64,000 bases of DNA from Psychroflexus salarius. GTDB lineage: Bacteria; Bacteroidota; Bacteroidia; Flavobacteriales; Flavobacteriaceae. Within the stretch, counting starts at the first letter, position 1. Each line of letters opens with the position of its first letter. Below the pieces are notes generated by a model, which was given only the letters and a program-made list of their open reading frames with translations, had not been told where the DNA came from and did no database searches. Of this stretch, positions 1 through 64,000 are shown in pieces. The stretch lies in NCBI RefSeq assembly GCF_900129035.1, contig NZ_FQTW01000002.1, forward strand, positions 62,001 to 126,000. The letters run 5' to 3'. The position numbers and the translations under genes were made by a program.

Positions 1-1103
1 GTAAATTAATGAAATTTATAAGTAATGCTCAAGAAAATTATGACATTGCCATTAAGGATTTAGTCTACAAGCCTGGTGTTTCAGCATTAGAATTAGTAAC
101 ACCAAAAACTATAAAAAAACTTGGCGCCTTTTTTAGTACAGTAGATAAAGATGTTGAAAAAGCTTTTAAAAGTGATAAACTGAAACAAGTTTTAAAATTT
201 CCTGTTTTGTTTCTAGGCGCGAAACCAAGTGAAACGCCTTCATTCTATAATTTTATGAATTATGCAGATTTTGGTTTAGGGACTTGGCATCCTAAAGGCG
301 GTTTTTTTGAAGTAATCAAGGCAATGAAAAACCTAGCAGAATCACTTGGTGTAAAAGTTAATACTAGTTCTAATATTACTAAGATTGGCGTTAATGGTAA
401 CAGTGTTTCGCATTTAGAAGTTGATGGAGCACCAATTAATTGCGATATTGTTTTATCAGGTGCAGACTATCATCATACCGAAACATTATTAGAGCAAAAA
501 CACAGACAGTATTCTGAAGAATATTGGGATAAAAAAGTATTTGCGCCTTCCTCTTTATTATTTTATATTGGTTTTGATAAAAAAATTAAAAATGTAGAAC
601 ATCACAATCTATATTTTGATGTAGATTTTAATCAACATGCCCATAGCATTTACACAAAACCTAAGTGGCCTAAAGAACCATTATTCTATGCCAATTTTAC
701 GTCTAAAACCGACCCAAACACAGCCCCAGATGGTTGTGAAAACGGTTTCTTCTTGGTCCCAATCGCACCTGGCTTAGAAGATACGGAAAGTTTAAGAAAG
801 CAATACTTTGATATTGTCATGTCAAGGTTTGAAAAGTTAACCAAACAAAATGTTAGAGACCATATCATCTTCAAAAGAACATATTGTGTAGATGATTTTA
901 AAGAAGACTATAATTCTTACAAAGGTAATGCTTATGGTATGGCAAACACTTTATTACAAACAGCCTTCTTAAGACCAAAACTAAAAAGCAAAAAAGTAAA
1001 TAATCTTTATTTTACTGGGCAATTAACTGTTCCTGGACCAGGCGTACCACCAGCATTAATCTCAGGTAAGTTGGTTGCACAACTTATTGAAAAAAATTTA
1101 TAA
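1..1103 (+). CDS. crtI: Phytoene desaturase CrtI, 5'-truncated by the window edge
   Basis: Carotenoid desaturase that converts phytoene to lycopene with FAD at the membrane. The reading frame is open to base 1 (first whole codon at base 3), so the N-terminal FAD-binding part lies upstream; about 366 of the usual 490 or so residues are present. The C-terminus carries the family ending FTGQLTVPGPGVPPALISG. An ATG at position 9 is internal, not a start. It is followed after 3 bases by crtB, so it heads or continues a carotenoid operon. It differs from the second desaturase at 2392-3870. Classic phytoene desaturase is the best call from its position before crtB; the exact number of desaturation steps cannot be read from sequence. 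Confidence 0.9.
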   Translation, partial: KLMKFISNAQENYDIAIKDLVYKPGVSALELVTPKTIKKLGAFFSTVDKDVEKAFKSDKLKQVLKFPVLFLGAKPSETPSFYNFMNYADFGLGTWHPKGGFFEVIKAMKNLAESLGVKVNTSSNITKIGVNGNSVSHLEVDGAPINCDIVLSGADYHHTETLLEQKHRQYSEEYWDKKVFAPSSLLFYIGFDKKIKNVEHHNLYFDVDFNQHAHSIYTKPKWPKEPLFYANFTSKTDPNTAPDGCENGFFLVPIAPGLEDTESLRKQYFDIVMSRFEKLTKQNVRDHIIFKRTYCVDDFKEDYNSYKGNAYGMANTLLQTAFLRPKLKSKKVNNLYFTGQLTVPGPGVPPALISGKLVAQLIEKNL

Positions 1104-1106
1104 GCT

Positions 1107-1945
1107 ATGAAATCAATTTTTGACAATGTTGCCAGAGATTGTAGTAAGATTGTTACCAAATCTTACAGCACCTCATTTTCTTCAGCAACAAAACTACTAG
1201 CACCATCAATTAGGCAAGATATTTATAACATATATGGCTTTGTTAGATTTGCAGATGAGATAGTTGACACTTTCCATGATTACGACAAGCAGAAATTATT
1301 TGATAAATTTAAGGCTGAAATGTATGAAGCGATTGAATACAAAATAAGTTTAAACCCAATTCTAAATGCATTTCAAGAGACTGTTCATAAATATAATATT
1401 CCGGCTGAACTTTATGAAGCATTTATGGATAGCATGGAAAAAGATTTATTTAAAAGTGAATATTTAACCAAAGAAGAGTACGAAGCCTACATTTATGGCT
1501 CTGCTGATGTTGTTGGATTAATGTGTTTAAAAGTCTTTGTGAAAGGTAATCAAGATGAATATGAAGCTTTAAAGCATGATGCAATGAAATTAGGATCTGC
1601 TTTTCAAAAAGTCAACTTTTTAAGAGATTTAAAGGCTGACTGCGAAGAGCTTGAGCGTTCTTATTTTCCAAATGCTAACCTAAATTGCTTAGATGAAGCC
1701 ACAAAAAACGATATTATTAACGAGATTGAAGCTGATTTTAAAGCTGGTTTACGCGGAATTATTAAGTTGCCTGTTGAAGCAAAATTAGGTGTATACACTG
1801 CGTACATATATTATTTAAAACTCCTTCAGAAGTTAAAAAATACACCTTCATTAGAAATCAAAAAGAAAAGAATCCGAGTACCAGATTATCAAAAAGCAAG
1901 CCTGCTTGCCCAATCTTATTTATCTTGTAGACTAAATTTAATATA

Positions 1946-1946
<1 letters not shown>
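1107..1946 (+). CDS. crtB: Phytoene synthase
   Basis: Head-to-head condensation of two geranylgeranyl diphosphates to phytoene, the first committed step of the carotenoid pathway. The 279-residue length is typical. Both Mg-diphosphate binding motifs are visible: DEIVD at residues 50-54 and DLKAD at about 174-178, the latter followed by the ERSYFP stretch typical of trans-isoprenyl synthases. The start ATG lies 3 bases after the crtI stop, and the stop codon shares one base with the crtZ start (TAATG), which implies translational coupling. No geranylgeranyl diphosphate synthase is in the window. Confidence 0.95.
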
Positions 1947-4481
<2,535 letters not shown>

Positions 4482-4495
<14 letters not shown>

Positions 4496-5636
4496 ATATA
4501 TCATAGTCGGCGCAGGAGCAGCAGGATTACATCTCACTTTAGCAATGTTGAGAAAAAACTTATTAGATGATGATAAACTATTAATCATCGAACCGAGTTT
4601 AAAAAAAGAAAATGATAAAACTTGGTGCTTTTGGGAAGAAGAACAAGGAAACTGGAATAAAATACTCACAAAATCATGGAATAAAGGAAACGTAACCGCT
4701 AAAAATGAAGCAATTGATTTTAACTTAAATCAGTATCGCTATAAAATGTTAAATTCACTTGATTTTTATGAATTTGCCAAATCTAAAATTGAGCTTGAAC
4801 CAAACATACATTGGCTAAAAGATGAAGTTGAAAAACTAGACGAGTTGGCAGACGGCCAAGTTGAAGTCACTACAAAAACATCTACATTTCGCTCTCAATT
4901 GGTATTTGATAGTCGAATAACGCGTGATTTTTTTAAGCCAAACAAATATTATAACATCAATCAACATTTCAAAGGCTGGTTTATAGAGACAGATCAACCG
5001 TTTTTTAATCCTGATCGCTTCACGATGATGGATTTTAGCGTTAAAGACGGTCAATCTACAAGTTTTACTTATGTTTTACCCATTTCAACTACAAAAGCAT
5101 TAATTGAATTTACTTATTTTACGCCACATCGTGTAAGTGATCATATTTATGACCAATTTTTAAATAATTATCTTAAACTAAAAAAAATACCAAAACATAA
5201 AATCCTAAGTGTTGAACAAGGCAACATACCAATGACTAATTTTCCATTTGACCAATATTCAACAACTTCAATCATTAAAATTGGTACAGCTGGTGGTTGG
5301 GTGAAGGCTTCAACTGGATATGCTTTTAAAAATTGCGAACGTCAAGCTGAACACATCGTAAGGCAACTTTTAAATGGACAAAAGCTAACGACAAATTTTC
5401 CCACTAAATACAATCACTATGATAAGTTATTTTTAGATGTTTTAAGCAATCAAAATAGCTTTGGAGAAACGCTTTTCTATAAAATGTATAAGCACAACAA
5501 AATTGAGACAATTTTTAGATTCCTTGACGAAAAATCAACCTTTATTGAAGATTTATCTATAGTATCTAATTTAACTTCAACACCGTTTATTAAAGCATTT
5601 GGCAAGCATATTTTATCGGGATTTAAGGTGAGGTAA
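4482..5636 (+). CDS. crtY: Lycopene beta-cyclase CrtY
   Basis: Cyclises psi ends of lycopene to beta-ionone rings. 384 residues, with an N-terminal nucleotide-binding motif VGAGAAGLHLTLAML (about residues 9-23), the cyclase signature KTWCFWEEE at about 47-55 and a downstream GTAGGWVKASTGYAF motif. Last gene of the coupled carotenoid operon; its final 14 bases overlap the 3' end of the convergent CrtA-like gene. If CruF acts on one end of lycopene and CrtY on the other, the product is monocyclic. If CrtY acts twice, zeaxanthin results. Confidence 0.92.
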
Positions 5637-6312
5637 CTTCCTTTACATTAAGCACCTTAAACCGCGCAAATAACTCTTCATTATACCACTTGATTTGACG
5701 CGTCTTTTTTATCACTTTTACATGCGCTTTGCTTTGATAAGCAAATTTATTTAATCCCTCAAGTGATTTCCACAGACTAAAAGTAGCCATTTCAAAAAAA
5801 GGCACTTCACCGTATCCTTTAGTATATATCAAGTCACTTGCGTCTTCTAAAGGTTTTTGTGAACTCGGTACTGCTTTCCAGAATTTAAAAAGTTTTGATA
5901 GCTTTATACTAGCGCGTGTAATCACAGCGATTTTAGAAGCTGATGGTATATTTGAAACTTCAGAAGATTTAAAGCGAAACGGATTTTTATTATTCCATGA
6001 ACCTCTTGATTGTATAGGCTGCATTTCTATAATTGTATGCTTTTGGGAATGTTGGCAATAACGTTTATAAATCTGAGACTCTTCAAAAAAGTTTTTAGCA
6101 GCTTTTTCAGATTCCCATGTTTGTAATATGGCATAAGTTGTCCAGTCAGGAAAGGGATTAAAATTAGATTTTCCACTTCCAAATAATTTATAGAAATCTT
6201 GCCCTTGAACTTTAGAGAGTGGTTTGTGCGCAAATTGCATCATAAAAAAAGCCCATAATTTAGATTGAAAAGAATTAAACTTAAACTCGGTTAAAGTCAC
6301 AAATTGTTGCAT
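5623..6312 (-). CDS. Spheroidene monooxygenase-like protein (CrtA family)
   Basis: 229 residues without membrane segments. Two blocks match the pattern I recall for CrtA, the acyclic carotenoid 2-ketolase of purple bacteria: FYKLFGSGKSNFNPFPDWTT (about residues 42-61) followed by an ILQTW segment, and AVITRASI...FWKAVP...LEDASDLIYTKGYGE...ATFSLWKSLEGLNKFAY in the C-terminal half, ending with WYNEELFARF. It lies tail to tail with the carotenoid operon (14-base overlap with crtY) and follows the thioredoxin gene with stop and start sharing one base. Family membership is fairly strong; substrate is inferred. It may oxidise the acyclic end of the cluster's pigment, or a non-carotenoid substrate. 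Confidence 0.72.
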   Translation of the reverse strand: MQQFVTLTEFKFNSFQSKLWAFFMMQFAHKPLSKVQGQDFYKLFGSGKSNFNPFPDWTTYAILQTWESEKAAKNFFEESQIYKRYCQHSQKHTIIEMQPIQSRGSWNNKNPFRFKSSEVSNIPSASKIAVITRASIKLSKLFKFWKAVPSSQKPLEDASDLIYTKGYGEVPFFEMATFSLWKSLEGLNKFAYQSKAHVKVIKKTRQIKWYNEELFARFKVLNVKEVTSP

Positions 6313-6896
6313 TATTCTTTAATTAATCGATTTAGGGTATTATGAACACTCTCTGAATTCCAATCTGCGGCACCAACTTTATACATTATAACATCAGCTT
6401 GTTTACTTATAACATAAGTTGTTGGCAGACTTGAACTACGCAACTTTTCAGGTGGCACTGATAAGCTATAATAAACAGGTAAATTATAATTATTATTGTT
6501 TAAAAAGCTTTTAACTTTTGCTTTATCATCAGAAGTAACAAAATAAAAATCAACGCTTCCTTTATATCTATTATACAAGTCTTGTAGACTTTGCATTTCG
6601 GCAATACATGGACCGCACCAAGTTGCCCAGTAGTTTAAAAAAACCACCTTGCCCCTAGAATTTGAAAAATTAATTTGCTTGCTATCTCTTTGTAACGACC
6701 AATCATAACTTGTTATTTCCAGTTGTTCATCCTGACTTAATTCAGATGGGCTAAATGCAATGAGTTTATTAAGCGCCACTTGAATTGGCAATCGTGTTTG
6801 AGGAATTATTAATAAAATAAGTATAATCACAAAAAGAACATTGCTCCATTGACGCTTTAGCCATGATTGTTTTTTTGGGTTTTCTGGTGAATTCAT
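6312..6896 (-). CDS. TlpA-like membrane-anchored thioredoxin family protein
   Basis: Thiol-disulfide oxidoreductase of 194 residues. An N-terminal signal anchor (about residues 18-32, hydrophobic) is followed by a thioredoxin fold with the active site WCGPC at 93-97, so the catalytic domain should face the periplasm. The frame extends upstream to a TTG at 6914, but that lies inside the terminator hairpin of the preceding gene, so ATG 6896 is the better start. The stop shares a base with the start of the CrtA-like gene, making a two-gene unit. Likely role is periplasmic disulfide reduction; the partner is unknown. Confidence 0.85.
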   Translation of the reverse strand: MNSPENPKKQSWLKRQWSNVLFVIILILLIIPQTRLPIQVALNKLIAFSPSELSQDEQLEITSYDWSLQRDSKQINFSNSRGKVVFLNYWATWCGPCIAEMQSLQDLYNRYKGSVDFYFVTSDDKAKVKSFLNNNNYNLPVYYSLSVPPEKLRSSSLPTTYVISKQADVIMYKVGAADWNSESVHNTLNRLIKE

Positions 6897-6913
6897 TAGG
6901 CTAAAATAAAACA

Positions 6914-6939
6914 AAAAACCACCTCAAAAGGTGGTTTTT
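6914..6939 (-). terminator. Rho-independent terminator after aconitase
   Basis: Perfect 11-bp stem (6914-6924 with 6929-6939) around a 4-base loop. On the minus strand it is followed by a T-rich run, just downstream of the aconitase stop at 6962. Confidence 0.85.
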
Positions 6940-6961
6940 CAGTTAAAAATAAGCTAACTAA

Positions 6962-9229
6962 TTAAGACTTATTTTGCTTTTTAATCATATTTAAAGCAGA
7001 GCCTAGTCTAAACCAATTAATCTGGGTTTCGTTATAGGTATGGTTTGTTTTAATGGTATCTTTTGATCCATCTTTATGAACCAACTCTATTGTTAATGGT
7101 TTATCTTCTGCAAACTGATCAAGATCTAAAAAGTTAAATGTATCATCCTCTTGAATTAAATCGTAATCGTTTTCATTTGCAAAAGTTAAGCCTAACATAC
7201 CTTGTTTTTTAAGGTTAGTTTCATGAATACGAGCAAAAGACTTAACAATAACCACGCGAACACCTAAATGTCTTGGCTCCATCGCAGCGTGTTCTCTAGA
7301 AGAGCCTTCACCGTAATTATGATCACCAACAACAACAGTAGGAATACCTTCAGCTTTATACTGGCGCTGTGTTTTAGGCACAGCATCATATTTTCCTGTT
7401 ATCTGGCTTTTTACAAAGTTTGTTTTCATATTGAATGCATTTACAGCACCAATCAAACAGTTATCAGAGATATTATCTAAATGGCCTCTATATTTTAACC
7501 AAGGTCCAGCCATAGAAATGTGGTCTGTAGTACATTTACCATGAGCTTTAATTAATAATTTTGCGCCTGTAATGTTTTTTCCATCCCAAGGTTCAAAAGG
7601 TGTTAAAAGTTGAATTCTACTAGACTCTGGATCTACTTTAACCTCAACACTACTTCCGTCTTCTTTAGGAGCTAAATAACCGTTATCCTCAACATCAAAG
7701 CCAAGTTCTGGTAACTCAATACCTTTTGGTGGGTCTAGTTTAACCTCTTCTCCATCTTCATTAACTAAAGTATCATTCATTGGGTCAAAGTCTAAACGAC
7801 CTGAAATAGCTATAGCCGCGACCATTTCTGGTGAACCAACAAATGCATGTGTATTAGGATTACCATCTGCACGTTTTGAGAAGTTTCGGTTAAACGAGTG
7901 AACGATGGTATTTTTCTCGTCACCTTTCATGTCGCTTCTATCCCATTGGCCAATACATGGCCCACAAGCATTCGTAAAAATAGTTGCACCCAAATCTTCA
8001 AAAACTTGTAACAAACCGTCACGATCTGCTGTAAATCGTATTTGTTCAGAGCCAGGATTAATTCCGAAATCAGACTTTGGTTTTAGTTTTTTATCAACAG
8101 CTTGCTTAGCGATTGACGCTGCTCTTGTTAAATCTTCGTAGGAAGAATTAGTACAAGAACCTATTAAACCCCAATCTACTTTTATTGGCCAATCATTCTC
8201 TTTTGCCTTTTTACCAAGTTCTCCGACTGGTGTTGCCAAATCTGGTGTAAAAGGACCATTTAAGTGAGGTCTTAGAGTACTGAGGTCAATTTCAATCACT
8301 TGATCGAAATATTGCTCAGGATTTGCATAAACTTCATCATCACCTGTTAAATGTTCTCTTATTTTGTTAGCTTCATCTGCAATTTCATTTCGATCTGTCG
8401 CTCTTAAAAAGCGCTCCATAGAATCATCATAGCCAAATGTTGAAGTGGTAGCACCTATTTCAGCTCCCATGTTACAAATAGTGCCTTTTCCTGTACATGA
8501 TAAATTTTTAGCACCTTCACCAAAATATTCAACGATACAGCCAGTACCACCTTTTACAGTAAGTATTTCAGCTACTTTTAATATAACATCTTTTGCTGCT
8601 GTCCAGCCTTGTGGTTGACCTGTTAACTTAACGCCTATTAATTTAGGAAACTTTAATTCCCATGGCATACCAGCCATTACATCAACAGCATCGGCACCAC
8701 CAACACCAATAGCTACCATACCTAAGCCACCAGCGTTAACGGTATGAGAGTCGGTACCAATCATCATACCTCCTGGAAATGCATAGTTTTCAAGAACAAC
8801 TTGGTGAATAATTCCTGCGCCTGGCTTCCAAAATCCGATACCATATTTCGTAGAAACAGATTCTAAGAAATCGAATACTTCTTTACTAGTATCATTAGCG
8901 CGAGCTAAGTCTTTGTTAGCACCTTGCTTAGCCTGTATTAAGTGGTCACAGTGAACTGTTGTTGGTACTGCTACTTTATCTTTACCAGCTTGCATAAATT
9001 GAAGCAAAGCCATTTGAGCTGTTGCATCTTGACATGCAATACGGTCTGGAGAAAACTCTACATAATCTTTTCCTCTTTTAAAGTTTTTGTTTGGTTCTCC
9101 ATCCCATAAATGAGAATATAAAATTTTCTCTGCAAGCGTCAATGGCTTTCCTACTGTTTCACGCGCTTTGTCTACACGATCTGCCATTTGACTATAAACT
9201 TGCTTTATCATATCAATATCAAAAGCCAT
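6962..9229 (-). CDS. acn: Aconitate hydratase (mitochondrial-type aconitase)
   Basis: Isomerises citrate to isocitrate in the TCA cycle, using a [4Fe-4S] cluster, in the cytoplasm. 755 residues, the size of the mitochondrial aconitase group rather than AcnA (about 890) or AcnB. The three cluster cysteines are visible: C359 in GSCTNSS and C422/C425 in ACGPCIGQ. The early [13 protein letters not shown] motif (about 158-170) and the C-terminal swivelling domain with [17 protein letters not shown] are present. Monocistronic: its own terminator follows and a -7 element precedes it. Confidence 0.97.
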
Positions 9230-9252
9230 AAATATAGTTTTAAGTTATTGTA

Positions 9253-9260
9253 CAAAAATA
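9253..9260 (-). promoter_or_regulatory. Bacteroidota -7 promoter element for acn
   Basis: TATTTTTG on the minus strand matches TAnnTTTG and lies 24 bases before the acn start. No TTG lies at the usual 19-base distance, so the -33 box is weak. The remaining upstream gap to 9468 is AT-rich with nothing further recognisable. Confidence 0.5.
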
Positions 9261-9468
9261 AGAAAAGTCCTATAACTTTAAAAATCAATAAAGAAAAGGA
9301 ATATAAGTCGCATATTATTTAATAAAAGACTAGTTTTAATACTTTTTTTTACGAAAAAAACTATTTCTAGAAGAAAAAATTCAATTTCTCATAAAATTAC
9401 AATACGAATTAAATGAAATTATAAGGGTTGTCTCTCAATTTATAATCAGTTTAGATAAGCTGAAAATA

Positions 9469-10422
9469 TTAGACTAATTCTTTCAGAATTTTATTGATAT
9501 CAACACCTTCAGCAACAGCCTTGTAATTTCTAACAACACGATGCCTTAAAATGCTTTCGGTAACCGCTTGAATATCTTCAATATCAGGTGAATATTTTCC
9601 TTTAGTTGCGGCGTGTGTTTTCGCTGCTAAAATTAAGTTTTGTGAAGCACGAGGTCCAGCGCCCCATTCAATATATTTTTTAACAATCTCAGCAGCACTA
9701 GTCTCTAAGGGTCTTGTTTTAGAAACAAGTTTAACAGCATATTCAATAACATTATCGGCTACGGGCATACTTCTAATCACTTGTTGAACTGCCGAGATTT
9801 CTTCTGAATTAAATATAGATTTAAGTTGCGGTATAAAATTATTAGTCGTTGATTTAACAACGTCAACTTCTTCTTGAAAACTTGGATAAGACAAGTTTAT
9901 AGCAAACATAAAGCGGTCTAATTGAGCTTCTGGTAGAGGATAAGTCCCTTCTTGTTCTATTGGATTTTGGGTTGCTAAGACAAAATAAGGTTTTGGAAGT
10001 TTGTAGGTATGTCCAGCAACAGTAACCGATTTTTCTTGCATAGCTTCTAATAGAGCTGACTGGGTCTTCGGTGGTGTTCTATTAATTTCATCAGCCAGAA
10101 CAATGTTAGCAAAAACTGGACCTCTAAGGAATTTAAATTGCCGACTTTCATCTAAAATTTCAGCGCCTAAAATATCACTAGGCATTAAATCTGGCGTAAA
10201 CTGTACACGCTTAAAATCTAAGCCTAAGCATGTTGCTATGGTGTTAACCATAAGTGTTTTACCTAAACCTGGAACACCTATTAACAAAGCATGGCCGCCA
10301 GAAAAAACTGAGATTAATATTTCAGATACAACGGCATCTTGACCTATAATTACACCTCCAATTTCTGTTTTTAGCTGATTGTACTTTTCTACAAAATTAT
10401 CAATGACTTTAGTTTCAGACAT
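9469..10422 (-). CDS. MoxR-family AAA+ ATPase
   Basis: Cytoplasmic AAA ATPase of 317 residues. Walker A is GVPGLGKT at 49-56, Walker B is IVLADEIN at 107-114, followed by sensor-type sequence ATQNPIEQEGTYPLPEAQLDRF, typical of the AAA_3 (MoxR) family. MoxR proteins act as chaperones or assembly factors, often with von Willebrand A partners; no such partner lies downstream within the window. It starts 3 bases after the stop of the SurA-like gene, so it is the last gene of the periplasmic folding operon. Its target is not evident. Confidence 0.93.
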   Translation of the reverse strand: MSETKVIDNFVEKYNQLKTEIGGVIIGQDAVVSEILISVFSGGHALLIGVPGLGKTLMVNTIATCLGLDFKRVQFTPDLMPSDILGAEILDESRQFKFLRGPVFANIVLADEINRTPPKTQSALLEAMQEKSVTVAGHTYKLPKPYFVLATQNPIEQEGTYPLPEAQLDRFMFAINLSYPSFQEEVDVVKSTTNNFIPQLKSIFNSEEISAVQQVIRSMPVADNVIEYAVKLVSKTRPLETSAAEIVKKYIEWGAGPRASQNLILAAKTHAATKGKYSPDIEDIQAVTESILRHRVVRNYKAVAEGVDINKILKELV

Positions 10423-10425
10423 AGT

Positions 10426-11856
10426 TTAGTTATTTAGCCAATCTTCAGCAAAATCGCATGATTTATAAGCGCCATTTAACTTAATATAAGTTTCTGCTGC
10501 TTTTTCTTTCTTCCATTGATCTATAGCCTTAGTTTGTTTTTGGCGAAGTGCGAGTTCCCTAATCTTGGTATAATCTTTAGCAAAATCGGCTACATGTTCT
10601 TCAGTCTTGTTAGTTACAGTGATAATTTTGAAAAATACTTCACTAGTTCTAGGTTTTGAATCAGTTAAAACACGTGAAACTTCACCTTCTTTGAGGTTGA
10701 CGACTTGATCGTAAATACTTGGGTCTATTTTAGACAATTCAAACTTTGTATCGCCTGTTGCGCTGTTTATAAGTTGACCACCACTTTCTCTGGTTTCTTT
10801 TTCATCTGAGGCTTCACGTGCTGCAGCGGCAAAACTAACTTCACCGTCAATAATTTTTTGTCTTATACTTTTTATTTCTTCTTTAGCCTTTTCTACAGCT
10901 TCTTTTGTGACCTCTGGGTATAATAAAATATGACGCACGTCGACTTGTTGGCCTCGAATTTTATCGACTGTTAAAATATGATAGCCAAATTCTGTTTTAA
11001 ATGGTCTACTTACTTCTCCTTCGCGCAAACTAAATGCTGCTTCTTTAAATTCTTTAACGTATGGATCTTCACGAGATAAGGTAATTTTACCACCTTTACG
11101 GCGAGAGCCTAGGTCTTCAGAATATAAAATTGCTTTAGTGGCAAAACTTGCACCGTTAAGGACTTCGTCTCTGTAAGCATTAAGTTTATCTATAACTGCT
11201 TGCTCTTCTTCTTCTCCTACTTTAGGTTCTATAACTATTTGAGCAATTTCTACTTCATTACCAATTAATGGTCTTTCGTCTTCAGGGATACTTTCAAAGA
11301 AAGTTCTGGTTTCTTCAGGTGTAATTTCAACACCATCTACAATAGAACCTTGCATTTCGTCAGCGAGCATTTTCTCACGATTAATTCGCTGTAACTCGGC
11401 TCGCATCTCTTCTTCAGTATCATAATTATAAAAATCTAAAAGCTTTTGCATGCTGCCAGTTCTTTGAACCAATGCGCCCATTTGTTGCTCGGTATAGGCA
11501 GAGACTCTACCTATGTTAAATGGTAAACTATCTTGAATGGCATGATGTGCTAATAATTTATTTTCCATTAAACGCTCAGCCAAGTCACAATAATCTATGT
11601 TTTCTTCATAACCTTGAGATTTAGCATCTTGAAAGAGTTTTTTAATATCGCTTTCTAAGATTAAAAAATCACCAACAACACCAGCAACACCATCTATTTT
11701 CATGCGGTCGATAGCATTAGATTTTACTGAATCTATTTTTTCTTTTTGGTTGACTTTATTTAATAAGTTATCACTTTCATCAACAGTTACTTGAGAAAAT
11801 ATAAATGGTGAAATTAATAGAAGTGAACTTAAATAAAGCGTTTTAAAATTATTCAT
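10426..11856 (-). CDS. SurA-like periplasmic peptidylprolyl isomerase
   Basis: Exported parvulin-type foldase, 476 residues from the preferred start. The N-terminus (MNNFKTLYLSSLLL...FSQ) is a signal peptide; a longer reading from 11889 would bury it, so ATG 11856 is chosen, overlapping the upstream stop by 8 bases. A SurA N-terminal-like helical region is followed by two PpiC-type domains, the first ending FKTEFGYHILTVDKI and the second starting RHILLYPE. Probably assists outer-membrane protein folding. Third of four genes in a folding operon. Confidence 0.88.
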   Translation of the reverse strand: MNNFKTLYLSSLLLISPFIFSQVTVDESDNLLNKVNQKEKIDSVKSNAIDRMKIDGVAGVVGDFLILESDIKKLFQDAKSQGYEENIDYCDLAERLMENKLLAHHAIQDSLPFNIGRVSAYTEQQMGALVQRTGSMQKLLDFYNYDTEEEMRAELQRINREKMLADEMQGSIVDGVEITPEETRTFFESIPEDERPLIGNEVEIAQIVIEPKVGEEEEQAVIDKLNAYRDEVLNGASFATKAILYSEDLGSRRKGGKITLSREDPYVKEFKEAAFSLREGEVSRPFKTEFGYHILTVDKIRGQQVDVRHILLYPEVTKEAVEKAKEEIKSIRQKIIDGEVSFAAAAREASDEKETRESGGQLINSATGDTKFELSKIDPSIYDQVVNLKEGEVSRVLTDSKPRTSEVFFKIITVTNKTEEHVADFAKDYTKIRELALRQKQTKAIDQWKKEKAAETYIKLNGAYKSCDFAEDWLNN

Positions 11857-12715
11857 ATATTTTGAATTCGTTATTTTGTATCGCATCATTTTTTAATTCT
11901 TGTTGAATTTGTTGTGAGACCTGAAGCTTTTTTTTATTGAGTAAAATTTGACGTATGGTCGGTTTTATATAGCTCAATGGTGCTTGGTCATTTCTTGATA
12001 ATTTGTTTTTAAGATAAATAAGCACAAACGTATCTTTTATATTTTTTTCTACAAAACCTTTTCTATTAAATAATTCTAAATCAAAGTTTTCAATGTAAGG
12101 TTTTAATTCTTTTTCAATATCAATGCTTCTTACCCAAGTAGAATCATTTAAATATAAACTTTTAAATTCTAATGATTGGTTAGCAAGCTGCCTCTTATCA
12201 GATTCATCAAAACGAATAAATGCTTTTTTTATTGTTTTAAATCCTTGAATATCTTGTTTTAAGACGATGTATCGTATTTGAAGAAGTGACTCATTAAGCT
12301 TAAAATTCAACTTGTTCTGCTCATAGTAATTGGCAATTTCTATACTATCTATTTGTGCTTTAGCTTGTTTTTCTACAACGGCATTTAAATAAGCTTTCTT
12401 AAGTAATTCATCACGATAATCTTTGGCTAGACTATCAAAATAAGATTGTTGGGTTTTAGGTAAGTTTAATTTTGCGCGATCTATGAGGATTTTATCGGTA
12501 GCCCATTTTTCGATAAAAGATTGGGCAAAAATAGCACTGTCGTTTTTTGTGATTTGACTTGGTAATGCTGCGACTAGGTCACTTTTATAAAGTTGATGTG
12601 TATTTACACTCGCCAAAACTTCAGATTCTTCCTGAACGCTAAATAGTTGACAAGAACCTAAGCTTAAAATTATTAGGCCAAAAATTAATTTATTTATCTT
12701 CAAGACTTTCCTCAA
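11849..12715 (-). CDS. SurA/PPIase-related lipoprotein, apparently lacking an intact PpiC domain
   Basis: 288 residues with a lipoprotein signal; the lipid cysteine is C22 in SLGSC. The body is helical and charged, with a short RYIVLK segment reminiscent of the start of a parvulin domain, but the GG...FGYHI core of a PpiC domain is not seen. It lies between two clear parvulin genes, overlapping the 3' end of the upstream one by 26 bases and the SurA-like start by 8. This suggests a chaperone-like partner without isomerase activity. The relationship is inferred mainly from context. Confidence 0.65.
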   Translation of the reverse strand: MRKVLKINKLIFGLIILSLGSCQLFSVQEESEVLASVNTHQLYKSDLVAALPSQITKNDSAIFAQSFIEKWATDKILIDRAKLNLPKTQQSYFDSLAKDYRDELLKKAYLNAVVEKQAKAQIDSIEIANYYEQNKLNFKLNESLLQIRYIVLKQDIQGFKTIKKAFIRFDESDKRQLANQSLEFKSLYLNDSTWVRSIDIEKELKPYIENFDLELFNRKGFVEKNIKDTFVLIYLKNKLSRNDQAPLSYIKPTIRQILLNKKKLQVSQQIQQELKNDAIQNNEFKIYE

Positions 12716-14654
12716 TTTTATTTAATGTGCTAGTATTTATGCTTATTTTGTAATGATTTCTTAGTTCGCTTAACCACTGTTCTTCTTTAAGCTTTTGCAG
12801 TTGGCTGATTACTTTCCCTCGAACTTCTTTAAAAGGTAACTGTCTAGAGGGCGATTTACTCAAGATATCTATAAATAAATAGGTGTTGTTATGCTTTTTA
12901 ATTTTTGTTACACCATTTCTATTGAGAAAAACTTTCGGTAATTTAGTAGATTCTTTCGTAAATGTATCAGTTTCTATCAAAACATTGTCTTGCTTTGTTT
13001 TGAATATTGAATCTTTAGATTGATTTTTAAAATTGATGTAAGCATTTCTTACATCTTTTAAAACGGACTTATTGGTGGCAGAAAATAATTTAGCTTGTAT
13101 TGAAGCTTTCGAAAAAAATTCTTTTTTGTGAGATTCGTAATAGGCCTTTTGTGATACAGAATCTTTGCTAATGGGCTTCCAAATTTTTTGCTCCATAACT
13201 TCAAATAACAAAATTCCTTCTTTAAAGGTCTTTATAGATTTAGCAAATTCTGGATTAATATTTACCAAGTTGTTTCGGTGAAATTTAATTAGTTTGTCAT
13301 AAAGATAATCTTCCTTTGAAGCGGTAATTACTTCAATTGGCGAACTTTGATTTGTGTAGGTGCGTTGATTGAGTTCTAAATATTTAAAATAATCTTTATA
13401 GGAGTAACTTTTATCTTGAATTTTTAAAAATTCAGATTTTAGCAATTTTTTATTTGAGACACTATCAACTCTAAATTTATTATTTTCAATTAAGCCTGAA
13501 ATTTCATCTGAAACATGCATGAAGTGGTTTCTTGAAAACTTAGGCTTGTAACGTTGTTTTAAATTCGCTGCTATTTTTTTATTAATTAATTTTGCACGAG
13601 AAGATGTTTTTACTTGCCGTCTTACGTCTTCTTTTTGCGCTTCATAAGGTTCTAAAGGCTTTTGATCTAAAAACTTAATAATGTGCCAACCAAATTTTGT
13701 CTTTATCGGTTTTGATATGTCACCAACTTTTGTTAAAGCAAAAGCGGTGTTTTCAAAATTATCATCATTTAAGCCGCCTACAGCAAAATAAGGCAACTCA
13801 CCTCCTATTTTAGCCGTATTTTTATCTGCTGAATATTGCTTGGCTAAATCTGCAAAATCTTCAGTTTTAGTGAGTTTATAAATTTCATTAATACGTTGTT
13901 CTGCATTAAAAGTCGAGTCATTTGGCTTAGGTGTTACCATAATATGTGCCACTTTAATTTTACCTCTTGACTCACGTTCACCAGTTTTTTGAATAATATG
14001 ATAACCAAATCGTGTTTTCACTGGTTCAGAAACCTCATTTACCTTTAATTGATAAGTAGCAGACTCAAAAGGATAAACCATTTTAAAGGCGTTAAACCAT
14101 CCCATATCACCACCGTTTTGTTGTGCCGAAGGATCTGCTGAATATTTTTTTGCTAAACTTGAAAAATCAGCACCTTTTTTAACTTCATCTGCAATCGATA
14201 GTGCTTTATTATAAGCTTTTAATGTATCTTTAGCTTGTTTACCTTCAATTTTTATTAAAATATGTCTAGCTCTAACTTCAGTCTTTATTCGATTAAAAGT
14301 TTCTTTGAGCATTGCTTCAGTCACATCACCATTTGCAATATAATTATCGGCTAATTGCTTATAATATCGCTTATACTCTTTTAAAAAACTTTGGCTTGTA
14401 TCAATACCTAAGTCTTCTGCAGCGCTTAGTTTAAGTTGATAATCAATGTACAAATCAAGATAGTGATTAACGCCTCTTTGACCTTCATCTACAACAATGT
14501 CAAGGTTTTTCTTGTAATTTTCTACAAAATCTGCTGCAGTAAACGCCTTACCTTCAATAGTAAACAAAACATCATCAGCCTGATAGCTTTGCGCAAACCC
14601 TAATTGTGTTACAAGTAAAAAAACAATTAATCTAATAGCAAATTTCATTTTCAT
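12690..14654 (-). CDS. Periplasmic parvulin-type peptidylprolyl isomerase with two PpiC domains
   Basis: 654 residues with a signal peptide ending about FAQS. Two PpiC domains follow: residues about 128-230 (ARHILIK ... GGDMGWF ... FGYHIIQK) and 236-335 (VAHIMV ... GGELPYF ... FGWHIIKF). The remaining 300 residues are helical and charged with no domain I recognise. Folding factor for exported proteins by family. First gene of the operon, preceded by a strong promoter (14672-14701). An alternative ATG two codons in (14648) is possible. Confidence 0.88.
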   Translation of the reverse strand: MKMKFAIRLIVFLLVTQLGFAQSYQADDVLFTIEGKAFTAADFVENYKKNLDIVVDEGQRGVNHYLDLYIDYQLKLSAAEDLGIDTSQSFLKEYKRYYKQLADNYIANGDVTEAMLKETFNRIKTEVRARHILIKIEGKQAKDTLKAYNKALSIADEVKKGADFSSLAKKYSADPSAQQNGGDMGWFNAFKMVYPFESATYQLKVNEVSEPVKTRFGYHIIQKTGERESRGKIKVAHIMVTPKPNDSTFNAEQRINEIYKLTKTEDFADLAKQYSADKNTAKIGGELPYFAVGGLNDDNFENTAFALTKVGDISKPIKTKFGWHIIKFLDQKPLEPYEAQKEDVRRQVKTSSRAKLINKKIAANLKQRYKPKFSRNHFMHVSDEISGLIENNKFRVDSVSNKKLLKSEFLKIQDKSYSYKDYFKYLELNQRTYTNQSSPIEVITASKEDYLYDKLIKFHRNNLVNINPEFAKSIKTFKEGILLFEVMEQKIWKPISKDSVSQKAYYESHKKEFFSKASIQAKLFSATNKSVLKDVRNAYINFKNQSKDSIFKTKQDNVLIETDTFTKESTKLPKVFLNRNGVTKIKKHNNTYLFIDILSKSPSRQLPFKEVRGKVISQLQKLKEEQWLSELRNHYKISINTSTLNKIEESLEDK

Positions 14655-14671
14655 TTTTTTTTAAACTGAAC

Positions 14672-14701
14672 AAAAATAGTAATTTAAAAACCTCAGACAA
14701 T
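14672..14701 (-). promoter_or_regulatory. Promoter of the periplasmic folding operon
   Basis: On the minus strand, TTG (14701-14699) is separated by exactly 19 bases from TATTTTTG (14679-14672), the Bacteroidota -33/-7 arrangement. The start codon follows 17 bases after the -7 box. Confidence 0.7.
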
Positions 14702-14765
14702 GTTTAAATAATGATAAAAAAGTATAATTTATAAATCCTAAATTACAGGCTTCTTACTTTTGAAT

Positions 14766-15215
14766 ATGAAATATATTGAAGAAATTACAATAAATAGAAC
14801 TTTAGATAAGGTTATAGAAGTATTTAAAGATGAAGGCCAACTGAAACACTGGCAAAGAGGACTTTTAAAATCACGCTCAATTCATGGTGAAGCTGGTGAG
14901 GTTGGTAGTGTAAGAAAATTAAAAATCGACTTAGACCTCAGCACCATTACTATGCGAGAAGAAATAATCCACAAGAACCTACCGCATGAATGGTTTGCTG
15001 AATATCGAAGTGCTGGGCTAATTAGCATTCAAAAAAATTATTTCTCAGAAGTTGAAGGTTCTACGGTATGGAGATCTGATAGCAAATTTAAATTTTCTGG
15101 ATACATGAAAATGATTAGTAAGCTTTTACCCTCGATTTTTAAAGAACGTTCTAAAATAGTCATGAAAGATTTTAAGGACTACATAGAAAACGGTAATTCT
15201 GCATCGCTTAAATAA
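14766..15215 (+). CDS. SRPBCC-family ligand-binding protein
   Basis: 149-residue soluble protein with the overall pattern of the START/polyketide-cyclase-like (SRPBCC) fold: an initial beta strand and helix IEEITINRTLDKVIEVFKD, a W at the lip of the cavity (LKHWQRGL), and a long C-terminal helix beginning about KLLPSIFKERSK. No catalytic residues or ligand can be assigned. A TTG two codons upstream (14760) is in frame, but ATG is preferred. Stands alone on the plus strand, divergent from the folding operon. Confidence 0.7.
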   Translation: MKYIEEITINRTLDKVIEVFKDEGQLKHWQRGLLKSRSIHGEAGEVGSVRKLKIDLDLSTITMREEIIHKNLPHEWFAEYRSAGLISIQKNYFSEVEGSTVWRSDSKFKFSGYMKMISKLLPSIFKERSKIVMKDFKDYIENGNSASLK

Positions 15216-15264
15216 GGCTTTGTTAAAGTAATAAAATATAGCGTAATTTGCAGTAAATTTAAAA

Positions 15265-15798
15265 ATGATGAAAAAATTATTTACCATTATGATTTGTCTT
15301 GTAAGTTTCTCAGCGCTACAAGCACAAACAAAAGTCGGCACAATTAATAATGAGTATATTTTATCTCAGATGCCAGAAATAAAACAAGTTGAAAAAGATT
15401 TAACCGCTTATGGTGAAGAATTAGATGCTAGCATTAAGCAGAAATATGACGACTATCGTGAAATGTTAGAAAAATATAACAATGAGCGAGAATCTTTAAC
15501 CAAAATTATTCGGCTTGCACGAGAGAAAAAAATACGCACCGCTGAAGCCGACTTACAAAAACTACAAGAGAACTCAAGTAAGCTACTTCAAATCAAACAA
15601 GATGAATTGCTAAGACCGCTATATCAAAAAATAGCAGTTGCATTAGAAGCCATTGTTAAAGAAGAAGGTTTTACACAAGTTTTTAATGAAAACCAAAGTT
15701 TAATTTACATTAGCCCTGAATACGACTTAACCATCAAGGTCATGAAAAGAATTGGACTTGAAATTAGTGAAGAAGACCAACAAGCAATAGGAAACTAA
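15265..15798 (+). CDS. OmpH/Skp-family periplasmic chaperone
   Basis: 177 residues with a signal peptide (cleavage near LQAQ, about residue 21), then KVGTINNEYILSQMPE, a short strand found in the OmpH family, and a long charged coiled-coil arm (about 45-125) before the closing IYISPEYDLTIKVMK. Skp-type chaperones hold unfolded outer-membrane proteins in the periplasm. The start could be the second Met (15268). Ends with a strong shared terminator. Confidence 0.85.
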   Translation: MMKKLFTIMICLVSFSALQAQTKVGTINNEYILSQMPEIKQVEKDLTAYGEELDASIKQKYDDYREMLEKYNNERESLTKIIRLAREKKIRTAEADLQKLQENSSKLLQIKQDELLRPLYQKIAVALEAIVKEEGFTQVFNENQSLIYISPEYDLTIKVMKRIGLEISEEDQQAIGN

Positions 15799-15820
15799 AA
15801 TTAATAGTTTTAAACTATAA

Positions 15821-15854
15821 AAAAGCCATCAAAATTTAATTTTGATGGCTTTTT
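15821..15854. terminator. Bidirectional terminator between ompH-like gene and guaB
   Basis: Stem of 16 bp (15821-15836 with 15838-15853) flanked by A and T runs. It serves both converging genes. Confidence 0.9.
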
Positions 15855-15874
15855 AAGTTTAAGAATACATTTAT

Positions 15875-17377
<1,503 letters not shown>

Positions 17378-17422
17378 TTATTTTGGGCTGAGTTAGAGCT
17401 GATTATAATTTAATGATAAATT

Positions 17423-17450
17423 AAAAGCCGTTTCAATTGAAACGGCTTTT
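17423..17450 (-). terminator. Terminator after icmF
   Basis: Perfect 28-base palindrome, able to form a 12-bp stem with a 4-base loop and flanking A/T runs, 23 bases past the icmF stop on the minus strand. Confidence 0.85.
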
Positions 17451-17472
17451 GTGCTATTAAGCGAAATAATAA

Positions 17473-20400
17473 TTACATATTTCGTCTGTATTGGCCACCA
17501 ACTTCAAATAAAGCCTCTGTAATTTGACCTAAAGAGCAATATTTGGTTGCTTCCATTAATTCTTCAAATATGTTACGATTATTAATAGCTGCATCTTGGA
17601 TTTTAGCTAAACTTTCAGCCGCTTTATCTTCATAAGCTTCATGCAATTTGTTTAAGGTATTAATTTGAAATTCTTTTTCATCTTCTGTTGCACGAATGAC
17701 TTCCCTTGGTTTTACAGTTGGTGAACCTTTAGAACTTAAAAACGTATTTACGCCAATAATCGGAAATTCTCCTGTGTGTTTCAAGGTTTCGTAGTGTAAA
17801 CTTTCTTCTTGAATTTTACTGCGTTGGTACATAGTTTCCATAGCACCTAAAACGCCGCCACGTTCGGTTAAACGATCAAATTCAGTTAACACGGCTTCTT
17901 CAACCAAGTCGGTTAATTCTTCAATAATAAACGCACCTTGAATTGGATTTTCATTCTTCGCTAAACCTAATTCTTTATTGATAATTAACTGAATGGCCAT
18001 AGCACGTCTTACGGATTCTTCCGTAGGTGTGGTAATAGCTTCATCGTAAGCATTGGTATGTAACGAATTACAATTATCGTAAATAGCATACAAAGCTTGA
18101 AGCGTAGTTCGAATATCATTAAAATCGATTTCTTGCGCATGTAAGGAACGCCCTGAAGTTTGAATATGATATTTAAGCATTTGCGCACGTGGGTTTGCAC
18201 CATATTTGTCACGCATGGCTTTTGCCCAAATTCGTCTTGCAACTCGACCAATCACCGCGTATTCCGGATCAATTCCGTTAGAGAAAAAGAAACTTAAGTT
18301 AGGACCAAATTTGTTGATGTCCATTCCACGACTTAAATAATATTCTACGTAAGTAAAGCCATTAGAAAGTGTTAAAGCTAACTGCGTAATTGGATTCGCG
18401 CCAGCTTCCGCAATGTGATATCCTGAAATAGATACTGAATAGAAATTTCTAACTTTATTTTCAATAAAATATTCTTGCACATCGCCCATTAATCGCAAAG
18501 CGAATTCAGTTGAAAAAATACAGGTATTTTGGGCTTGGTCTTCTTTTAAAATATCAGCTTGAACGGTTCCACGAACTACCGCTATGGTTTCTGCTTTTAT
18601 TTTTTGATAAACTTCAGTTGGTAAAACTTGGTCACCTGTAACACCTAACAACATCAACCCTAAACCATTGTTTCCTTCGGGTAAATCGCCATTGTATTTA
18701 GGTCGTTCTAAGCCATTTTCTTTATAAATCTGTTTGATTTTTGCTTCTACTTCTTTTTCCAGTCCGTTTTCAGTAATATATTTTTCACATTGCTGATCAA
18801 TCGCTGCATTCATAAAAAAACCAAGTAACATTGGTGCTGGTCCGTTGATGGTCATACTTACTGAAGTCATGTGGTGCGCCAAATCAAAACCAGAATATAA
18901 TTTTTTAGCATCATCTAAACAACAAATAGAAACACCTGCATTACCTATTTTTCCGTAAATATCAGGTCGGTGATCAGGATCATTTCCGTATAAAGTAACT
19001 GAATCAAAGGCAGTAGATAAACGTTTTGCAGGTAAACCTTGACTTACATAATGAAATCTTCGGTTGGTACGTTCGGGTCCACCTTCTCCCGCAAACATAC
19101 GAGTTGGGTCTTCGCCAGTTCGTTTAAATGGGTACAAACCTGCAGTGTAAGGAAATTCTCCAGGCACATTTTCTTGCAACAACCATTTTAATAAATCGCC
19201 CCAAGCTTGATACTTTGGTAAGGCAATTTTAGGAATTTGTTGGTGTGAAAGCGATTCGGTATGCGTTTCAATCTTAATTTCCTTATCGCGCACTTTAAAA
19301 CTATAAATCGGATCTTTATAACGTTTAACTGTGGTATCCCAAGCTAAGATTTTCTCCCAATTATAAGGATCTAAATCCATTTTTACGCGATCGAATTCTT
19401 TTTTGAGTAAACCGACTAATTGCTCATTTTCAGCAGAAGTACTGTTTTGTAAGGATTCTTCATCTATTCCATTTTGATCTAAACTTAGACTTGTTCCTGT
19501 AGAAGTTTCAAGGGTTTTAAAGATGCCATATAACTTTTGAGCAACTTCAACTTGAGCTTTGGCTTTATGATCGTAAGCGCGGTTATTTTCAGAAATTTCA
19601 GACAAATAGCGTGTTCTCGCAGGTGGAATCACAAAAATCTTTTCAGACATTTCATCTGTAATTTCATAGGTACTATTTAAACCCGCTGAAGTTTTTTCTG
19701 CCACCAAATCCATAATTTGCTTATAAAGCACATTCATTCCTGGATCGTTAAATTGAGAGGCAATGGTTCCGTAAACAGGTAGAGAGTCGAGTTTAGCATC
19801 CCATAATTGATGGTTGCGTTGGTATTGTTTTTTCACATCGCGAAGCGCATCTTTTGCACCACGCTTATCAAACTTATTAATCGCCACCAAATTGGCAAAG
19901 TCGAGCATGTCAATTTTTTCTAATTGTGTGGCTGCTCCAAATTCGGGTGTCATTACATATAATGAAACATCAGAATGGTCTAAGATTTCTGTATCACTTT
20001 GGCCAATTCCTGAAGTTTCTAAAATAATTAAATCGTAATTGGCCGCTTTTAAAACTTCAACGGCTTCTTGTACATATTTGGAGAGTGCTAAATTAGATTG
20101 TCTTGTCGCTAAGGAACGCATGTAAACTCGCGACGAATTAATAGCATTCATACGGATACGGTCGCCCAGTAAAGCTCCACCTGTTTTTCGTTTTGATGGA
20201 TCTACTGAAATTATTCCTATTTGTTTATCCTCAAAATCAACTAAAAAACGACGCACCAATTCGTCTACTAAAGAAGATTTTCCTGAGCCACCTGTTCCTG
20301 TAATTCCTAGTACTGGAACTTCATTATTACTCGATTTTTGTATCGGTTCAAAAACACCTTTAAACTCATCGTGTCTATTTTCAGCTAAAGAAATTAAGCG

Positions 20401-20907
20401 CGCAATGGTGTTTACATTTTTATTTTTAAGGTTTTCGGCTGTTTTTTCTGCTTCAACTAATTTTGGTGTAGGAAAATCGGATCTTTCAACCAAATCGTTA
20501 ATCATACCTTGTAATCCCATCTCACGACCATCGTCAGGCGAGTAAATTCTAGTGATGCCATAATTCATTAAATCTTCAATTTCTTCCGTAAGGATAACAC
20601 CACCACCGCCGCCAAAAATCTTGATGTGGCTAGCTCCTTTTTCTTGAAGTAAATCGTACATATATTTAAAATACTCATTATGACCACCTTGGTAAGAAGT
20701 CATCGCAATGGCGTTAACATCTTCTTGAATGGCTGTGTTGACGACTTCTTCTACGCTTCTATCGTGTCCTAAATGAATGACTTCTACTCCTGTAGATTGT
20801 ATAATTCTTCGCATGACATTGATGGCGGCATCATGGCCATCAAATAAAGATGCTGCGGTTACAATACGAATTTGATGCTTTGGGAGATATGGTTTTTGTT
20901 GTTCCAT
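17473..20907 (-). CDS. icmF: Fused isobutyryl-CoA mutase IcmF (adenosylcobalamin-dependent)
   Basis: Interconverts isobutyryl-CoA and n-butyryl-CoA by radical rearrangement. The 1144-residue fusion has three parts: a B12-binding domain at the N-terminus (DGHDAA at about 23-28, then SYQGG and a GGGG run near 99-103), a G-protein chaperone domain (P-loop GTGGSGKS at 204-211) and the TIM-barrel mutase part from about residue 560. The mutase motif [20 protein letters not shown] is the IcmF form; methylmalonyl-CoA mutase has YATMYAFRPWTIRQYAG there. Preferred over plain methylmalonyl-CoA mutase for this reason and for the domain order. Transcribed alone. Confidence 0.92.
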
Positions 20908-21027
20908 TATAACTTTGAAGTATTATTAATTTTTGTGCCGTAAATTTAAGAAAACTGAATTTAATCTTTCGAAAATTAACGACCGATTAAGGATTTTTTC
21001 ATTTAAGCATGCTTATCAAAAATTATC

Positions 21028-21035
21028 TACATTTG
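21028..21035 (+). promoter_or_regulatory. -7 promoter element for the DUF4197 gene
   Basis: TACATTTG matches TAnnTTTG and lies 17 bases before the start ATG at 21053. No clear -33 TTG. Confidence 0.5.
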
Positions 21036-21052
21036 TAGACTAAACTTATGTT

Positions 21053-21760
21053 ATGAAAAAAATTCAATTATTTATTTGTTTAACCTTGTGTACGTTTACA
21101 ACTTTTGCACAATTTGACCGGTTAAAAGATGTTATTTCAGGAGATGAATCGCTTAATTTCACAGAGCAACAAGCTGTTGAAGCCATTAAAAAGACACTCG
21201 AAAACGGTGTTAGAAAAGAAGTTAAAAAACTTACTGTCGAAAACGGATTTTTGAATAACGAACTGGTAAAAATTGGCTTTCCTGAAAACATAAAAAATGT
21301 TGAACGAAAATTACGCGCTGTTGGTTTAGACAATTTAGTTGATAAAGCCGTTGTATCACTCAACCGCACCGCTGAAGAAGCTACTAAGAAGGCTATTCCG
21401 ATTTTCACCGATGCTATTACAAACATAAAAGTTGAAGATGGTATAAATATCATTAAAGGCAATGATAATGCTGCAACTAGCTATTTAAAGCAAAACACCT
21501 ATCAACAACTTTATAACGAAATGTCTCCTATAGTTAGTGAGAAATTTAATCAAGTTAAAGCTGATGTAATTTGGTCTCAATTAACGAGTAAATATAACCG
21601 CCTACCGTTTACGAAAGATATCAATCCTGATTTAATAGATTATGTTACTACAGAAGCACTTAAAGGTGTCTTTAAAGCTATTGCAAAAGAAGAACTAGAC
21701 ATTAGAAATGAGCTTAACGCAAGAACTTCAGATATTTTAAGGACAGTATTTGGCGGCTAA
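21053..21760 (+). CDS. DUF4197 domain-containing exported protein
   Basis: 235 residues with a signal peptide ending near FAQF (about residue 20), followed by an entirely helical body. The AIKKTLENGVRKEV ... FLNNELVKIGFPE ... VERKLRAVGLDNLVDKA pattern is that of DUF4197, a periplasmic or outer-membrane-associated family of unknown function. No catalytic residues are recognisable. Its last 4 bases overlap the end of the convergent hydrolase gene. Confidence 0.8.
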   Translation: MKKIQLFICLTLCTFTTFAQFDRLKDVISGDESLNFTEQQAVEAIKKTLENGVRKEVKKLTVENGFLNNELVKIGFPENIKNVERKLRAVGLDNLVDKAVVSLNRTAEEATKKAIPIFTDAITNIKVEDGINIIKGNDNAATSYLKQNTYQQLYNEMSPIVSEKFNQVKADVIWSQLTSKYNRLPFTKDINPDLIDYVTTEALKGVFKAIAKEELDIRNELNARTSDILRTVFGG

Positions 21761-22542
21761 TTAGTTAAACCGTTTATAAAATTAATTGTTTTTAAATTAA
21801 ATTCTTGAGGCTGTTCAACATTAACAACATGTCCACATTTTTTTACAACAATAAGTTGAGCCATTTGATGATGTTGAACTAACTTTTCAATTGATGGTAA
21901 AAACAAATGGTCTTGTTCTCCCATGATATATAGTGAAGGAATATGAATGTCTTTTTGACGAAACAATCGAAGTAGTGGTTTAATTTCAGAAGTTAATTTA
22001 AACCACTTAATAAATTCTTTTTGATAGAGTTTTTTAGCCTCTCTAACGAATAAATTTCTACTAGCTTTATGGTTTTTACGCGGCATAATAACGAAGGCAA
22101 ATAATTTATAAAGCATCATATAAGGCACGACTGACTTAAAAATTACGCCCATTCGCATTAAAAAACGAGATCTCACATTCATTTTCATTACCGCACCACC
22201 CATAATCATACTTTGAACACGTTTAGGATGTTTTTCAGCTAGATTACGAATTAAAATGGTCCCTAAGGAAATACCAACAAAATGTGAACTTTTAATCTGA
22301 CAATGGTTTAAAACCTCAACAATATCTTGTGTAATAACATCAAAGGTATAATCGGTTTTAAGACTATCTTTTAGGCTTGGCTTAGAACGACCGTGACCGC
22401 GCAAGTCTAATAATAGTATATTAAAGTGAGATTTAAAAATTCTTAATTGTTTAAACCATATTGAAGAACTACCGCCAGCACCATGGACAAAAGTAACCCA
22501 TTGTTTAGAAGATTTGTGGCGATAAATGGTATGATGTAACAC
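21757..22542 (-). CDS. Alpha/beta-fold hydrolase
   Basis: 261-residue cytoplasmic alpha/beta hydrolase. Oxyanion segment HGAGGSSSIW at about 20-29, DLRGHGRS at 46-53, nucleophile elbow GISLG with Ser92, an acid candidate in MGEQDHLF and catalytic His in CGHVVNVEQP near the C-terminus. The triad is complete, so an active esterase-like enzyme is expected. The substrate is unknown. A cap-like insertion sits between the nucleophile and the acid. Confidence 0.85.
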   Translation of the reverse strand: MLHHTIYRHKSSKQWVTFVHGAGGSSSIWFKQLRIFKSHFNILLLDLRGHGRSKPSLKDSLKTDYTFDVITQDIVEVLNHCQIKSSHFVGISLGTILIRNLAEKHPKRVQSMIMGGAVMKMNVRSRFLMRMGVIFKSVVPYMMLYKLFAFVIMPRKNHKASRNLFVREAKKLYQKEFIKWFKLTSEIKPLLRLFRQKDIHIPSLYIMGEQDHLFLPSIEKLVQHHQMAQLIVVKKCGHVVNVEQPQEFNLKTINFINGLTN

Positions 22543-22611
22543 TAAGTAAAATTTTCAGTAAATATAGACCAAAAGTAAATTTACTAATCATATTTAAAAG
22601 AAATTTATAGT

Positions 22612-23388
22612 TTACAATGCCTTCCTTAACTTTAATAAATAGTCAAAAGCCGCTATCAGTCGGCTACCATACCAACTAAAATATTCGCCGTCTACAATTT
22701 TTATTTGCTCAGATTTTACAGGAATTTCTGAAAAATGCTGTTCTTTAAATGGAAATGGTTCAGATGAAAGTAACACATAATCTAGCTGAGGCATATCAGA
22801 TAAATCAACTTCAGGATATCGAGAAAAATCACGATAAACATTATTCATCTTACATAGCTGAAGCATATAATTTATAAAATTTGAATGTCCTACAACCATC
22901 CAAGGTTCACGCCATATAAAATAAGCCACATCTACTGAAGACAAATGGCTAGCTTCTGTTTTAAAATCATTAAACTTTGACTGAAGTAGCTCTAAAAAAG
23001 CATTAGCTTTAGTTGGAATTTTAAAAATAAGGCTTAAGTCTTCAACTAAAACAATTAAATCTTCTATTGTAGAAATATCCGATACGTAAACCCTATAGTT
23101 TTGCTCAAGTTCGCTTACAATCTCAGGTGTGTTCTCTTCTTTATTTGCTAAAATAAAATCAGGCTGTAATTGTTCAATTTTATGGTGCTTAACAGACTTT
23201 GTTCCGCCAATAATTTGCGCTTGATGACGAATATGCTTAGGGTGAACACAAAACTTTGTTACACCAACCAATTTATCCTCCAGACCTAATTCAACTAAAA
23301 GTTCTGTTAGGCTAGGAACAAGACATACAATTGTTTGAGGTGTTTTGCTAATTGATAAAGACCGATTAAGTTGATCTGATAATTTCAT
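22612..23388 (-). CDS. BtuF-like helical-backbone metal receptor protein without a visible export signal
   Basis: 258 residues of the periplasmic-binding-protein fold used for cobalamin, heme and siderophore uptake: IVCLVPSLTELLVELGLEDKLVG at the start, then KHHKIEQLQPDFILANKEEN, and the FIWREPWMVVGHSNFINYML segment in the second lobe. The start gives MKLSDQLNRSLSIS with no hydrophobic signal peptide, so it may be cytoplasmic or start elsewhere. No permease or ATPase lies next to it. It follows the rplT terminator on the same strand. A link to the B12 needs of IcmF is possible but only inferred. Confidence 0.72.
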   Translation of the reverse strand: MKLSDQLNRSLSISKTPQTIVCLVPSLTELLVELGLEDKLVGVTKFCVHPKHIRHQAQIIGGTKSVKHHKIEQLQPDFILANKEENTPEIVSELEQNYRVYVSDISTIEDLIVLVEDLSLIFKIPTKANAFLELLQSKFNDFKTEASHLSSVDVAYFIWREPWMVVGHSNFINYMLQLCKMNNVYRDFSRYPEVDLSDMPQLDYVLLSSEPFPFKEQHFSEIPVKSEQIKIVDGEYFSWYGSRLIAAFDYLLKLRKAL

Positions 23389-23400
23389 TTTATAAAATTA

Positions 23401-23433
23401 AAAAAGCCTGATTGAAAAATCAATCAGACTTTA
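23401..23433 (-). terminator. Terminator after rplT
   Basis: Ten-base-pair stem with one mismatch (23405-23414 with 23421-23430) and a T run on the minus strand, closing the thrS-infC-rpmI-rplT operon. Confidence 0.75.
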
Positions 23434-23463
23434 AATAAGTTACGAAAATTTATGATTAGAAAT

Positions 23464-23808
23464 TTATTTTACTTGATCTACAACAGCTTTAAAAGCTTCT
23501 GGATTATTAACAGCTAAATCGGCTAAAACTTTACGGTTTAGTTCGATATTATGCTTTTTAACTTTTCCCATAAATTGAGAGTATGACATACCGTGAATTC
23601 TTGCAGCGGCATTAATTCTCACAATCCAAAGTGATCTAAAATTTCTTTTCTTTTGTTTGCGGTCTCTATAAGCATATAACATTGCTTTTTCGACTGCATT
23701 TTTAGCAACTGTCCAAACGTTTTTACGTCTTCCGTAATAACCTTTAGCTTGCTTCATGATTTTTTTTCGTCTTGCTCTAGACGCTACTGAGTTTGTTGAT
23801 CTTGGCAT
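23464..23808 (-). CDS. rplT: 50S ribosomal protein L20
   Basis: Early-assembly large-subunit protein that binds 23S rRNA. 114 residues with a basic N-terminus ([20 protein letters not shown]) and the family run [20 protein letters not shown]. Last gene of the classical thrS-infC-rpmI-rplT operon, 92 bases after rpmI. In other bacteria L20 represses its own operon translation; the gap here is compatible with a leader, but I cannot identify the structure. Confidence 0.98.
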
Positions 23809-23900
23809 AATTTAATGTTTTTTTGTAGTAGGCAGATTTAAAATCGTTTTGAGGCCGTACTCCATGGATTAATTAATAATTAATAAACCTATAAAAACAA

Positions 23901-24098
23901 TTACTTTAATCGTAATTGTGTTTTTATACTGTCTACATCAGATTTGTGCACTAAAGCACTGTGCGTTAATTTTAATTTACGCTTTTTAGACTTTTTAGTC
24001 AAAATGTGACTTTTGAATGCATGCTTACGTTTTATTTTACCTGTTCCAGTAAGTTTGAAACGTTTTTTTGCACTCGACTTCGTTTTCATTTTAGGCAT
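23901..24098 (-). CDS. rpmI: 50S ribosomal protein L35
   Basis: 65-residue basic ribosomal protein with the family pattern [20 protein letters not shown] followed by [20 protein letters not shown]-like sequence (here ending KLKL). It lies between infC and rplT, 32 bases after the infC stop. Length and context are canonical. Confidence 0.98.
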
Positions 24099-24130
24099 TG
24101 TATCCTGTTTTATATAAATTTAATCGTAAC

Positions 24131-24691
24131 TTACTTTTTCTTTGCAGAAGGTGCTAGCATCATAATCATTCGCTTTCCTTCTAGCTTTGGCATTTGTTCT
24201 ACTTTAGCAATTTCTTCTAAATCAGTTGCTAAACGTAATAATAAAATTTCGCCTTTATCTTTAAACACAATCGAGCGTCCTTTAAAGAAAACGTAAGCTT
24301 TTAACTTAGCGCCATCTTTTATAAACTTCTCGGCGTTTTTCTTTTTAAATTCATAATCATGATCATCGGTATTAGGACCAAACCTAATTTCTTTAACCAC
24401 AACTTTTGATGCCTTTTGTTTTAAAGCCTTTTCACGCTTTTTTTGTTCGTACAAAAACTTTTTGTAGTCCATCACCTTACAAACAGGCGGATCAGCTTTC
24501 GGAGAAATTTCAACTAAATCAACGCCTAATTCTTCAGCTTTAGCTAGTGCGGTTTTGAGATCATAAATATCTACGTCTACGTTATCACCAACTAACCTAA
24601 CTTTAGGTGCTTTGATATGATTATTAATTCTGTGAGGATTTTCTGTTTTTCTCCTCGGTGAACCTTTTGATTTTTTTCTTCTTAATGCTAT
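24131..24691 (-). CDS. infC: Translation initiation factor IF-3, start at a non-canonical ATA codon
   Basis: Binds the 30S subunit and checks the initiator tRNA and start codon. The first canonical start codon in the frame (24475) would give only 114 residues beginning inside the N-terminal domain. Upstream the frame stays open and encodes the typical IF-3 sequence [20 protein letters not shown] and [20 protein letters not shown]. No ATG, GTG or TTG occurs between the in-frame TAA and that sequence; the codon in the right place is ATA at 24691, followed by ALRRKK, giving 186 residues. infC is known to use rare starts (AUU in E. coli), which allow IF-3 autoregulation. It starts 19 bases after thrS. 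Neighbouring codons cannot be fully excluded. Confidence 0.88.
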
Positions 24692-24710
24692 GGCTTAAAA
24701 TTTTTTAATG

Positions 24711-26657
24711 TTAAACTTCAAATGTTTTTAAATCTCTATTAATTTCAGTGTTGATAATTTGTGCAAATTCTTCAACTGTCATCTGCCCTAAATCCTCACC
24801 ACCGTGTTTTCTTACAGCAATTTTATCAACTTCAATTTCTTTTTCGCCGATAATGATCATATATGGTATTTTATCCATTTCAGCATCACGGATTTTTTTA
24901 CCCATGGTTTCACTTCTATGATCAACTGCGGCGCGAATTTCGTTATTTTTAAGTAAACTTAAAACTTTTTTAGAATAATTTTCATATTTCTCACTGATTG
25001 ATAGTACAATAGCTTGTTTTGGCATTAACCAAAGTGGGAAATTACCTGCGGTATGTTCTAACAAAATAGCGATAAAACGTTCCATACTACCAAATGGCGC
25101 TCTATGAATCATCACAGGTCGGTGCATCTCGTTATCACTTCCTTTATATTCTAGCTCAAAACGCTCTGGTAAATTATAGTCAACTTGAATTGTACCAAGC
25201 TGCCATTGTCTTCCTAAAGCATCTTTAACCATAAAGTCAAGTTTTGGCCCATAAAATGCGGCTTCACCTGTTTCTACAACGTAGTTTAAGCCTTTTTCTT
25301 TGGCTGCGTTTAAGATGGCATTTTCAGCTTTTTGCCAGTTTTCTTCACTACCGATATATTTTTCTTGATTTTCTGGATCACGTAATGAAACTTGAGCTGT
25401 AAAGTTTTCAAACCCTAAAGATCCAAAAACATATAAAACTAAATCAATCACTTTTTTAAACTCAGCATCTAATTGGTCTGGTGTACAAAAAATATGTGCA
25501 TCATCTTGTGTAAAACCACGAACACGTGTTAAACCATGCAATTCTCCACTTTGCTCATAACGGTAAACAGTCCCAAATTCTGCAAAACGTTTTGGTAAAT
25601 CTCTGTAACTCCAAGATTCTGCATTATATATTTCGCAGTGATGCGGGCAATTCATCGGTTTTAAGAGATACTCTTCACCTTCATTTGGCGTCTTGATGGG
25701 CTGAAAACTATCTTCACCATATTTAGCGTAATGTCCAGAGGTTACATATAATTCTTTTTGCCCGATGTGCGGAGAAACCACAGCTTCATAGCCAGCTTCT
25801 TCCTGGGCTTTTTTCATGAAATTTTCTAAACGTTCCCGTAATGCAGCGCCTTTTGGCAACCATAAAGGTAATCCTTGACCTACTTTTTGCGAAAAAGTAA
25901 ATAAGCCTAATTCTTTTCCAAGTTTTCTATGGTCGCGCTTTTTAGCTTCCTCTAGAAGTTTTAAATATTCTTTTAATTCTTTTTGCTTTGGAAATGAAAT
26001 ACCATAAATACGCGTTAATTGCTCATTATTTTCATCGCCTCGCCAGTAGGCACCAGCGACGCTCATTAATTTCACCGCTTTTATAAATCCGGTGTTAGGT
26101 ATGTGACCGCCACGACATAAATCTGTAAACGAGTCATGATCGCAAAAGGTAATATCGCCATCGTTTAAATTTTGAATAAGTTCTACTTTAAACTTATTGT
26201 CTTCATTTTTATAAAACTCTAAAGCTTCATCTTTTGAGACTTCTCTCATCTTAAAATCATGCTTGCCTCGGGCAATTTCAAGCATGCGTTTTTCTATCTT
26301 CGGAAAATCGTTTTCTGAAATTTTATGATCGCCTAAATCAACATCATAATAAAATCCGTTTTCTATTGAAGGTCCTATGGTTAGCTTTACGCCCGGATAT
26401 AGCTCTTGAATAGCTTGTGCCATCACATGTGATGTTGAATGCCAAAAAGCCTGTTTACCTTCATCATTTTTAAACGTGAATAATACTAAACTACCATCGG
26501 TGGTTAGCGGCGTTGTGGTCTCTACAGTTTCGTTATTAAACTTTGCTGATATAACTTGCCTTGCTAAACCTTCGCTGATGCTTTGCGCTACTTGAAAAGG
26601 CGTTGTTCCTTTTTCAAATGACTTCACGCTAGCATCTGGTAATGTAATATTAATCAT
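24711..26657 (-). CDS. thrS: Threonyl-tRNA synthetase
   Basis: Charges tRNA-Thr. 648 residues in the family order: TGS domain (1-60), editing domain, class II catalytic core with motif 2 around [20 protein letters not shown], Zn-ligand cysteine in MNCPHH, motif 3 in [15 protein letters not shown], and the C-terminal anticodon-binding domain. First gene of the thrS-infC-rpmI-rplT operon, driven by a good promoter 17 bases upstream. No leader peptide or T-box is visible. Confidence 0.98.
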
Positions 26658-26673
26658 GAATATAAATTTTTGG

Positions 26674-26703
26674 CAAAGATACTGAGTAAAATCTTGTTGA
26701 CAA
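26674..26703 (-). promoter_or_regulatory. Promoter of the thrS operon
   Basis: On the minus strand TTG (26703-26701), 19 bases, then TATCTTTG (26681-26674). Same geometry as the promoters at 14672 and 41739. Confidence 0.7.
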
Positions 26704-26736
26704 GTTTTTTAATAAGTGGTTTACTTTAAGTCTTAA

Positions 26737-27555
26737 TTAGTTAATTTGTTTGGCTTGTTCAGGGCGATTAAAAACGGGATGACTTGTCGAAATAAACTTT
26801 AGGTTTCTAATATTTGCCTTACCAATTGGCGCACCATAAATACCTTTTTCTGAAGACCAATTATAAAACTTCCACTGGCTCGCAAACGGCACTTTATCTA
26901 AGCTAAAATAACTATTGTACACAATAGCATGTGGTGTTTCTTCCGCTTTTTGAATATTTTTATTGTGGGTGACTATATAGGCGGCTGCTTTTAACAAGTG
27001 TGTTTTGGGGTTTGCGTAAATCACATACCAATCATCTGGGGCATCACCTGTTTGGGGCTCAAAACTGAGTTTAGCCGAATTATAAGTTTTATCCTGAAGG
27101 CTTTTTACACCTAAATTTTGCCACTGCGTTCCTTCATCATCAAGTTTAAATGGCATAGCAAAAAAATAAGACCAAGTTAACACATCAAATCGTGCCGATG
27201 TATAATTAGTTGAAGATGGAAATTGATAAAACTGACCTTGATCATAATAGACTGAAACACCTTCTGAAGTTTCTAAAACTACTTTTGAAGAATTTGTAGT
27301 CATACTAATTTTAGCATCAAGGTGCTTTTCCTGACCCCATTGAAGTTTTAGATTAAACTGAATAGCTTCATGATTTTTGAAGGCGTCAACATTATGGCTG
27401 TGCTGAATGTTATTCACCAACTGTTGAACTTTAGATGCTGGTTTTGGCTCAGTAGCTTCTACATTTTCTGATGCTTTCTGAGGTTCTTTTTTTGATGTGC
27501 TGTTACAAGCTAGGCAGACTACAATTAATAACCCAAAGAGTTGAATATTTTTCAC
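26737..27555 (-). CDS. Putative lipoprotein, possibly DUF6503-like
   Basis: 272 residues with a lipoprotein signal; the lipid cysteine is C17 in VVCLAC. A low-complexity linker rich in E, K, P and S (about 20-42) precedes a beta-rich body with many aromatic residues (FQLNLKLQWG-like start, SYFFAMPFKL, WYVIYANPKTHLLKAAAYIV), suggesting a LolA/outer-membrane-lipoprotein-like half-barrel. It recalls the DUF6503 lipoproteins of flavobacteria, from memory only. Same strand as htpG but separated from it by a terminator. Function unknown. Confidence 0.6.
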   Translation of the reverse strand: MKNIQLFGLLIVVCLACNSTSKKEPQKASENVEATEPKPASKVQQLVNNIQHSHNVDAFKNHEAIQFNLKLQWGQEKHLDAKISMTTNSSKVVLETSEGVSVYYDQGQFYQFPSSTNYTSARFDVLTWSYFFAMPFKLDDEGTQWQNLGVKSLQDKTYNSAKLSFEPQTGDAPDDWYVIYANPKTHLLKAAAYIVTHNKNIQKAEETPHAIVYNSYFSLDKVPFASQWKFYNWSSEKGIYGAPIGKANIRNLKFISTSHPVFNRPEQAKQIN

Positions 27556-27593
27556 GCTCGATATTTTTAATACTGTTTCTTTTTAGTAAAAAT

Positions 27594-27634
27594 AAAAAAG
27601 CTGTTTAACAATGACTTGCCAAACAGCTTTTTTT
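27594..27634 (-). terminator. Terminator after htpG
   Basis: Perfect 13-bp stem (27594-27606 with 27621-27633), 14-base loop, T run on the minus strand. Confidence 0.85.
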
Positions 27635-27652
27635 CAATTTTAAAGGCGATAA

Positions 27653-29557
27653 TTACTTAATAGTCTCAAAACTTCGGTTCACGAAATTGGTTAAATCTTC
27701 TCCTTTTAATAAGCCTTGAGCAAGTTTGGCTAAATCTAAAGCTTGTTTGATTTTAGACTGCTTATCTTCATCTTTTTCGATACCTAAAATTTCTGAAGCC
27801 AACGGATGATTGGCATTAACAACCAAGTTATGCATTTCTGGCATGTTGCCCATACCAAACATGCCGCCGCCACCGGTTTGCTGCATTTCTTTCATACGTC
27901 GCATAAATTCTGGTTGCGTAATCATAACTGGCGCCGAATTTGAATCTAAAGCTTCAACCTGAACGGTATATTTTTCTTTTGGTGCAACAGCTTCATAACT
28001 TTCTTTGAGTTTTTCTTTTTCTTCATCTGAAAGTTTAGAAACTTGCTCATCTTCCTTTTTAATTAAATTATCTACATGGTCGCTATCAACACGCACAAAA
28101 CTGACTTTTTGTTCTTTTGAACTTTCAATTTTTTGAATTAAGTGTGATACAATTGGTGAATCGAGCAATAAAACTTCATAACCTTTATCCTGCGCAGCTT
28201 TGATGTTACTGTGTTGTTCTTCTTTATTTGAAGCATATAGAATAACTAACTTATCATCTTTATCTGTTTGATTGTCTTTGATTTTAGCCTCTAACTCTTC
28301 GTAAGTGTAAAATTTATTATCAACAGATGGATATAAGGCAAATTTTTGTGCTTTGTCATAAAATTTGTCCTCGGTCAGCATTCCATATTCAATTACGACT
28401 TTAATATCGTTCCATTTCTTTTCAAAATCTTCACGATCATTATTGAAAAGCGATTTTAATTTATCGGCGACTTTACGCGTGATGTAACTAGATATTTTCT
28501 TAACAGCACCATCGGCTTGTAAGTAAGAACGTGAAACATTTAATGGGATATCTGGCGAATCGATCACACCGCGCAACATGGTTAAAAATTCAGGAACTAT
28601 GCCTTCTACATTGTCAGTTACAAAGACTTGATTTTGGTAAAGTTGAATTTTATCTTTTTGCACCGACATATCGTTAGTTAACTTAGGGAAATACAATATT
28701 CCAGTTAAGTTAAATGGATAATCAACATTAAGGTGGATATGAAATAACGGCTCTTCGAACTGCATTGGATAGAGTTCGCGGTAGAAATTTTTATAATCCT
28801 CTTCTTCTAAATCGGTTGGTTGCTTTGTCCAAGCTGGGTCAGGATTATTGATAATGTCATCTACTGTAACCGTTTTAGGTTTTTCGTCTTCTCCCGACGC
28901 TTCGGGAGCATCTTCAGCTTTTGGAAGCTCTTTTTCTTTGGTGCCAAATTTAATAGGCACTGGCATAAATTTATTGTATTTTGTAAGTAGCTCACGTATT
29001 TTAGATTCTTCTAAAAATTCTTCTTCATCTTCATTTATATGTAAAACAATTTCGGTACCGCGATCTTTCCTATTGTGTTCTTCAAGGCTAAACTCGGTTG
29101 TCCCTTCGCAAGTCCAATGAGCTGCAGGTTCATCTTTCCATGATTTGGTAAAGATTTCAACTTTTTTAGCCACCATAAACGCTGAATAGAAACCTAAACC
29201 AAAATGTCCGATAATACCGGTTTCTTTAGCTTCAGAATCTTTATATTTTTCAAGGAATTCTTCAGCGCCAGAGAAAGCCACTTCATTAATGTACTTTTTC
29301 ACTTCATCTTGTGTCATCCCAACACCTTGGTCAATAATATGTAGTGTTTTATTGTCTTTATTGACTTTAACTTCAATTTGCGGGTTGCCAATTTCGATCT
29401 TAGCCTCGCCAATTCTGGCTAAATGCTTTAGTTTTAATGTGGCATCAGTTGCGTTTGAAATTAATTCACGTAAGAAGATTTCGTGATCGCTGTATAAAAA
29501 TTTCTTAATCAGTGGAAAAATATTTTCGACTGAAACGTTAATATTACCTTTTGACAT
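27653..29557 (-). CDS. htpG: Molecular chaperone HtpG (Hsp90)
   Basis: ATP-dependent cytoplasmic chaperone. 634 residues from the preferred ATG (MSKGNINVSVENIFPLIKKF); the longer frame to 29623 adds 22 residues with no Hsp90 similarity. The GHKL ATPase domain is clear: ELISNATDATLKLK, then IIDQGVGMT and GHFGLGFYSAFMVA. An acidic linker (about 215-240) and the middle domain with ISRSYLQAD-like sequence (here LNVSRSYLQADG) follow. A GGGGMFGMG stretch lies near the C-terminus. The C-terminal dimerisation domain is complete. Confidence 0.97.
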   Translation of the reverse strand: MSKGNINVSVENIFPLIKKFLYSDHEIFLRELISNATDATLKLKHLARIGEAKIEIGNPQIEVKVNKDNKTLHIIDQGVGMTQDEVKKYINEVAFSGAEEFLEKYKDSEAKETGIIGHFGLGFYSAFMVAKKVEIFTKSWKDEPAAHWTCEGTTEFSLEEHNRKDRGTEIVLHINEDEEEFLEESKIRELLTKYNKFMPVPIKFGTKEKELPKAEDAPEASGEDEKPKTVTVDDIINNPDPAWTKQPTDLEEEDYKNFYRELYPMQFEEPLFHIHLNVDYPFNLTGILYFPKLTNDMSVQKDKIQLYQNQVFVTDNVEGIVPEFLTMLRGVIDSPDIPLNVSRSYLQADGAVKKISSYITRKVADKLKSLFNNDREDFEKKWNDIKVVIEYGMLTEDKFYDKAQKFALYPSVDNKFYTYEELEAKIKDNQTDKDDKLVILYASNKEEQHSNIKAAQDKGYEVLLLDSPIVSHLIQKIESSKEQKVSFVRVDSDHVDNLIKKEDEQVSKLSDEEKEKLKESYEAVAPKEKYTVQVEALDSNSAPVMITQPEFMRRMKEMQQTGGGGMFGMGNMPEMHNLVVNANHPLASEILGIEKDEDKQSKIKQALDLAKLAQGLLKGEDLTNFVNRSFETIK

Positions 29558-29691
29558 AATTGTTAATTTTAAATCAACTATGGCAAAGTAAATACCAAGA
29601 TAGAATATATGACAACTTGACACCAGAAAGTGACAATCAGATTTAACAAAAGATTTTGTTTAAAGTTAACGTAAAAAAATTAAACACGTTT

Positions 29692-29699
29692 TATCTTTG
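29692..29699 (+). promoter_or_regulatory. -7 promoter element for the TetR/ABC1 kinase operon
   Basis: TATCTTTG, 15 bases before the ATG at 29715. No TTG at 19 bases. Confidence 0.5.
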
Positions 29700-29714
29700 T
29701 AAAAAGCTAAAATT

Positions 29715-30386
29715 ATGGCCACAAAGACATCATCTAAGACAAAAAAGAAATTATCTAAACACGATTTACTAAGTTTTTATATGGATCATGTTATAGAGCA
29801 TGAAACGCATCCTAAGTCGGTTTATAAGTTTGCTAAGAATAATAATTTTAAAGAGCAAGATTTTTATCAATTTTACGGAAGCATTAAAGCATTACGTCAG
29901 GACATCTGGACGCAATTTTATTTAAATGCTTCACAACTCCTCGATAATAATGAAGAAGTTGATGCATACAGCAGCCGTGAAAAAATGCTTACTTTCTTTT
30001 ACACTTTATTTGAAATTTTTACGGCCAATAGGAGCTACATTTTATATGTTTTAGAAGAACATAATGATCAATTAAAAAATTTAGAGCAACTCAAAGAATT
30101 AAGAAAACACATTAAAGGTTTTGCTTCTGAACTAATTGAAGATGATAATGATGAAAAGCAAAATAAAATACTTCAGAAAAATACTAAGTTATATTCTGAA
30201 GGTGCTTGGATTCAATTTTTATTCTTATTGAAATTCTGGAAGGATGACAACTCTGCTAATTTTGAAAAAACAGATGTTGCTATAGAAAAATCTGTTAATA
30301 CCATATTTGATGTATTTGATAATACACCGCTTGACAAGGTATTTGATTTTGGTAAATTTATATATAAAGAAGTTGTAAAATCTTAG
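29715..30386 (+). CDS. TetR-family-like regulator
   Basis: 223 residues, all helical. The N-terminal part (about 15-65) resembles a TetR DNA-binding domain: a first helix, then HPKSVYKFAKNNNFKEQDFYQFYGSIKALRQDIW, where the recognition helix usually contains a Y-x-x-F-x-x-K pattern. The remaining helices would form the ligand-binding and dimerisation domain. The HTH is diverged, so DNA binding is likely but not certain. The stop is immediately followed by the ATG of the ABC1 kinase gene (no gap), indicating a functional pair. Confidence 0.7.
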   Translation: MATKTSSKTKKKLSKHDLLSFYMDHVIEHETHPKSVYKFAKNNNFKEQDFYQFYGSIKALRQDIWTQFYLNASQLLDNNEEVDAYSSREKMLTFFYTLFEIFTANRSYILYVLEEHNDQLKNLEQLKELRKHIKGFASELIEDDNDEKQNKILQKNTKLYSEGAWIQFLFLLKFWKDDNSANFEKTDVAIEKSVNTIFDVFDNTPLDKVFDFGKFIYKEVVKS

Positions 30387-31694
30387 ATGAAAACATTAGA
30401 CAAAATACCAACAAGTAAGTTAAGTAGAACTTCAAAGCTAGTTTCTACCGGTGCAAAAATTGGTAAAAACTACCTTAAATATTACAGCAAAAAGACATTC
30501 AATCCTGCAACTACACGTGAAGAACTTGATCAAAGTAATGCAAGTGATATTTACGACAGTTTAAAAAGCTTAAAAGGTAGTGCGCTTAAGGTAGCACAAA
30601 TGCTATCAATGGAAAAAAGCCTACTGCCAGACGCTTATGTTGAAAAATTTAGCTTGTCACAATTTAGCGTTCCGCCACTATCAGCACCATTAGTTAGAAA
30701 AACATTTAAAAAATATTTGGACCAATATCCCGAAGAAATTTTTGATGAATTCACCAAAGATTCGGTTAATGCAGCCAGTATTGGGCAAGTTCACAAAGCA
30801 ACTAAAGATGGTCGTGAATTAGCTGTTAAAATACAGTATCCTGGTGTGGCTGACAGTATAGGTTCAGATTTAGCAATGGTAAAACCTATTGCCATGCGGA
30901 TGTTTAACATTAAAGGGAAGGATTCTGATAAATATTTCAAAGAAATTGAAGATAAACTTCTTGAAGAAACTGACTATATTTTAGAAGTTGAACAAAGTCA
31001 ACGAATTTCTGAAGCTTGCAATGCTATTCCTCATCTTAAATTTCCACAATACTATCCGGAGCTTTCAAGTGAGCGCATCATCACAATGGATTGGATGCAC
31101 GGACAACATTTAAGTGAATTTACAAAAACTGATTTTACACAAGAACAAGGTAACAAAATTGGCCAAGCCTTGTGGAACTTCTACATGTTTCAAATTCATC
31201 ACCTTAAAGAAGTTCACGCAGATCCTCATCCTGGAAACTTTTTAATCAATAAAGACTATGATTTAATTGCTATAGATTTTGGTTGTATAAAAGTAATTCC
31301 AAACCAGTTTTACACACCGTATTTTGAACTTGCTGTTCCTGAAAATATTAATGATCCTGAATTTTTTAAAACTAAATTAAGAGAACTCGAAATATTACGC
31401 GATGATGATCAACCAAATGAAGTCGCTTACTTCTCAAAATTATTTCATGAAATGTTGAGTTTATTTACAAAACCATTCCATAGTGAAGAATTTGATTTTG
31501 GTGATGATGATTTTTGGCAACAAGTTTCAAATTTAAGCGAAAAATATTCTAGTGACAAAGAATTGAGAAAAATGAATGGTAATCGTGGTAGTAAACATTT
31601 CTTATACATCAATAGAACGTTCTTCGGTCTTTATAATTTACTAAATGACTTAAAAGCCAAAGTCTCTATAAATGATTACAAAAAATACATATAA
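30387..31694 (+). CDS. ABC1/UbiB/AarF-family atypical kinase
   Basis: 435-residue protein-kinase-like fold. Visible family motifs: KVAQ at 68-71 (the KxGQ motif with Ala for Gly), alanine-rich nucleotide loop NAASIGQVHKA at about 128-138, AVKIQYPG with Lys148, HADPHPGN at 277-284 and IDFGC after it. No C-terminal membrane anchor is obvious. Family members in ubiquinone-making organisms support quinone synthesis, but flavobacteria use menaquinone, so the target here is open; lipid homeostasis is one option. Coupled directly to the TetR-like gene. Confidence 0.85.
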   Translation: MKTLDKIPTSKLSRTSKLVSTGAKIGKNYLKYYSKKTFNPATTREELDQSNASDIYDSLKSLKGSALKVAQMLSMEKSLLPDAYVEKFSLSQFSVPPLSAPLVRKTFKKYLDQYPEEIFDEFTKDSVNAASIGQVHKATKDGRELAVKIQYPGVADSIGSDLAMVKPIAMRMFNIKGKDSDKYFKEIEDKLLEETDYILEVEQSQRISEACNAIPHLKFPQYYPELSSERIITMDWMHGQHLSEFTKTDFTQEQGNKIGQALWNFYMFQIHHLKEVHADPHPGNFLINKDYDLIAIDFGCIKVIPNQFYTPYFELAVPENINDPEFFKTKLRELEILRDDDQPNEVAYFSKLFHEMLSLFTKPFHSEEFDFGDDDFWQQVSNLSEKYSSDKELRKMNGNRGSKHFLYINRTFFGLYNLLNDLKAKVSINDYKKYI

Positions 31695-31719
31695 AAGTTT
31701 TATTGGTTAGGTTGGTTGG

Positions 31720-31762
31720 GAAAACGCCCTTAAATTTATCGCAATTTGGGCGTTTTCTTTTT
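31720..31762 (+). terminator. Terminator after the ABC1 kinase gene
   Basis: Ten-base-pair GC-containing stem (31720-31729 with 31748-31757) followed by a T-rich run. Confidence 0.8.
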
Positions 31763-31821
31763 GTTTTATTAATAATAAAAAGTTTTCATTTTACGTATAT
31801 TGCAATAAAAAAGCGATACAA

Positions 31822-32829
31822 ATGTATAATTCAACGATAAAAGGACTCGGTAAATACTTACCTGAACAAGTTGTTACTAATGAGGATTTATCTAAAATCA
31901 TGGACACTAGTGATGAATGGATTCAGGAAAGAACAGGAATTAAAGAGCGACGCCACATCAAGAAAAACGCAGGTGACTCTACTGCAACAATGGGCGCCAA
32001 AGCAGCTAAAATTGCAATAGAACGTGCTGGAATTGATAAAAGTGACATTGATTTAATTATTTTTGCCACCTTAAGCCCGGATTATTATTTTCCAGGTTGT
32101 GGTGTTCAAGTACAAGATATTTTAGAAATAGAAACCTGTCCTGCCTTAGATATTAGAAACCAATGCAGTGGATTTATTTACGGGATTTCGGTGGCTGACC
32201 AGTTTATTAAAACAGGCATGTATAAAAATATTTTATTGATTGGAAGTGAAAATCATAGTGGTGGTTTAGATTTTACAACACGAGGAAGAAATGTTTCGGT
32301 AATATTTGGAGATGGTGCTGGTGCTGCAATAATTAGCAGAAGTGAAAGTAAAGGTAAAATTTTATCGACACACTTACATTCAGAAGGTAAGTTTGCTAAA
32401 GAACTTTCCCTGATTGGTCCATCAACCGAATATTGGGTTCCACAAATTATTAAAGAAAACCCTCAAGAAAACATTCCTTATTATCCCTACATGAATGGTC
32501 AATTGGTTTTTAAAAACGCGGTAGTTCGATTTGCTGAAGTTATAAACGAAGGACTTCAAGCGAATAACTTAAAAGCTTCAGATATCGATATGTTTATTCC
32601 ACATCAAGCTAATTTAAGAATTTCTCAATTTATTCAGAAAAAATTCAAATTGAATGATGACCAGGTTTACAATAATATTCAGAAATATGGCAATACCACT
32701 GCCGCTTCTATACCTATTGCTTTAACTGAAGCATGGGAAAATGGAAAAATTAATTCTGGAGATTTAGTTGTTTTAGCAGCTTTTGGAAGCGGCTTTACTT
32801 GGGGAAGTGCTTTAATTCGTTGGGTTTAA
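31822..32829 (+). CDS. fabH: 3-oxoacyl-ACP synthase III (FabH-type)
   Basis: Condenses an acyl-CoA primer with malonyl-ACP to begin fatty acid synthesis. 335 residues with the Cys-His-Asn triad: C115 in IRNQCSGFIYG, His in FIPHQANLRI and Asn in YGNTTAASIP. In Bacteroidota this enzyme class is expected to accept branched primers such as isobutyryl-CoA, which IcmF (17473) could supply; that link is inference. Monocistronic with a terminator. Another ketoacyl synthase III subgroup (secondary metabolism) is possible, since genomes of this group often hold several paralogs. Confidence 0.9.
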   Translation: MYNSTIKGLGKYLPEQVVTNEDLSKIMDTSDEWIQERTGIKERRHIKKNAGDSTATMGAKAAKIAIERAGIDKSDIDLIIFATLSPDYYFPGCGVQVQDILEIETCPALDIRNQCSGFIYGISVADQFIKTGMYKNILLIGSENHSGGLDFTTRGRNVSVIFGDGAGAAIISRSESKGKILSTHLHSEGKFAKELSLIGPSTEYWVPQIIKENPQENIPYYPYMNGQLVFKNAVVRFAEVINEGLQANNLKASDIDMFIPHQANLRISQFIQKKFKLNDDQVYNNIQKYGNTTAASIPIALTEAWENGKINSGDLVVLAAFGSGFTWGSALIRWV

Positions 32830-32836
32830 AATAAAA

Positions 32837-32862
32837 AAAGGGATGATAAAAACCATCCCTTT
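32837..32862. terminator. Terminator between fabH and the hemoglobin-like lipoprotein gene
   Basis: Nine-base-pair stem (32837-32845 with 32854-32862) with A and T flanks, positioned between converging genes. Confidence 0.75.
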
Positions 32863-32887
32863 AATCAAAAACAACAAAAACAAAACA

Positions 32888-33475
32888 TTATTGGGGATCT
32901 TGAACAATAGGCTCTCTAATTGATTCAAGTACTTCAACAACCTCATTAATTATTTCTGTGTCAGTTACACCATTTAAGGCAGCTGCTTGACCTACATAGC
33001 CAACAAATTTATCATAGTCTGCATTATCAGCTTTAGCGCCCATTCTAGGATTTTGTTCTGGATCATGTGCTGCTACCATGTTTAAACCGTTGTAAGTATT
33101 CGTATCTCCACCACCTGTATTGGCTGAGAAAAAATCGGTTAGATTATCGCTTAAAACTGCAACGTTTGTATTATTACCAGCAGATACTTCAGCTAAAATA
33201 GGCGCAAAATAAGTTCCTAAATTACCTTCTTCTTCAGCTATGACATCAGATACAATTAAAACAATAGTAGAATCAACAACTGAGCGATAACTTAGTCTTC
33301 CTTGCTCTATCATTTTATTAGGATCATTTGGATCGGTTACCATGGTAGTTCCTCCTAGTTTATCGTAAAGCGTTTGCTCTGTTACGGTATTGTTAGCATC
33401 GTCGTCATCGCTACAAGCAGTAAACATGCCTGCAACAGCTAGTAAGGTTAATAAACTTTTTTTGTAGTTAGCCAT
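32888..33475 (-). CDS. Lipoprotein with group-1 truncated-hemoglobin-like domain
   Basis: 195 residues. A lipoprotein signal ends at C21 (FTAC), followed by SDDDD, an acidic start typical of surface-exposed lipoproteins in this group. The body follows the truncated hemoglobin pattern: TLYDKLGG (35-42), VVDS (66-69), LGTYFAP (86-92), then FFSANTGGGDTNTYNGLNMVAAHD with His137 at the proximal heme-ligand position, and YDKFVGYV...NGVTDTEI. His137 is the only histidine in the protein. The usual Phe-Tyr pair of helix B is not present. A TTG start at 33481 is in frame, but ATG 33475 is preferred. Assignment is by my alignment from memory. Confidence 0.65.
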   Translation of the reverse strand: MANYKKSLLTLLAVAGMFTACSDDDDANNTVTEQTLYDKLGGTTMVTDPNDPNKMIEQGRLSYRSVVDSTIVLIVSDVIAEEEGNLGTYFAPILAEVSAGNNTNVAVLSDNLTDFFSANTGGGDTNTYNGLNMVAAHDPEQNPRMGAKADNADYDKFVGYVGQAAALNGVTDTEIINEVVEVLESIREPIVQDPQ

Positions 33476-33498
33476 AATCAAAATATTTAGGATTAATA

Positions 33499-33933
33499 TT
33501 AATTAAAAATTCGTTGGACGCCTTTAGAAAAGTGATAAGCAAAGCTATCTTGATTGACAGGGCAAACTTTTTTCTGTGCAAGACTATCAGGTAATTTATA
33601 TAGTTTAGGATTGAGTTTAGTGTTTACGTCTATGTGGGAAGCTACATCTTGCGATTCTAAATACCGATTATCATGAAAAAAAACTAGAACGCCTGTTTCT
33701 TTATTAATTCTCCAAGACTTAACTGCTGAAAGAGATTTTAATTGCGATTTTATTTGATTTTCTTCATTTCTGTCTAATGAAGTCTCAAAATCTATTCGAC
33801 TAATTTGAAGTGTAGGATTATCTATTGATTCTGGAGTAACGTTTAAGATATGAATTATCAGAACAAAAACCATAATAAAAAGGCTAGCAAAAAGCCCAAT
33901 CAGAGTGCGCTTTAATAACTTTCGTATATTCAT
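33499..33933 (-). CDS. Membrane-anchored protein of unknown function, partner of the hemoglobin-like lipoprotein
   Basis: 144 residues: one N-terminal transmembrane anchor (about 11-29), then an exported domain of about 110 residues. The segment LQISRIDFETSLDRNEENQI ... GVLVFFHDN has a strand-helix-strand-strand look similar to heavy-metal-associated domains but lacks the CxxC pair. A lone cysteine (KVCPVNQDS) lies near the C-terminus. It ends 23 bases before the start of the lipoprotein gene on the same strand, so the two are probably cotranscribed. I do not recognise the family. Confidence 0.6.
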   Translation of the reverse strand: MNIRKLLKRTLIGLFASLFIMVFVLIIHILNVTPESIDNPTLQISRIDFETSLDRNEENQIKSQLKSLSAVKSWRINKETGVLVFFHDNRYLESQDVASHIDVNTKLNPKLYKLPDSLAQKKVCPVNQDSFAYHFSKGVQRIFN

Positions 33934-34021
33934 AAGTTGTGATTTTTTTCTTAACTAATTATATATACGAGTATAATTGCTAGGCGGTTTATTTTTTTTT
34001 ATAATAAACCTATAAAGAAAT

Positions 34022-34054
34022 AAAAAAAGGAGTTAAAATAATATTTAACTCCTT
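34022..34054 (-). terminator. Orphan terminator-like hairpin upstream of the lipoprotein operon
   Basis: Perfect 11-bp stem (34027-34037 with 34044-34054), loop ATAATA, followed by seven T on the minus strand. No minus-strand gene ends here: upstream on that strand is only intergenic sequence and the start of a plus-strand gene. It could attenuate the operon starting at 33933 or end a short RNA. Confidence 0.6.
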
Positions 34055-34196
34055 GATATTTAGATATATTAAATTTATGAAGGCTAATTCAAATAAATTA
34101 ATAAACTTATTTATTAAACGCAAGAAACATTCCTTTGTTACAAGTATTAACAGAGTTTAACATCGGCTAAAACAATTCTTAAATAAATTTGACAGA

Positions 34197-34571
34197 ATGG
34201 AAACAAAACACACAACATTAATTATCGGCGCTACAACTAATCCCAATCGATATGCTTATTTAGCATTAGAAAGTTTAGTAAAGCGTAATTACCCTGTTGT
34301 TGGTGTAGGCTTAAAAGAAGCAGAAATTAACGGCGTAAAAATTCATAAAGACAAAAAAGTATTTTCAGATATTGATACCGTTACACTCTATTTAAGTGCT
34401 AAAAATCAAATTGGTTTTTACGATTATTTACTTCAACTTAACCCAAGACGAGTCATTTTTAATCCTGGCACGCAAAATCCTGAACTAGAAAATTTACTAG
34501 CTAAAAATGATATTAAAGTAGTGCACGCTTGTACCTTAGTCATGCTTAAAACTGGCCAATACAAGTCCTAA
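34197..34571 (+). CDS. CoA-binding domain protein (YccU-like)
   Basis: 124-residue Rossmann-fold protein of the CoA-binding family: LIIGATTNPNRYAYLALESL at the N-terminus, YPVVGVGLKEAEINGVK, then VTLYLSAKNQIGFYDYLLQL and VIFNPGTQNPELENLL, matching the small stand-alone family. Role unknown. Its 3' end overlaps the convergent symporter gene by 36 bases. A TAAATTTG box ends 5 bases before the ATG, so transcription might begin at or near the start codon. Confidence 0.85.
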   Translation: METKHTTLIIGATTNPNRYAYLALESLVKRNYPVVGVGLKEAEINGVKIHKDKKVFSDIDTVTLYLSAKNQIGFYDYLLQLNPRRVIFNPGTQNPELENLLAKNDIKVVHACTLVMLKTGQYKS

Positions 34572-35990
34572 AAAACTCAACAGTCCATTAACGATTAGTA
34601 CAAAAAAACCGAGTTCAAAACTGAAATAATAGCTTAAAAACAAACTAATCATGTAAGTTAAAATAGGTGATAAAATAGCAATATATGGTATATATAAATC
34701 TCTTGCTTTCATTCGAGTAAACAATCCGAAGCTATATAAGCCAAGTAATGGACCATAAGTGTAACCTGCAAATTCAAATAGTGAATTAATGATGCTTGTA
34801 TCAGTGATAGCATATTTATAAATCATCATTATACCAATTAAAATGACAGCAACCAAAACATGAACACGCTTTCGTATTACAACTTGCTGTTTCATTGTAA
34901 AACGCTTCTGAATTTGTAATAAATCTACACTTATTGAAGTGGTTAATGATGTTAATGCAGAATCTGCACTTGAATAAGCCGCTGCAATTAAACCAACTAC
35001 AAAAAATAAAGCTAGCGCAAAACCAAGTTCTCCTGAGGTAGCAATCTCAGGAAAAAGTTCATCACCAACCGCTGTAATTCCATTAATTTTCGCGTAACTA
35101 AATAGTAATAAACCTAAAAAGAGAAATAAAAAATTAACAATAGTGAGAACTATTGTAAACCAAAATACATTTTTTTGAGCATCCTTTAAATTCCGACAAG
35201 TTAAATTCTTTTGCATCATATCTTGATCTAAACCTGTCATGACAATAGCAATAAACACGCCCGAAACAAACTGTTTAATAAAATAATTACTGCTATAGAT
35301 ATCATCAAAATAAAATATTTTGAAATTTGGCTGTGCATCTAAATAAGCTAAGATATTTGTATGGTCAAGGTCAAGTGAGTCACCTAGCATTACAATAGCT
35401 AAAACTAAAGCTAATAACATAAAAAAAGTTTGCAAGGTATCTGTCCAAACTATTGTTTTAATTCCACTTTTGAAAGTGTACAACCAAATTAAAATAATAG
35501 TCAAACTAACCGTTATATAATAAGGTACACCAAGTGCATCAAAAACAATAAGTTGCAAAACATTTGCTACTAAAAATAATCTAAAACTCGCGCCGACTAA
35601 GCGTGATAGTACGAAAAAACTAGCGCCAGTAACGTAGGCATTCCTTCCAAAACGCTGTTCTAAATAAGTATAAATTGAGGTTAGATTTAGCTTATAATAC
35701 AATGGTAACAAAACCAAACTTATAACGGCATAACCAATCGTGTAACCTAAAACGACTTGAAAATAACCAAAACCAGAATTTTCTACTGTACCAGGAATAG
35801 AAATAAAAGTAATACCACTTAAAGACGCGCCAATCATTCCAAAAGCAACCAAATACCAAGGCGACTGCCGATTAGCTACAAAAAAATCAGAATTAGAGTT
35901 TACCAATGACGTGCGACTTGTCAAATAAGAAATAACCACTAAAACACCAAAATAAACGGCAATAATAGCCAAAACAAAACTAGGTTGCAT
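34536..35990 (-). CDS. Sodium:solute symporter (SSS family)
   Basis: Inner-membrane transporter of 484 residues with about 13 transmembrane helices. N-terminus LAIIAVYFGVLVVISYLTSR and the motifs SLSGITFISIPG, YLEQRFGRNAYV and FFVVGLIAAAYSSADSALTSLTTS are those of the SSS (NSS-like fold) family; the last is the conserved TM8 with Na-site serines. The substrate cannot be assigned. Sodium dependence fits the Nqr pump encoded at 43258-49315. Divergent from recR. Confidence 0.88.
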   Translation of the reverse strand: MQPSFVLAIIAVYFGVLVVISYLTSRTSLVNSNSDFFVANRQSPWYLVAFGMIGASLSGITFISIPGTVENSGFGYFQVVLGYTIGYAVISLVLLPLYYKLNLTSIYTYLEQRFGRNAYVTGASFFVLSRLVGASFRLFLVANVLQLIVFDALGVPYYITVSLTIILIWLYTFKSGIKTIVWTDTLQTFFMLLALVLAIVMLGDSLDLDHTNILAYLDAQPNFKIFYFDDIYSSNYFIKQFVSGVFIAIVMTGLDQDMMQKNLTCRNLKDAQKNVFWFTIVLTIVNFLFLFLGLLLFSYAKINGITAVGDELFPEIATSGELGFALALFFVVGLIAAAYSSADSALTSLTTSISVDLLQIQKRFTMKQQVVIRKRVHVLVAVILIGIMMIYKYAITDTSIINSLFEFAGYTYGPLLGLYSFGLFTRMKARDLYIPYIAILSPILTYMISLFLSYYFSFELGFFVLIVNGLLSFLGLVLASFKHD

Positions 35991-36074
35991 AAGCTGAGTT
36001 TAGTTGGCTAAATTAAGAAATATCTAAGATTAAAAAATTAACTTTACCAATTGAAGCAAAATTAAAAAGTAAAG

Positions 36075-36692
36075 ATGGAGTTTTCTTCTAAATTATTACA
36101 AAATGCCGTCGATGAAGTCAGTTTTTTACCTGGGATTGGTAAACGTACTGCATTACGACTTGTACTACATTTACTTAATCAAGACCAAGAGGTCACGACC
36201 GATTTAGCTAAAGCCCTAATCGATGTAAAAACCAAAATCAAACGTTGTAAAAACTGCTCAAATATTTCAGACCAAGACATTTGCGAAATCTGTTCTAACC
36301 CTAAACGAGACCAATCTATTATTTGTGTTGTTGAAGATATTAGAGATGTTATGGCCATTGAAAATACGGAGCAATACCGCGGAGTATATCACATCTTAAA
36401 TGGTAAAATTAATCCGATTGAAGGTATTGGACCTAACGATTTAAACATTTCTCCTTTGGTTGAAAAAGTACAACAAGGTAAAGTCAACGAACTTATTTTT
36501 GCCTTAAGCAGTACAATGGAAGGCGACACGACTAACTTTTACATTTATAAACAAATTGAAGAAAATAAAATTAAAACTTCTACAATAGCAAGAGGAATTT
36601 CGGTTGGTGATGAGCTCGAGTTTGCAGATGAAGTAACCCTTGGAAGAAGTATAACTAACCGTATTCCGTTTGAAAATTCTCTTAAAAATTAA
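36075..36692 (+). CDS. recR: Recombination protein RecR
   Basis: Recombination mediator that works with RecO/RecF in gap repair. 205 residues: N-terminal helix-hairpin-helix ([17 protein letters not shown]), a four-cysteine zinc finger (C57-x2-C ... CEIC, in [15 protein letters not shown]) and a Toprim domain from [14 protein letters not shown] onward. Canonical length. First of two genes; the next begins 2 bases after the stop. Confidence 0.96.
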
Positions 36693-36694
36693 CT

Positions 36695-37816
36695 GTGAAG
36701 CTAAGTATAGTCATATTAAACTATAAAGTTCCCTATTATCTTTTACTATGCCTTGATAGTGTTTATGAAGCTATAAAAGAGATCAAAGCTGAAGTTATTG
36801 TAATAGATAATAACTCACAAGACCATAGCTTAACTTTAGCAAAGCAACATTTCCCAGAAACCATATGTATTGCTAATTCTAAAAATTTAGGTTTTTCAAA
36901 AGCTTACAATCAAGCGGTAAAAAATACCAAAGGAAAATATTTATGCATCCTTAACCCAGATACAGTTGTAACTGAAAATTGTTTTAAAGAGTTAATTCAC
37001 TTCAAAGAAAACACTCCAAATATTGGTGCTATTGGTACCCGACTAATTGACGGAAAGGGAAAATTTCTTCCAGAATCTAAACGTCAAGTCCCAACACCAA
37101 TAGTAGCTTTAAGTAAGCTTCTAGGTTTAAAGTCAAATTATTATGATACTTCTTTTAAACCTAACCAAAACGGTGTAACCTCAATTTTAGTTGGCGCATT
37201 TATGTTCTTAGAAAAAGAACATTATCAAGCTATTAAGGGTTTTGACGAACGTTATTTTATGTACGGTGAGGATATTGATTTTAGCTATCAATTACTTCAA
37301 AAAGGACTCAAGAATTATTACTACGGAAAATTAAGCTCAATTCATTTTAAGGGCGAAAGCACTCAGAAAAACAAAACTTATTACAAACGCTTTTATGGGG
37401 CTATGCTATTGTTTTATAAGAAATATTATTCTAATCCGGTTATAAATTTAAGTTTAATATTAGCGCTAAAACTGTTAATTAGCATAGCACCAAGGCAACC
37501 GAAAGCTCAAAAATTAAGCTCAAAAAAACAAAAAGCACTCATCATAACTAAGCAAGTTTCAGAATTTAATTCACTTAAAAAAAGTTTTGAAAATATTACA
37601 TTTAGTGACACAATCGCCATAAATAAAGACTTATTAACTGAGTATAAAACAATTATATTTGATGCAAGTGCACTAAGCTATCAATCAATTATAGAAAAAA
37701 TATTATCTTGGCAAGACTATAATTTAAATTATAGAATCAAGCCAAAACAAGGTGAATTTTGTGTGGGAAGTGACTCTAATGAGTCTCAAGGCGAGGTTTT
37801 ACATTTAGATTTGTAA
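36695..37816 (+). CDS. Family 2 glycosyltransferase with an additional C-terminal domain
   Basis: 373 residues, starting with GTG 2 bases after recR. The N-terminal GT-A domain is clear: SIVILNYKVPYYLLLCLDSV, VIDNNSQD, then LNPDTVV (the metal-binding DxD equivalent) and the acceptor motif YFMYGEDIDFSYQLLQKG. It resembles rhamnosyl/hexosyl transferases for envelope glycans. A hydrophobic stretch (about 250-265) is followed by an extra segment of about 95 residues (KALIITKQVSEFNSLKKSFE onward) with a Rossmann-like strand-helix pattern that I cannot assign. Confidence 0.88.
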   Translation: MKLSIVILNYKVPYYLLLCLDSVYEAIKEIKAEVIVIDNNSQDHSLTLAKQHFPETICIANSKNLGFSKAYNQAVKNTKGKYLCILNPDTVVTENCFKELIHFKENTPNIGAIGTRLIDGKGKFLPESKRQVPTPIVALSKLLGLKSNYYDTSFKPNQNGVTSILVGAFMFLEKEHYQAIKGFDERYFMYGEDIDFSYQLLQKGLKNYYYGKLSSIHFKGESTQKNKTYYKRFYGAMLLFYKKYYSNPVINLSLILALKLLISIAPRQPKAQKLSSKKQKALIITKQVSEFNSLKKSFENITFSDTIAINKDLLTEYKTIIFDASALSYQSIIEKILSWQDYNLNYRIKPKQGEFCVGSDSNESQGEVLHLDL

Positions 37817-37893
37817 CAAAATTTAAACCATAAATGGCGTTTTTTTAGTAAATTCGCAATTTTATATTCAAAAAATAGAATTACATTAAAAAT

Positions 37894-39216
37894 ATGGCAA
37901 AGATAGAACTCAAACTTCCTAAAATGGGTGAAAGCGTTGCAGAAGCAACCATCACTAACTGGTTGAAAGAAATTGGCGATAGCATTGAAGCTGATGAAGC
38001 CGTTTTAGAAATTGCAACTGATAAAGTTGACTCTGAAGTACCTAGTGAAGTTGATGGTGTATTAGTTGAAAAACGCTTTGAAGTTGATGATGTTGTTGAA
38101 GTTGGACAAACGATTGCAATTATAGATGTTGAAGGTGAAGGTGACAACGACATAAGCGAAGAAACTTCAAATGAAACTGAAATAAGCTCAGAAAATTCTG
38201 AAGCTGCTGAACTTGAAAATGAAATGTCTCAAGTTAAATCTTCAGTTAGCAATTCTTCAACTAGTTTTTCTGATGCATCTCGTTTTTATTCTCCTTTAGT
38301 AAAAAACATTGCTAAAGAAGAAAGCATTTCTCTAGAAGAACTTGAACAAATTGAAGGTTCAGGCTTAGAAGGTCGCGTCACTAAAGAAGATATGCTAGCT
38401 TATGTAAAAAACAAAGATCAAGCACCTCAGAAAACCAAACAAACGACCACAAAAACTACAGCTTCAAAAACATTACCTAAAGCTGAAACACCTGTTAACA
38501 TTAACGCTGAGGATGAGGTTATTGAGATGTCACGAATGGGCAAATTAATTGCTAGTCACATGGTAGCCAGTAAGCAAACTTCGGCACACGTTCAGTCTTT
38601 TATTGAAGTTGATGTGACCAATATTTGGAATTGGAGAAATAAACATAAACAAGCATTTCAAGAACGTGAAGGTGAAAAACTAACCTTTACTCCTATTTTT
38701 ATGGAAGCAGTTGCTAAAGCAATTAAAGACTTCCCAATGATTAACATTTCTGTACATGGGGATCAGATTGTTAAGAAAAAGCATATCAATTTAGGAATGG
38801 CTGCAGCTTTGCCAAATGGTGATTTAATTGTACCCGTAATTAAGGATGCAGATCAATTGAACTTATTAGGCATGGCTAAACAAGTTAATGATCTAGCAAA
38901 CCGAGCGAGAATTGGCAAACTAAAACCAGATGAAACACAAGGGGGAACCTATACAGTTACTAATGTTGGAACATTTGGAAGCGTTTTAGGTACACCTATT
39001 ATTAATCAACCACAGGTTGGAATTTTAGCCTTAGGCGCTATCAGAAAAGTTCCTGCTGTTATTGAAACACCAGAAGGTGATTTTATTGGTATTAGACACA
39101 AAATGTTTTTATCACACAGTTATGATCATAGAGTTGTTAATGGTGCGTTAGGCGGACAATTTGTACAAAGAGTTGCTCAGTATTTAGAATCTTTTGATAC
39201 TAATAGAACCGTTTAA
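37894..39216 (+). CDS. Dihydrolipoamide acyltransferase (E2 of a 2-oxoacid dehydrogenase complex)
   Basis: 440 residues with the E2 architecture: lipoyl domain (1-78) with the lipoylated Lys44 in ATDKVDSEVP, a flexible Ser/Glu-rich linker, an E1/E3-binding domain (about 132-174, SPLVKNIAKEESISLEELEQ), a second linker and the acyltransferase core ending in SHSYDHRVVNGALGG with the catalytic His. No E1 or E3 gene adjoins, so the complex cannot be named from context; a branched-chain 2-oxoacid complex is more likely than pyruvate by general similarity. Monocistronic with a terminator. Confidence 0.9.
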   Translation: MAKIELKLPKMGESVAEATITNWLKEIGDSIEADEAVLEIATDKVDSEVPSEVDGVLVEKRFEVDDVVEVGQTIAIIDVEGEGDNDISEETSNETEISSENSEAAELENEMSQVKSSVSNSSTSFSDASRFYSPLVKNIAKEESISLEELEQIEGSGLEGRVTKEDMLAYVKNKDQAPQKTKQTTTKTTASKTLPKAETPVNINAEDEVIEMSRMGKLIASHMVASKQTSAHVQSFIEVDVTNIWNWRNKHKQAFQEREGEKLTFTPIFMEAVAKAIKDFPMINISVHGDQIVKKKHINLGMAAALPNGDLIVPVIKDADQLNLLGMAKQVNDLANRARIGKLKPDETQGGTYTVTNVGTFGSVLGTPIINQPQVGILALGAIRKVPAVIETPEGDFIGIRHKMFLSHSYDHRVVNGALGGQFVQRVAQYLESFDTNRTV

Positions 39217-39235
39217 AACCAAACAATAATAAATT

Positions 39236-39272
39236 AAAAAACCCAAGCTGAATTATTCAACTTGGGTTTTTT
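39236..39272. terminator. Bidirectional terminator after the E2 gene
   Basis: Stem ACCCAAG/CTTGGGT extended by flanking A and T runs, with an inner TGAA/TTCA pairing, between converging genes. Confidence 0.85.
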
Positions 39273-39301
39273 AATACGCTAATTGTTAGATGCGCTGATG
39301 T

Positions 39302-40219
39302 TTAATCTACTTCAGGAGAAAAAGTCTCATCTAAATAATCAGGTGTCCCATTGCCATTACTGTCAGGGAAACTAGGTTCTCCTGTTTGTTCATCAATAAT
39401 AATTTCATTTATAGTTAAAACACCATCATTATCATCGTCGTTATCGAGATAATTAGGTGCGGTATCTCCATCGGTATCATCATTATTTAAGCGTCTATCA
39501 TTGTTTACATCTTCCATCCAACTAGGAATACCGTCACGATCATGATCTGATTCATTAGAACGGTAAAGTTGAAATGAAAAAATTATCGGATTATAGGCTC
39601 CTATACCAGAAGTAATTGGCGGTGATGCGAAATAGCCTAAACCTGACGGAATAAAAACAGCTCCAATACCAAAATCATCATTAAAAGTAATAGTTCCATC
39701 TAAGTTTTCATCTAAGCCAGTAGAGCCTCTAAATTCAGGTAAGACTTCATAAAACCCTCTAACGACTTGTGTTAAATCAAACCAAACTGCATTTGGAGAA
39801 ACATCAAAAACTTCACCTTCAAGTGTAAATCCTTCATAAGTAACTAGAGTTGAATCTGCAAATTTTGGCTGGCGTTCTGATGGTGCACCTTCACGAAATT
39901 TTAGATAATAGAGTTCGTACTCAATATCATTATTGACAACTGTTTTAGAGTCTAGCAAATCAGAATCTAGTATCGGTGTTTCGTTAATATTTTCACCGGC
40001 TATAGTATCAAATACAATTCGTTGGTAATTATCATTACTAGGGTTTGTTTCAAATCTATAAAAATGGGTGGCTAAAAAATCTTCAATTTGAGTGGCATTT
40101 TCATCGCGAACTTCGGCTTCATCACGAAGTTCGAGTGTGTTTCCTCCATCGTCATCATCATCACAGCTGATACCAAAAAACAGAACACTTAATAATAATA
40201 AAAAACTAATTCTTTTCAT
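39302..40219 (-). CDS. FKBP-like lipoprotein with acidic calcium-binding-type repeats
   Basis: 305 residues from ATG 40219 (a longer reading to 40240 would bury the signal peptide). The lipid cysteine follows FFGIS and is followed by five aspartates. The middle region matches an FKBP isomerase fold: LVTYEGFTLEGEVFDVS, VRGFYEVLPEF, then GIGAVFIPSGLGYFA. The C-terminal 80 residues are a run of aspartate-rich motifs (DHDRDGIPS, DVNNDRRLNNDDTDGD, DNDDDNDGV, DSNGNGTPDY) like thrombospondin type-3 or dockerin calcium loops. Probably a surface or periplasmic foldase or a binding protein. Confidence 0.78.
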   Translation of the reverse strand: MKRISFLLLLSVLFFGISCDDDDDGGNTLELRDEAEVRDENATQIEDFLATHFYRFETNPSNDNYQRIVFDTIAGENINETPILDSDLLDSKTVVNNDIEYELYYLKFREGAPSERQPKFADSTLVTYEGFTLEGEVFDVSPNAVWFDLTQVVRGFYEVLPEFRGSTGLDENLDGTITFNDDFGIGAVFIPSGLGYFASPPITSGIGAYNPIIFSFQLYRSNESDHDRDGIPSWMEDVNNDRRLNNDDTDGDTAPNYLDNDDDNDGVLTINEIIIDEQTGEPSFPDSNGNGTPDYLDETFSPEVD

Positions 40220-40295
40220 TAACTTTACTTTTGAGTGCAAGATACAATTTTCTTGTATTTTTGTTCAAATTGAACTCTAAATCGTCATTAATATT

Positions 40296-40685
40296 ATGCG
40301 CATTGATAAATATTTATGGTCTATCAGATACTTCAAAACAAGAAGCATTGCAACAAAGGCTTGCAGAAAAGGTCATGTTCGTATTAATAACGATGTTGTT
40401 AAACCTTCAAGAGAGGTATATCCTTCAGATCATATTCAAGTTCGTAAAAATCAAATTAATTATCAAATAGAGGTTATTGACTTACCTAAATCACGTGTTG
40501 GTGCTAAACTTGTTAGCATTTATTGTGTAGATAAAACCCCTAAGGAAGATTTAAATAAACTAGAATTGCTGAAACATACGCAAGACTACTATAGAAAGAA
40601 AGGCACGGGAAGACCAACCAAAAAAGACCGGCGTGAAATTGATGATTGGTTAGACCCTGAAAAAGAAGACAAGTATGAAAACTAA
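40296..40685 (+). CDS. S4-domain RNA-binding protein (Hsp15-like)
   Basis: 129 residues beginning MRIDKYLWSIRYFKTRSIAT, the S4 RNA-binding fold, with KACRKGHVRINNDVVKPSRE as the following RNA-contact segment. The basic C-terminal tail (KKGTGRPTKKDRREIDDWL) is typical of Hsp15 (HslR) proteins, which rescue stalled 50S subunits carrying nascent chains. The phosphoribosyltransferase gene follows closely or overlaps. Confidence 0.9.
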   Translation: MRIDKYLWSIRYFKTRSIATKACRKGHVRINNDVVKPSREVYPSDHIQVRKNQINYQIEVIDLPKSRVGAKLVSIYCVDKTPKEDLNKLELLKHTQDYYRKKGTGRPTKKDRREIDDWLDPEKEDKYEN

Positions 40686-40692
40686 TACCAAA

Positions 40693-41184
40693 ATGATTTT
40701 AAATCATCAGGACATCGTAAGTAAAATTAAAAGAATTGCTTATCAGGTGATTGAAAGACACTATGAAGTTAATGAATTGTTGATTGCGGGAATAGAATCT
40801 AAAGGATATCATTTAGCTAAACTTTTATCCGAAATCATCAAAGAGGCTCAGCCAACTAAACAAATTAACCTTATTCAAATAAATATTAACAAAAAACAAC
40901 CTATCAATAGTGTGTCTATAAATTCAGATTTAGATCAATTAGAACTTAAAGACGTAATTGTTGTTGATGATGTTTTAAATTCAGGAAAAACCTTAATTTA
41001 CGCTGTCAATCATTTTTTAAAATATGATATTAATAGTATAAGCACAGCAGTTTTAGTAGATCGGAATCACAAAAAATATCCAATAAAAGCCGATTTCAAA
41101 GGCCTATCACTATCTACGTCGATGAATAATCACGTAGAGGTGAATTTAAGTCAAAAAGAAAATTATTTTACGACATTAAGTTAA
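40693..41184 (+). CDS. Phosphoribosyltransferase family protein
   Basis: 163 residues from ATG 40693. The type I PRTase signature VIVVDDVLNSGKTL (PRPP-binding loop) is near the middle, preceded by ELLIAGIESKGYHLAKLLSE. The overall size resembles PyrR or hypoxanthine PRTases, but the substrate-defining hood is too diverged to assign a base. An in-frame ATG at 40675 would overlap the S4 gene by 11 bases and is also possible. Its 3' end overlaps aroK by 17 bases tail to tail. Confidence 0.82.
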   Translation: MILNHQDIVSKIKRIAYQVIERHYEVNELLIAGIESKGYHLAKLLSEIIKEAQPTKQINLIQININKKQPINSVSINSDLDQLELKDVIVVDDVLNSGKTLIYAVNHFLKYDINSISTAVLVDRNHKKYPIKADFKGLSLSTSMNNHVEVNLSQKENYFTTLS

Positions 41185-41692
41185 TGATTTCATTAGATAT
41201 ATCATTAGGCGTTTTAGCATCAACTTTTACCTTATGTTTTGCTTTAGCATAAATATGATGTCTTTCAAATAAATGTTTTCTTATAAAATCTTCTAAATCA
41301 TTTTTAGTGGCTAGATGAGATATTATTGGACGGTCTGCAGACTCTACAATTAATCTATCAACAAGTAGTCCTAGAGTAGCTTCTAAATAAACGCTTAAAA
41401 TTTCGTTAGGCTCAAAACAAATACTAGAATTATTATAATATAATGGTGTACCACCTCCTAGACTGAGGACAAATTCTTTATTTGACTTTAAAAAATTTGA
41501 TAAAACTTCATGTTCTAATTTTCTAAAATAAATTTCACCTTTAGCTTCAAAAATTTGCTTTACAGAACTAGATTCATGAATTGTTATAAGCTGGTCTAAA
41601 TCAAAAAAAGGAATTTTTATTTTCTCTGAAACAAGTTTACCAATAGTAGTTTTACCAACTCCCATATAACCGCAAATTACAATCCTCTTCAT
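41168..41692 (-). CDS. aroK: Shikimate kinase
   Basis: Phosphorylates shikimate at the 3-hydroxyl in aromatic amino acid synthesis. 174 residues with Walker A GYMGVGKTTIG at about 8-18, substrate-binding DLDQLI (Asp in the shikimate site), FRKLEHEVL and the GGG-containing loop LSLGGGTPLY. The lid region includes RPIISHLA. Monocistronic, with a -7 box 27 bases before the ATG. Confidence 0.94.
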   Translation of the reverse strand: MKRIVICGYMGVGKTTIGKLVSEKIKIPFFDLDQLITIHESSSVKQIFEAKGEIYFRKLEHEVLSNFLKSNKEFVLSLGGGTPLYYNNSSICFEPNEILSVYLEATLGLLVDRLIVESADRPIISHLATKNDLEDFIRKHLFERHHIYAKAKHKVKVDAKTPNDISNEIINLMS

Positions 41693-41718
41693 ACAATCAA
41701 CTTTTTTGAAAATTACTA

Positions 41719-41726
41719 CAAATTTA
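41719..41726 (-). promoter_or_regulatory. -7 promoter element for aroK
   Basis: TAAATTTG on the minus strand, 27 bases before the aroK ATG. It lies back to back with the tRNA promoter at 41739-41768. Confidence 0.5.
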
Positions 41727-41738
41727 AAGGAAATAGCC

Positions 41739-41768
41739 TTGATAAAATAAATTAAGATATTATATTTG
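41739..41768 (+). promoter_or_regulatory. Promoter of the tRNA-Lys/tRNA-Leu cluster
   Basis: TTG (41739-41741), 19 bases, TATATTTG (41761-41768). Transcription should start near 41774, about 25 bases before the first tRNA. Confidence 0.75.
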
Positions 41769-41798
41769 CACCCGCATTAAAAAAGTTCATTTTTTTCA

Positions 41799-41871
41799 GA
41801 TCTGGTAGCTCAGTTGGTAGAGCATCTCCCTTTTAAGGAGAGGGTCCTGGGTTCGAGCCCCAGCCAGATCA
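41799..41871 (+). tRNA. tRNA-Lys (anticodon TTT), copy 1
   Basis: 73-nt cloverleaf: acceptor GATCTGG/CCAGATC, D arm, anticodon stem TCTCC/GGAGA with loop CTTTTAA (anticodon TTT), T loop TTCGAGC and discriminator A. CCA is not encoded. Confidence 0.97.
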
Positions 41872-41886
41872 CTAAAATAAAATAAA

Positions 41887-41959
41887 GATCTGGTAGCTCA
41901 GTTGGTAGAGCATCTCCCTTTTAAGGAGAGGGTCCTGGGTTCGAGCCCCAGCCAGATCA
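41887..41959 (+). tRNA. tRNA-Lys (anticodon TTT), copy 2
   Basis: Identical in all 73 bases to the copy at 41799-41871, separated from it by 15 bases of AT-rich spacer. Recent or gene-converted tandem duplication. Confidence 0.97.
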
Positions 41960-41970
41960 CTTCTATTTAC

Positions 41971-42054
41971 GCCCAGGTGCTGGAACTGGTAGACAGGCAT
42001 GGTTGAGGGCCATGTGTCCTTTAGGGCGTGCGGGTTCGACTCCCGCTCTGGGCA
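41971..42054 (+). tRNA. tRNA-Leu (anticodon GAG)
   Basis: 84-nt class II tRNA: acceptor GCCCAGG pairs with TCTGGGC (one G-U), anticodon stem CATGG/CCATG with loop TTGAGGG (anticodon GAG), a long variable arm, T loop TTCGACT and discriminator A. CCA is not encoded. Confidence 0.95.
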
Positions 42055-42071
42055 CTTTTACTCAAGCCTAG

Positions 42072-42842
42072 ATGAAAAAAATATTTAAGCATATCCTAAA
42101 TACTGTACCTAGGCCTTTATTAATCAAAATAAGTAAAATTATAAAACCATTAATACCATTATTTTATTATGGTAATAAATATGAAGATCCTATTGATGGA
42201 AAAACTTTTAGGAGCTTTTTACCATACGGTTATAACAAAATAAGAGACAATGTCTTGTCCCCTTCAACATTATCACTAGAAAGGCACCGGCTTCTATGGC
42301 TATACCTTAAAAATGAAACTGATTTACTTACTAGAAAACAGTCACTCCTACATTTTGCACCAGAACAAGCGTTCTACAAAAAATTTAAAAAGCTGAACCA
42401 TTTAGAATATGTCACTACAGACTTAGAGTCTCCACTTGCGGATGTTAAAGCAGATATATGCAATTTACCGTTTGACAATAATTCATTTGATTTTATATTG
42501 TGCAATCACGTACTTGAACACATTAATAATGATACTAAGGCAATGCAAGAACTCTTTAGAGTTTTAAAATCAGGTGGTACTGCAATACTTCAAATACCGA
42601 TAGATGAAAAAAAAGTAAAAACTTACTCTGATGATACTATAACAGATAAAAAAAGGAGAGATGAGATCTTTGGGCAATATGACCACGTTAGAATATACGG
42701 TCAGGATTATTATGATAAACTAAAAAGCATTGGATTTGAAGTAGAAGCTGTTAGATACGCAAAAAAATTAGGCCAAAATCAAATCGATCGATTTAGAATT
42801 AATAAAAACGAAGCAATTCCAGTTTGCAAAAAACCTATTTAA
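42072..42842 (+). CDS. Class I SAM-dependent methyltransferase
   Basis: 256 residues with a Methyltransf_11-type core: LLHFAPEQAFYKKF, then TTDLESPLADVKADICNLPF with the acidic SAM-ribose contact, and FDFILCNHVLEHINNDTKAM with the post-II motif. An N-terminal extension of about 90 residues is hydrophobic near its start. The motif order and the HFAPE start recall methyltransferases in envelope glycan loci, but the substrate is unknown. It starts 17 bases after the tRNA-Leu gene and may be transcribed with the tRNAs. Confidence 0.85.
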   Translation: MKKIFKHILNTVPRPLLIKISKIIKPLIPLFYYGNKYEDPIDGKTFRSFLPYGYNKIRDNVLSPSTLSLERHRLLWLYLKNETDLLTRKQSLLHFAPEQAFYKKFKKLNHLEYVTTDLESPLADVKADICNLPFDNNSFDFILCNHVLEHINNDTKAMQELFRVLKSGGTAILQIPIDEKKVKTYSDDTITDKKRRDEIFGQYDHVRIYGQDYYDKLKSIGFEVEAVRYAKKLGQNQIDRFRINKNEAIPVCKKPI

Positions 42843-42844
42843 GT

Positions 42845-43207
42845 TTAGAGCTTTACTTCAATCAAACCTGAATAATTAATAATATAATCATCTTGAGAGG
42901 TTATCGGCAAATCATAGTCAACTGAATTAGCTAGACCAACGCCAGCATAGAAGGTTCTAGCTTTAAATTTTAGAGCATGATTTCTTATTTTATTCACTAA
43001 ATCTTCATCATAGATGACAGGGTTATTAGGGTAAGTAACAGCTCTTACAATAATAAAAAATAATTTAGACGATTTAATAGCTACAAATTGCGGGTTTTTA
43101 CCGAGCTTACTGTTTACACCAAGAAATTCATAACCCTGTTTTTCAAGATCTTTACCTACAGTATTCATCGCAAGGTTATGAAGTTGTTGTTTACTAAGAA
43201 TTGACAT
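42845..43207 (-). CDS. Conserved small protein adjacent to nqrF, function unknown
   Basis: 120 residues, soluble, no signal. Pattern: N-terminal helix QQLHNLAMNTVGKDLEKQGY, then strand-rich FLGVNSKLGKNPQFVAIKSS, KLFFIIVRAVTYPNN and FYAGVGLANS. It looks like a compact alpha/beta fold, possibly distantly nuclease- or restriction-endonuclease-like, but no catalytic set is clear. It follows the nqr operon on the same strand, separated only by a terminator that ends 3 bases before its start codon. Such proteins are sometimes labelled as NqrF-associated; no evidence of enzymatic activity is visible. Confidence 0.65.
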   Translation of the reverse strand: MSILSKQQLHNLAMNTVGKDLEKQGYEFLGVNSKLGKNPQFVAIKSSKLFFIIVRAVTYPNNPVIYDEDLVNKIRNHALKFKARTFYAGVGLANSVDYDLPITSQDDYIINYSGLIEVKL

Positions 43208-43210
43208 AAG

Positions 43211-43235
43211 AAAAAACCCGAGCTATAACTCGGGT
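43211..43235 (-). terminator. Terminator after nqrF
   Basis: Seven-base-pair GC-rich stem (43216-43222 with 43229-43235), T run on the minus strand, immediately before the start codon of the next gene. Confidence 0.8.
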
Positions 43236-43257
43236 CTATAAAAATTTAAATGTGTTA

Positions 43258-44550
43258 TTAACCTCCGAAATCGTCAAATCGAATATTCTCATCTGGAATT
43301 CCAAAATCTTCTCCCATTTTTTGAACCGCTTGATTCATTAATGGTGGCCCACAGAAGTATAATTCTATTTCTTCAGGCTCTTCGTGGTGATTTAAATAAT
43401 TATCAATCACACATTGGTGAATAAAGCCTACAAATCCATCACCTTCTTCATCGTTAATATCTTTCTTTTCTTTCCAATTGTCTTCTTCCATTGGCTCAGA
43501 TAAAGCCATATAAAATTTGAAGTTTGGGAAATCTTTCTCTAATGCTTTGAAGTGATCGATATAAAAAAGCTCACGTTTAGAACGCCCGCCGTACCAATAA
43601 GTGACCTTTCGGCCAGTTTTAAGAGTTCTAAATAAGTGATATAAGTGAGAACGCATAGGTGCCATTCCTGCACCACCACCAACGTATAGCATTTCAGATT
43701 CGCTTTCGTTGATAAAAAATTCTCCATAAGGGCCAGAAATAACACACTTATCTCCTTCTTTAAGATTGAAAATGTAGGATGAAGCTACACCAGGATTAAC
43801 GTCCATCCATGCATTCTTACTACGATCCCACGGTGGCGTTGCAATACGAACATTCAACATGATTCTACGACCTTCAGCAGGATATGAAGCCATAGAATAA
43901 GCTCTCTCAACAACTTCATCATTTTTCATAACTAGAGGCCAAAGACCGAAATTATCCCACTCTTTCTTAAATTTATCAGGCTGACCTGGATGCTCTTCTG
44001 GATGAGCCTCAATATCAATATCTTTAAAATCAACTTTACATTTAGGAACTTCAATCTGTATGTATCCACCAGCTTTGTAATCCATATCTTCTGGGATTTC
44101 TACAACAAATTCCTTAATGAATGAAGCTACATTATAATTTGAAACCACAGTTGCATCCCATTTCTTAATTCCAAAAATCTCTTCAGGGATTTCAATTTTC
44201 ATATCTTCTTTCACCTTCACTTGACAACCTAAACGCCAGCCTTCAGCTATTTCTTTTCTTGTAAAGTGTGGTTCTTCAGTAGGCAAAATTGCTCCGCCAC
44301 CTTCTTTAACAATACATTTACACTGAATACAAGTTCCACCTCCACCACAAGCTGATGGTAAAAATAATTTATTATCACCTAAAGTAGACAATAAAGTCGA
44401 ACCAGAACCAGTTTCAATATCTTTTTCATCATTAACATTAATATTGACTGGTCCAGATGGTGATAATTTAGCTTTAGCAGAAAGTAAAATAACAACTAAA
44501 AGCAATATTAAGGTTAAAAATACAACAACACTCGTGATTATTACTGTCAT
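43258..44550 (-). CDS. nqrF: Na+-translocating NADH:quinone reductase subunit F
   Basis: NADH-oxidising entry subunit of the sodium pump. 430 residues: one N-terminal membrane helix, a [2Fe-2S] ferredoxin domain with cysteines in [18 protein letters not shown] (about 65-82) plus RLGCQV, an FAD-binding domain with [13 protein letters not shown], and the NADH-binding domain with [19 protein letters not shown]. Last gene of the nqrABCDEF operon; it begins 9 bases after nqrE. Confidence 0.97.
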
Positions 44551-44559
44551 AATTATTTC

Positions 44560-45279
44560 TTATTTATTTTCAATATTTGTATTAATTGATGCCGTAGATT
44601 TATCTGGCGTTGAAGGTTTATCAACACTAGATTCACTTACTTGATTTGATTCTTGTTTAGCACCTTCTAATTTTATACCCATAAAACTCATAAAGCCTAT
44701 AGCCATAAGACCAGTAATTATAAAAGTAATACCCAAACCTTTTAAAGGTGCAGGTACGTTAGAATAGGCAATTTTTTCTCTAATAGCAGCTATAGCAAGA
44801 ATAGCTAAAAACCAACCTATACCACTTCCAGCGCCATATGTTACCGCTTCAGAAATACCATTAAAAGCTTTTTGCTGCATAAATAAAGAACCTCCAAGTA
44901 TAGCACAGTTTACAGCTATTAATGGTAGAAAAATACCTAATGAACCATACAAAGCAGGTGCAAACTTTTCAACAATCATTTCTACCAGCTGAACCATTGA
45001 AGCAATTACAGCGATAAACATGATATAACTAAGAAAACTTAAATCAACATCAGCAAATTCTGGTCCTAACCATGTTAGTGCACCAGCCTGCAGCAAGTAG
45101 TTGTCGATTAAGTAATTCACAGGAACGGTAATTAGTAATACAAAAATTACGGCTGCGCCAAGTCCAACTGCGGTTTTCACAGTTTTAGAAACCGCTAAAT
45201 AAGAACACATACCTAAAAAGTAGGCAAAAACCATGTTCTCAATAAAAATACTTTTTACAAATAAATTGATTAAATCCAT
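44560..45279 (-). CDS. nqrE: Na+-translocating NADH:quinone reductase subunit E, with a hydrophilic C-terminal tail
   Basis: Six-helix membrane subunit; core begins [20 protein letters not shown] and contains the [10 protein letters not shown] segment with the cysteine thought to take part in the Fe centre between NqrD and NqrE. Usual length is about 200 residues; here 239, because the core ends near [10 protein letters not shown] and about 35 Ser/Thr/Lys/Asp-rich residues follow. The tail might be a lineage feature. 4 bases separate it from nqrD. Confidence 0.95.
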
Positions 45280-45283
45280 CTTA

Positions 45284-46027
45284 CTAATTTTCTTCTATTA
45301 ATTTACGGTTTCTTGATCTTTGGACCCAAATAACAATACCAACTACTATTAATGCCATTGGTGATAGTAAAAAGAAGCCATTATTTTCATAGCCTAAAGC
45401 ATATAATCCTGTTGAGTCTGCCATGGTAAGACCTTTATGACCCAAAACTTCATATCCTAAAAGCTTTCCTGAACCAAATAATTCTCTAAAAAAGGCAACT
45501 ACGATTAAAATTAAACCATAACCAGCAGCATTACCTATGCCGTCAAGGAATGACTTGTAGACACCATTACCAAGCGCAAAAGCCTCTAAACGACCCATTA
45601 TTATACAATTGGTAATAATCAATCCAATAAAAATTGATAGCTGCTTACTAACATCATAAGCGAAAGCCTTAAGAATTTGGTCAACTAGGATAACCATTGT
45701 TGCAACAACTACAAGCTGAACAATTATTCTAATTCTACTAGGTATTGAATTTCTTAAAATAGATATAATAACATTACTGAATGCCATTACAAATACAACC
45801 GCCAAAGACATCACTATAGCTGGCTTTAGCTGAACTGTAATTGCTAGAGCCGAACATATACCTAAAACTTGTACAGTAATAGGATTATTATCGTTTAACG
45901 GGTCTGATAAAATTTTTCGATTTGCTTTTGACAAAAAATGCTCTTTTTCCTCAGAACTAGAGAGAAACATGATCATTTCTTTCTTTTTATCAGTTTTACT
46001 GATTTCTTTGGGCTCTTTTCCTTCCAT
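45284..46027 (-). CDS. nqrD: Na+-translocating NADH:quinone reductase subunit D, with N-terminal extension
   Basis: Membrane subunit paired with NqrE. 247 residues against about 210 usually; the family core starts near [20 protein letters not shown], so about 35-40 charged residues precede it. The start ATG lies 2 bases after the nqrC stop, which supports the long form, but in-frame ATGs 17 and 19 codons further in are alternatives. The [12 protein letters not shown] segment carries the conserved cysteine. Confidence 0.94.
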
Positions 46028-46029
46028 AA

Positions 46030-46785
46030 TTATCGAATTGCAACTTTACCAGATTTTTTTATTTTTTCGAAATATGCCTTATAATTTTTCAGACGTTCTT
46101 CCATCATTTTACTGACACCATCTCCAGTGATTGTAGCCCCTGATATCGCATCTACAGCATTATCAGATTTATTGTCGCCACCACTATAACCTTTTTTAAC
46201 TTCAACACCGACAACTTGACCTGAATCATTATATATTTTCTCATTAACAAATCGTTCTTGAAACCAATCTGTCGTGATTTCTGCACCAAGACCAGCTGTT
46301 TCACCTTTATGATCAAACACAACACCTTTAATCGTGTTTACATCATCTTCTAAAGCAACGTATCCCCATATAGCGTCCCAAAGACCGCTACCTCTTAAAG
46401 GAACAACATAATAAGTTTTACCTTGATAATTTGCTACATAAAGTGGAAATGTCTGTTCAGACTCATCTAAAGTAAGTTGCTTTGCTAAACTAATCTTAAA
46501 CGCATCCTCTTCTTTCGGTTTACCGGAATTACTTAATGCTAATTCTTCAGTAACATAATTTTCGTAAACTTTAGAGGCAACTGCTCTAGTTAATTCAACT
46601 TTTTCCCCTTCTACGATAATTGAGTCACCTGTAAAAGTTGATAATATATTTTGCATTTTTTCTTGACGAACATTTTCGGCCTGCATCGGCTGTAAACTCG
46701 TTGCCGTAAAAGATAATGCAACTGCAACTACGATTACCATAGCAATTGCAAAAATAAATGTATAGGCATTACTATTCTTATCCAT
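46030..46785 (-). CDS. nqrC: Na+-translocating NADH:quinone reductase subunit C
   Basis: Periplasmic flavoprotein subunit with one N-terminal membrane helix (about 9-27). 251 residues. The covalent FMN attachment motif SGAT is at 215-218 (Thr218 the probable site). [15 protein letters not shown], seen here as [13 protein letters not shown], is the typical flavin-domain segment. 3 bases separate it from nqrB. Confidence 0.95.
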
Positions 46786-46788
46786 TTC

Positions 46789-47961
46789 TTAAGCTGTTTT
46801 AACGGTTTGTGGTTTTAAACGCTTTTTACGTTTGTTGACATTTGCTTGCACAACATAATAATCAATTGTTGGTGCAAATACGTTCATGAGTAAAATCGCT
46901 AGCATAATACCTTCTGGATATGCTGGATTAAATACACGAATCATAATTCCGAATAATCCTATTAAAAAACCGTAAATAATTTTACCACGCATAGTTTGTG
47001 CGGCACTTACAGGATCTGTAGCCATAAAAACAATTCCGAAAGCAAGTCCTCCAACTACTAAGTGATTATACCATGGAAAATTCATCAATCCATTACCTGT
47101 AAAGACTGAATTCCCAAGCGTATTGAATATTAACCCCATAACAGCCGCTCCGATAAATCCACTTAAAATGATTCGCCAACTTCCTACCTTAGTTAAAATA
47201 AGTAATAAAGCGCCTGCTAAAATACAAAGCGTTGAAGTTTCTGATATTGACCCTGGGATAACACCTGTAAACATATCAGCAGTTTGGTAAGCGACATCCT
47301 TGTTAGCAGCGAGTGTTCCTAAAATTGTTTCACCAGTAATACCATCCATTGTTGAAGCTTCACTTACCCAAACTTTATTGCCTGACATATATGTAGGATA
47401 AGCAAAGAATGCAAAAGCTCTTGCTGTTAATGCTGGGTTTAATATATTCATTCCAGTTCCTCCAAAAGCTTCTTTACCAATAAGCACGGCAAAAATTACA
47501 GAAAGTGCTACCATCCATAATGGTATATCAACAGGCATAATCATAGGAATTAACAAACCTGTCACTAAATAACCTTCATTTACTTCGTGTCCTCGCATAA
47601 TTGCAAAAGCAAATTCTAAGGCTAGACCAACACCGTAAGACACAATAATCATTGGGACTATCTTCCAAGCGCCGTGTATAAACGCATCAATAAAACTAGG
47701 CGATTCACCTAATTGAGTAAAATGTTGGTAACCTGTATTCCACATCCCGAAAATTAATGCAGGTATTAAAGCCAAAACAACAGTAATCATTGTTCGTTTT
47801 AAATCGACCGCATCTCTTACATGAGCTCCTTTCTTGGTTGTGTGATTTGGCACAAATAAAAAAGTATCAAGCGCATTAACTGCAGGCGCATATTTTTCAT
47901 ACTTTTCACCAGGCTGAAATGGAGCTTTTACTTCATCTAATTTTTTTCTAATCCAATTCAT
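46789..47961 (-). CDS. nqrB: Na+-translocating NADH:quinone reductase subunit B
   Basis: Large membrane subunit (390 residues, about 10 helices) that carries flavins and the sodium path. Recognised by the N-terminal amphipathic region, GHEVNEGYLVTGLLIPMIMP, GKEAFGGTGMNILNPALTARAF and GLAFGIVFMATDPVSAAQT. The covalent FMN threonine is expected in the loop near TADMFTGVIPGS, but I do not assign the exact residue. It starts 10 bases after nqrA. Confidence 0.96.
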   Translation of the reverse strand: MNWIRKKLDEVKAPFQPGEKYEKYAPAVNALDTFLFVPNHTTKKGAHVRDAVDLKRTMITVVLALIPALIFGMWNTGYQHFTQLGESPSFIDAFIHGAWKIVPMIIVSYGVGLALEFAFAIMRGHEVNEGYLVTGLLIPMIMPVDIPLWMVALSVIFAVLIGKEAFGGTGMNILNPALTARAFAFFAYPTYMSGNKVWVSEASTMDGITGETILGTLAANKDVAYQTADMFTGVIPGSISETSTLCILAGALLLILTKVGSWRIILSGFIGAAVMGLIFNTLGNSVFTGNGLMNFPWYNHLVVGGLAFGIVFMATDPVSAAQTMRGKIIYGFLIGLFGIMIRVFNPAYPEGIMLAILLMNVFAPTIDYYVVQANVNKRKKRLKPQTVKTA

Positions 47962-47971
47962 AGCATTTTTT

Positions 47972-49315
47972 TTAACCTACTTCAGTTATCATTAAATCTA
48001 AACCGTTTCTTATAATTTCTTGAGCTTCAATTTTTGAAGTATTCACATAATCAACTAATGCAAAATCTTCTGGTATAACTTCATAAATTCCTAGATTTTC
48101 CATTTTCTCAATATCACCAATCATACAAGCCTTAAGTAATTCCATAGGATAAATATCTAAAGGCATTACCTCTTCCATTTCACCTGTAACAACTAAGGCT
48201 CTTTCTTCTCCGTTTAAATTTGTGTTTACACTATATTTTTTATTAGGAAACAACCAAGACAATGAAGTTTTAGACATTGAATGAACATGATTATCTTTAA
48301 ATGGCAACCATCCAAACATTCTGTAATTATCGCCTTCAGGAATAATACTTAACTCATTATCATAAAAGTTAATAAAATTGTCTGGTTCAACTTTTTCACC
48401 CGTTAAAACATCACCAGAAATAAATCGTGAATTTTCTTCAACTTCACCAACAAATGATTGAATCTCAGCGCCAATTAAAGTTTTATAATATTTTCGATTT
48501 TTAGCAGATTCACCTGTTACTGCAACTGTACGTTCTGCATTATATTTACCAGTTGAAAACAACTCACCTATAATTGCAACATCTTCAGCTCCGACTGTCC
48601 AAACGCGTTCACCTTGATTAATTGGTTCTGTTTCATGAATTAAAGTCCCAACGTTTCCTGCTGGATGCGGTCCTGAAATATTAATTATTTCAGCATTTTC
48701 AAGTTTTTTCAAGTAAGAGTTTGAGTTAGCTTCAACGCCTAAGTAAACTTTACCTTCAGTAAGTCTCGTTAAGACATTGATACCGGTTTGAAAATGCGCT
48801 TGCTTATCTTTTAAGATAAATTCTAAATCACCAACGATTGGCGCTGTATTAAAAGCAGAAACATAAATTGCTTTTGGCGAATCTTCTGCGTTTGCCAAAA
48901 TATCATACGGTCTTTGCTTTAGAAAAACACCTAACCCAGACGAAAAAACTTTAGATTTTACCTCTTTTTCAGAAGCGCTTAAAGGATCTAAGCTTCCAAA
49001 ATCTTTATAAGAAATTTCTTGGTCAGCTTCGATTCTAATCTCTAAAATTTTCCGTTTAGCTCCTCTAACTATTTCCTTAACTATACCACTTACAGGAGAC
49101 ACAAAACGTGTTTGGTCTGAATATTTAGAATAAAATAATTCATCTCCTGCTAATACTTTAGCACCTTCTTTTACAGTTGTCTTAGGAACAATCGAATAAA
49201 AGTTTGGTGGTTTAATAGCATAATTTTTAGAAACCGGTGCTTCTTCGAGAATTTTCTCTGCCTCACCCTTAAAAGAGAGCTTTAATCCTCTCTTAACTTT
49301 AACGTTTTTAGACAT
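47972..49315 (-). CDS. nqrA: Na+-translocating NADH:quinone reductase subunit A
   Basis: Peripheral cytoplasmic subunit, 447 residues, which contributes to quinone binding. Family signs: an N-terminal KVKRGLKLSFKG, SGIVKEIVRGAKRKILEI biotin-like barrel, and ISGPHPAGNVGTLIHETEPI. First gene of the operon. A TTG two codons upstream (49321) is in frame, but ATG 49315 matches homolog starts. A TATATTTG box lies 29 bases before it. Confidence 0.96.
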   Translation of the reverse strand: MSKNVKVKRGLKLSFKGEAEKILEEAPVSKNYAIKPPNFYSIVPKTTVKEGAKVLAGDELFYSKYSDQTRFVSPVSGIVKEIVRGAKRKILEIRIEADQEISYKDFGSLDPLSASEKEVKSKVFSSGLGVFLKQRPYDILANAEDSPKAIYVSAFNTAPIVGDLEFILKDKQAHFQTGINVLTRLTEGKVYLGVEANSNSYLKKLENAEIINISGPHPAGNVGTLIHETEPINQGERVWTVGAEDVAIIGELFSTGKYNAERTVAVTGESAKNRKYYKTLIGAEIQSFVGEVEENSRFISGDVLTGEKVEPDNFINFYDNELSIIPEGDNYRMFGWLPFKDNHVHSMSKTSLSWLFPNKKYSVNTNLNGEERALVVTGEMEEVMPLDIYPMELLKACMIGDIEKMENLGIYEVIPEDFALVDYVNTSKIEAQEIIRNGLDLMITEVG

Positions 49316-49343
49316 GTGCAACGTGTAGTTTAAATTTGGATGG

Positions 49344-49351
49344 CAAATATA
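49344..49351 (-). promoter_or_regulatory. -7 promoter element of the nqr operon
   Basis: TATATTTG on the minus strand, 29 bases before nqrA. No TTG at the standard distance. Confidence 0.5.
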
Positions 49352-49436
49352 ACAATCAAAGTATCAAATTCCTGATAAACAAAAGTTATACTTATATTAT
49401 TTATATTGATTCTAAATAATTGCTTTATAAGTTTTA

Positions 49437-49444
49437 TATATTTG
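49437..49444 (+). promoter_or_regulatory. -7 promoter element of the T9SS plug protein gene
   Basis: TATATTTG 14 bases before the GTG start at 49458, which supports that start. Confidence 0.55.
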
Positions 49445-49457
49445 TTTAAAAAAAATT

Positions 49458-50708
49458 GTGAAACACCTATTATATCTTGTCTTTGTACTAGCTTTTTATG
49501 CACCAACACTTGGTCAAACTTACGAAGTTGTACCTCCAAAAAACATAAAGACTATTATTTTTAAATCAGCTGCAGGTGAATTTAGTGGCACGCCAATAAT
49601 CAGATTAGGTCAACGGCTTCAATTAGAGTTTGACGACTTAAATGCAAGTGAAACTGATTATTATTACGAAATAAAGCATTATAATTACGACTGGACGCCT
49701 TCAACTTTAGCTCAAAACGAATACTTAACAGGTTTTGATGATGTTCGGATTTTTAATTTTCAAAATTCCTTAAGTACTTTTCAGCCCTACACCAATTATA
49801 AACTCGACATACCCAACCAAAATACACGTGCTATCACAAAAACAGGTAATTACATGTTAATTATTAAAGATGTTAATGATAGTGTTATTTTTTCTCGAAA
49901 ATTTATTGTGTATTCTTCAGATGTTGATGTAAAAACTACTATTCGCGAAGACAGAAGGCTAGACAAAACAGAGTCTCACCAAGTGGTTAACTTTGAAATT
50001 GGTCGAAAAGGCTACATTTTTAGAAATCCTAATGAAACTGTTAATGTTGCAGTTATTCAAAACAATGACATTTCAACTGGTATCTTCAACCTAAAACCGC
50101 AATACACGACTGGAAATACACTGATTTACAGGTACAATGAAAAATCATCTTTTAAGGGTGGAAATGAGTTTCTAAATTTCGATACAAAAGATGTTCGCGC
50201 TGGAACTTCTCAAATAAGATCAATAGAGTTAAGTGATATTTATGAATCGTTTTTATTCACAGACTTTGATCGTTCAAATAGCGTCTACACCTTCAATCCA
50301 GATATTAATGGTAATTTTAAAATTAATACTATTCAAGGCAATGATATAAGTCGTGAAGCTGATTATACACGGGTGCACTTTAAACTTCAAACGCCTCAAA
50401 ATTTAAAAGACGGAGAAGTTCATATTTATGGTCAATTTAATAATTATATGTTGACAGACGACACGATGATGACATACAATTCTAGAACGAATTTATATGA
50501 AGGCAGTCTTGAGCTCAAACAAGGTTTTTACAATTATAAATATGTTTACTTCACAAATGAAGGTGAATTCATCAACAATATTGCAAGTGGAAATTTTGCT
50601 CAAACTGAAAATTTATACACTGTTATTGTTTACTACAGACCGATTGGCGGAAGATTTGACGAGGTAATTGGTATGTCAAACATTATTAGCAGAAATATCA
50701 AAAACTAA
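49458..50708 (+). CDS. Type IX secretion system plug-domain protein (DUF5103)
   Basis: 416 residues starting at GTG, with a signal peptide (cleavage near TLGQT, about residue 20). The body is beta-rich: KTIIFKSAAGEFSGTPIIRL, YYYEIKHYNYDWTPSTLAQN and the C-terminal GQFNNYMLTDDTMMTYNSRT, which is the DUF5103 pattern. The family is described as the plug protein that closes the SprA translocon of the Bacteroidota type IX system. It shows that this organism secretes proteins by T9SS, though no other T9SS gene is in the window. Divergent from nqrA. Confidence 0.85.
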   Translation: MKHLLYLVFVLAFYAPTLGQTYEVVPPKNIKTIIFKSAAGEFSGTPIIRLGQRLQLEFDDLNASETDYYYEIKHYNYDWTPSTLAQNEYLTGFDDVRIFNFQNSLSTFQPYTNYKLDIPNQNTRAITKTGNYMLIIKDVNDSVIFSRKFIVYSSDVDVKTTIREDRRLDKTESHQVVNFEIGRKGYIFRNPNETVNVAVIQNNDISTGIFNLKPQYTTGNTLIYRYNEKSSFKGGNEFLNFDTKDVRAGTSQIRSIELSDIYESFLFTDFDRSNSVYTFNPDINGNFKINTIQGNDISREADYTRVHFKLQTPQNLKDGEVHIYGQFNNYMLTDDTMMTYNSRTNLYEGSLELKQGFYNYKYVYFTNEGEFINNIASGNFAQTENLYTVIVYYRPIGGRFDEVIGMSNIISRNIKN

Positions 50709-50819
50709 TTTTTAAAACAATTAACAACTATTAATAAAACCTTATTTTTATATACTTTTAAATACCTATAATTTAATTATCTTTATCAAAAATAATAACA
50801 TATAAAAAAAGATAAAATT

Positions 50820-52445
50820 ATGGGAAAAGGATTTTTTCAAGTTCCACCAGCTGTCAACGAACCTATTAAATCGTATGCGCCTGGAACTCCAGAAAGAGCG
50901 TCGGTTTTAGAAACCTATAAAAAGTTATATAATTCTAAGGTTGAAATTCCTCTATACATTGGTGGAAAAGAAATTAAAACAGGACACACAAAAAGCATAA
51001 GACCACCGCATGACCACCAAAAAGAAGTCGGTACTTATCATACGGCCGAAAAACAACATGTTGAAGATGCTATTTCGACAGCATTAGAAGCTAGAAAGAA
51101 ATGGGCAAAATTACCATGGGAACAACGTGCTGCTGTGTTTTTAAAAGCAGCAGATTTAATCGCAGGTCCATATCGCGATAAAATGAATGCGTCAACTATG
51201 ATTGGCCAATCAAAAAACATATTCCAAGCTGAAATAGATTCGGCTTGTGAAATCGTAGACTTTTTACGATTTAATGTTGAGTATATGTCTCAAATTTATG
51301 AAGAGCAACCAGAATCTGATGCTCAAGCCTGGAATCGTGTTGAACATAGGCCTTTAGAAGGTTTTGTTTATGCTATAACGCCTTTCAATTTTACTGCCAT
51401 CGCTGGTAACCTACCTTCAAGTGCGGCTTTAATGGGTAATGTTGCCGTCTGGAAACCTTCAGATTCACAAATGTATTCAGCCCAAGTAATTATGGAAGTT
51501 TTTAAAGAAGCTGGACTACCTGACGGTGTTATCAATATGATTATTGGTGATCCTGAAATGATTACGGATACTGTTTTAGCATCTCCAGACTTTGCTGGTG
51601 TACATTTTACAGGAAGTACAAATGTATTTAAAGGAATTTGGGCAAAAATTGGGCAAAATATTCATAACTATAAAACCTACCCTAGAATTGTAGGTGAAAC
51701 TGGTGGTAAAGATTTTATTGTTGCTCACAATTCAGCAAGCCCAAAAGTTGTCTCAACAGCTTTAGCAAGAGGTGCCTTCGAATTTCAAGGACAAAAATGT
51801 AGTGCCGCATCAAGAAGTTACATCCCAAAAAGTATTTGGCCAGAGGTTAAAGATCTATTGGTAGAAGATATTAAATCATTCAAAATAGGATCTCCTGAAA
51901 ATATGGAGAATTTTATTAATGCTGTTATTCACGAAGCTTCTTTTGATAAACTTGCTAAGTACATCGATCAAGCTAAAGAAGATAAAGATGCCGAAATAAT
52001 TGCAGGTGGTAATTATGACAAATCTAAAGGTTGGTTTGTAGAACCTACCGTTATTGTAACTACAGACCCGAAATACACGACTATGGTAACTGAATTATTT
52101 GGTCCTGTACTCACAATTTATGTTTATGATGATGACAAGTATGAAGAAACCCTTCATTTAGTTGATGAAACTAGCCAATATGGTTTAACAGGTTCAATTA
52201 TTTCAACTGATCGTTACGCAGCATCTCAAGCGACTGATATTTTAGAAAATTCTGCAGGTAATTTTTACATTAATGATAAGTGTACTGGCGCTGTAGTTGG
52301 AAGACAGCCATTTGGTGGCGCTAGAAATAGCGGTACTAATGATAAAGCTGGATCTAAATTGAATTTATTACGTTGGACTTCTCCACGTTTAATTAAAGAA
52401 ACATTTGTACCTGCAACAGATTACAGATATCCATTTATGGGATAA
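50820..52445 (+). CDS. pruA: L-glutamate gamma-semialdehyde dehydrogenase
   Basis: Second step of proline catabolism, NAD-dependent oxidation of glutamate semialdehyde to glutamate. 541 residues of the aldehyde dehydrogenase fold, the size of monofunctional P5C dehydrogenases. Motifs: ITPFNFTAIAGNLPSS, VHFTGSTNVF, IVGETGGKDF with the catalytic Glu, and FEFQGQKCSAASRSY with the nucleophile Cys327. No proline dehydrogenase gene adjoins. A terminator follows. Confidence 0.94.
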   Translation: MGKGFFQVPPAVNEPIKSYAPGTPERASVLETYKKLYNSKVEIPLYIGGKEIKTGHTKSIRPPHDHQKEVGTYHTAEKQHVEDAISTALEARKKWAKLPWEQRAAVFLKAADLIAGPYRDKMNASTMIGQSKNIFQAEIDSACEIVDFLRFNVEYMSQIYEEQPESDAQAWNRVEHRPLEGFVYAITPFNFTAIAGNLPSSAALMGNVAVWKPSDSQMYSAQVIMEVFKEAGLPDGVINMIIGDPEMITDTVLASPDFAGVHFTGSTNVFKGIWAKIGQNIHNYKTYPRIVGETGGKDFIVAHNSASPKVVSTALARGAFEFQGQKCSAASRSYIPKSIWPEVKDLLVEDIKSFKIGSPENMENFINAVIHEASFDKLAKYIDQAKEDKDAEIIAGGNYDKSKGWFVEPTVIVTTDPKYTTMVTELFGPVLTIYVYDDDKYEETLHLVDETSQYGLTGSIISTDRYAASQATDILENSAGNFYINDKCTGAVVGRQPFGGARNSGTNDKAGSKLNLLRWTSPRLIKETFVPATDYRYPFMG

Positions 52446-52475
52446 TAGTTGAAGTTAAAATGTTTAATATTTAAA

Positions 52476-52504
52476 GAGAGAGTTCTTAATTGAACTCTCT
52501 TTTT
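52476..52504 (+). terminator. Terminator after pruA
   Basis: Nine-base-pair stem (52477-52485 with 52492-52500) and T run. It lies at the converging rsmG end and may serve both strands. Confidence 0.8.
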
Positions 52505-53135
52505 ATTTATACTTCATAGGTAAGTAGACCACTTTTTTGGTATCAAAAAATTCACCTTCAAAAAAATCAGAAAGCGGAAATAATTGAACTGTTTTGTAAG
52601 GCTCTAACTCTTCAGTTAAATCACCACCTTTTAAATATAAAATTCCATTTTTTAATTCATGATGACTGTGTTTTGCTATCTTGCCTTTAACCCAACGAAC
52701 AAAACTTGGCATAACAGCAACTGCTCTGCTAATAATAAAATCAAATTCGCCATTTAATTGCTCAACACGATTATTTACAGTTTTAACATTGGTGAGTTTT
52801 AAGGCCTCAACAACTTCATCAACAACTTTAATTTTCTTACCAATACTATCTACTAAAGTAAATTGAACTTCTGGAAATAAAATAGCTAATGGAATCCCTG
52901 GAAAGCCACCACCTGTACCAACATCAAGAATGTTGGCTCCTGACTTAAAAGCTTGAACCTTAGCAATACCTAAGCTATGAAGAACGTGCCTTGTGTATAT
53001 TTCGTCAATGTCTTTTCTAGAAACCACATTTATTTTTTGATTCCAATCTTTATAGACTTCACTTATTTGCGAAAATTGTTTACGTTGTGTTTCAGTTAAA
53101 TCAGGAAAATAAGATTCTATAAGTTGTAATGACAT
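52503..53135 (-). CDS. rsmG: 16S rRNA (guanine527-N7)-methyltransferase RsmG
   Basis: Methylates G527 in the 530 loop of 16S rRNA. 210 residues from ATG 53135 (a TTG one codon upstream is less likely). The SAM-binding glycine motif DVGTGGGFPGIPLAILFPE (about 72-90) and the FIISRAVAVMP motif are typical. Single gene on the minus strand with a -7 box 15 bases upstream. Confidence 0.95.
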   Translation of the reverse strand: MSLQLIESYFPDLTETQRKQFSQISEVYKDWNQKINVVSRKDIDEIYTRHVLHSLGIAKVQAFKSGANILDVGTGGGFPGIPLAILFPEVQFTLVDSIGKKIKVVDEVVEALKLTNVKTVNNRVEQLNGEFDFIISRAVAVMPSFVRWVKGKIAKHSHHELKNGILYLKGGDLTEELEPYKTVQLFPLSDFFEGEFFDTKKVVYLPMKYK

Positions 53136-53149
53136 CAATAATTTTTTGG

Positions 53150-53157
53150 CAAAAATA
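53150..53157 (-). promoter_or_regulatory. -7 promoter element of rsmG
   Basis: TATTTTTG on the minus strand, 15 bases before the ATG at 53135. Confidence 0.45.
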
Positions 53158-53210
53158 ACTATATCATCTTGATTAAAATGAAATCTAGATGAATAAACTT
53201 AAGTTGCAGT

Positions 53211-53373
53211 AGCGATTGTAATGAAAATCCTGCAGTGCAAAACAGTTTTTGGTAACTTGCTGCTAAAGTTTGATAACTTGAAAACCTTTAGCAGTTTAGT
53301 TAGCAACTGTTTTACACGAAGCATTGTAGTGAAAAGCGCGGTTATAATTGCTTTCTGTGTAGCAATTATAAAC
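53211..53373. repeat. Structured, repeat-like intergenic element
   Basis: In the 307-bp gap between rsmG and the desaturase gene. It contains (a) two related direct motifs, AGCGATTGTAATGAAAATCC at 53211-53230 and AGCATTGTAGTGAAAAGCGC at 53320-53339; (b) between them a long imperfect inverted repeat, with outer arms 53235-53247 and 53305-53317 (12 of 13 pairs) and inner arms 53260-53268 and 53286-53294 (perfect 9 bp); and (c) a second hairpin with an 11-bp stem (53342-53352 with 53361-53371). Neither hairpin ends in a T run, so they are not terminators. Motifs of this sort recur in flavobacterial intergenic regions as I recall, suggesting a small palindromic repeat family. Confidence 0.6.
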
Positions 53374-53418
53374 TGCCTAAATTAACAGCTGTGTAAGGTA
53401 ACATGAAAATTTAATTAA

Positions 53419-53426
53419 TATATTTG
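53419..53426 (+). promoter_or_regulatory. -7 promoter element of the desaturase gene
   Basis: TATATTTG, 19 bases before the ATG at 53446. No -33 TTG at 19 bases; the repeat-like element ends 45 bases upstream. Confidence 0.5.
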
Positions 53427-53445
53427 TAACCTAAGAATTGTTATA

Positions 53446-54549
53446 ATGAATACATCTACAGTTAAATTTTCAAGAAAAGATCCTCAAAAATTTTTTCGTA
53501 CACTCAACAAACGCGTTAACACTTACTTTAAAGAAAATAACATTAAAAAAACAGGCAACTGGAAGCTACATGTTAAGACAATTGTAATGTTTTCTATGTT
53601 TTTAGCTCCTTATTTTTTGATTTTATTTTTAGATATTTCTGGCTGGTGGAAACTACTTTTTACGGTATTGATGGGCGCTGGAATGGCTGGAGTTGGCATG
53701 AATGTTATGCACGATGGTAATCATGGCACTTATTCAAGCAAATCTTGGGTTAACAAATTAATGGGAAGTAGCATTTATATTTTGGCTGGCAATGTTTACA
53801 ACTGGCAAATACAACATAATGTGCTTCACCATACCTATACCAATATTCATGGCCACGATGAAGATTTAGATGCTGGCAGAATTATTCGATTTTCTGAACA
53901 TACGAAATGGAGACGTTTTCATAAGTTTCAGCATATTTACTCAGTAGCATTATATGGATTACTGACTTTTAATTGGGCTTTAACTACCGATTTTAAACAA
54001 ACTAGAGATTATCTAAAACGACAACTGTCTTACAAAAAAATGCCTAGCCCAACAAAACAATGGAGTACTTTGGCTATTACAAAATTAATCTATGTAACTA
54101 TTTGGTTAGTTATTCCTATGTTAATTGGTATTACTTGGTGGAAAGTACTTTTAGGCTTTTTCGTGATGCACTACACTGCTGGATTGATTTTAAGTATTAT
54201 ATTTCAACTGGCTCACGTGGTTGAAGAAAATGAAATGCCGCTGCCTAATGAAAAAGGCGAAATGAAAAATACTTGGGCAATACACCAACTTTTCACAACA
54301 ACTAATTTTGCTACGAATAATAAATTAGTCAATTGGTTCACTGGCGGTTTAAATCATCAGGTAGAACATCATATATTCCCGAATATCAGTCATATTCATT
54401 ACACTAAAATTTCAGAAATCGTAAAAGAAACCGCACAAGAGTTTAACTTACCTTACAATGAGTATGAAACAACTCGAGCGGCTATTATTTCACATTTTAG
54501 ATACTTAAAAAAATTAGGTTCGCAGCCTGAACTTAATTTAGCATCCTAA
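53446..54549 (+). CDS. Membrane fatty acid desaturase (front-end/acyl-lipid type)
   Basis: 367 residues with four or so membrane helices and the three histidine boxes of membrane di-iron desaturases: HDGNH at 89-93, HNVLHH at 124-129 and HQVEHH at 304-309. The Gln-first third box (Q-x-x-HH type, here HQVEHH) is characteristic of acyl-lipid and front-end desaturases such as Delta-6 enzymes; no cytochrome b5 domain is fused. Likely adjusts membrane unsaturation, possibly for cold adaptation. Regiospecificity cannot be read. It is followed after 12 bases by an aminotransferase gene. Confidence 0.9.
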   Translation: MNTSTVKFSRKDPQKFFRTLNKRVNTYFKENNIKKTGNWKLHVKTIVMFSMFLAPYFLILFLDISGWWKLLFTVLMGAGMAGVGMNVMHDGNHGTYSSKSWVNKLMGSSIYILAGNVYNWQIQHNVLHHTYTNIHGHDEDLDAGRIIRFSEHTKWRRFHKFQHIYSVALYGLLTFNWALTTDFKQTRDYLKRQLSYKKMPSPTKQWSTLAITKLIYVTIWLVIPMLIGITWWKVLLGFFVMHYTAGLILSIIFQLAHVVEENEMPLPNEKGEMKNTWAIHQLFTTTNFATNNKLVNWFTGGLNHQVEHHIFPNISHIHYTKISEIVKETAQEFNLPYNEYETTRAAIISHFRYLKKLGSQPELNLAS

Positions 54550-54561
54550 ATTTTCATAAAC

Positions 54562-55752
54562 ATGAATGGACTATCTGACAAGATTAACAAACTTGAAACA
54601 TCAGCAACTTTGGCTATGGCTGCCAAAACAAGAGAATTAAAAGCTGAAGGCAAGTCAATTATTGGTTTAAGTTTAGGCGAGCCAGATTTTAATACGCCAG
54701 ATTTCATAAAAGATGCTGCCATTAATGCGATCAATGAAAATTACAATTCATATACACCTGTTGATGGGTATCTAGAATTAAAAACAGCTATTCAACAAAA
54801 ATTCAGGCGTGATAATAATTTAGACTACAATACGTCTCAAATTGTTGTTTCTACTGGTGCTAAACAGTCGTTATATAACCTCGCAGCAACTATTTTAAAT
54901 CCTGGTGATGAAGTGATTTTACCTTGCCCATATTGGGTAAGTTACAGTGATATTGTTAAATTAAATGAAGGCGTTCCTGTTGAAGTAAAAACTGATATTA
55001 AACAAGATTTTAAGATAACACCTGAGCAACTTGAATCTGCGATAACGCCAAAAACCAAGATGCTTTGGTATTCATCACCATGCAACCCAAGTGGCAGTGT
55101 ATATACAAAAGAAGAACTGGAAAGTTTAGCAAAAGTTTTAAGAAGACATCCACACATCATTGTTATTAGTGATGAAATTTATGAACATATCAATTTCAGT
55201 GGCGCTCATACTTCTATGGCAAGCATTGAAGGTATGCAAAACAGGACAGTTACTGTAAATGGCGTTTCTAAAGCTTTTGCAATGACTGGCTGGAGAATTG
55301 GCTATATTGGTGCACCCGAATATATTGCTAAAGCTTGCACCAAACTACAAGGACAAGTTACAAGTGGTGCAAATTGTATTGCTCAGCGTGCTGTAATCAC
55401 AGCACTTGAGGCCGATAAATCTGCTATTCAATATATGATTGATAAGTTTAAATCAAGACGACAATTGATTCTTGATTTATTAAATAATATCAAAGGCTTT
55501 ACATGTAATGAACCTCAAGGTGCCTTTTATGTGTTCCCAAATGTAAGCGCCTATTTTGGTCAAACCATTAAAGGTAAAACCATCTCTAATGCTACCGGTT
55601 TTTCGATGTTGTTATTAGAAGAAGCTCATGTTGCAACCGTAACTGGTGAAGCTTTTGGTAACCCAAACTGTATTAGAATTTCTTATGCAGCAAGCGAAAA
55701 AGACATTAAAGAAGCACTTAAACGCATTAGAACACTTCTTGAAGAAAAGTAA
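54562..55752 (+). CDS. PLP-dependent aminotransferase, aspartate aminotransferase type (fold I)
   Basis: 396 residues, the usual size for class I aminotransferases. LSLGEPDFNTPDF at the N-terminus, YSSPCNPSGSVYTKEEL with the PLP-contacting Asn, VISDEIYEHINF, and the Schiff-base lysine in NGVSKAFAMTGWRIGY. Probably aspartate or prephenate transamination, as in the 1-beta/gamma subgroup. Begins 12 bases after the desaturase gene; the pairing has no obvious metabolic reason. A bidirectional terminator follows. Confidence 0.92.
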   Translation: MNGLSDKINKLETSATLAMAAKTRELKAEGKSIIGLSLGEPDFNTPDFIKDAAINAINENYNSYTPVDGYLELKTAIQQKFRRDNNLDYNTSQIVVSTGAKQSLYNLAATILNPGDEVILPCPYWVSYSDIVKLNEGVPVEVKTDIKQDFKITPEQLESAITPKTKMLWYSSPCNPSGSVYTKEELESLAKVLRRHPHIIVISDEIYEHINFSGAHTSMASIEGMQNRTVTVNGVSKAFAMTGWRIGYIGAPEYIAKACTKLQGQVTSGANCIAQRAVITALEADKSAIQYMIDKFKSRRQLILDLLNNIKGFTCNEPQGAFYVFPNVSAYFGQTIKGKTISNATGFSMLLLEEAHVATVTGEAFGNPNCIRISYAASEKDIKEALKRIRTLLEEK

Positions 55753-55775
55753 ATTAATTATCTTTTACTATAAAT

Positions 55776-55806
55776 AAAAAACCTGCTAGAATTTAGCAGG
55801 TTTTTT
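55776..55806. terminator. Bidirectional terminator between the aminotransferase gene and sucC
   Basis: Stem of 13 bp (55776-55788 with 55794-55806), including A and T runs, between converging genes. Confidence 0.88.
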
Positions 55807-55830
55807 ATTTGTATATTGGATAAATATGAA

Positions 55831-57024
55831 TTATTTCAAAACGGCTTGCACTTTATCAGCAGCTTCTTTGAACAATACAGCACTTTCAACTGCTAAACCA
55901 GAATTATCAATCAATTCTTTAGCTTCTTCAGCATTTGTTCCTTGAAGTCTAACAATGATAGGAACTTTGATTTGATCTCCCATATTTTTGTAAGCTTCAA
56001 CAACACCTTGTGCAACGCGATCACAACGTACAATTCCGCCGAAAATATTAATCAAAATAGCTTCAACTTTTTCGTCTTTTAAAATTAATCTAAAAGCTTC
56101 TTCAACACGTTTTGCATCGGCTGTACCACCAACATCTAAGAAGTTTGCAGGCTCACCACCAGCAAATTTAATTAAGTCCATTGTTGCCATTGCTAAGCCG
56201 GCACCATTAACCATACAGCCCACATTTCCATCAAGATTTACATAACTAAGACCAGCTTCTTTAGCTTCAACCTCAGTTGGGTCTTCTTCACGGATATCAC
56301 GCATGTCTTGGTAATCTTTATGTCTAAATAAAGCTGAGTCATCTATAGTTACCTTAGAATCTACAGCTAAAATATTATCATCACTTGTTTTTAAAACAGG
56401 ATTAATCTCAAACAATGAAGAATCTGACTTTTCATAAGCTTTATAAAGCGACATTACAAACTTGACCATCTCTTTAAAAGCCTTTCCAGATAAACCTAAA
56501 TTGAAAGCTACGCGACGAGCTTGAAAAGGTAAAATACCTGTTGCAGGGTCTATTTCTTCCGTAAAAATTAAATCTGGTGTTTCTTCAGCAACAGTTTCTA
56601 TATCCATACCACCTTCTGGTGAGTACATCAACATGTTACGACTTGTTGAGCGATTAAGTAAAACCGACATGTAATATTCTTCTGGTTCATTATCACCTGG
56701 ATAGTAAACATCTTCGCATATTAAAACCTGGTGTACACGTTTACCTTCTTTAGAAGTCTGAGGTGTTACCAAATCCATGCCTATTATTTCTTTTGCTATT
56801 TCTTCAACTTCTTTCAGGTTTTTAGCCAATTTAACGCCACCACCTTTTCCGCGTCCACCAGCATGAACTTGTGCTTTAATCACATGCCAACCCGTTCCAG
56901 TTTCTTCGGTTAGTTTTTTAGCAGCTTCAACCGCTTCTTCTGGTGTTGTAGCAACAATTCCTCGTTGTACATTTACACCAAAACTGCTTAATATTTCTTT
57001 GCCTTGATATTCGTGTAAATTCAT
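55831..57024 (-). CDS. sucC: Succinyl-CoA synthetase (ADP-forming) subunit beta
   Basis: TCA-cycle substrate-level phosphorylation, succinyl-CoA to succinate. 397 residues: ATP-grasp domain with VHAGGRGKGGGVKLA (about 51-65) and the C-terminal CoA-ligase-like domain with NIFGGIVRCD, which contacts the active-site phosphohistidine of the alpha subunit. sucD is not adjacent, so the two subunits are encoded apart, as is common in Bacteroidota. ATG start at 57024; the 192-bp upstream gap is shared with pyrG. Confidence 0.97.
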   Translation of the reverse strand: MNLHEYQGKEILSSFGVNVQRGIVATTPEEAVEAAKKLTEETGTGWHVIKAQVHAGGRGKGGGVKLAKNLKEVEEIAKEIIGMDLVTPQTSKEGKRVHQVLICEDVYYPGDNEPEEYYMSVLLNRSTSRNMLMYSPEGGMDIETVAEETPDLIFTEEIDPATGILPFQARRVAFNLGLSGKAFKEMVKFVMSLYKAYEKSDSSLFEINPVLKTSDDNILAVDSKVTIDDSALFRHKDYQDMRDIREEDPTEVEAKEAGLSYVNLDGNVGCMVNGAGLAMATMDLIKFAGGEPANFLDVGGTADAKRVEEAFRLILKDEKVEAILINIFGGIVRCDRVAQGVVEAYKNMGDQIKVPIIVRLQGTNAEEAKELIDNSGLAVESAVLFKEAADKVQAVLK

Positions 57025-57180
57025 AATCAGGTTTTAAAAGATATAATTTTGGTTTACAAAAGTAACAATTTATGAGCTTGTTACAACATAAATTATGGCG
57101 AATTATAAAGCATCTTTTGCTTAAATAATTTGATTAATAAAAACTTAGAAAATCAATTAGGTTAGGCTTAAATTAATTGG

Positions 57181-57188
57181 TAATTTTG
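57181..57188 (+). promoter_or_regulatory. -7 promoter element of pyrG
   Basis: TAATTTTG, 28 bases before the ATG at 57217. No TTG at 19 bases. Confidence 0.5.
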
Positions 57189-57198
57189 CATCCCGTAA

Positions 57199-58830
<1,632 letters not shown>

Positions 58831-58917
58831 ATTACTTACATATTATAAGTAGTTTTTAAGGATAAGTCGTCTAAAATGCTGACTTTTGCATTTCTTATAA
58901 TTAAGCATAATTAACGA

Positions 58918-60819
58918 ATGGAAGAACAAGGAAAATTTGACAAAAATTCAGTTATAGGATTTTTATTGATAGGTGCCATACTTTTAGCGTGGATGTATTT
59001 TAGACCAGCTGAAGAGCCTCAACCTAATAATAACACTACTAACCAAGTTGAAGTTGATAGCAGTGCAACTTCAAAACAATCGCTTGAAGATGCTTCAACT
59101 GTAGCAGAAACTAGTACAAATCAACAAGTTTTAAGTGACTCGCTTCAAATGTTAGTCAATCAGCAAAAATTTGGTACTTTTGCTTATTCAGCCATGCAGG
59201 TAAGTCAATTAAAAACCGATTTTACTGTTCTTGAAAACGATGTCCTTCATTTAAAAATTTCAAACAAAGGTGCTCAAGTGATCGAAGCCAAACTTAAAAA
59301 ATTTGACACTTATGACGGTAAACCTGTTTATTTAGTTAAAGACGGAAACTCTAATTTCAATATTAATTTCACTACCAAAGACAATCGCAATTTAAACACC
59401 AAAGATTTAAGTTTTGTTCCAGAGCTGATTACTAACGATGATTCTAGCACCTTAAATATGCGTGCTAAAGTTTCTGAAAATGAGTTTTTAGAATTTAGCT
59501 ACACCGTCAAACCAAACGATTATATGCTTGATTTCAACATAGAATCTCAAGGTTTAAATAATGTCATTTCTAGTGAAAAAGCGGATTTAGCTTGGGATTT
59601 AAAAGCTTTTAGAAGATCTAAAAGTATTTCTTACGAAAACAGATATACTGAAACTTTATATCAATATGAAGGTGACGTTGTTAGCTATACAGGCCAAGGC
59701 GATGAAGCTATTGAAGATGAACTCGATATTAAATGGTTTGCGTTTAAACAGCATTTTTTCACGACTATACTTCTTAAAGATGAGGCTTTTGATAAAGGTA
59801 AATTTACCTCAAGAAATTTAGTACAAGACGAACAAGTTGATACACTTTACACCAAAGCCTTTAAAGCCGAACTACCAATTCAACTAGCTAATAATGAGTT
59901 TAATGAAAATATGGACTTATATTTTGGTCCAGCTGATTATCAGCTTTTAAAAACATATGATCAAAATCTCGATGAAATTATCCCAACAGGTTGGGGCATT
60001 TTTGGTTGGATTAACCAATACATTTTTATACCGTTTTTTGGATTTTTAAGCTCTTTCTTAGGGAACTATGGTTTAGCTATTATTGTAATGACAATCACAG
60101 TTAGAATCGTGTTGTCTCCTATTACTTATAAATCTTATTTATCTCAGGCTAAGATGAAAGTTTTACGACCAGAGATTAATGAGATTAATGAAAAGTATAA
60201 AGATAACGCCATGAAAAAGCAGCAGGAAACCATGAAGCTATATGGCAAAACTGGTGTAAGCCCATTAGCAGGCTGTATACCTGCGTTGCTGCAAATTCCT
60301 GTGTTTTACGCGTTATTTCAGTTTTTCCCAAGTGCATTTGATTTACGCCAACAACCATTTTTATGGGCCGATGATTTATCGAGTTACGATGTAATATTTC
60401 AGTGGGATGCTTATGTTCCACTTGTGTCTTGGATCTACGGCAATCATGTGAGTTTGTTTCCAATTTTAGCGTCAATAGCCATATTTATTTATATGACAAT
60501 GACAACTGGCCAAAACATGCAACAAGCACAACAACCAGGTATGCCAAATATGAAGTTTATCATGTATTTATCACCGCTAGTCATGCTTATTTTCTTCAAC
60601 AACTATGCGAGTGGTTTATCTCTATATTACTTTATCTCGAATTTAATTACCATCGGAATTATGCTTGTTATTAAACATGTAATTATTGATGAGAATAAAA
60701 TTTTGGCTAAGATTGAAGAGAAAAAGAAAAAGCCAAAGAAGAAAAATAAATTCACACGGAAGTTTCAGGAAATCATGGAACAAGCGGAAGAACAACAACA
60801 AAAAAAGAAAAATAAGTAA
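58918..60819 (+). CDS. yidC: Membrane protein insertase YidC
   Basis: Inserts proteins into the inner membrane with or without SecYEG. 633 residues: first helix (about 13-26) after DKNSVIGFLLIGAILLAWMYF, a large periplasmic P1 domain (about 80-345), and the five-helix YidC/Oxa1 core from about 375 with TVRIVLSPITYKSYLSQAKM and GVSPLAGCIPALLQIPVFYAL. The conserved arginine of the core lies in TVRIVLSP. The C-terminus is a lysine-rich tail that may bind ribosomes. A terminator follows. Confidence 0.97.
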   Translation: MEEQGKFDKNSVIGFLLIGAILLAWMYFRPAEEPQPNNNTTNQVEVDSSATSKQSLEDASTVAETSTNQQVLSDSLQMLVNQQKFGTFAYSAMQVSQLKTDFTVLENDVLHLKISNKGAQVIEAKLKKFDTYDGKPVYLVKDGNSNFNINFTTKDNRNLNTKDLSFVPELITNDDSSTLNMRAKVSENEFLEFSYTVKPNDYMLDFNIESQGLNNVISSEKADLAWDLKAFRRSKSISYENRYTETLYQYEGDVVSYTGQGDEAIEDELDIKWFAFKQHFFTTILLKDEAFDKGKFTSRNLVQDEQVDTLYTKAFKAELPIQLANNEFNENMDLYFGPADYQLLKTYDQNLDEIIPTGWGIFGWINQYIFIPFFGFLSSFLGNYGLAIIVMTITVRIVLSPITYKSYLSQAKMKVLRPEINEINEKYKDNAMKKQQETMKLYGKTGVSPLAGCIPALLQIPVFYALFQFFPSAFDLRQQPFLWADDLSSYDVIFQWDAYVPLVSWIYGNHVSLFPILASIAIFIYMTMTTGQNMQQAQQPGMPNMKFIMYLSPLVMLIFFNNYASGLSLYYFISNLITIGIMLVIKHVIIDENKILAKIEEKKKKPKKKNKFTRKFQEIMEQAEEQQQKKKNK

Positions 60820-60845
60820 CCTAAACTTATGAATCGAGTTTTTAG

Positions 60846-60878
60846 AATCTGTCTCATTAATTTGAGACAGATTTTTTC
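60846..60878 (+). terminator. Terminator after yidC
   Basis: Perfect 11-bp stem (60846-60856 with 60863-60873), 6-base loop, then a T run. Confidence 0.88.
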
Positions 60879-61124
60879 ATTATAAGCTGCATCCTTCACA
60901 AAATTATGGCTTAATAAAATAATTAGCTCAACATCTTAACAAGCTAAACCTCAATAATTATAGTGAAAGATCAAGAGTGAACCTGACCTCATTTATGTGT
61001 ATAGGCAATTAAAATTTCTTAAGCTCAATTTATTAAACCAATTTGAAAGACTTAATAAAGTTAAACTATAAATTTAGTGATTTATCAACAACTTGTATTC
61101 AGCTTAATAGAAATCTAGAAAAAC
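60879..61124. other. Intergenic gap with no recognisable feature
   Basis: AT-rich sequence between the yidC terminator and the fasciclin terminator. I see no open frame of useful length, no tRNA, no clear promoter and no repeat shared with the rest of the window. Confidence 0.5.
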
Positions 61125-61155
61125 AAAAAAGGATGCTGTAAAAGCATCCTTTTTT
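61125..61155 (-). terminator. Terminator after the fasciclin-domain gene
   Basis: Stem of 12 bp (61125-61136 with 61144-61155) including A/T runs, 20 bases past the stop on the minus strand. Confidence 0.85.
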
Positions 61156-61175
61156 AAAATATTTAAAACTTATGA

Positions 61176-62948
61176 CTATTGCTGTGGTAACAATACCTGA
61201 TCAATAGCATGAATAACGCCATTGCCAGCCTGCACATCAACAGCAATAATGTTTGAAACTCGACCATTTGGGTCGGTTACTGTTGTATTAGGTGCATCTA
61301 TTGTTAGGTCAGCTCCTAAAGTTGAAACTGTACCACTAGATAAAGTAGAAGAGGTTACATTTGCGCCAGTAATAACGTGTGAATTTAAGGTTGCTTCTAA
61401 GGTTGCAGTTGGCACATCAGCAAGCGAATTTAATTCTAACTCAGCTAATAAATCAACAAATGCATCATTTGTTGGGGCAAATACCGTGAAAGGCGCCGGA
61501 GATTCAGTTGACTGTAATGTGCTTACATATGTAAAACTATTTTCACGTGTTAATGCGTCAACTAAAATGCTGAAATTAGGATCAGCTAAGGCAAAAGTAG
61601 TTACATCTGGAATTGTAATGACTCCGTCTACAACATGTACAACGCCATTATAAGCTTCTAAATCTGGTGTTGTGACATTAGATATACCATTCAAACTAAC
61701 ACCATTATCTGTATTAATGTAGAGACTTAAGTTATTTTCATCTCCAGTATTAGTTTCTACTGCTAAAGTATTTGCGTAAGAGTTTGATAAATCACTAGAT
61801 AAAACTGTTCCTGAAACAGTGTGATTTAATAATACGTTAGACAATTGTTCTACTGTTAAACCTGATATATCAACATTTCCAAAGGCCGCATCAGTTGGGG
61901 CAAAAACAGTAAGTTCATTATTGTTTACTGCAACATCTAAACCAGTATCGATTAATGCTTGCTCTAATATTGTGTGGTTTGGACTCGCTTCAATAATTTC
62001 AAAAGTAGACTCGACAGCAACATCTGGTAAAATAACACGATCAATGGCATGAATTACACCATTACTTGTTTGAACATCAGTCACTACGATTTCAATTGTA
62101 CGCCCATTTTGATCTACAATCTGAACGTTTTCAGCATCTATAGTTATATCATCACCTAAAGTTTCTACACTACCAGATTCTAATTCATTTGAAGTCACAT
62201 TAAGACCCCCAACTACATGAGAATTTAAAGTTGAAGTTAAGGTAGGACCACCTATATCATCTAAAGATGTAGCACCTAATTCGTCTAATAAATCTGAAAA
62301 AGCTTGGTTTGTAGGTGCAAAGACTGTAAATGGCGCTGGTGCATCAGATGATGAAAGTGTACCAACAAAGTCTGGTTGATCGCTTCTTGTCAAAGCAGCC
62401 TCAAGAGTATCAAAAGTTGGGTCTATTGTAGCAAATGTTACAACATCTGGTATAGGAATTACAGCGTCGACAACATGAACAATACCATTACTAGCACCTA
62501 AATCTGCAGAAGTAACTGATGATGCACCATTTAGTTCTACTCCAGAATCTGTGTTAATATACACATCAATATTATTAGCATTTCCAGAAGCAGATTCAGT
62601 AGCGAGAGTAGTAAAATAACCATTTTCCAAAGTATTAGACGCTGCTAAACCATCAATTACATGATTAAGAAGAATATTAGTAAGTTGTTCGTTACTTAAT
62701 TGGTCTAATAGTACGCCCGAAAAAGCATCATCGGTAGGTGCAAATACGGTGTAAGTTCCTTGGTTTAATGCTTCATCTAAACCTGTATCAATTAAAGCTT
62801 GTTCTAAAATGGTATGATCTGGACTCGAAGCTATAATTTCAAAAGTTGTTTGAACATTAGTAATAGGTTCGCCAGAATCATCATCATCACATGATGTAAA
62901 AACTAAAGTCAATAAGACTAAAGTGAGTGTTTTGAGTTGAAATTTCAT
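61176..62948 (-). CDS. Surface lipoprotein with four fasciclin (FAS1) domains
   Basis: 590 residues from ATG 62948; the longer frame to 62996 would place 16 residues before the signal peptide. The lipid cysteine follows LVFTS and is followed by DDDDSGEP. Four FAS1 domains, at about 34-167, 168-309, 314-447 and 448-590, each show the TVFAPTxxAF and LxxHV (or LNHT) motifs and end in a xNGVxHxID-type strand. Domains 1+2 and 3+4 repeat as pairs. FAS1 proteins mediate adhesion at the cell surface. A single gene with its own terminator. Confidence 0.92.
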   Translation of the reverse strand: MKFQLKTLTLVLLTLVFTSCDDDDSGEPITNVQTTFEIIASSPDHTILEQALIDTGLDEALNQGTYTVFAPTDDAFSGVLLDQLSNEQLTNILLNHVIDGLAASNTLENGYFTTLATESASGNANNIDVYINTDSGVELNGASSVTSADLGASNGIVHVVDAVIPIPDVVTFATIDPTFDTLEAALTRSDQPDFVGTLSSSDAPAPFTVFAPTNQAFSDLLDELGATSLDDIGGPTLTSTLNSHVVGGLNVTSNELESGSVETLGDDITIDAENVQIVDQNGRTIEIVVTDVQTSNGVIHAIDRVILPDVAVESTFEIIEASPNHTILEQALIDTGLDVAVNNNELTVFAPTDAAFGNVDISGLTVEQLSNVLLNHTVSGTVLSSDLSNSYANTLAVETNTGDENNLSLYINTDNGVSLNGISNVTTPDLEAYNGVVHVVDGVITIPDVTTFALADPNFSILVDALTRENSFTYVSTLQSTESPAPFTVFAPTNDAFVDLLAELELNSLADVPTATLEATLNSHVITGANVTSSTLSSGTVSTLGADLTIDAPNTTVTDPNGRVSNIIAVDVQAGNGVIHAIDQVLLPQQ

Positions 62949-63083
62949 AGTTTTTGATTTTTGTTTCTGTAAATGTACTTGTACTATGACTGACATACTG
63001 TTTAATTATAGTTAATAGATATTAAACGTTTGTTAATGCATTAATTTATAGTAGTCTTTAATTAAAAGCTTAAGCATTATTAT

Positions 63084-63091
63084 TAATTTTG
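63084..63091 (+). promoter_or_regulatory. -7 promoter element of mnmA
   Basis: TAATTTTG, 18 bases before the ATG at 63110. The position 19 bases upstream has TTA rather than TTG. Confidence 0.5.
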
Positions 63092-63109
63092 TATTTTAAT
63101 AAAATTTAG

Positions 63110-64000
63110 ATGAAAAAAAGGGTTGTTGTTGGGCTTAGTGGTGGTGTAGATTCTAGTGTTGCAGCCTATTTGTGTCAAAAAGCGGGCTATGAAGTTATCG
63201 GCTTATTTATGAAAAATTGGCATGATGATTCAGTAACCATATCTGATGAATGCCCATGGTTAGAAGACAGTAACGATGCTATGTTAGTTGCCGACAAATT
63301 AGGTATTCCATTTCAAACAGTCGATTTAAGCAAAGCTTATAAAGCAAAAATTGTAGACTACATGTTTAAGGAATACAAGTCTGGTAGAACTCCCAATCCT
63401 GATGTACTTTGCAATCGTGAAATTAAATTTGATGACTTTCTTAAAGTAGCTGAATCACTTGGAGCAGATTATGTTGCCACAGGTCATTACTGTCGAAAAG
63501 AAAGCTTTACAGAAAACGGCACAACAAGATACAAACTCCTGGCTGGAAAAGATAAAAACAAGGATCAATCCTATTTTCTATGCCAAATATCTCAAAATCA
63601 ATTATCCAAAGCTCTATTCCCAATAGGTGATTTGCAAAAATCTGAAGTTAGAAAAATTGCTGCGGAATTAGATTTGGTCACTGCCGAAAAAAAAGACTCT
63701 CAAGGTTTGTGCTTCATCGGTAAAGTGAAGTTACCAGAATTTCTTCAACAAAAATTAAAACCAAAACGAGGTGATATTATTGAAGTAGATTCAGATCATT
63801 CTGTATACGAAAAGAAAAAAATCATAAATTATGAAAAGGCAATTTCTTTACCAGTTGAAGTTTTAGCAGAATATTCAAAACCATACCATTACAATTCAAC
63901 TACAGGAAAAATTGTAGGGAAACATGATGGTGCCCATTTTTTCACAAAAGGACAAAGAAAAGGCTTGGCTGTTGGCGGCACTAAAGAACCGCTTTTTGTA
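63110..64000 (+). CDS. mnmA: tRNA-specific 2-thiouridylase MnmA, 3'-truncated by the window edge
   Basis: Thiolates U34 of tRNA-Lys, Glu and Gln, with sulfur delivered by a relay. The frame stays open to the last base (297 codons of the usual 370 to 395). The PP-loop SGGVDSS is at 10-16, and the two catalytic cysteines are visible: C101 in DVLCNREI and C201 in [19 protein letters not shown] and the [14 protein letters not shown] segment are typical. Its substrates include the tRNA-Lys(TTT) encoded twice at 41799-41959. Confidence 0.96.

Follow-up and report, generated by a model that had tools for sequence, protein, structure and literature searches.

The window analysed here, a stretch of 64,000 nucleotides from Psychroflexus salarius, carries on its minus strand a gene (32888..33475) for a lipoprotein of 195 amino acids, which sequence, profiles, predicted structure and conservation characterize as an exported truncated hemoglobin (trHb) of the group 1 type. 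The mechanical ORF call covers 32888-33481 and begins with a TTG start codon, and the globin protein begins with MANYKK. Residues 1-26 (33398..33475, minus strand) comprise the lipoprotein signal peptide with the lipobox cysteine Cys21, followed by the acidic stretch SDDDD. According to the alignment and an AF2 model, residues 45-61 (33293..33343, minus strand) form an insertion between helices A and B, which is predicted to be a beta-hairpin and ends in a conserved IE-x-GRL motif. The codon of His137, invariant in the alignment, is located at 33065..33067 on the same strand. Directly upstream of the globin gene and in the same orientation lies a gene (33499..33933) for a protein of 144 amino acids with a single transmembrane (TM) helix and, based on an AF2 model and an alignment, a predicted fold of the heavy-metal-associated (HMA) type without CxxC, in the following called the partner. 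A terminator-like stem-loop directly 3' of the globin gene (32837..32862, minus strand), a consensus match only, would end the unit formed by the globin and partner genes. A promoter scan at the pair yielded five sites compared to a shuffle mean of 6.8 and hence no excess.

Relationship to group 1 truncated hemoglobins

For the analysis of the globin, we used a family of 81 loci, consisting of the window and 80 loci obtained by a pattern-based contig scan (the best 80 of 83 relatives); nearly all of them belong to Flavobacterium and they are not independent of each other. An earlier note, made from the sequence alone, had recognized the protein by its truncated hemoglobin motifs, and all of these (LYDKLGG, GGGDTNTYNGLNMVAAHD, YDKFVGYV and NGVTDTEI) were found in the ORF. 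That the match goes beyond chance was shown by a profile (A5) of seven trHb1-type sequences, all from outside the insert-bearing family. A5 scored the window globin with 34.7 bits, 23.8 of which fell in residues 86-192, compared to 6.4 bits for the best of 2000 shuffles of the mature part. When the comparison was made on equal terms, the mature globin alone reached 32.0 bits versus 5.8 bits for the best shuffle, and the real leader fused to shuffled cores scored up to 5.5 bits. All 81 family members were matched by A5 with 20.8-35.9 bits, and alignment of A5 with a profile of 17 family sequences (A1) by hhalign gave a probability of 97.9 and an E-value of 4.9e-13, with histidine aligned on histidine. 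The family is furthermore bridged to known globins by the lipoprotein L098, which is matched by PF01152 with an E-value of 1.3e-12 and also by the family profile.

In an alignment of 20 rows comprising family, bridging and canonical globins (A2), His137 is present in every row and aligns with the F8 histidine of trHb1, that is, with the proximal heme-ligand position to which the earlier note had assigned it. Like His137, Met133 and Gly130 as well as the GG motif are found unchanged all the way from the canonical globins to the window protein. Glycine motifs in the AB and EF regions are a feature of group 1 truncated hemoglobins, and the corresponding residues G41, G42 and G130 are invariant in A2 and G121 nearly so. 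A search of the PDB with A2 returned group 1 trHbs at about 1e-24, a value that is not independent, since A2 includes canonical rows.

PF01152 showed no match in the window globin, in 17 family members or in six distant members, nor anything in the window organism's own genome; a plain Pfam test would thus have overlooked the globin. The complete set of Pfam and NCBIfam models gave nothing useful for the window globin; a weak match to NCBIfam Mfa1 (E 0.0048) was confined to residues 5-34, i.e., the leader and the acidic start, and was rejected. A PDB search with the single sequence found Tetrahymena group 1 truncated hemoglobins with E-values of 0.007-0.013 over residues 101-189. They were outranked by two designed SAKe proteins (residues 103-143 at E 1.7e-4 and residues 120-143 at E 6.8e-4), which we regard as chance or compositional matches, because they were absent from the profile search and from the structure matches shown.

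A globin-like predicted structure had been set beforehand as a test of the proposal, and the AF2 model indeed matches trHbs. The best model, built from 17 close sequences, had a mean pLDDT of 76.1 (the other four models were weaker, 57-69), and its predicted fold is that of a 2-over-2 globin. The 22 best Foldseek matches of this model were trHb group 1 entries (best E 4e-4), and the VIA comparison with trHb group 1 gave a Z of 15.3 at 1.6-1.7 Å, covering 116 of 116 target residues. Group 2 entries reached at best Z 14.3, about 1 Z lower, a gap so small that the group assignment leans on sequence more than on structure. Judged from sequence and model, the window protein is a globin by three partly independent routes, namely profiles, bridge and structure, and its family is best seen as a diverged offshoot of a known fold and not as something of a new kind. 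Computation gives good support for the globin fold and for the gene coupling described below; that the globin binds heme, and what it does, is inferred.

Conservation and distal pocket

Four residues, Cys21, Leu108, Leu112 and His137, are invariant in all 81 family proteins, and the conservation of His137 among orthologs, which had been named as decisive, extends to the bridging sequences. The globin is under purifying selection, with a dN/dS of 0.049 versus the sister species (G020, L142). The description as a single-histidine protein was correct for the window protein, which contains only His137, but does not hold for the family, where 79 of 82 proteins have two; the second histidine is His89 in 80 of 81 proteins, and a tyrosine (Tyr89) occupies this position in the window protein. 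Similarly, an insertion between the first two helices is present, but it comprises approximately 17 residues (45-61) in the alignment and not 25. Further insertions were found in the C-E and F-G regions (A2).

The Phe-Tyr pair of helix B is gone, as had been noted from the sequence. The B9-B10 positions FY of trHb1 are taken by Thr70 and Ile71, and residue 70 is Thr or Ala in 81/81 family proteins and residue 71 Ile in 79 and Val in two, so that PheB9-TyrB10 does not occur. Together with Leu108 at E7 and Leu112 at E11, Ile71 at B10 gives the window globin a distal pocket that is predicted from the alignment to be apolar. Position B10 was compared across the 26 ORFs that underlie the A2 matches; 14 of them are family members, and leaders were assessed by eye (for L187 the start position is doubtful). 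An Ile, Leu or Val was present in 24 of the 26 ORFs, including Ile or Leu in 10 of the 12 outside the family, and a Tyr in only two, both without a leader peptide. Loss of Tyr B10 thus goes with export in trHb1-type proteins (24/24 here), a rule that is testable across phyla. The passages of PMC4720485 concerned with distal residues describe PheB9-TyrB10 as the commonest, though not universal, pair in trHbs, associate low O2 affinity in clade or group N with Leu at E7, E11 and G8, and give O2 dissociation rates of up to 10^4 s-1 for highly hydrophobic pockets. Taking these rates together with the apolar pocket, the exported forms are predicted to bind O2 poorly. Four of the short exported globins (L115, L117, L122, L127) possess a cysteine pair, C-x-x-T-G-G-P-C, in the E-F region, which perhaps forms a disulfide suited to the envelope.

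Export and surface display

The lipoprotein signal and the acidic start were both confirmed in the sequence, with the lipobox FTAC and the mature start C-SDDDD. Homologs with a lipobox had been suggested as a check, and the lipobox cysteine is invariant (81/81), which supports export of the globin as a lipoprotein. The SDDDD of the window globin exactly matches the consensus for lipoprotein export in B. fragilis given in PMC5080379; in the experiments described there, this consensus displayed a reporter on C. canimorsus cells, albeit less well than the native signal. All 81 family members contain 2-4 acidic residues at positions +2 to +8, and surface display of the globin appears likely from these signals. 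The assumption of the earlier note that globins of this class are normally cytoplasmic is too strict for the phylum, as shorter trHb1-type proteins with leaders (judged by eye) occur elsewhere. A similar acidic start (CDDDDDGG) is found in a neighbouring 312-residue lipoprotein encoded at 39302-40240 (minus strand), which had no Pfam match at E 0.001.

The membrane partner and its linkage to the globin

The earlier account of the locus was incomplete in that the partner gene had been missed. The partner consists of one TM helix followed by the predicted HMA fold. Its AF2 model had a mean pLDDT of 83.1 and a pTM of 0.55, and matched HMA folds with a Foldseek E-value of 1.5e-4 and a Z of 12.3 at 1.5 Å over 72 residues; the score against PF19991 was 18.5 bits and thus below the cut-off of 30. 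Like the domains of ATP7A/B, MerP and CopZ, the partner has a predicted beta-alpha-beta-beta-alpha-beta fold, but unlike these it lacks CxxC and has an N-terminal TM helix, His28 at the membrane edge and a C-terminal Cys-Pro. Six residues of the partner (His28, Arg46, Val84, His87, Cys124 and Pro125) are the same in every one of 63 distinct sequences. In an 11-row alignment reaching other families (A3), all of these except His87 are kept, and none of the 11 rows contains a CxxC. The partner is likewise under purifying selection, with a dN/dS of 0.096 versus the sister species (G020, L142).

The partner gene is located directly upstream of the globin gene in 79 of the 81 loci, 77 of which were recognized by clustering and two (L048, L068) rescued by tblastn. 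With respect to the other two, the sequence of L026 begins just 147 bases ahead of the globin gene, too short a stretch to show a partner, and L069 had no partner match and carries a DUF5777 gene directly upstream of the globin. The gap between the two genes was 15-23 bp in the 77 loci measured. A mirror-tree comparison of globin and partner gave an r of 0.577 (n 19), which was reached in 0 of 5000 permutations; this lends weak support, as shared ancestry alone can produce such a correlation.

To determine the distribution of both genes, we searched 395 genomes of the phylum, scoring the best 8-10 first-look candidates per genome, so that a weak member could escape. The A1 profile matched 18 genomes, 14 of them with insert-bearing members, the window organism's own genome included. 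The match in G245 was a shorter exported globin, and those in G406, G194 and G137 were dropped, because in these larger, unrelated proteins the match was confined to the leader and the N-terminal part. Strong partner matches (E 3.4e-41 or better) coincided precisely with the 14 genomes that have an insert-bearing globin, with none in the other 381, and according to the coordinates the two genes are adjacent in 14 of 14 carriers. Any partner match at all was obtained in 21 of the 395 genomes, the seven additional ones being weak (E 6e-5 or worse) and not counted. No partner match was found in 11 other genomes with trHb1-type globins. The shorter trHb1-type proteins that were aligned lack both the A-B insertion and a partner; this co-occurrence suggests that the insertion could be the docking site of the partner.

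Within the genus, the pair has a patchy distribution. Only G020 among 26 sampled congeners carries a close copy of the globin (93% identical); a match in G014 (L003, E 5e-4), which lies in a frame of 400 aa, was left uncounted. The neighbouring fabH gene is present in 26 of 27 genomes (own included). In two genomes the pair lies between fabH and a CoA-binding gene, and in six congeners the site is empty, with the CoA-binding and symporter genes directly after fabH and 216-249 bases between the aligned ends. This comparison covers two filled and six empty sites, the other 18 genomes with fabH being outside the readable set; it fits either a gain in the window lineage or a precise loss elsewhere. 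Accordingly, the two-gene unit at 32829-34197 of the window appears as a presence/absence cassette within the genus.

Gene neighbourhood

In 61 of the 81 loci the globin is immediately followed downstream by a member of the hemA cluster (Pfam on one cluster member). Members of the hemC, hemD and hemE clusters were found in 26, 23 and 21 loci, respectively, and of a ferrochelatase cluster in 15; the ferrochelatase and hemC examples were identified by Pfam, those of hemD and hemE by eye. The linkage to hem genes is no universal feature, however. The window genome has hemA and ferrochelatase, but its hemE-D-C-A / AraC / histidine kinase / hemH locus is intact and does not contain the pair, and only one (L136) of six loci outside the family shows hemA next to the globin. 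The hem linkage may therefore reflect lineage chance or shared regulation.

Upstream of the pair, 43 of the 81 loci contain a block of genes for YceI (often two), a cytochrome-c-like lipoprotein, a tRNA_anti-like protein and a DUF5777 beta-barrel, for example the Flavobacterium loci L018, L024 and L028. These names derive from cluster examples, and the Pfam match of the cytochrome-c-like protein is below the cut-off. In the window genome, the YceI, tRNA_anti-like and DUF5777 genes lie together on a separate contig (C18; L144) without a globin. No gene of the YceI/cytochrome/DUF5777 block was seen among the about six genes shown on each side at six distant loci, the surroundings of L135-L137 being covered in part. 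We therefore rejected the idea that the block belongs to the unit, which in its minimal form consists of the globin gene and the partner gene.

A pair of genes for an ECF sigma factor and an RskA-type anti-sigma factor (called by Pfam on examples) is located near the globin in 14 of the 81 loci. Among 11 further loci, ECF sigma and anti-sigma genes were found by similarity in L132, L134, L138 and L141, and a sigma gene only in L139. ECF sigma genes beside exported globins, with or without the partner, hint at envelope-stress control.

Possible function of the pair

The globin and its partner probably constitute a putative heme- or gas-handling pair working outside the cytoplasm. Our preferred reading, to which we assign a probability of roughly 0.45, is that the globin is an exported, probably surface-located, trHb1-derived heme protein with a pocket that disfavours O2 and that the partner loads or reduces its heme. 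The globin would descend from a group 1 trHb, be exported via Sec and be lipidated at Cys21, and the SDDDD signal would probably flip it to the outer face of the outer membrane. Heme b would be held through His137. Because the hydrogen-bond donors Tyr-B10 and Gln-E11 are gone (Ile71 and Leu112), a very fast release of O2 is expected, and the protein would be neither an O2 store nor an NO dioxygenase, but more likely a binder of NO or CO or a heme carrier. As Sec exports unfolded chains, the heme must enter the globin outside the cytoplasm. The partner, with its TM anchor, a presumably periplasmic HMA-fold domain, His28 at the membrane edge and Cys124-Pro125, could serve the globin as a dedicated donor of heme or electrons, before or during transit, possibly docking on its beta-hairpin insertion. 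If the globin is at the surface and the partner in the inner membrane, the two would meet only during transit. Against this reading, Cys124-Pro125 could instead bind a metal or form a disulfide, and the shorter exported trHb1-type proteins without a partner indicate that loading need not always involve one.

A more specific proposal concerns the maturation of extracytoplasmic globins, in which the partner would be an inner-membrane HMA-fold factor that inserts heme from a His/Cys-Pro site, with the A-B hairpin as docking element. We consider this rather unlikely. If true, it would provide a hemoglobin with a dedicated heme-loading partner comparable to CcmC/CcmE, the heme relay of cytochrome c maturation.

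The surface export signal of the globin, the recurrent hem neighbours in Flavobacterium and the nearby DUF5777 beta-barrel genes (43/81 loci, Pfam on one cluster member) could also be explained by heme capture, a hemophore-like surface globin taking up environmental heme and the partner relaying it inward or sensing it. This is unlikely in our view, because the recurrent neighbours make heme (hemA, hemC, hemH) and no receptor gene recurs beside the pair, with one large ORF near L132 being receptor-like by eye. Moreover, globins usually bind heme too tightly to act as a shuttle.

Another reading takes the globin for a heme-less globin-fold lipoprotein that would act together with the partner in a structural or signalling role, and the earlier note had likewise considered a non-heme fold. 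The changed distal residues, to which position 89 adds in the window protein, the large insertions and the failure of PF01152 to score the globin would fit this. They are opposed by the invariance of His137, Met133, the GG motif and Gly130 from canonical globins onward and by the low dN/dS of 0.049, which make a non-heme fold less likely and this reading quite improbable. Finally, an envelope redox module, in which the pair and the c-type cytochrome, YceI and DUF5777 proteins would form an NO- or quinone-linked electron branch, draws on the block found upstream of the pair in about half of the family loci, but is hardly probable given the location of the YceI, tRNA_anti-like and DUF5777 genes away from any globin in the window genome and the lack of block genes among those shown around the six distant loci.

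Comparison with known systems

The closest relatives of the globin are the group 1 (N) trHbs (PF01152), such as those of Tetrahymena pyriformis (3aq5-3aq9), M. tuberculosis (trHbN, 1idr), Paramecium (1dlw) and Shewanella benthica (8ugz). Shared features are the 2-over-2 fold (predicted here), the LGG start, the C-terminal helices, the GG motif, Y-x-G in the EF region and an equally spaced pair of Met and F8 His. In contrast to these proteins, the window globin is exported as a lipoprotein, contains the A-B hairpin of about 17 residues and other insertions, lacks Phe-Tyr at B9-B10, has Leu at E7 and E11 and escapes detection by PF01152. With the shorter exported trHb1-type proteins (L098, L115, L117, L122, L127, L128), it has in common a leader (judged by eye), the proximal His, an aliphatic residue at B10 (Ile or Leu there) and an apolar E11. 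These proteins differ from it by the absence of the A-B insertion, by scores above the PF01152 cut-off and by having no partner that was found. Outside the globins, the periplasmic cytochromes c', which bind NO and CO, resemble the window globin in their envelope location and in an apolar distal pocket disfavouring O2, but they are unrelated four-helix bundles with covalent heme c.

Most work on truncated hemoglobins has dealt with cytoplasmic proteins that act as NO dioxygenases or bind O2, and the apolar pocket of the exported lineage, probably at the cell surface, predicts a chemistry unlike that of the cytoplasmic forms. The literature matches listed, from a search of mostly open-access papers, contained no exported or lipid-anchored truncated hemoglobin, and a survey of 2006 describes globins, in the part dealing with this group, as mostly absent from Bacteroidetes/Chlorobi (PMC1457004). 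The element that is new to us is the coupling of the globin to the HMA-fold partner. The one-to-one tie with a membrane-anchored protein would make the pair a candidate two-gene system for heme delivery to extracytoplasmic globins.

Two globin loci are present in F. phragmitis, F. potami and F. defluvii (e.g., L046/L049, L023/L051 and L027/L069). The hemA cluster members of the two settings share a mean identity of 77%, as if partner, globin and hemA had been duplicated together.
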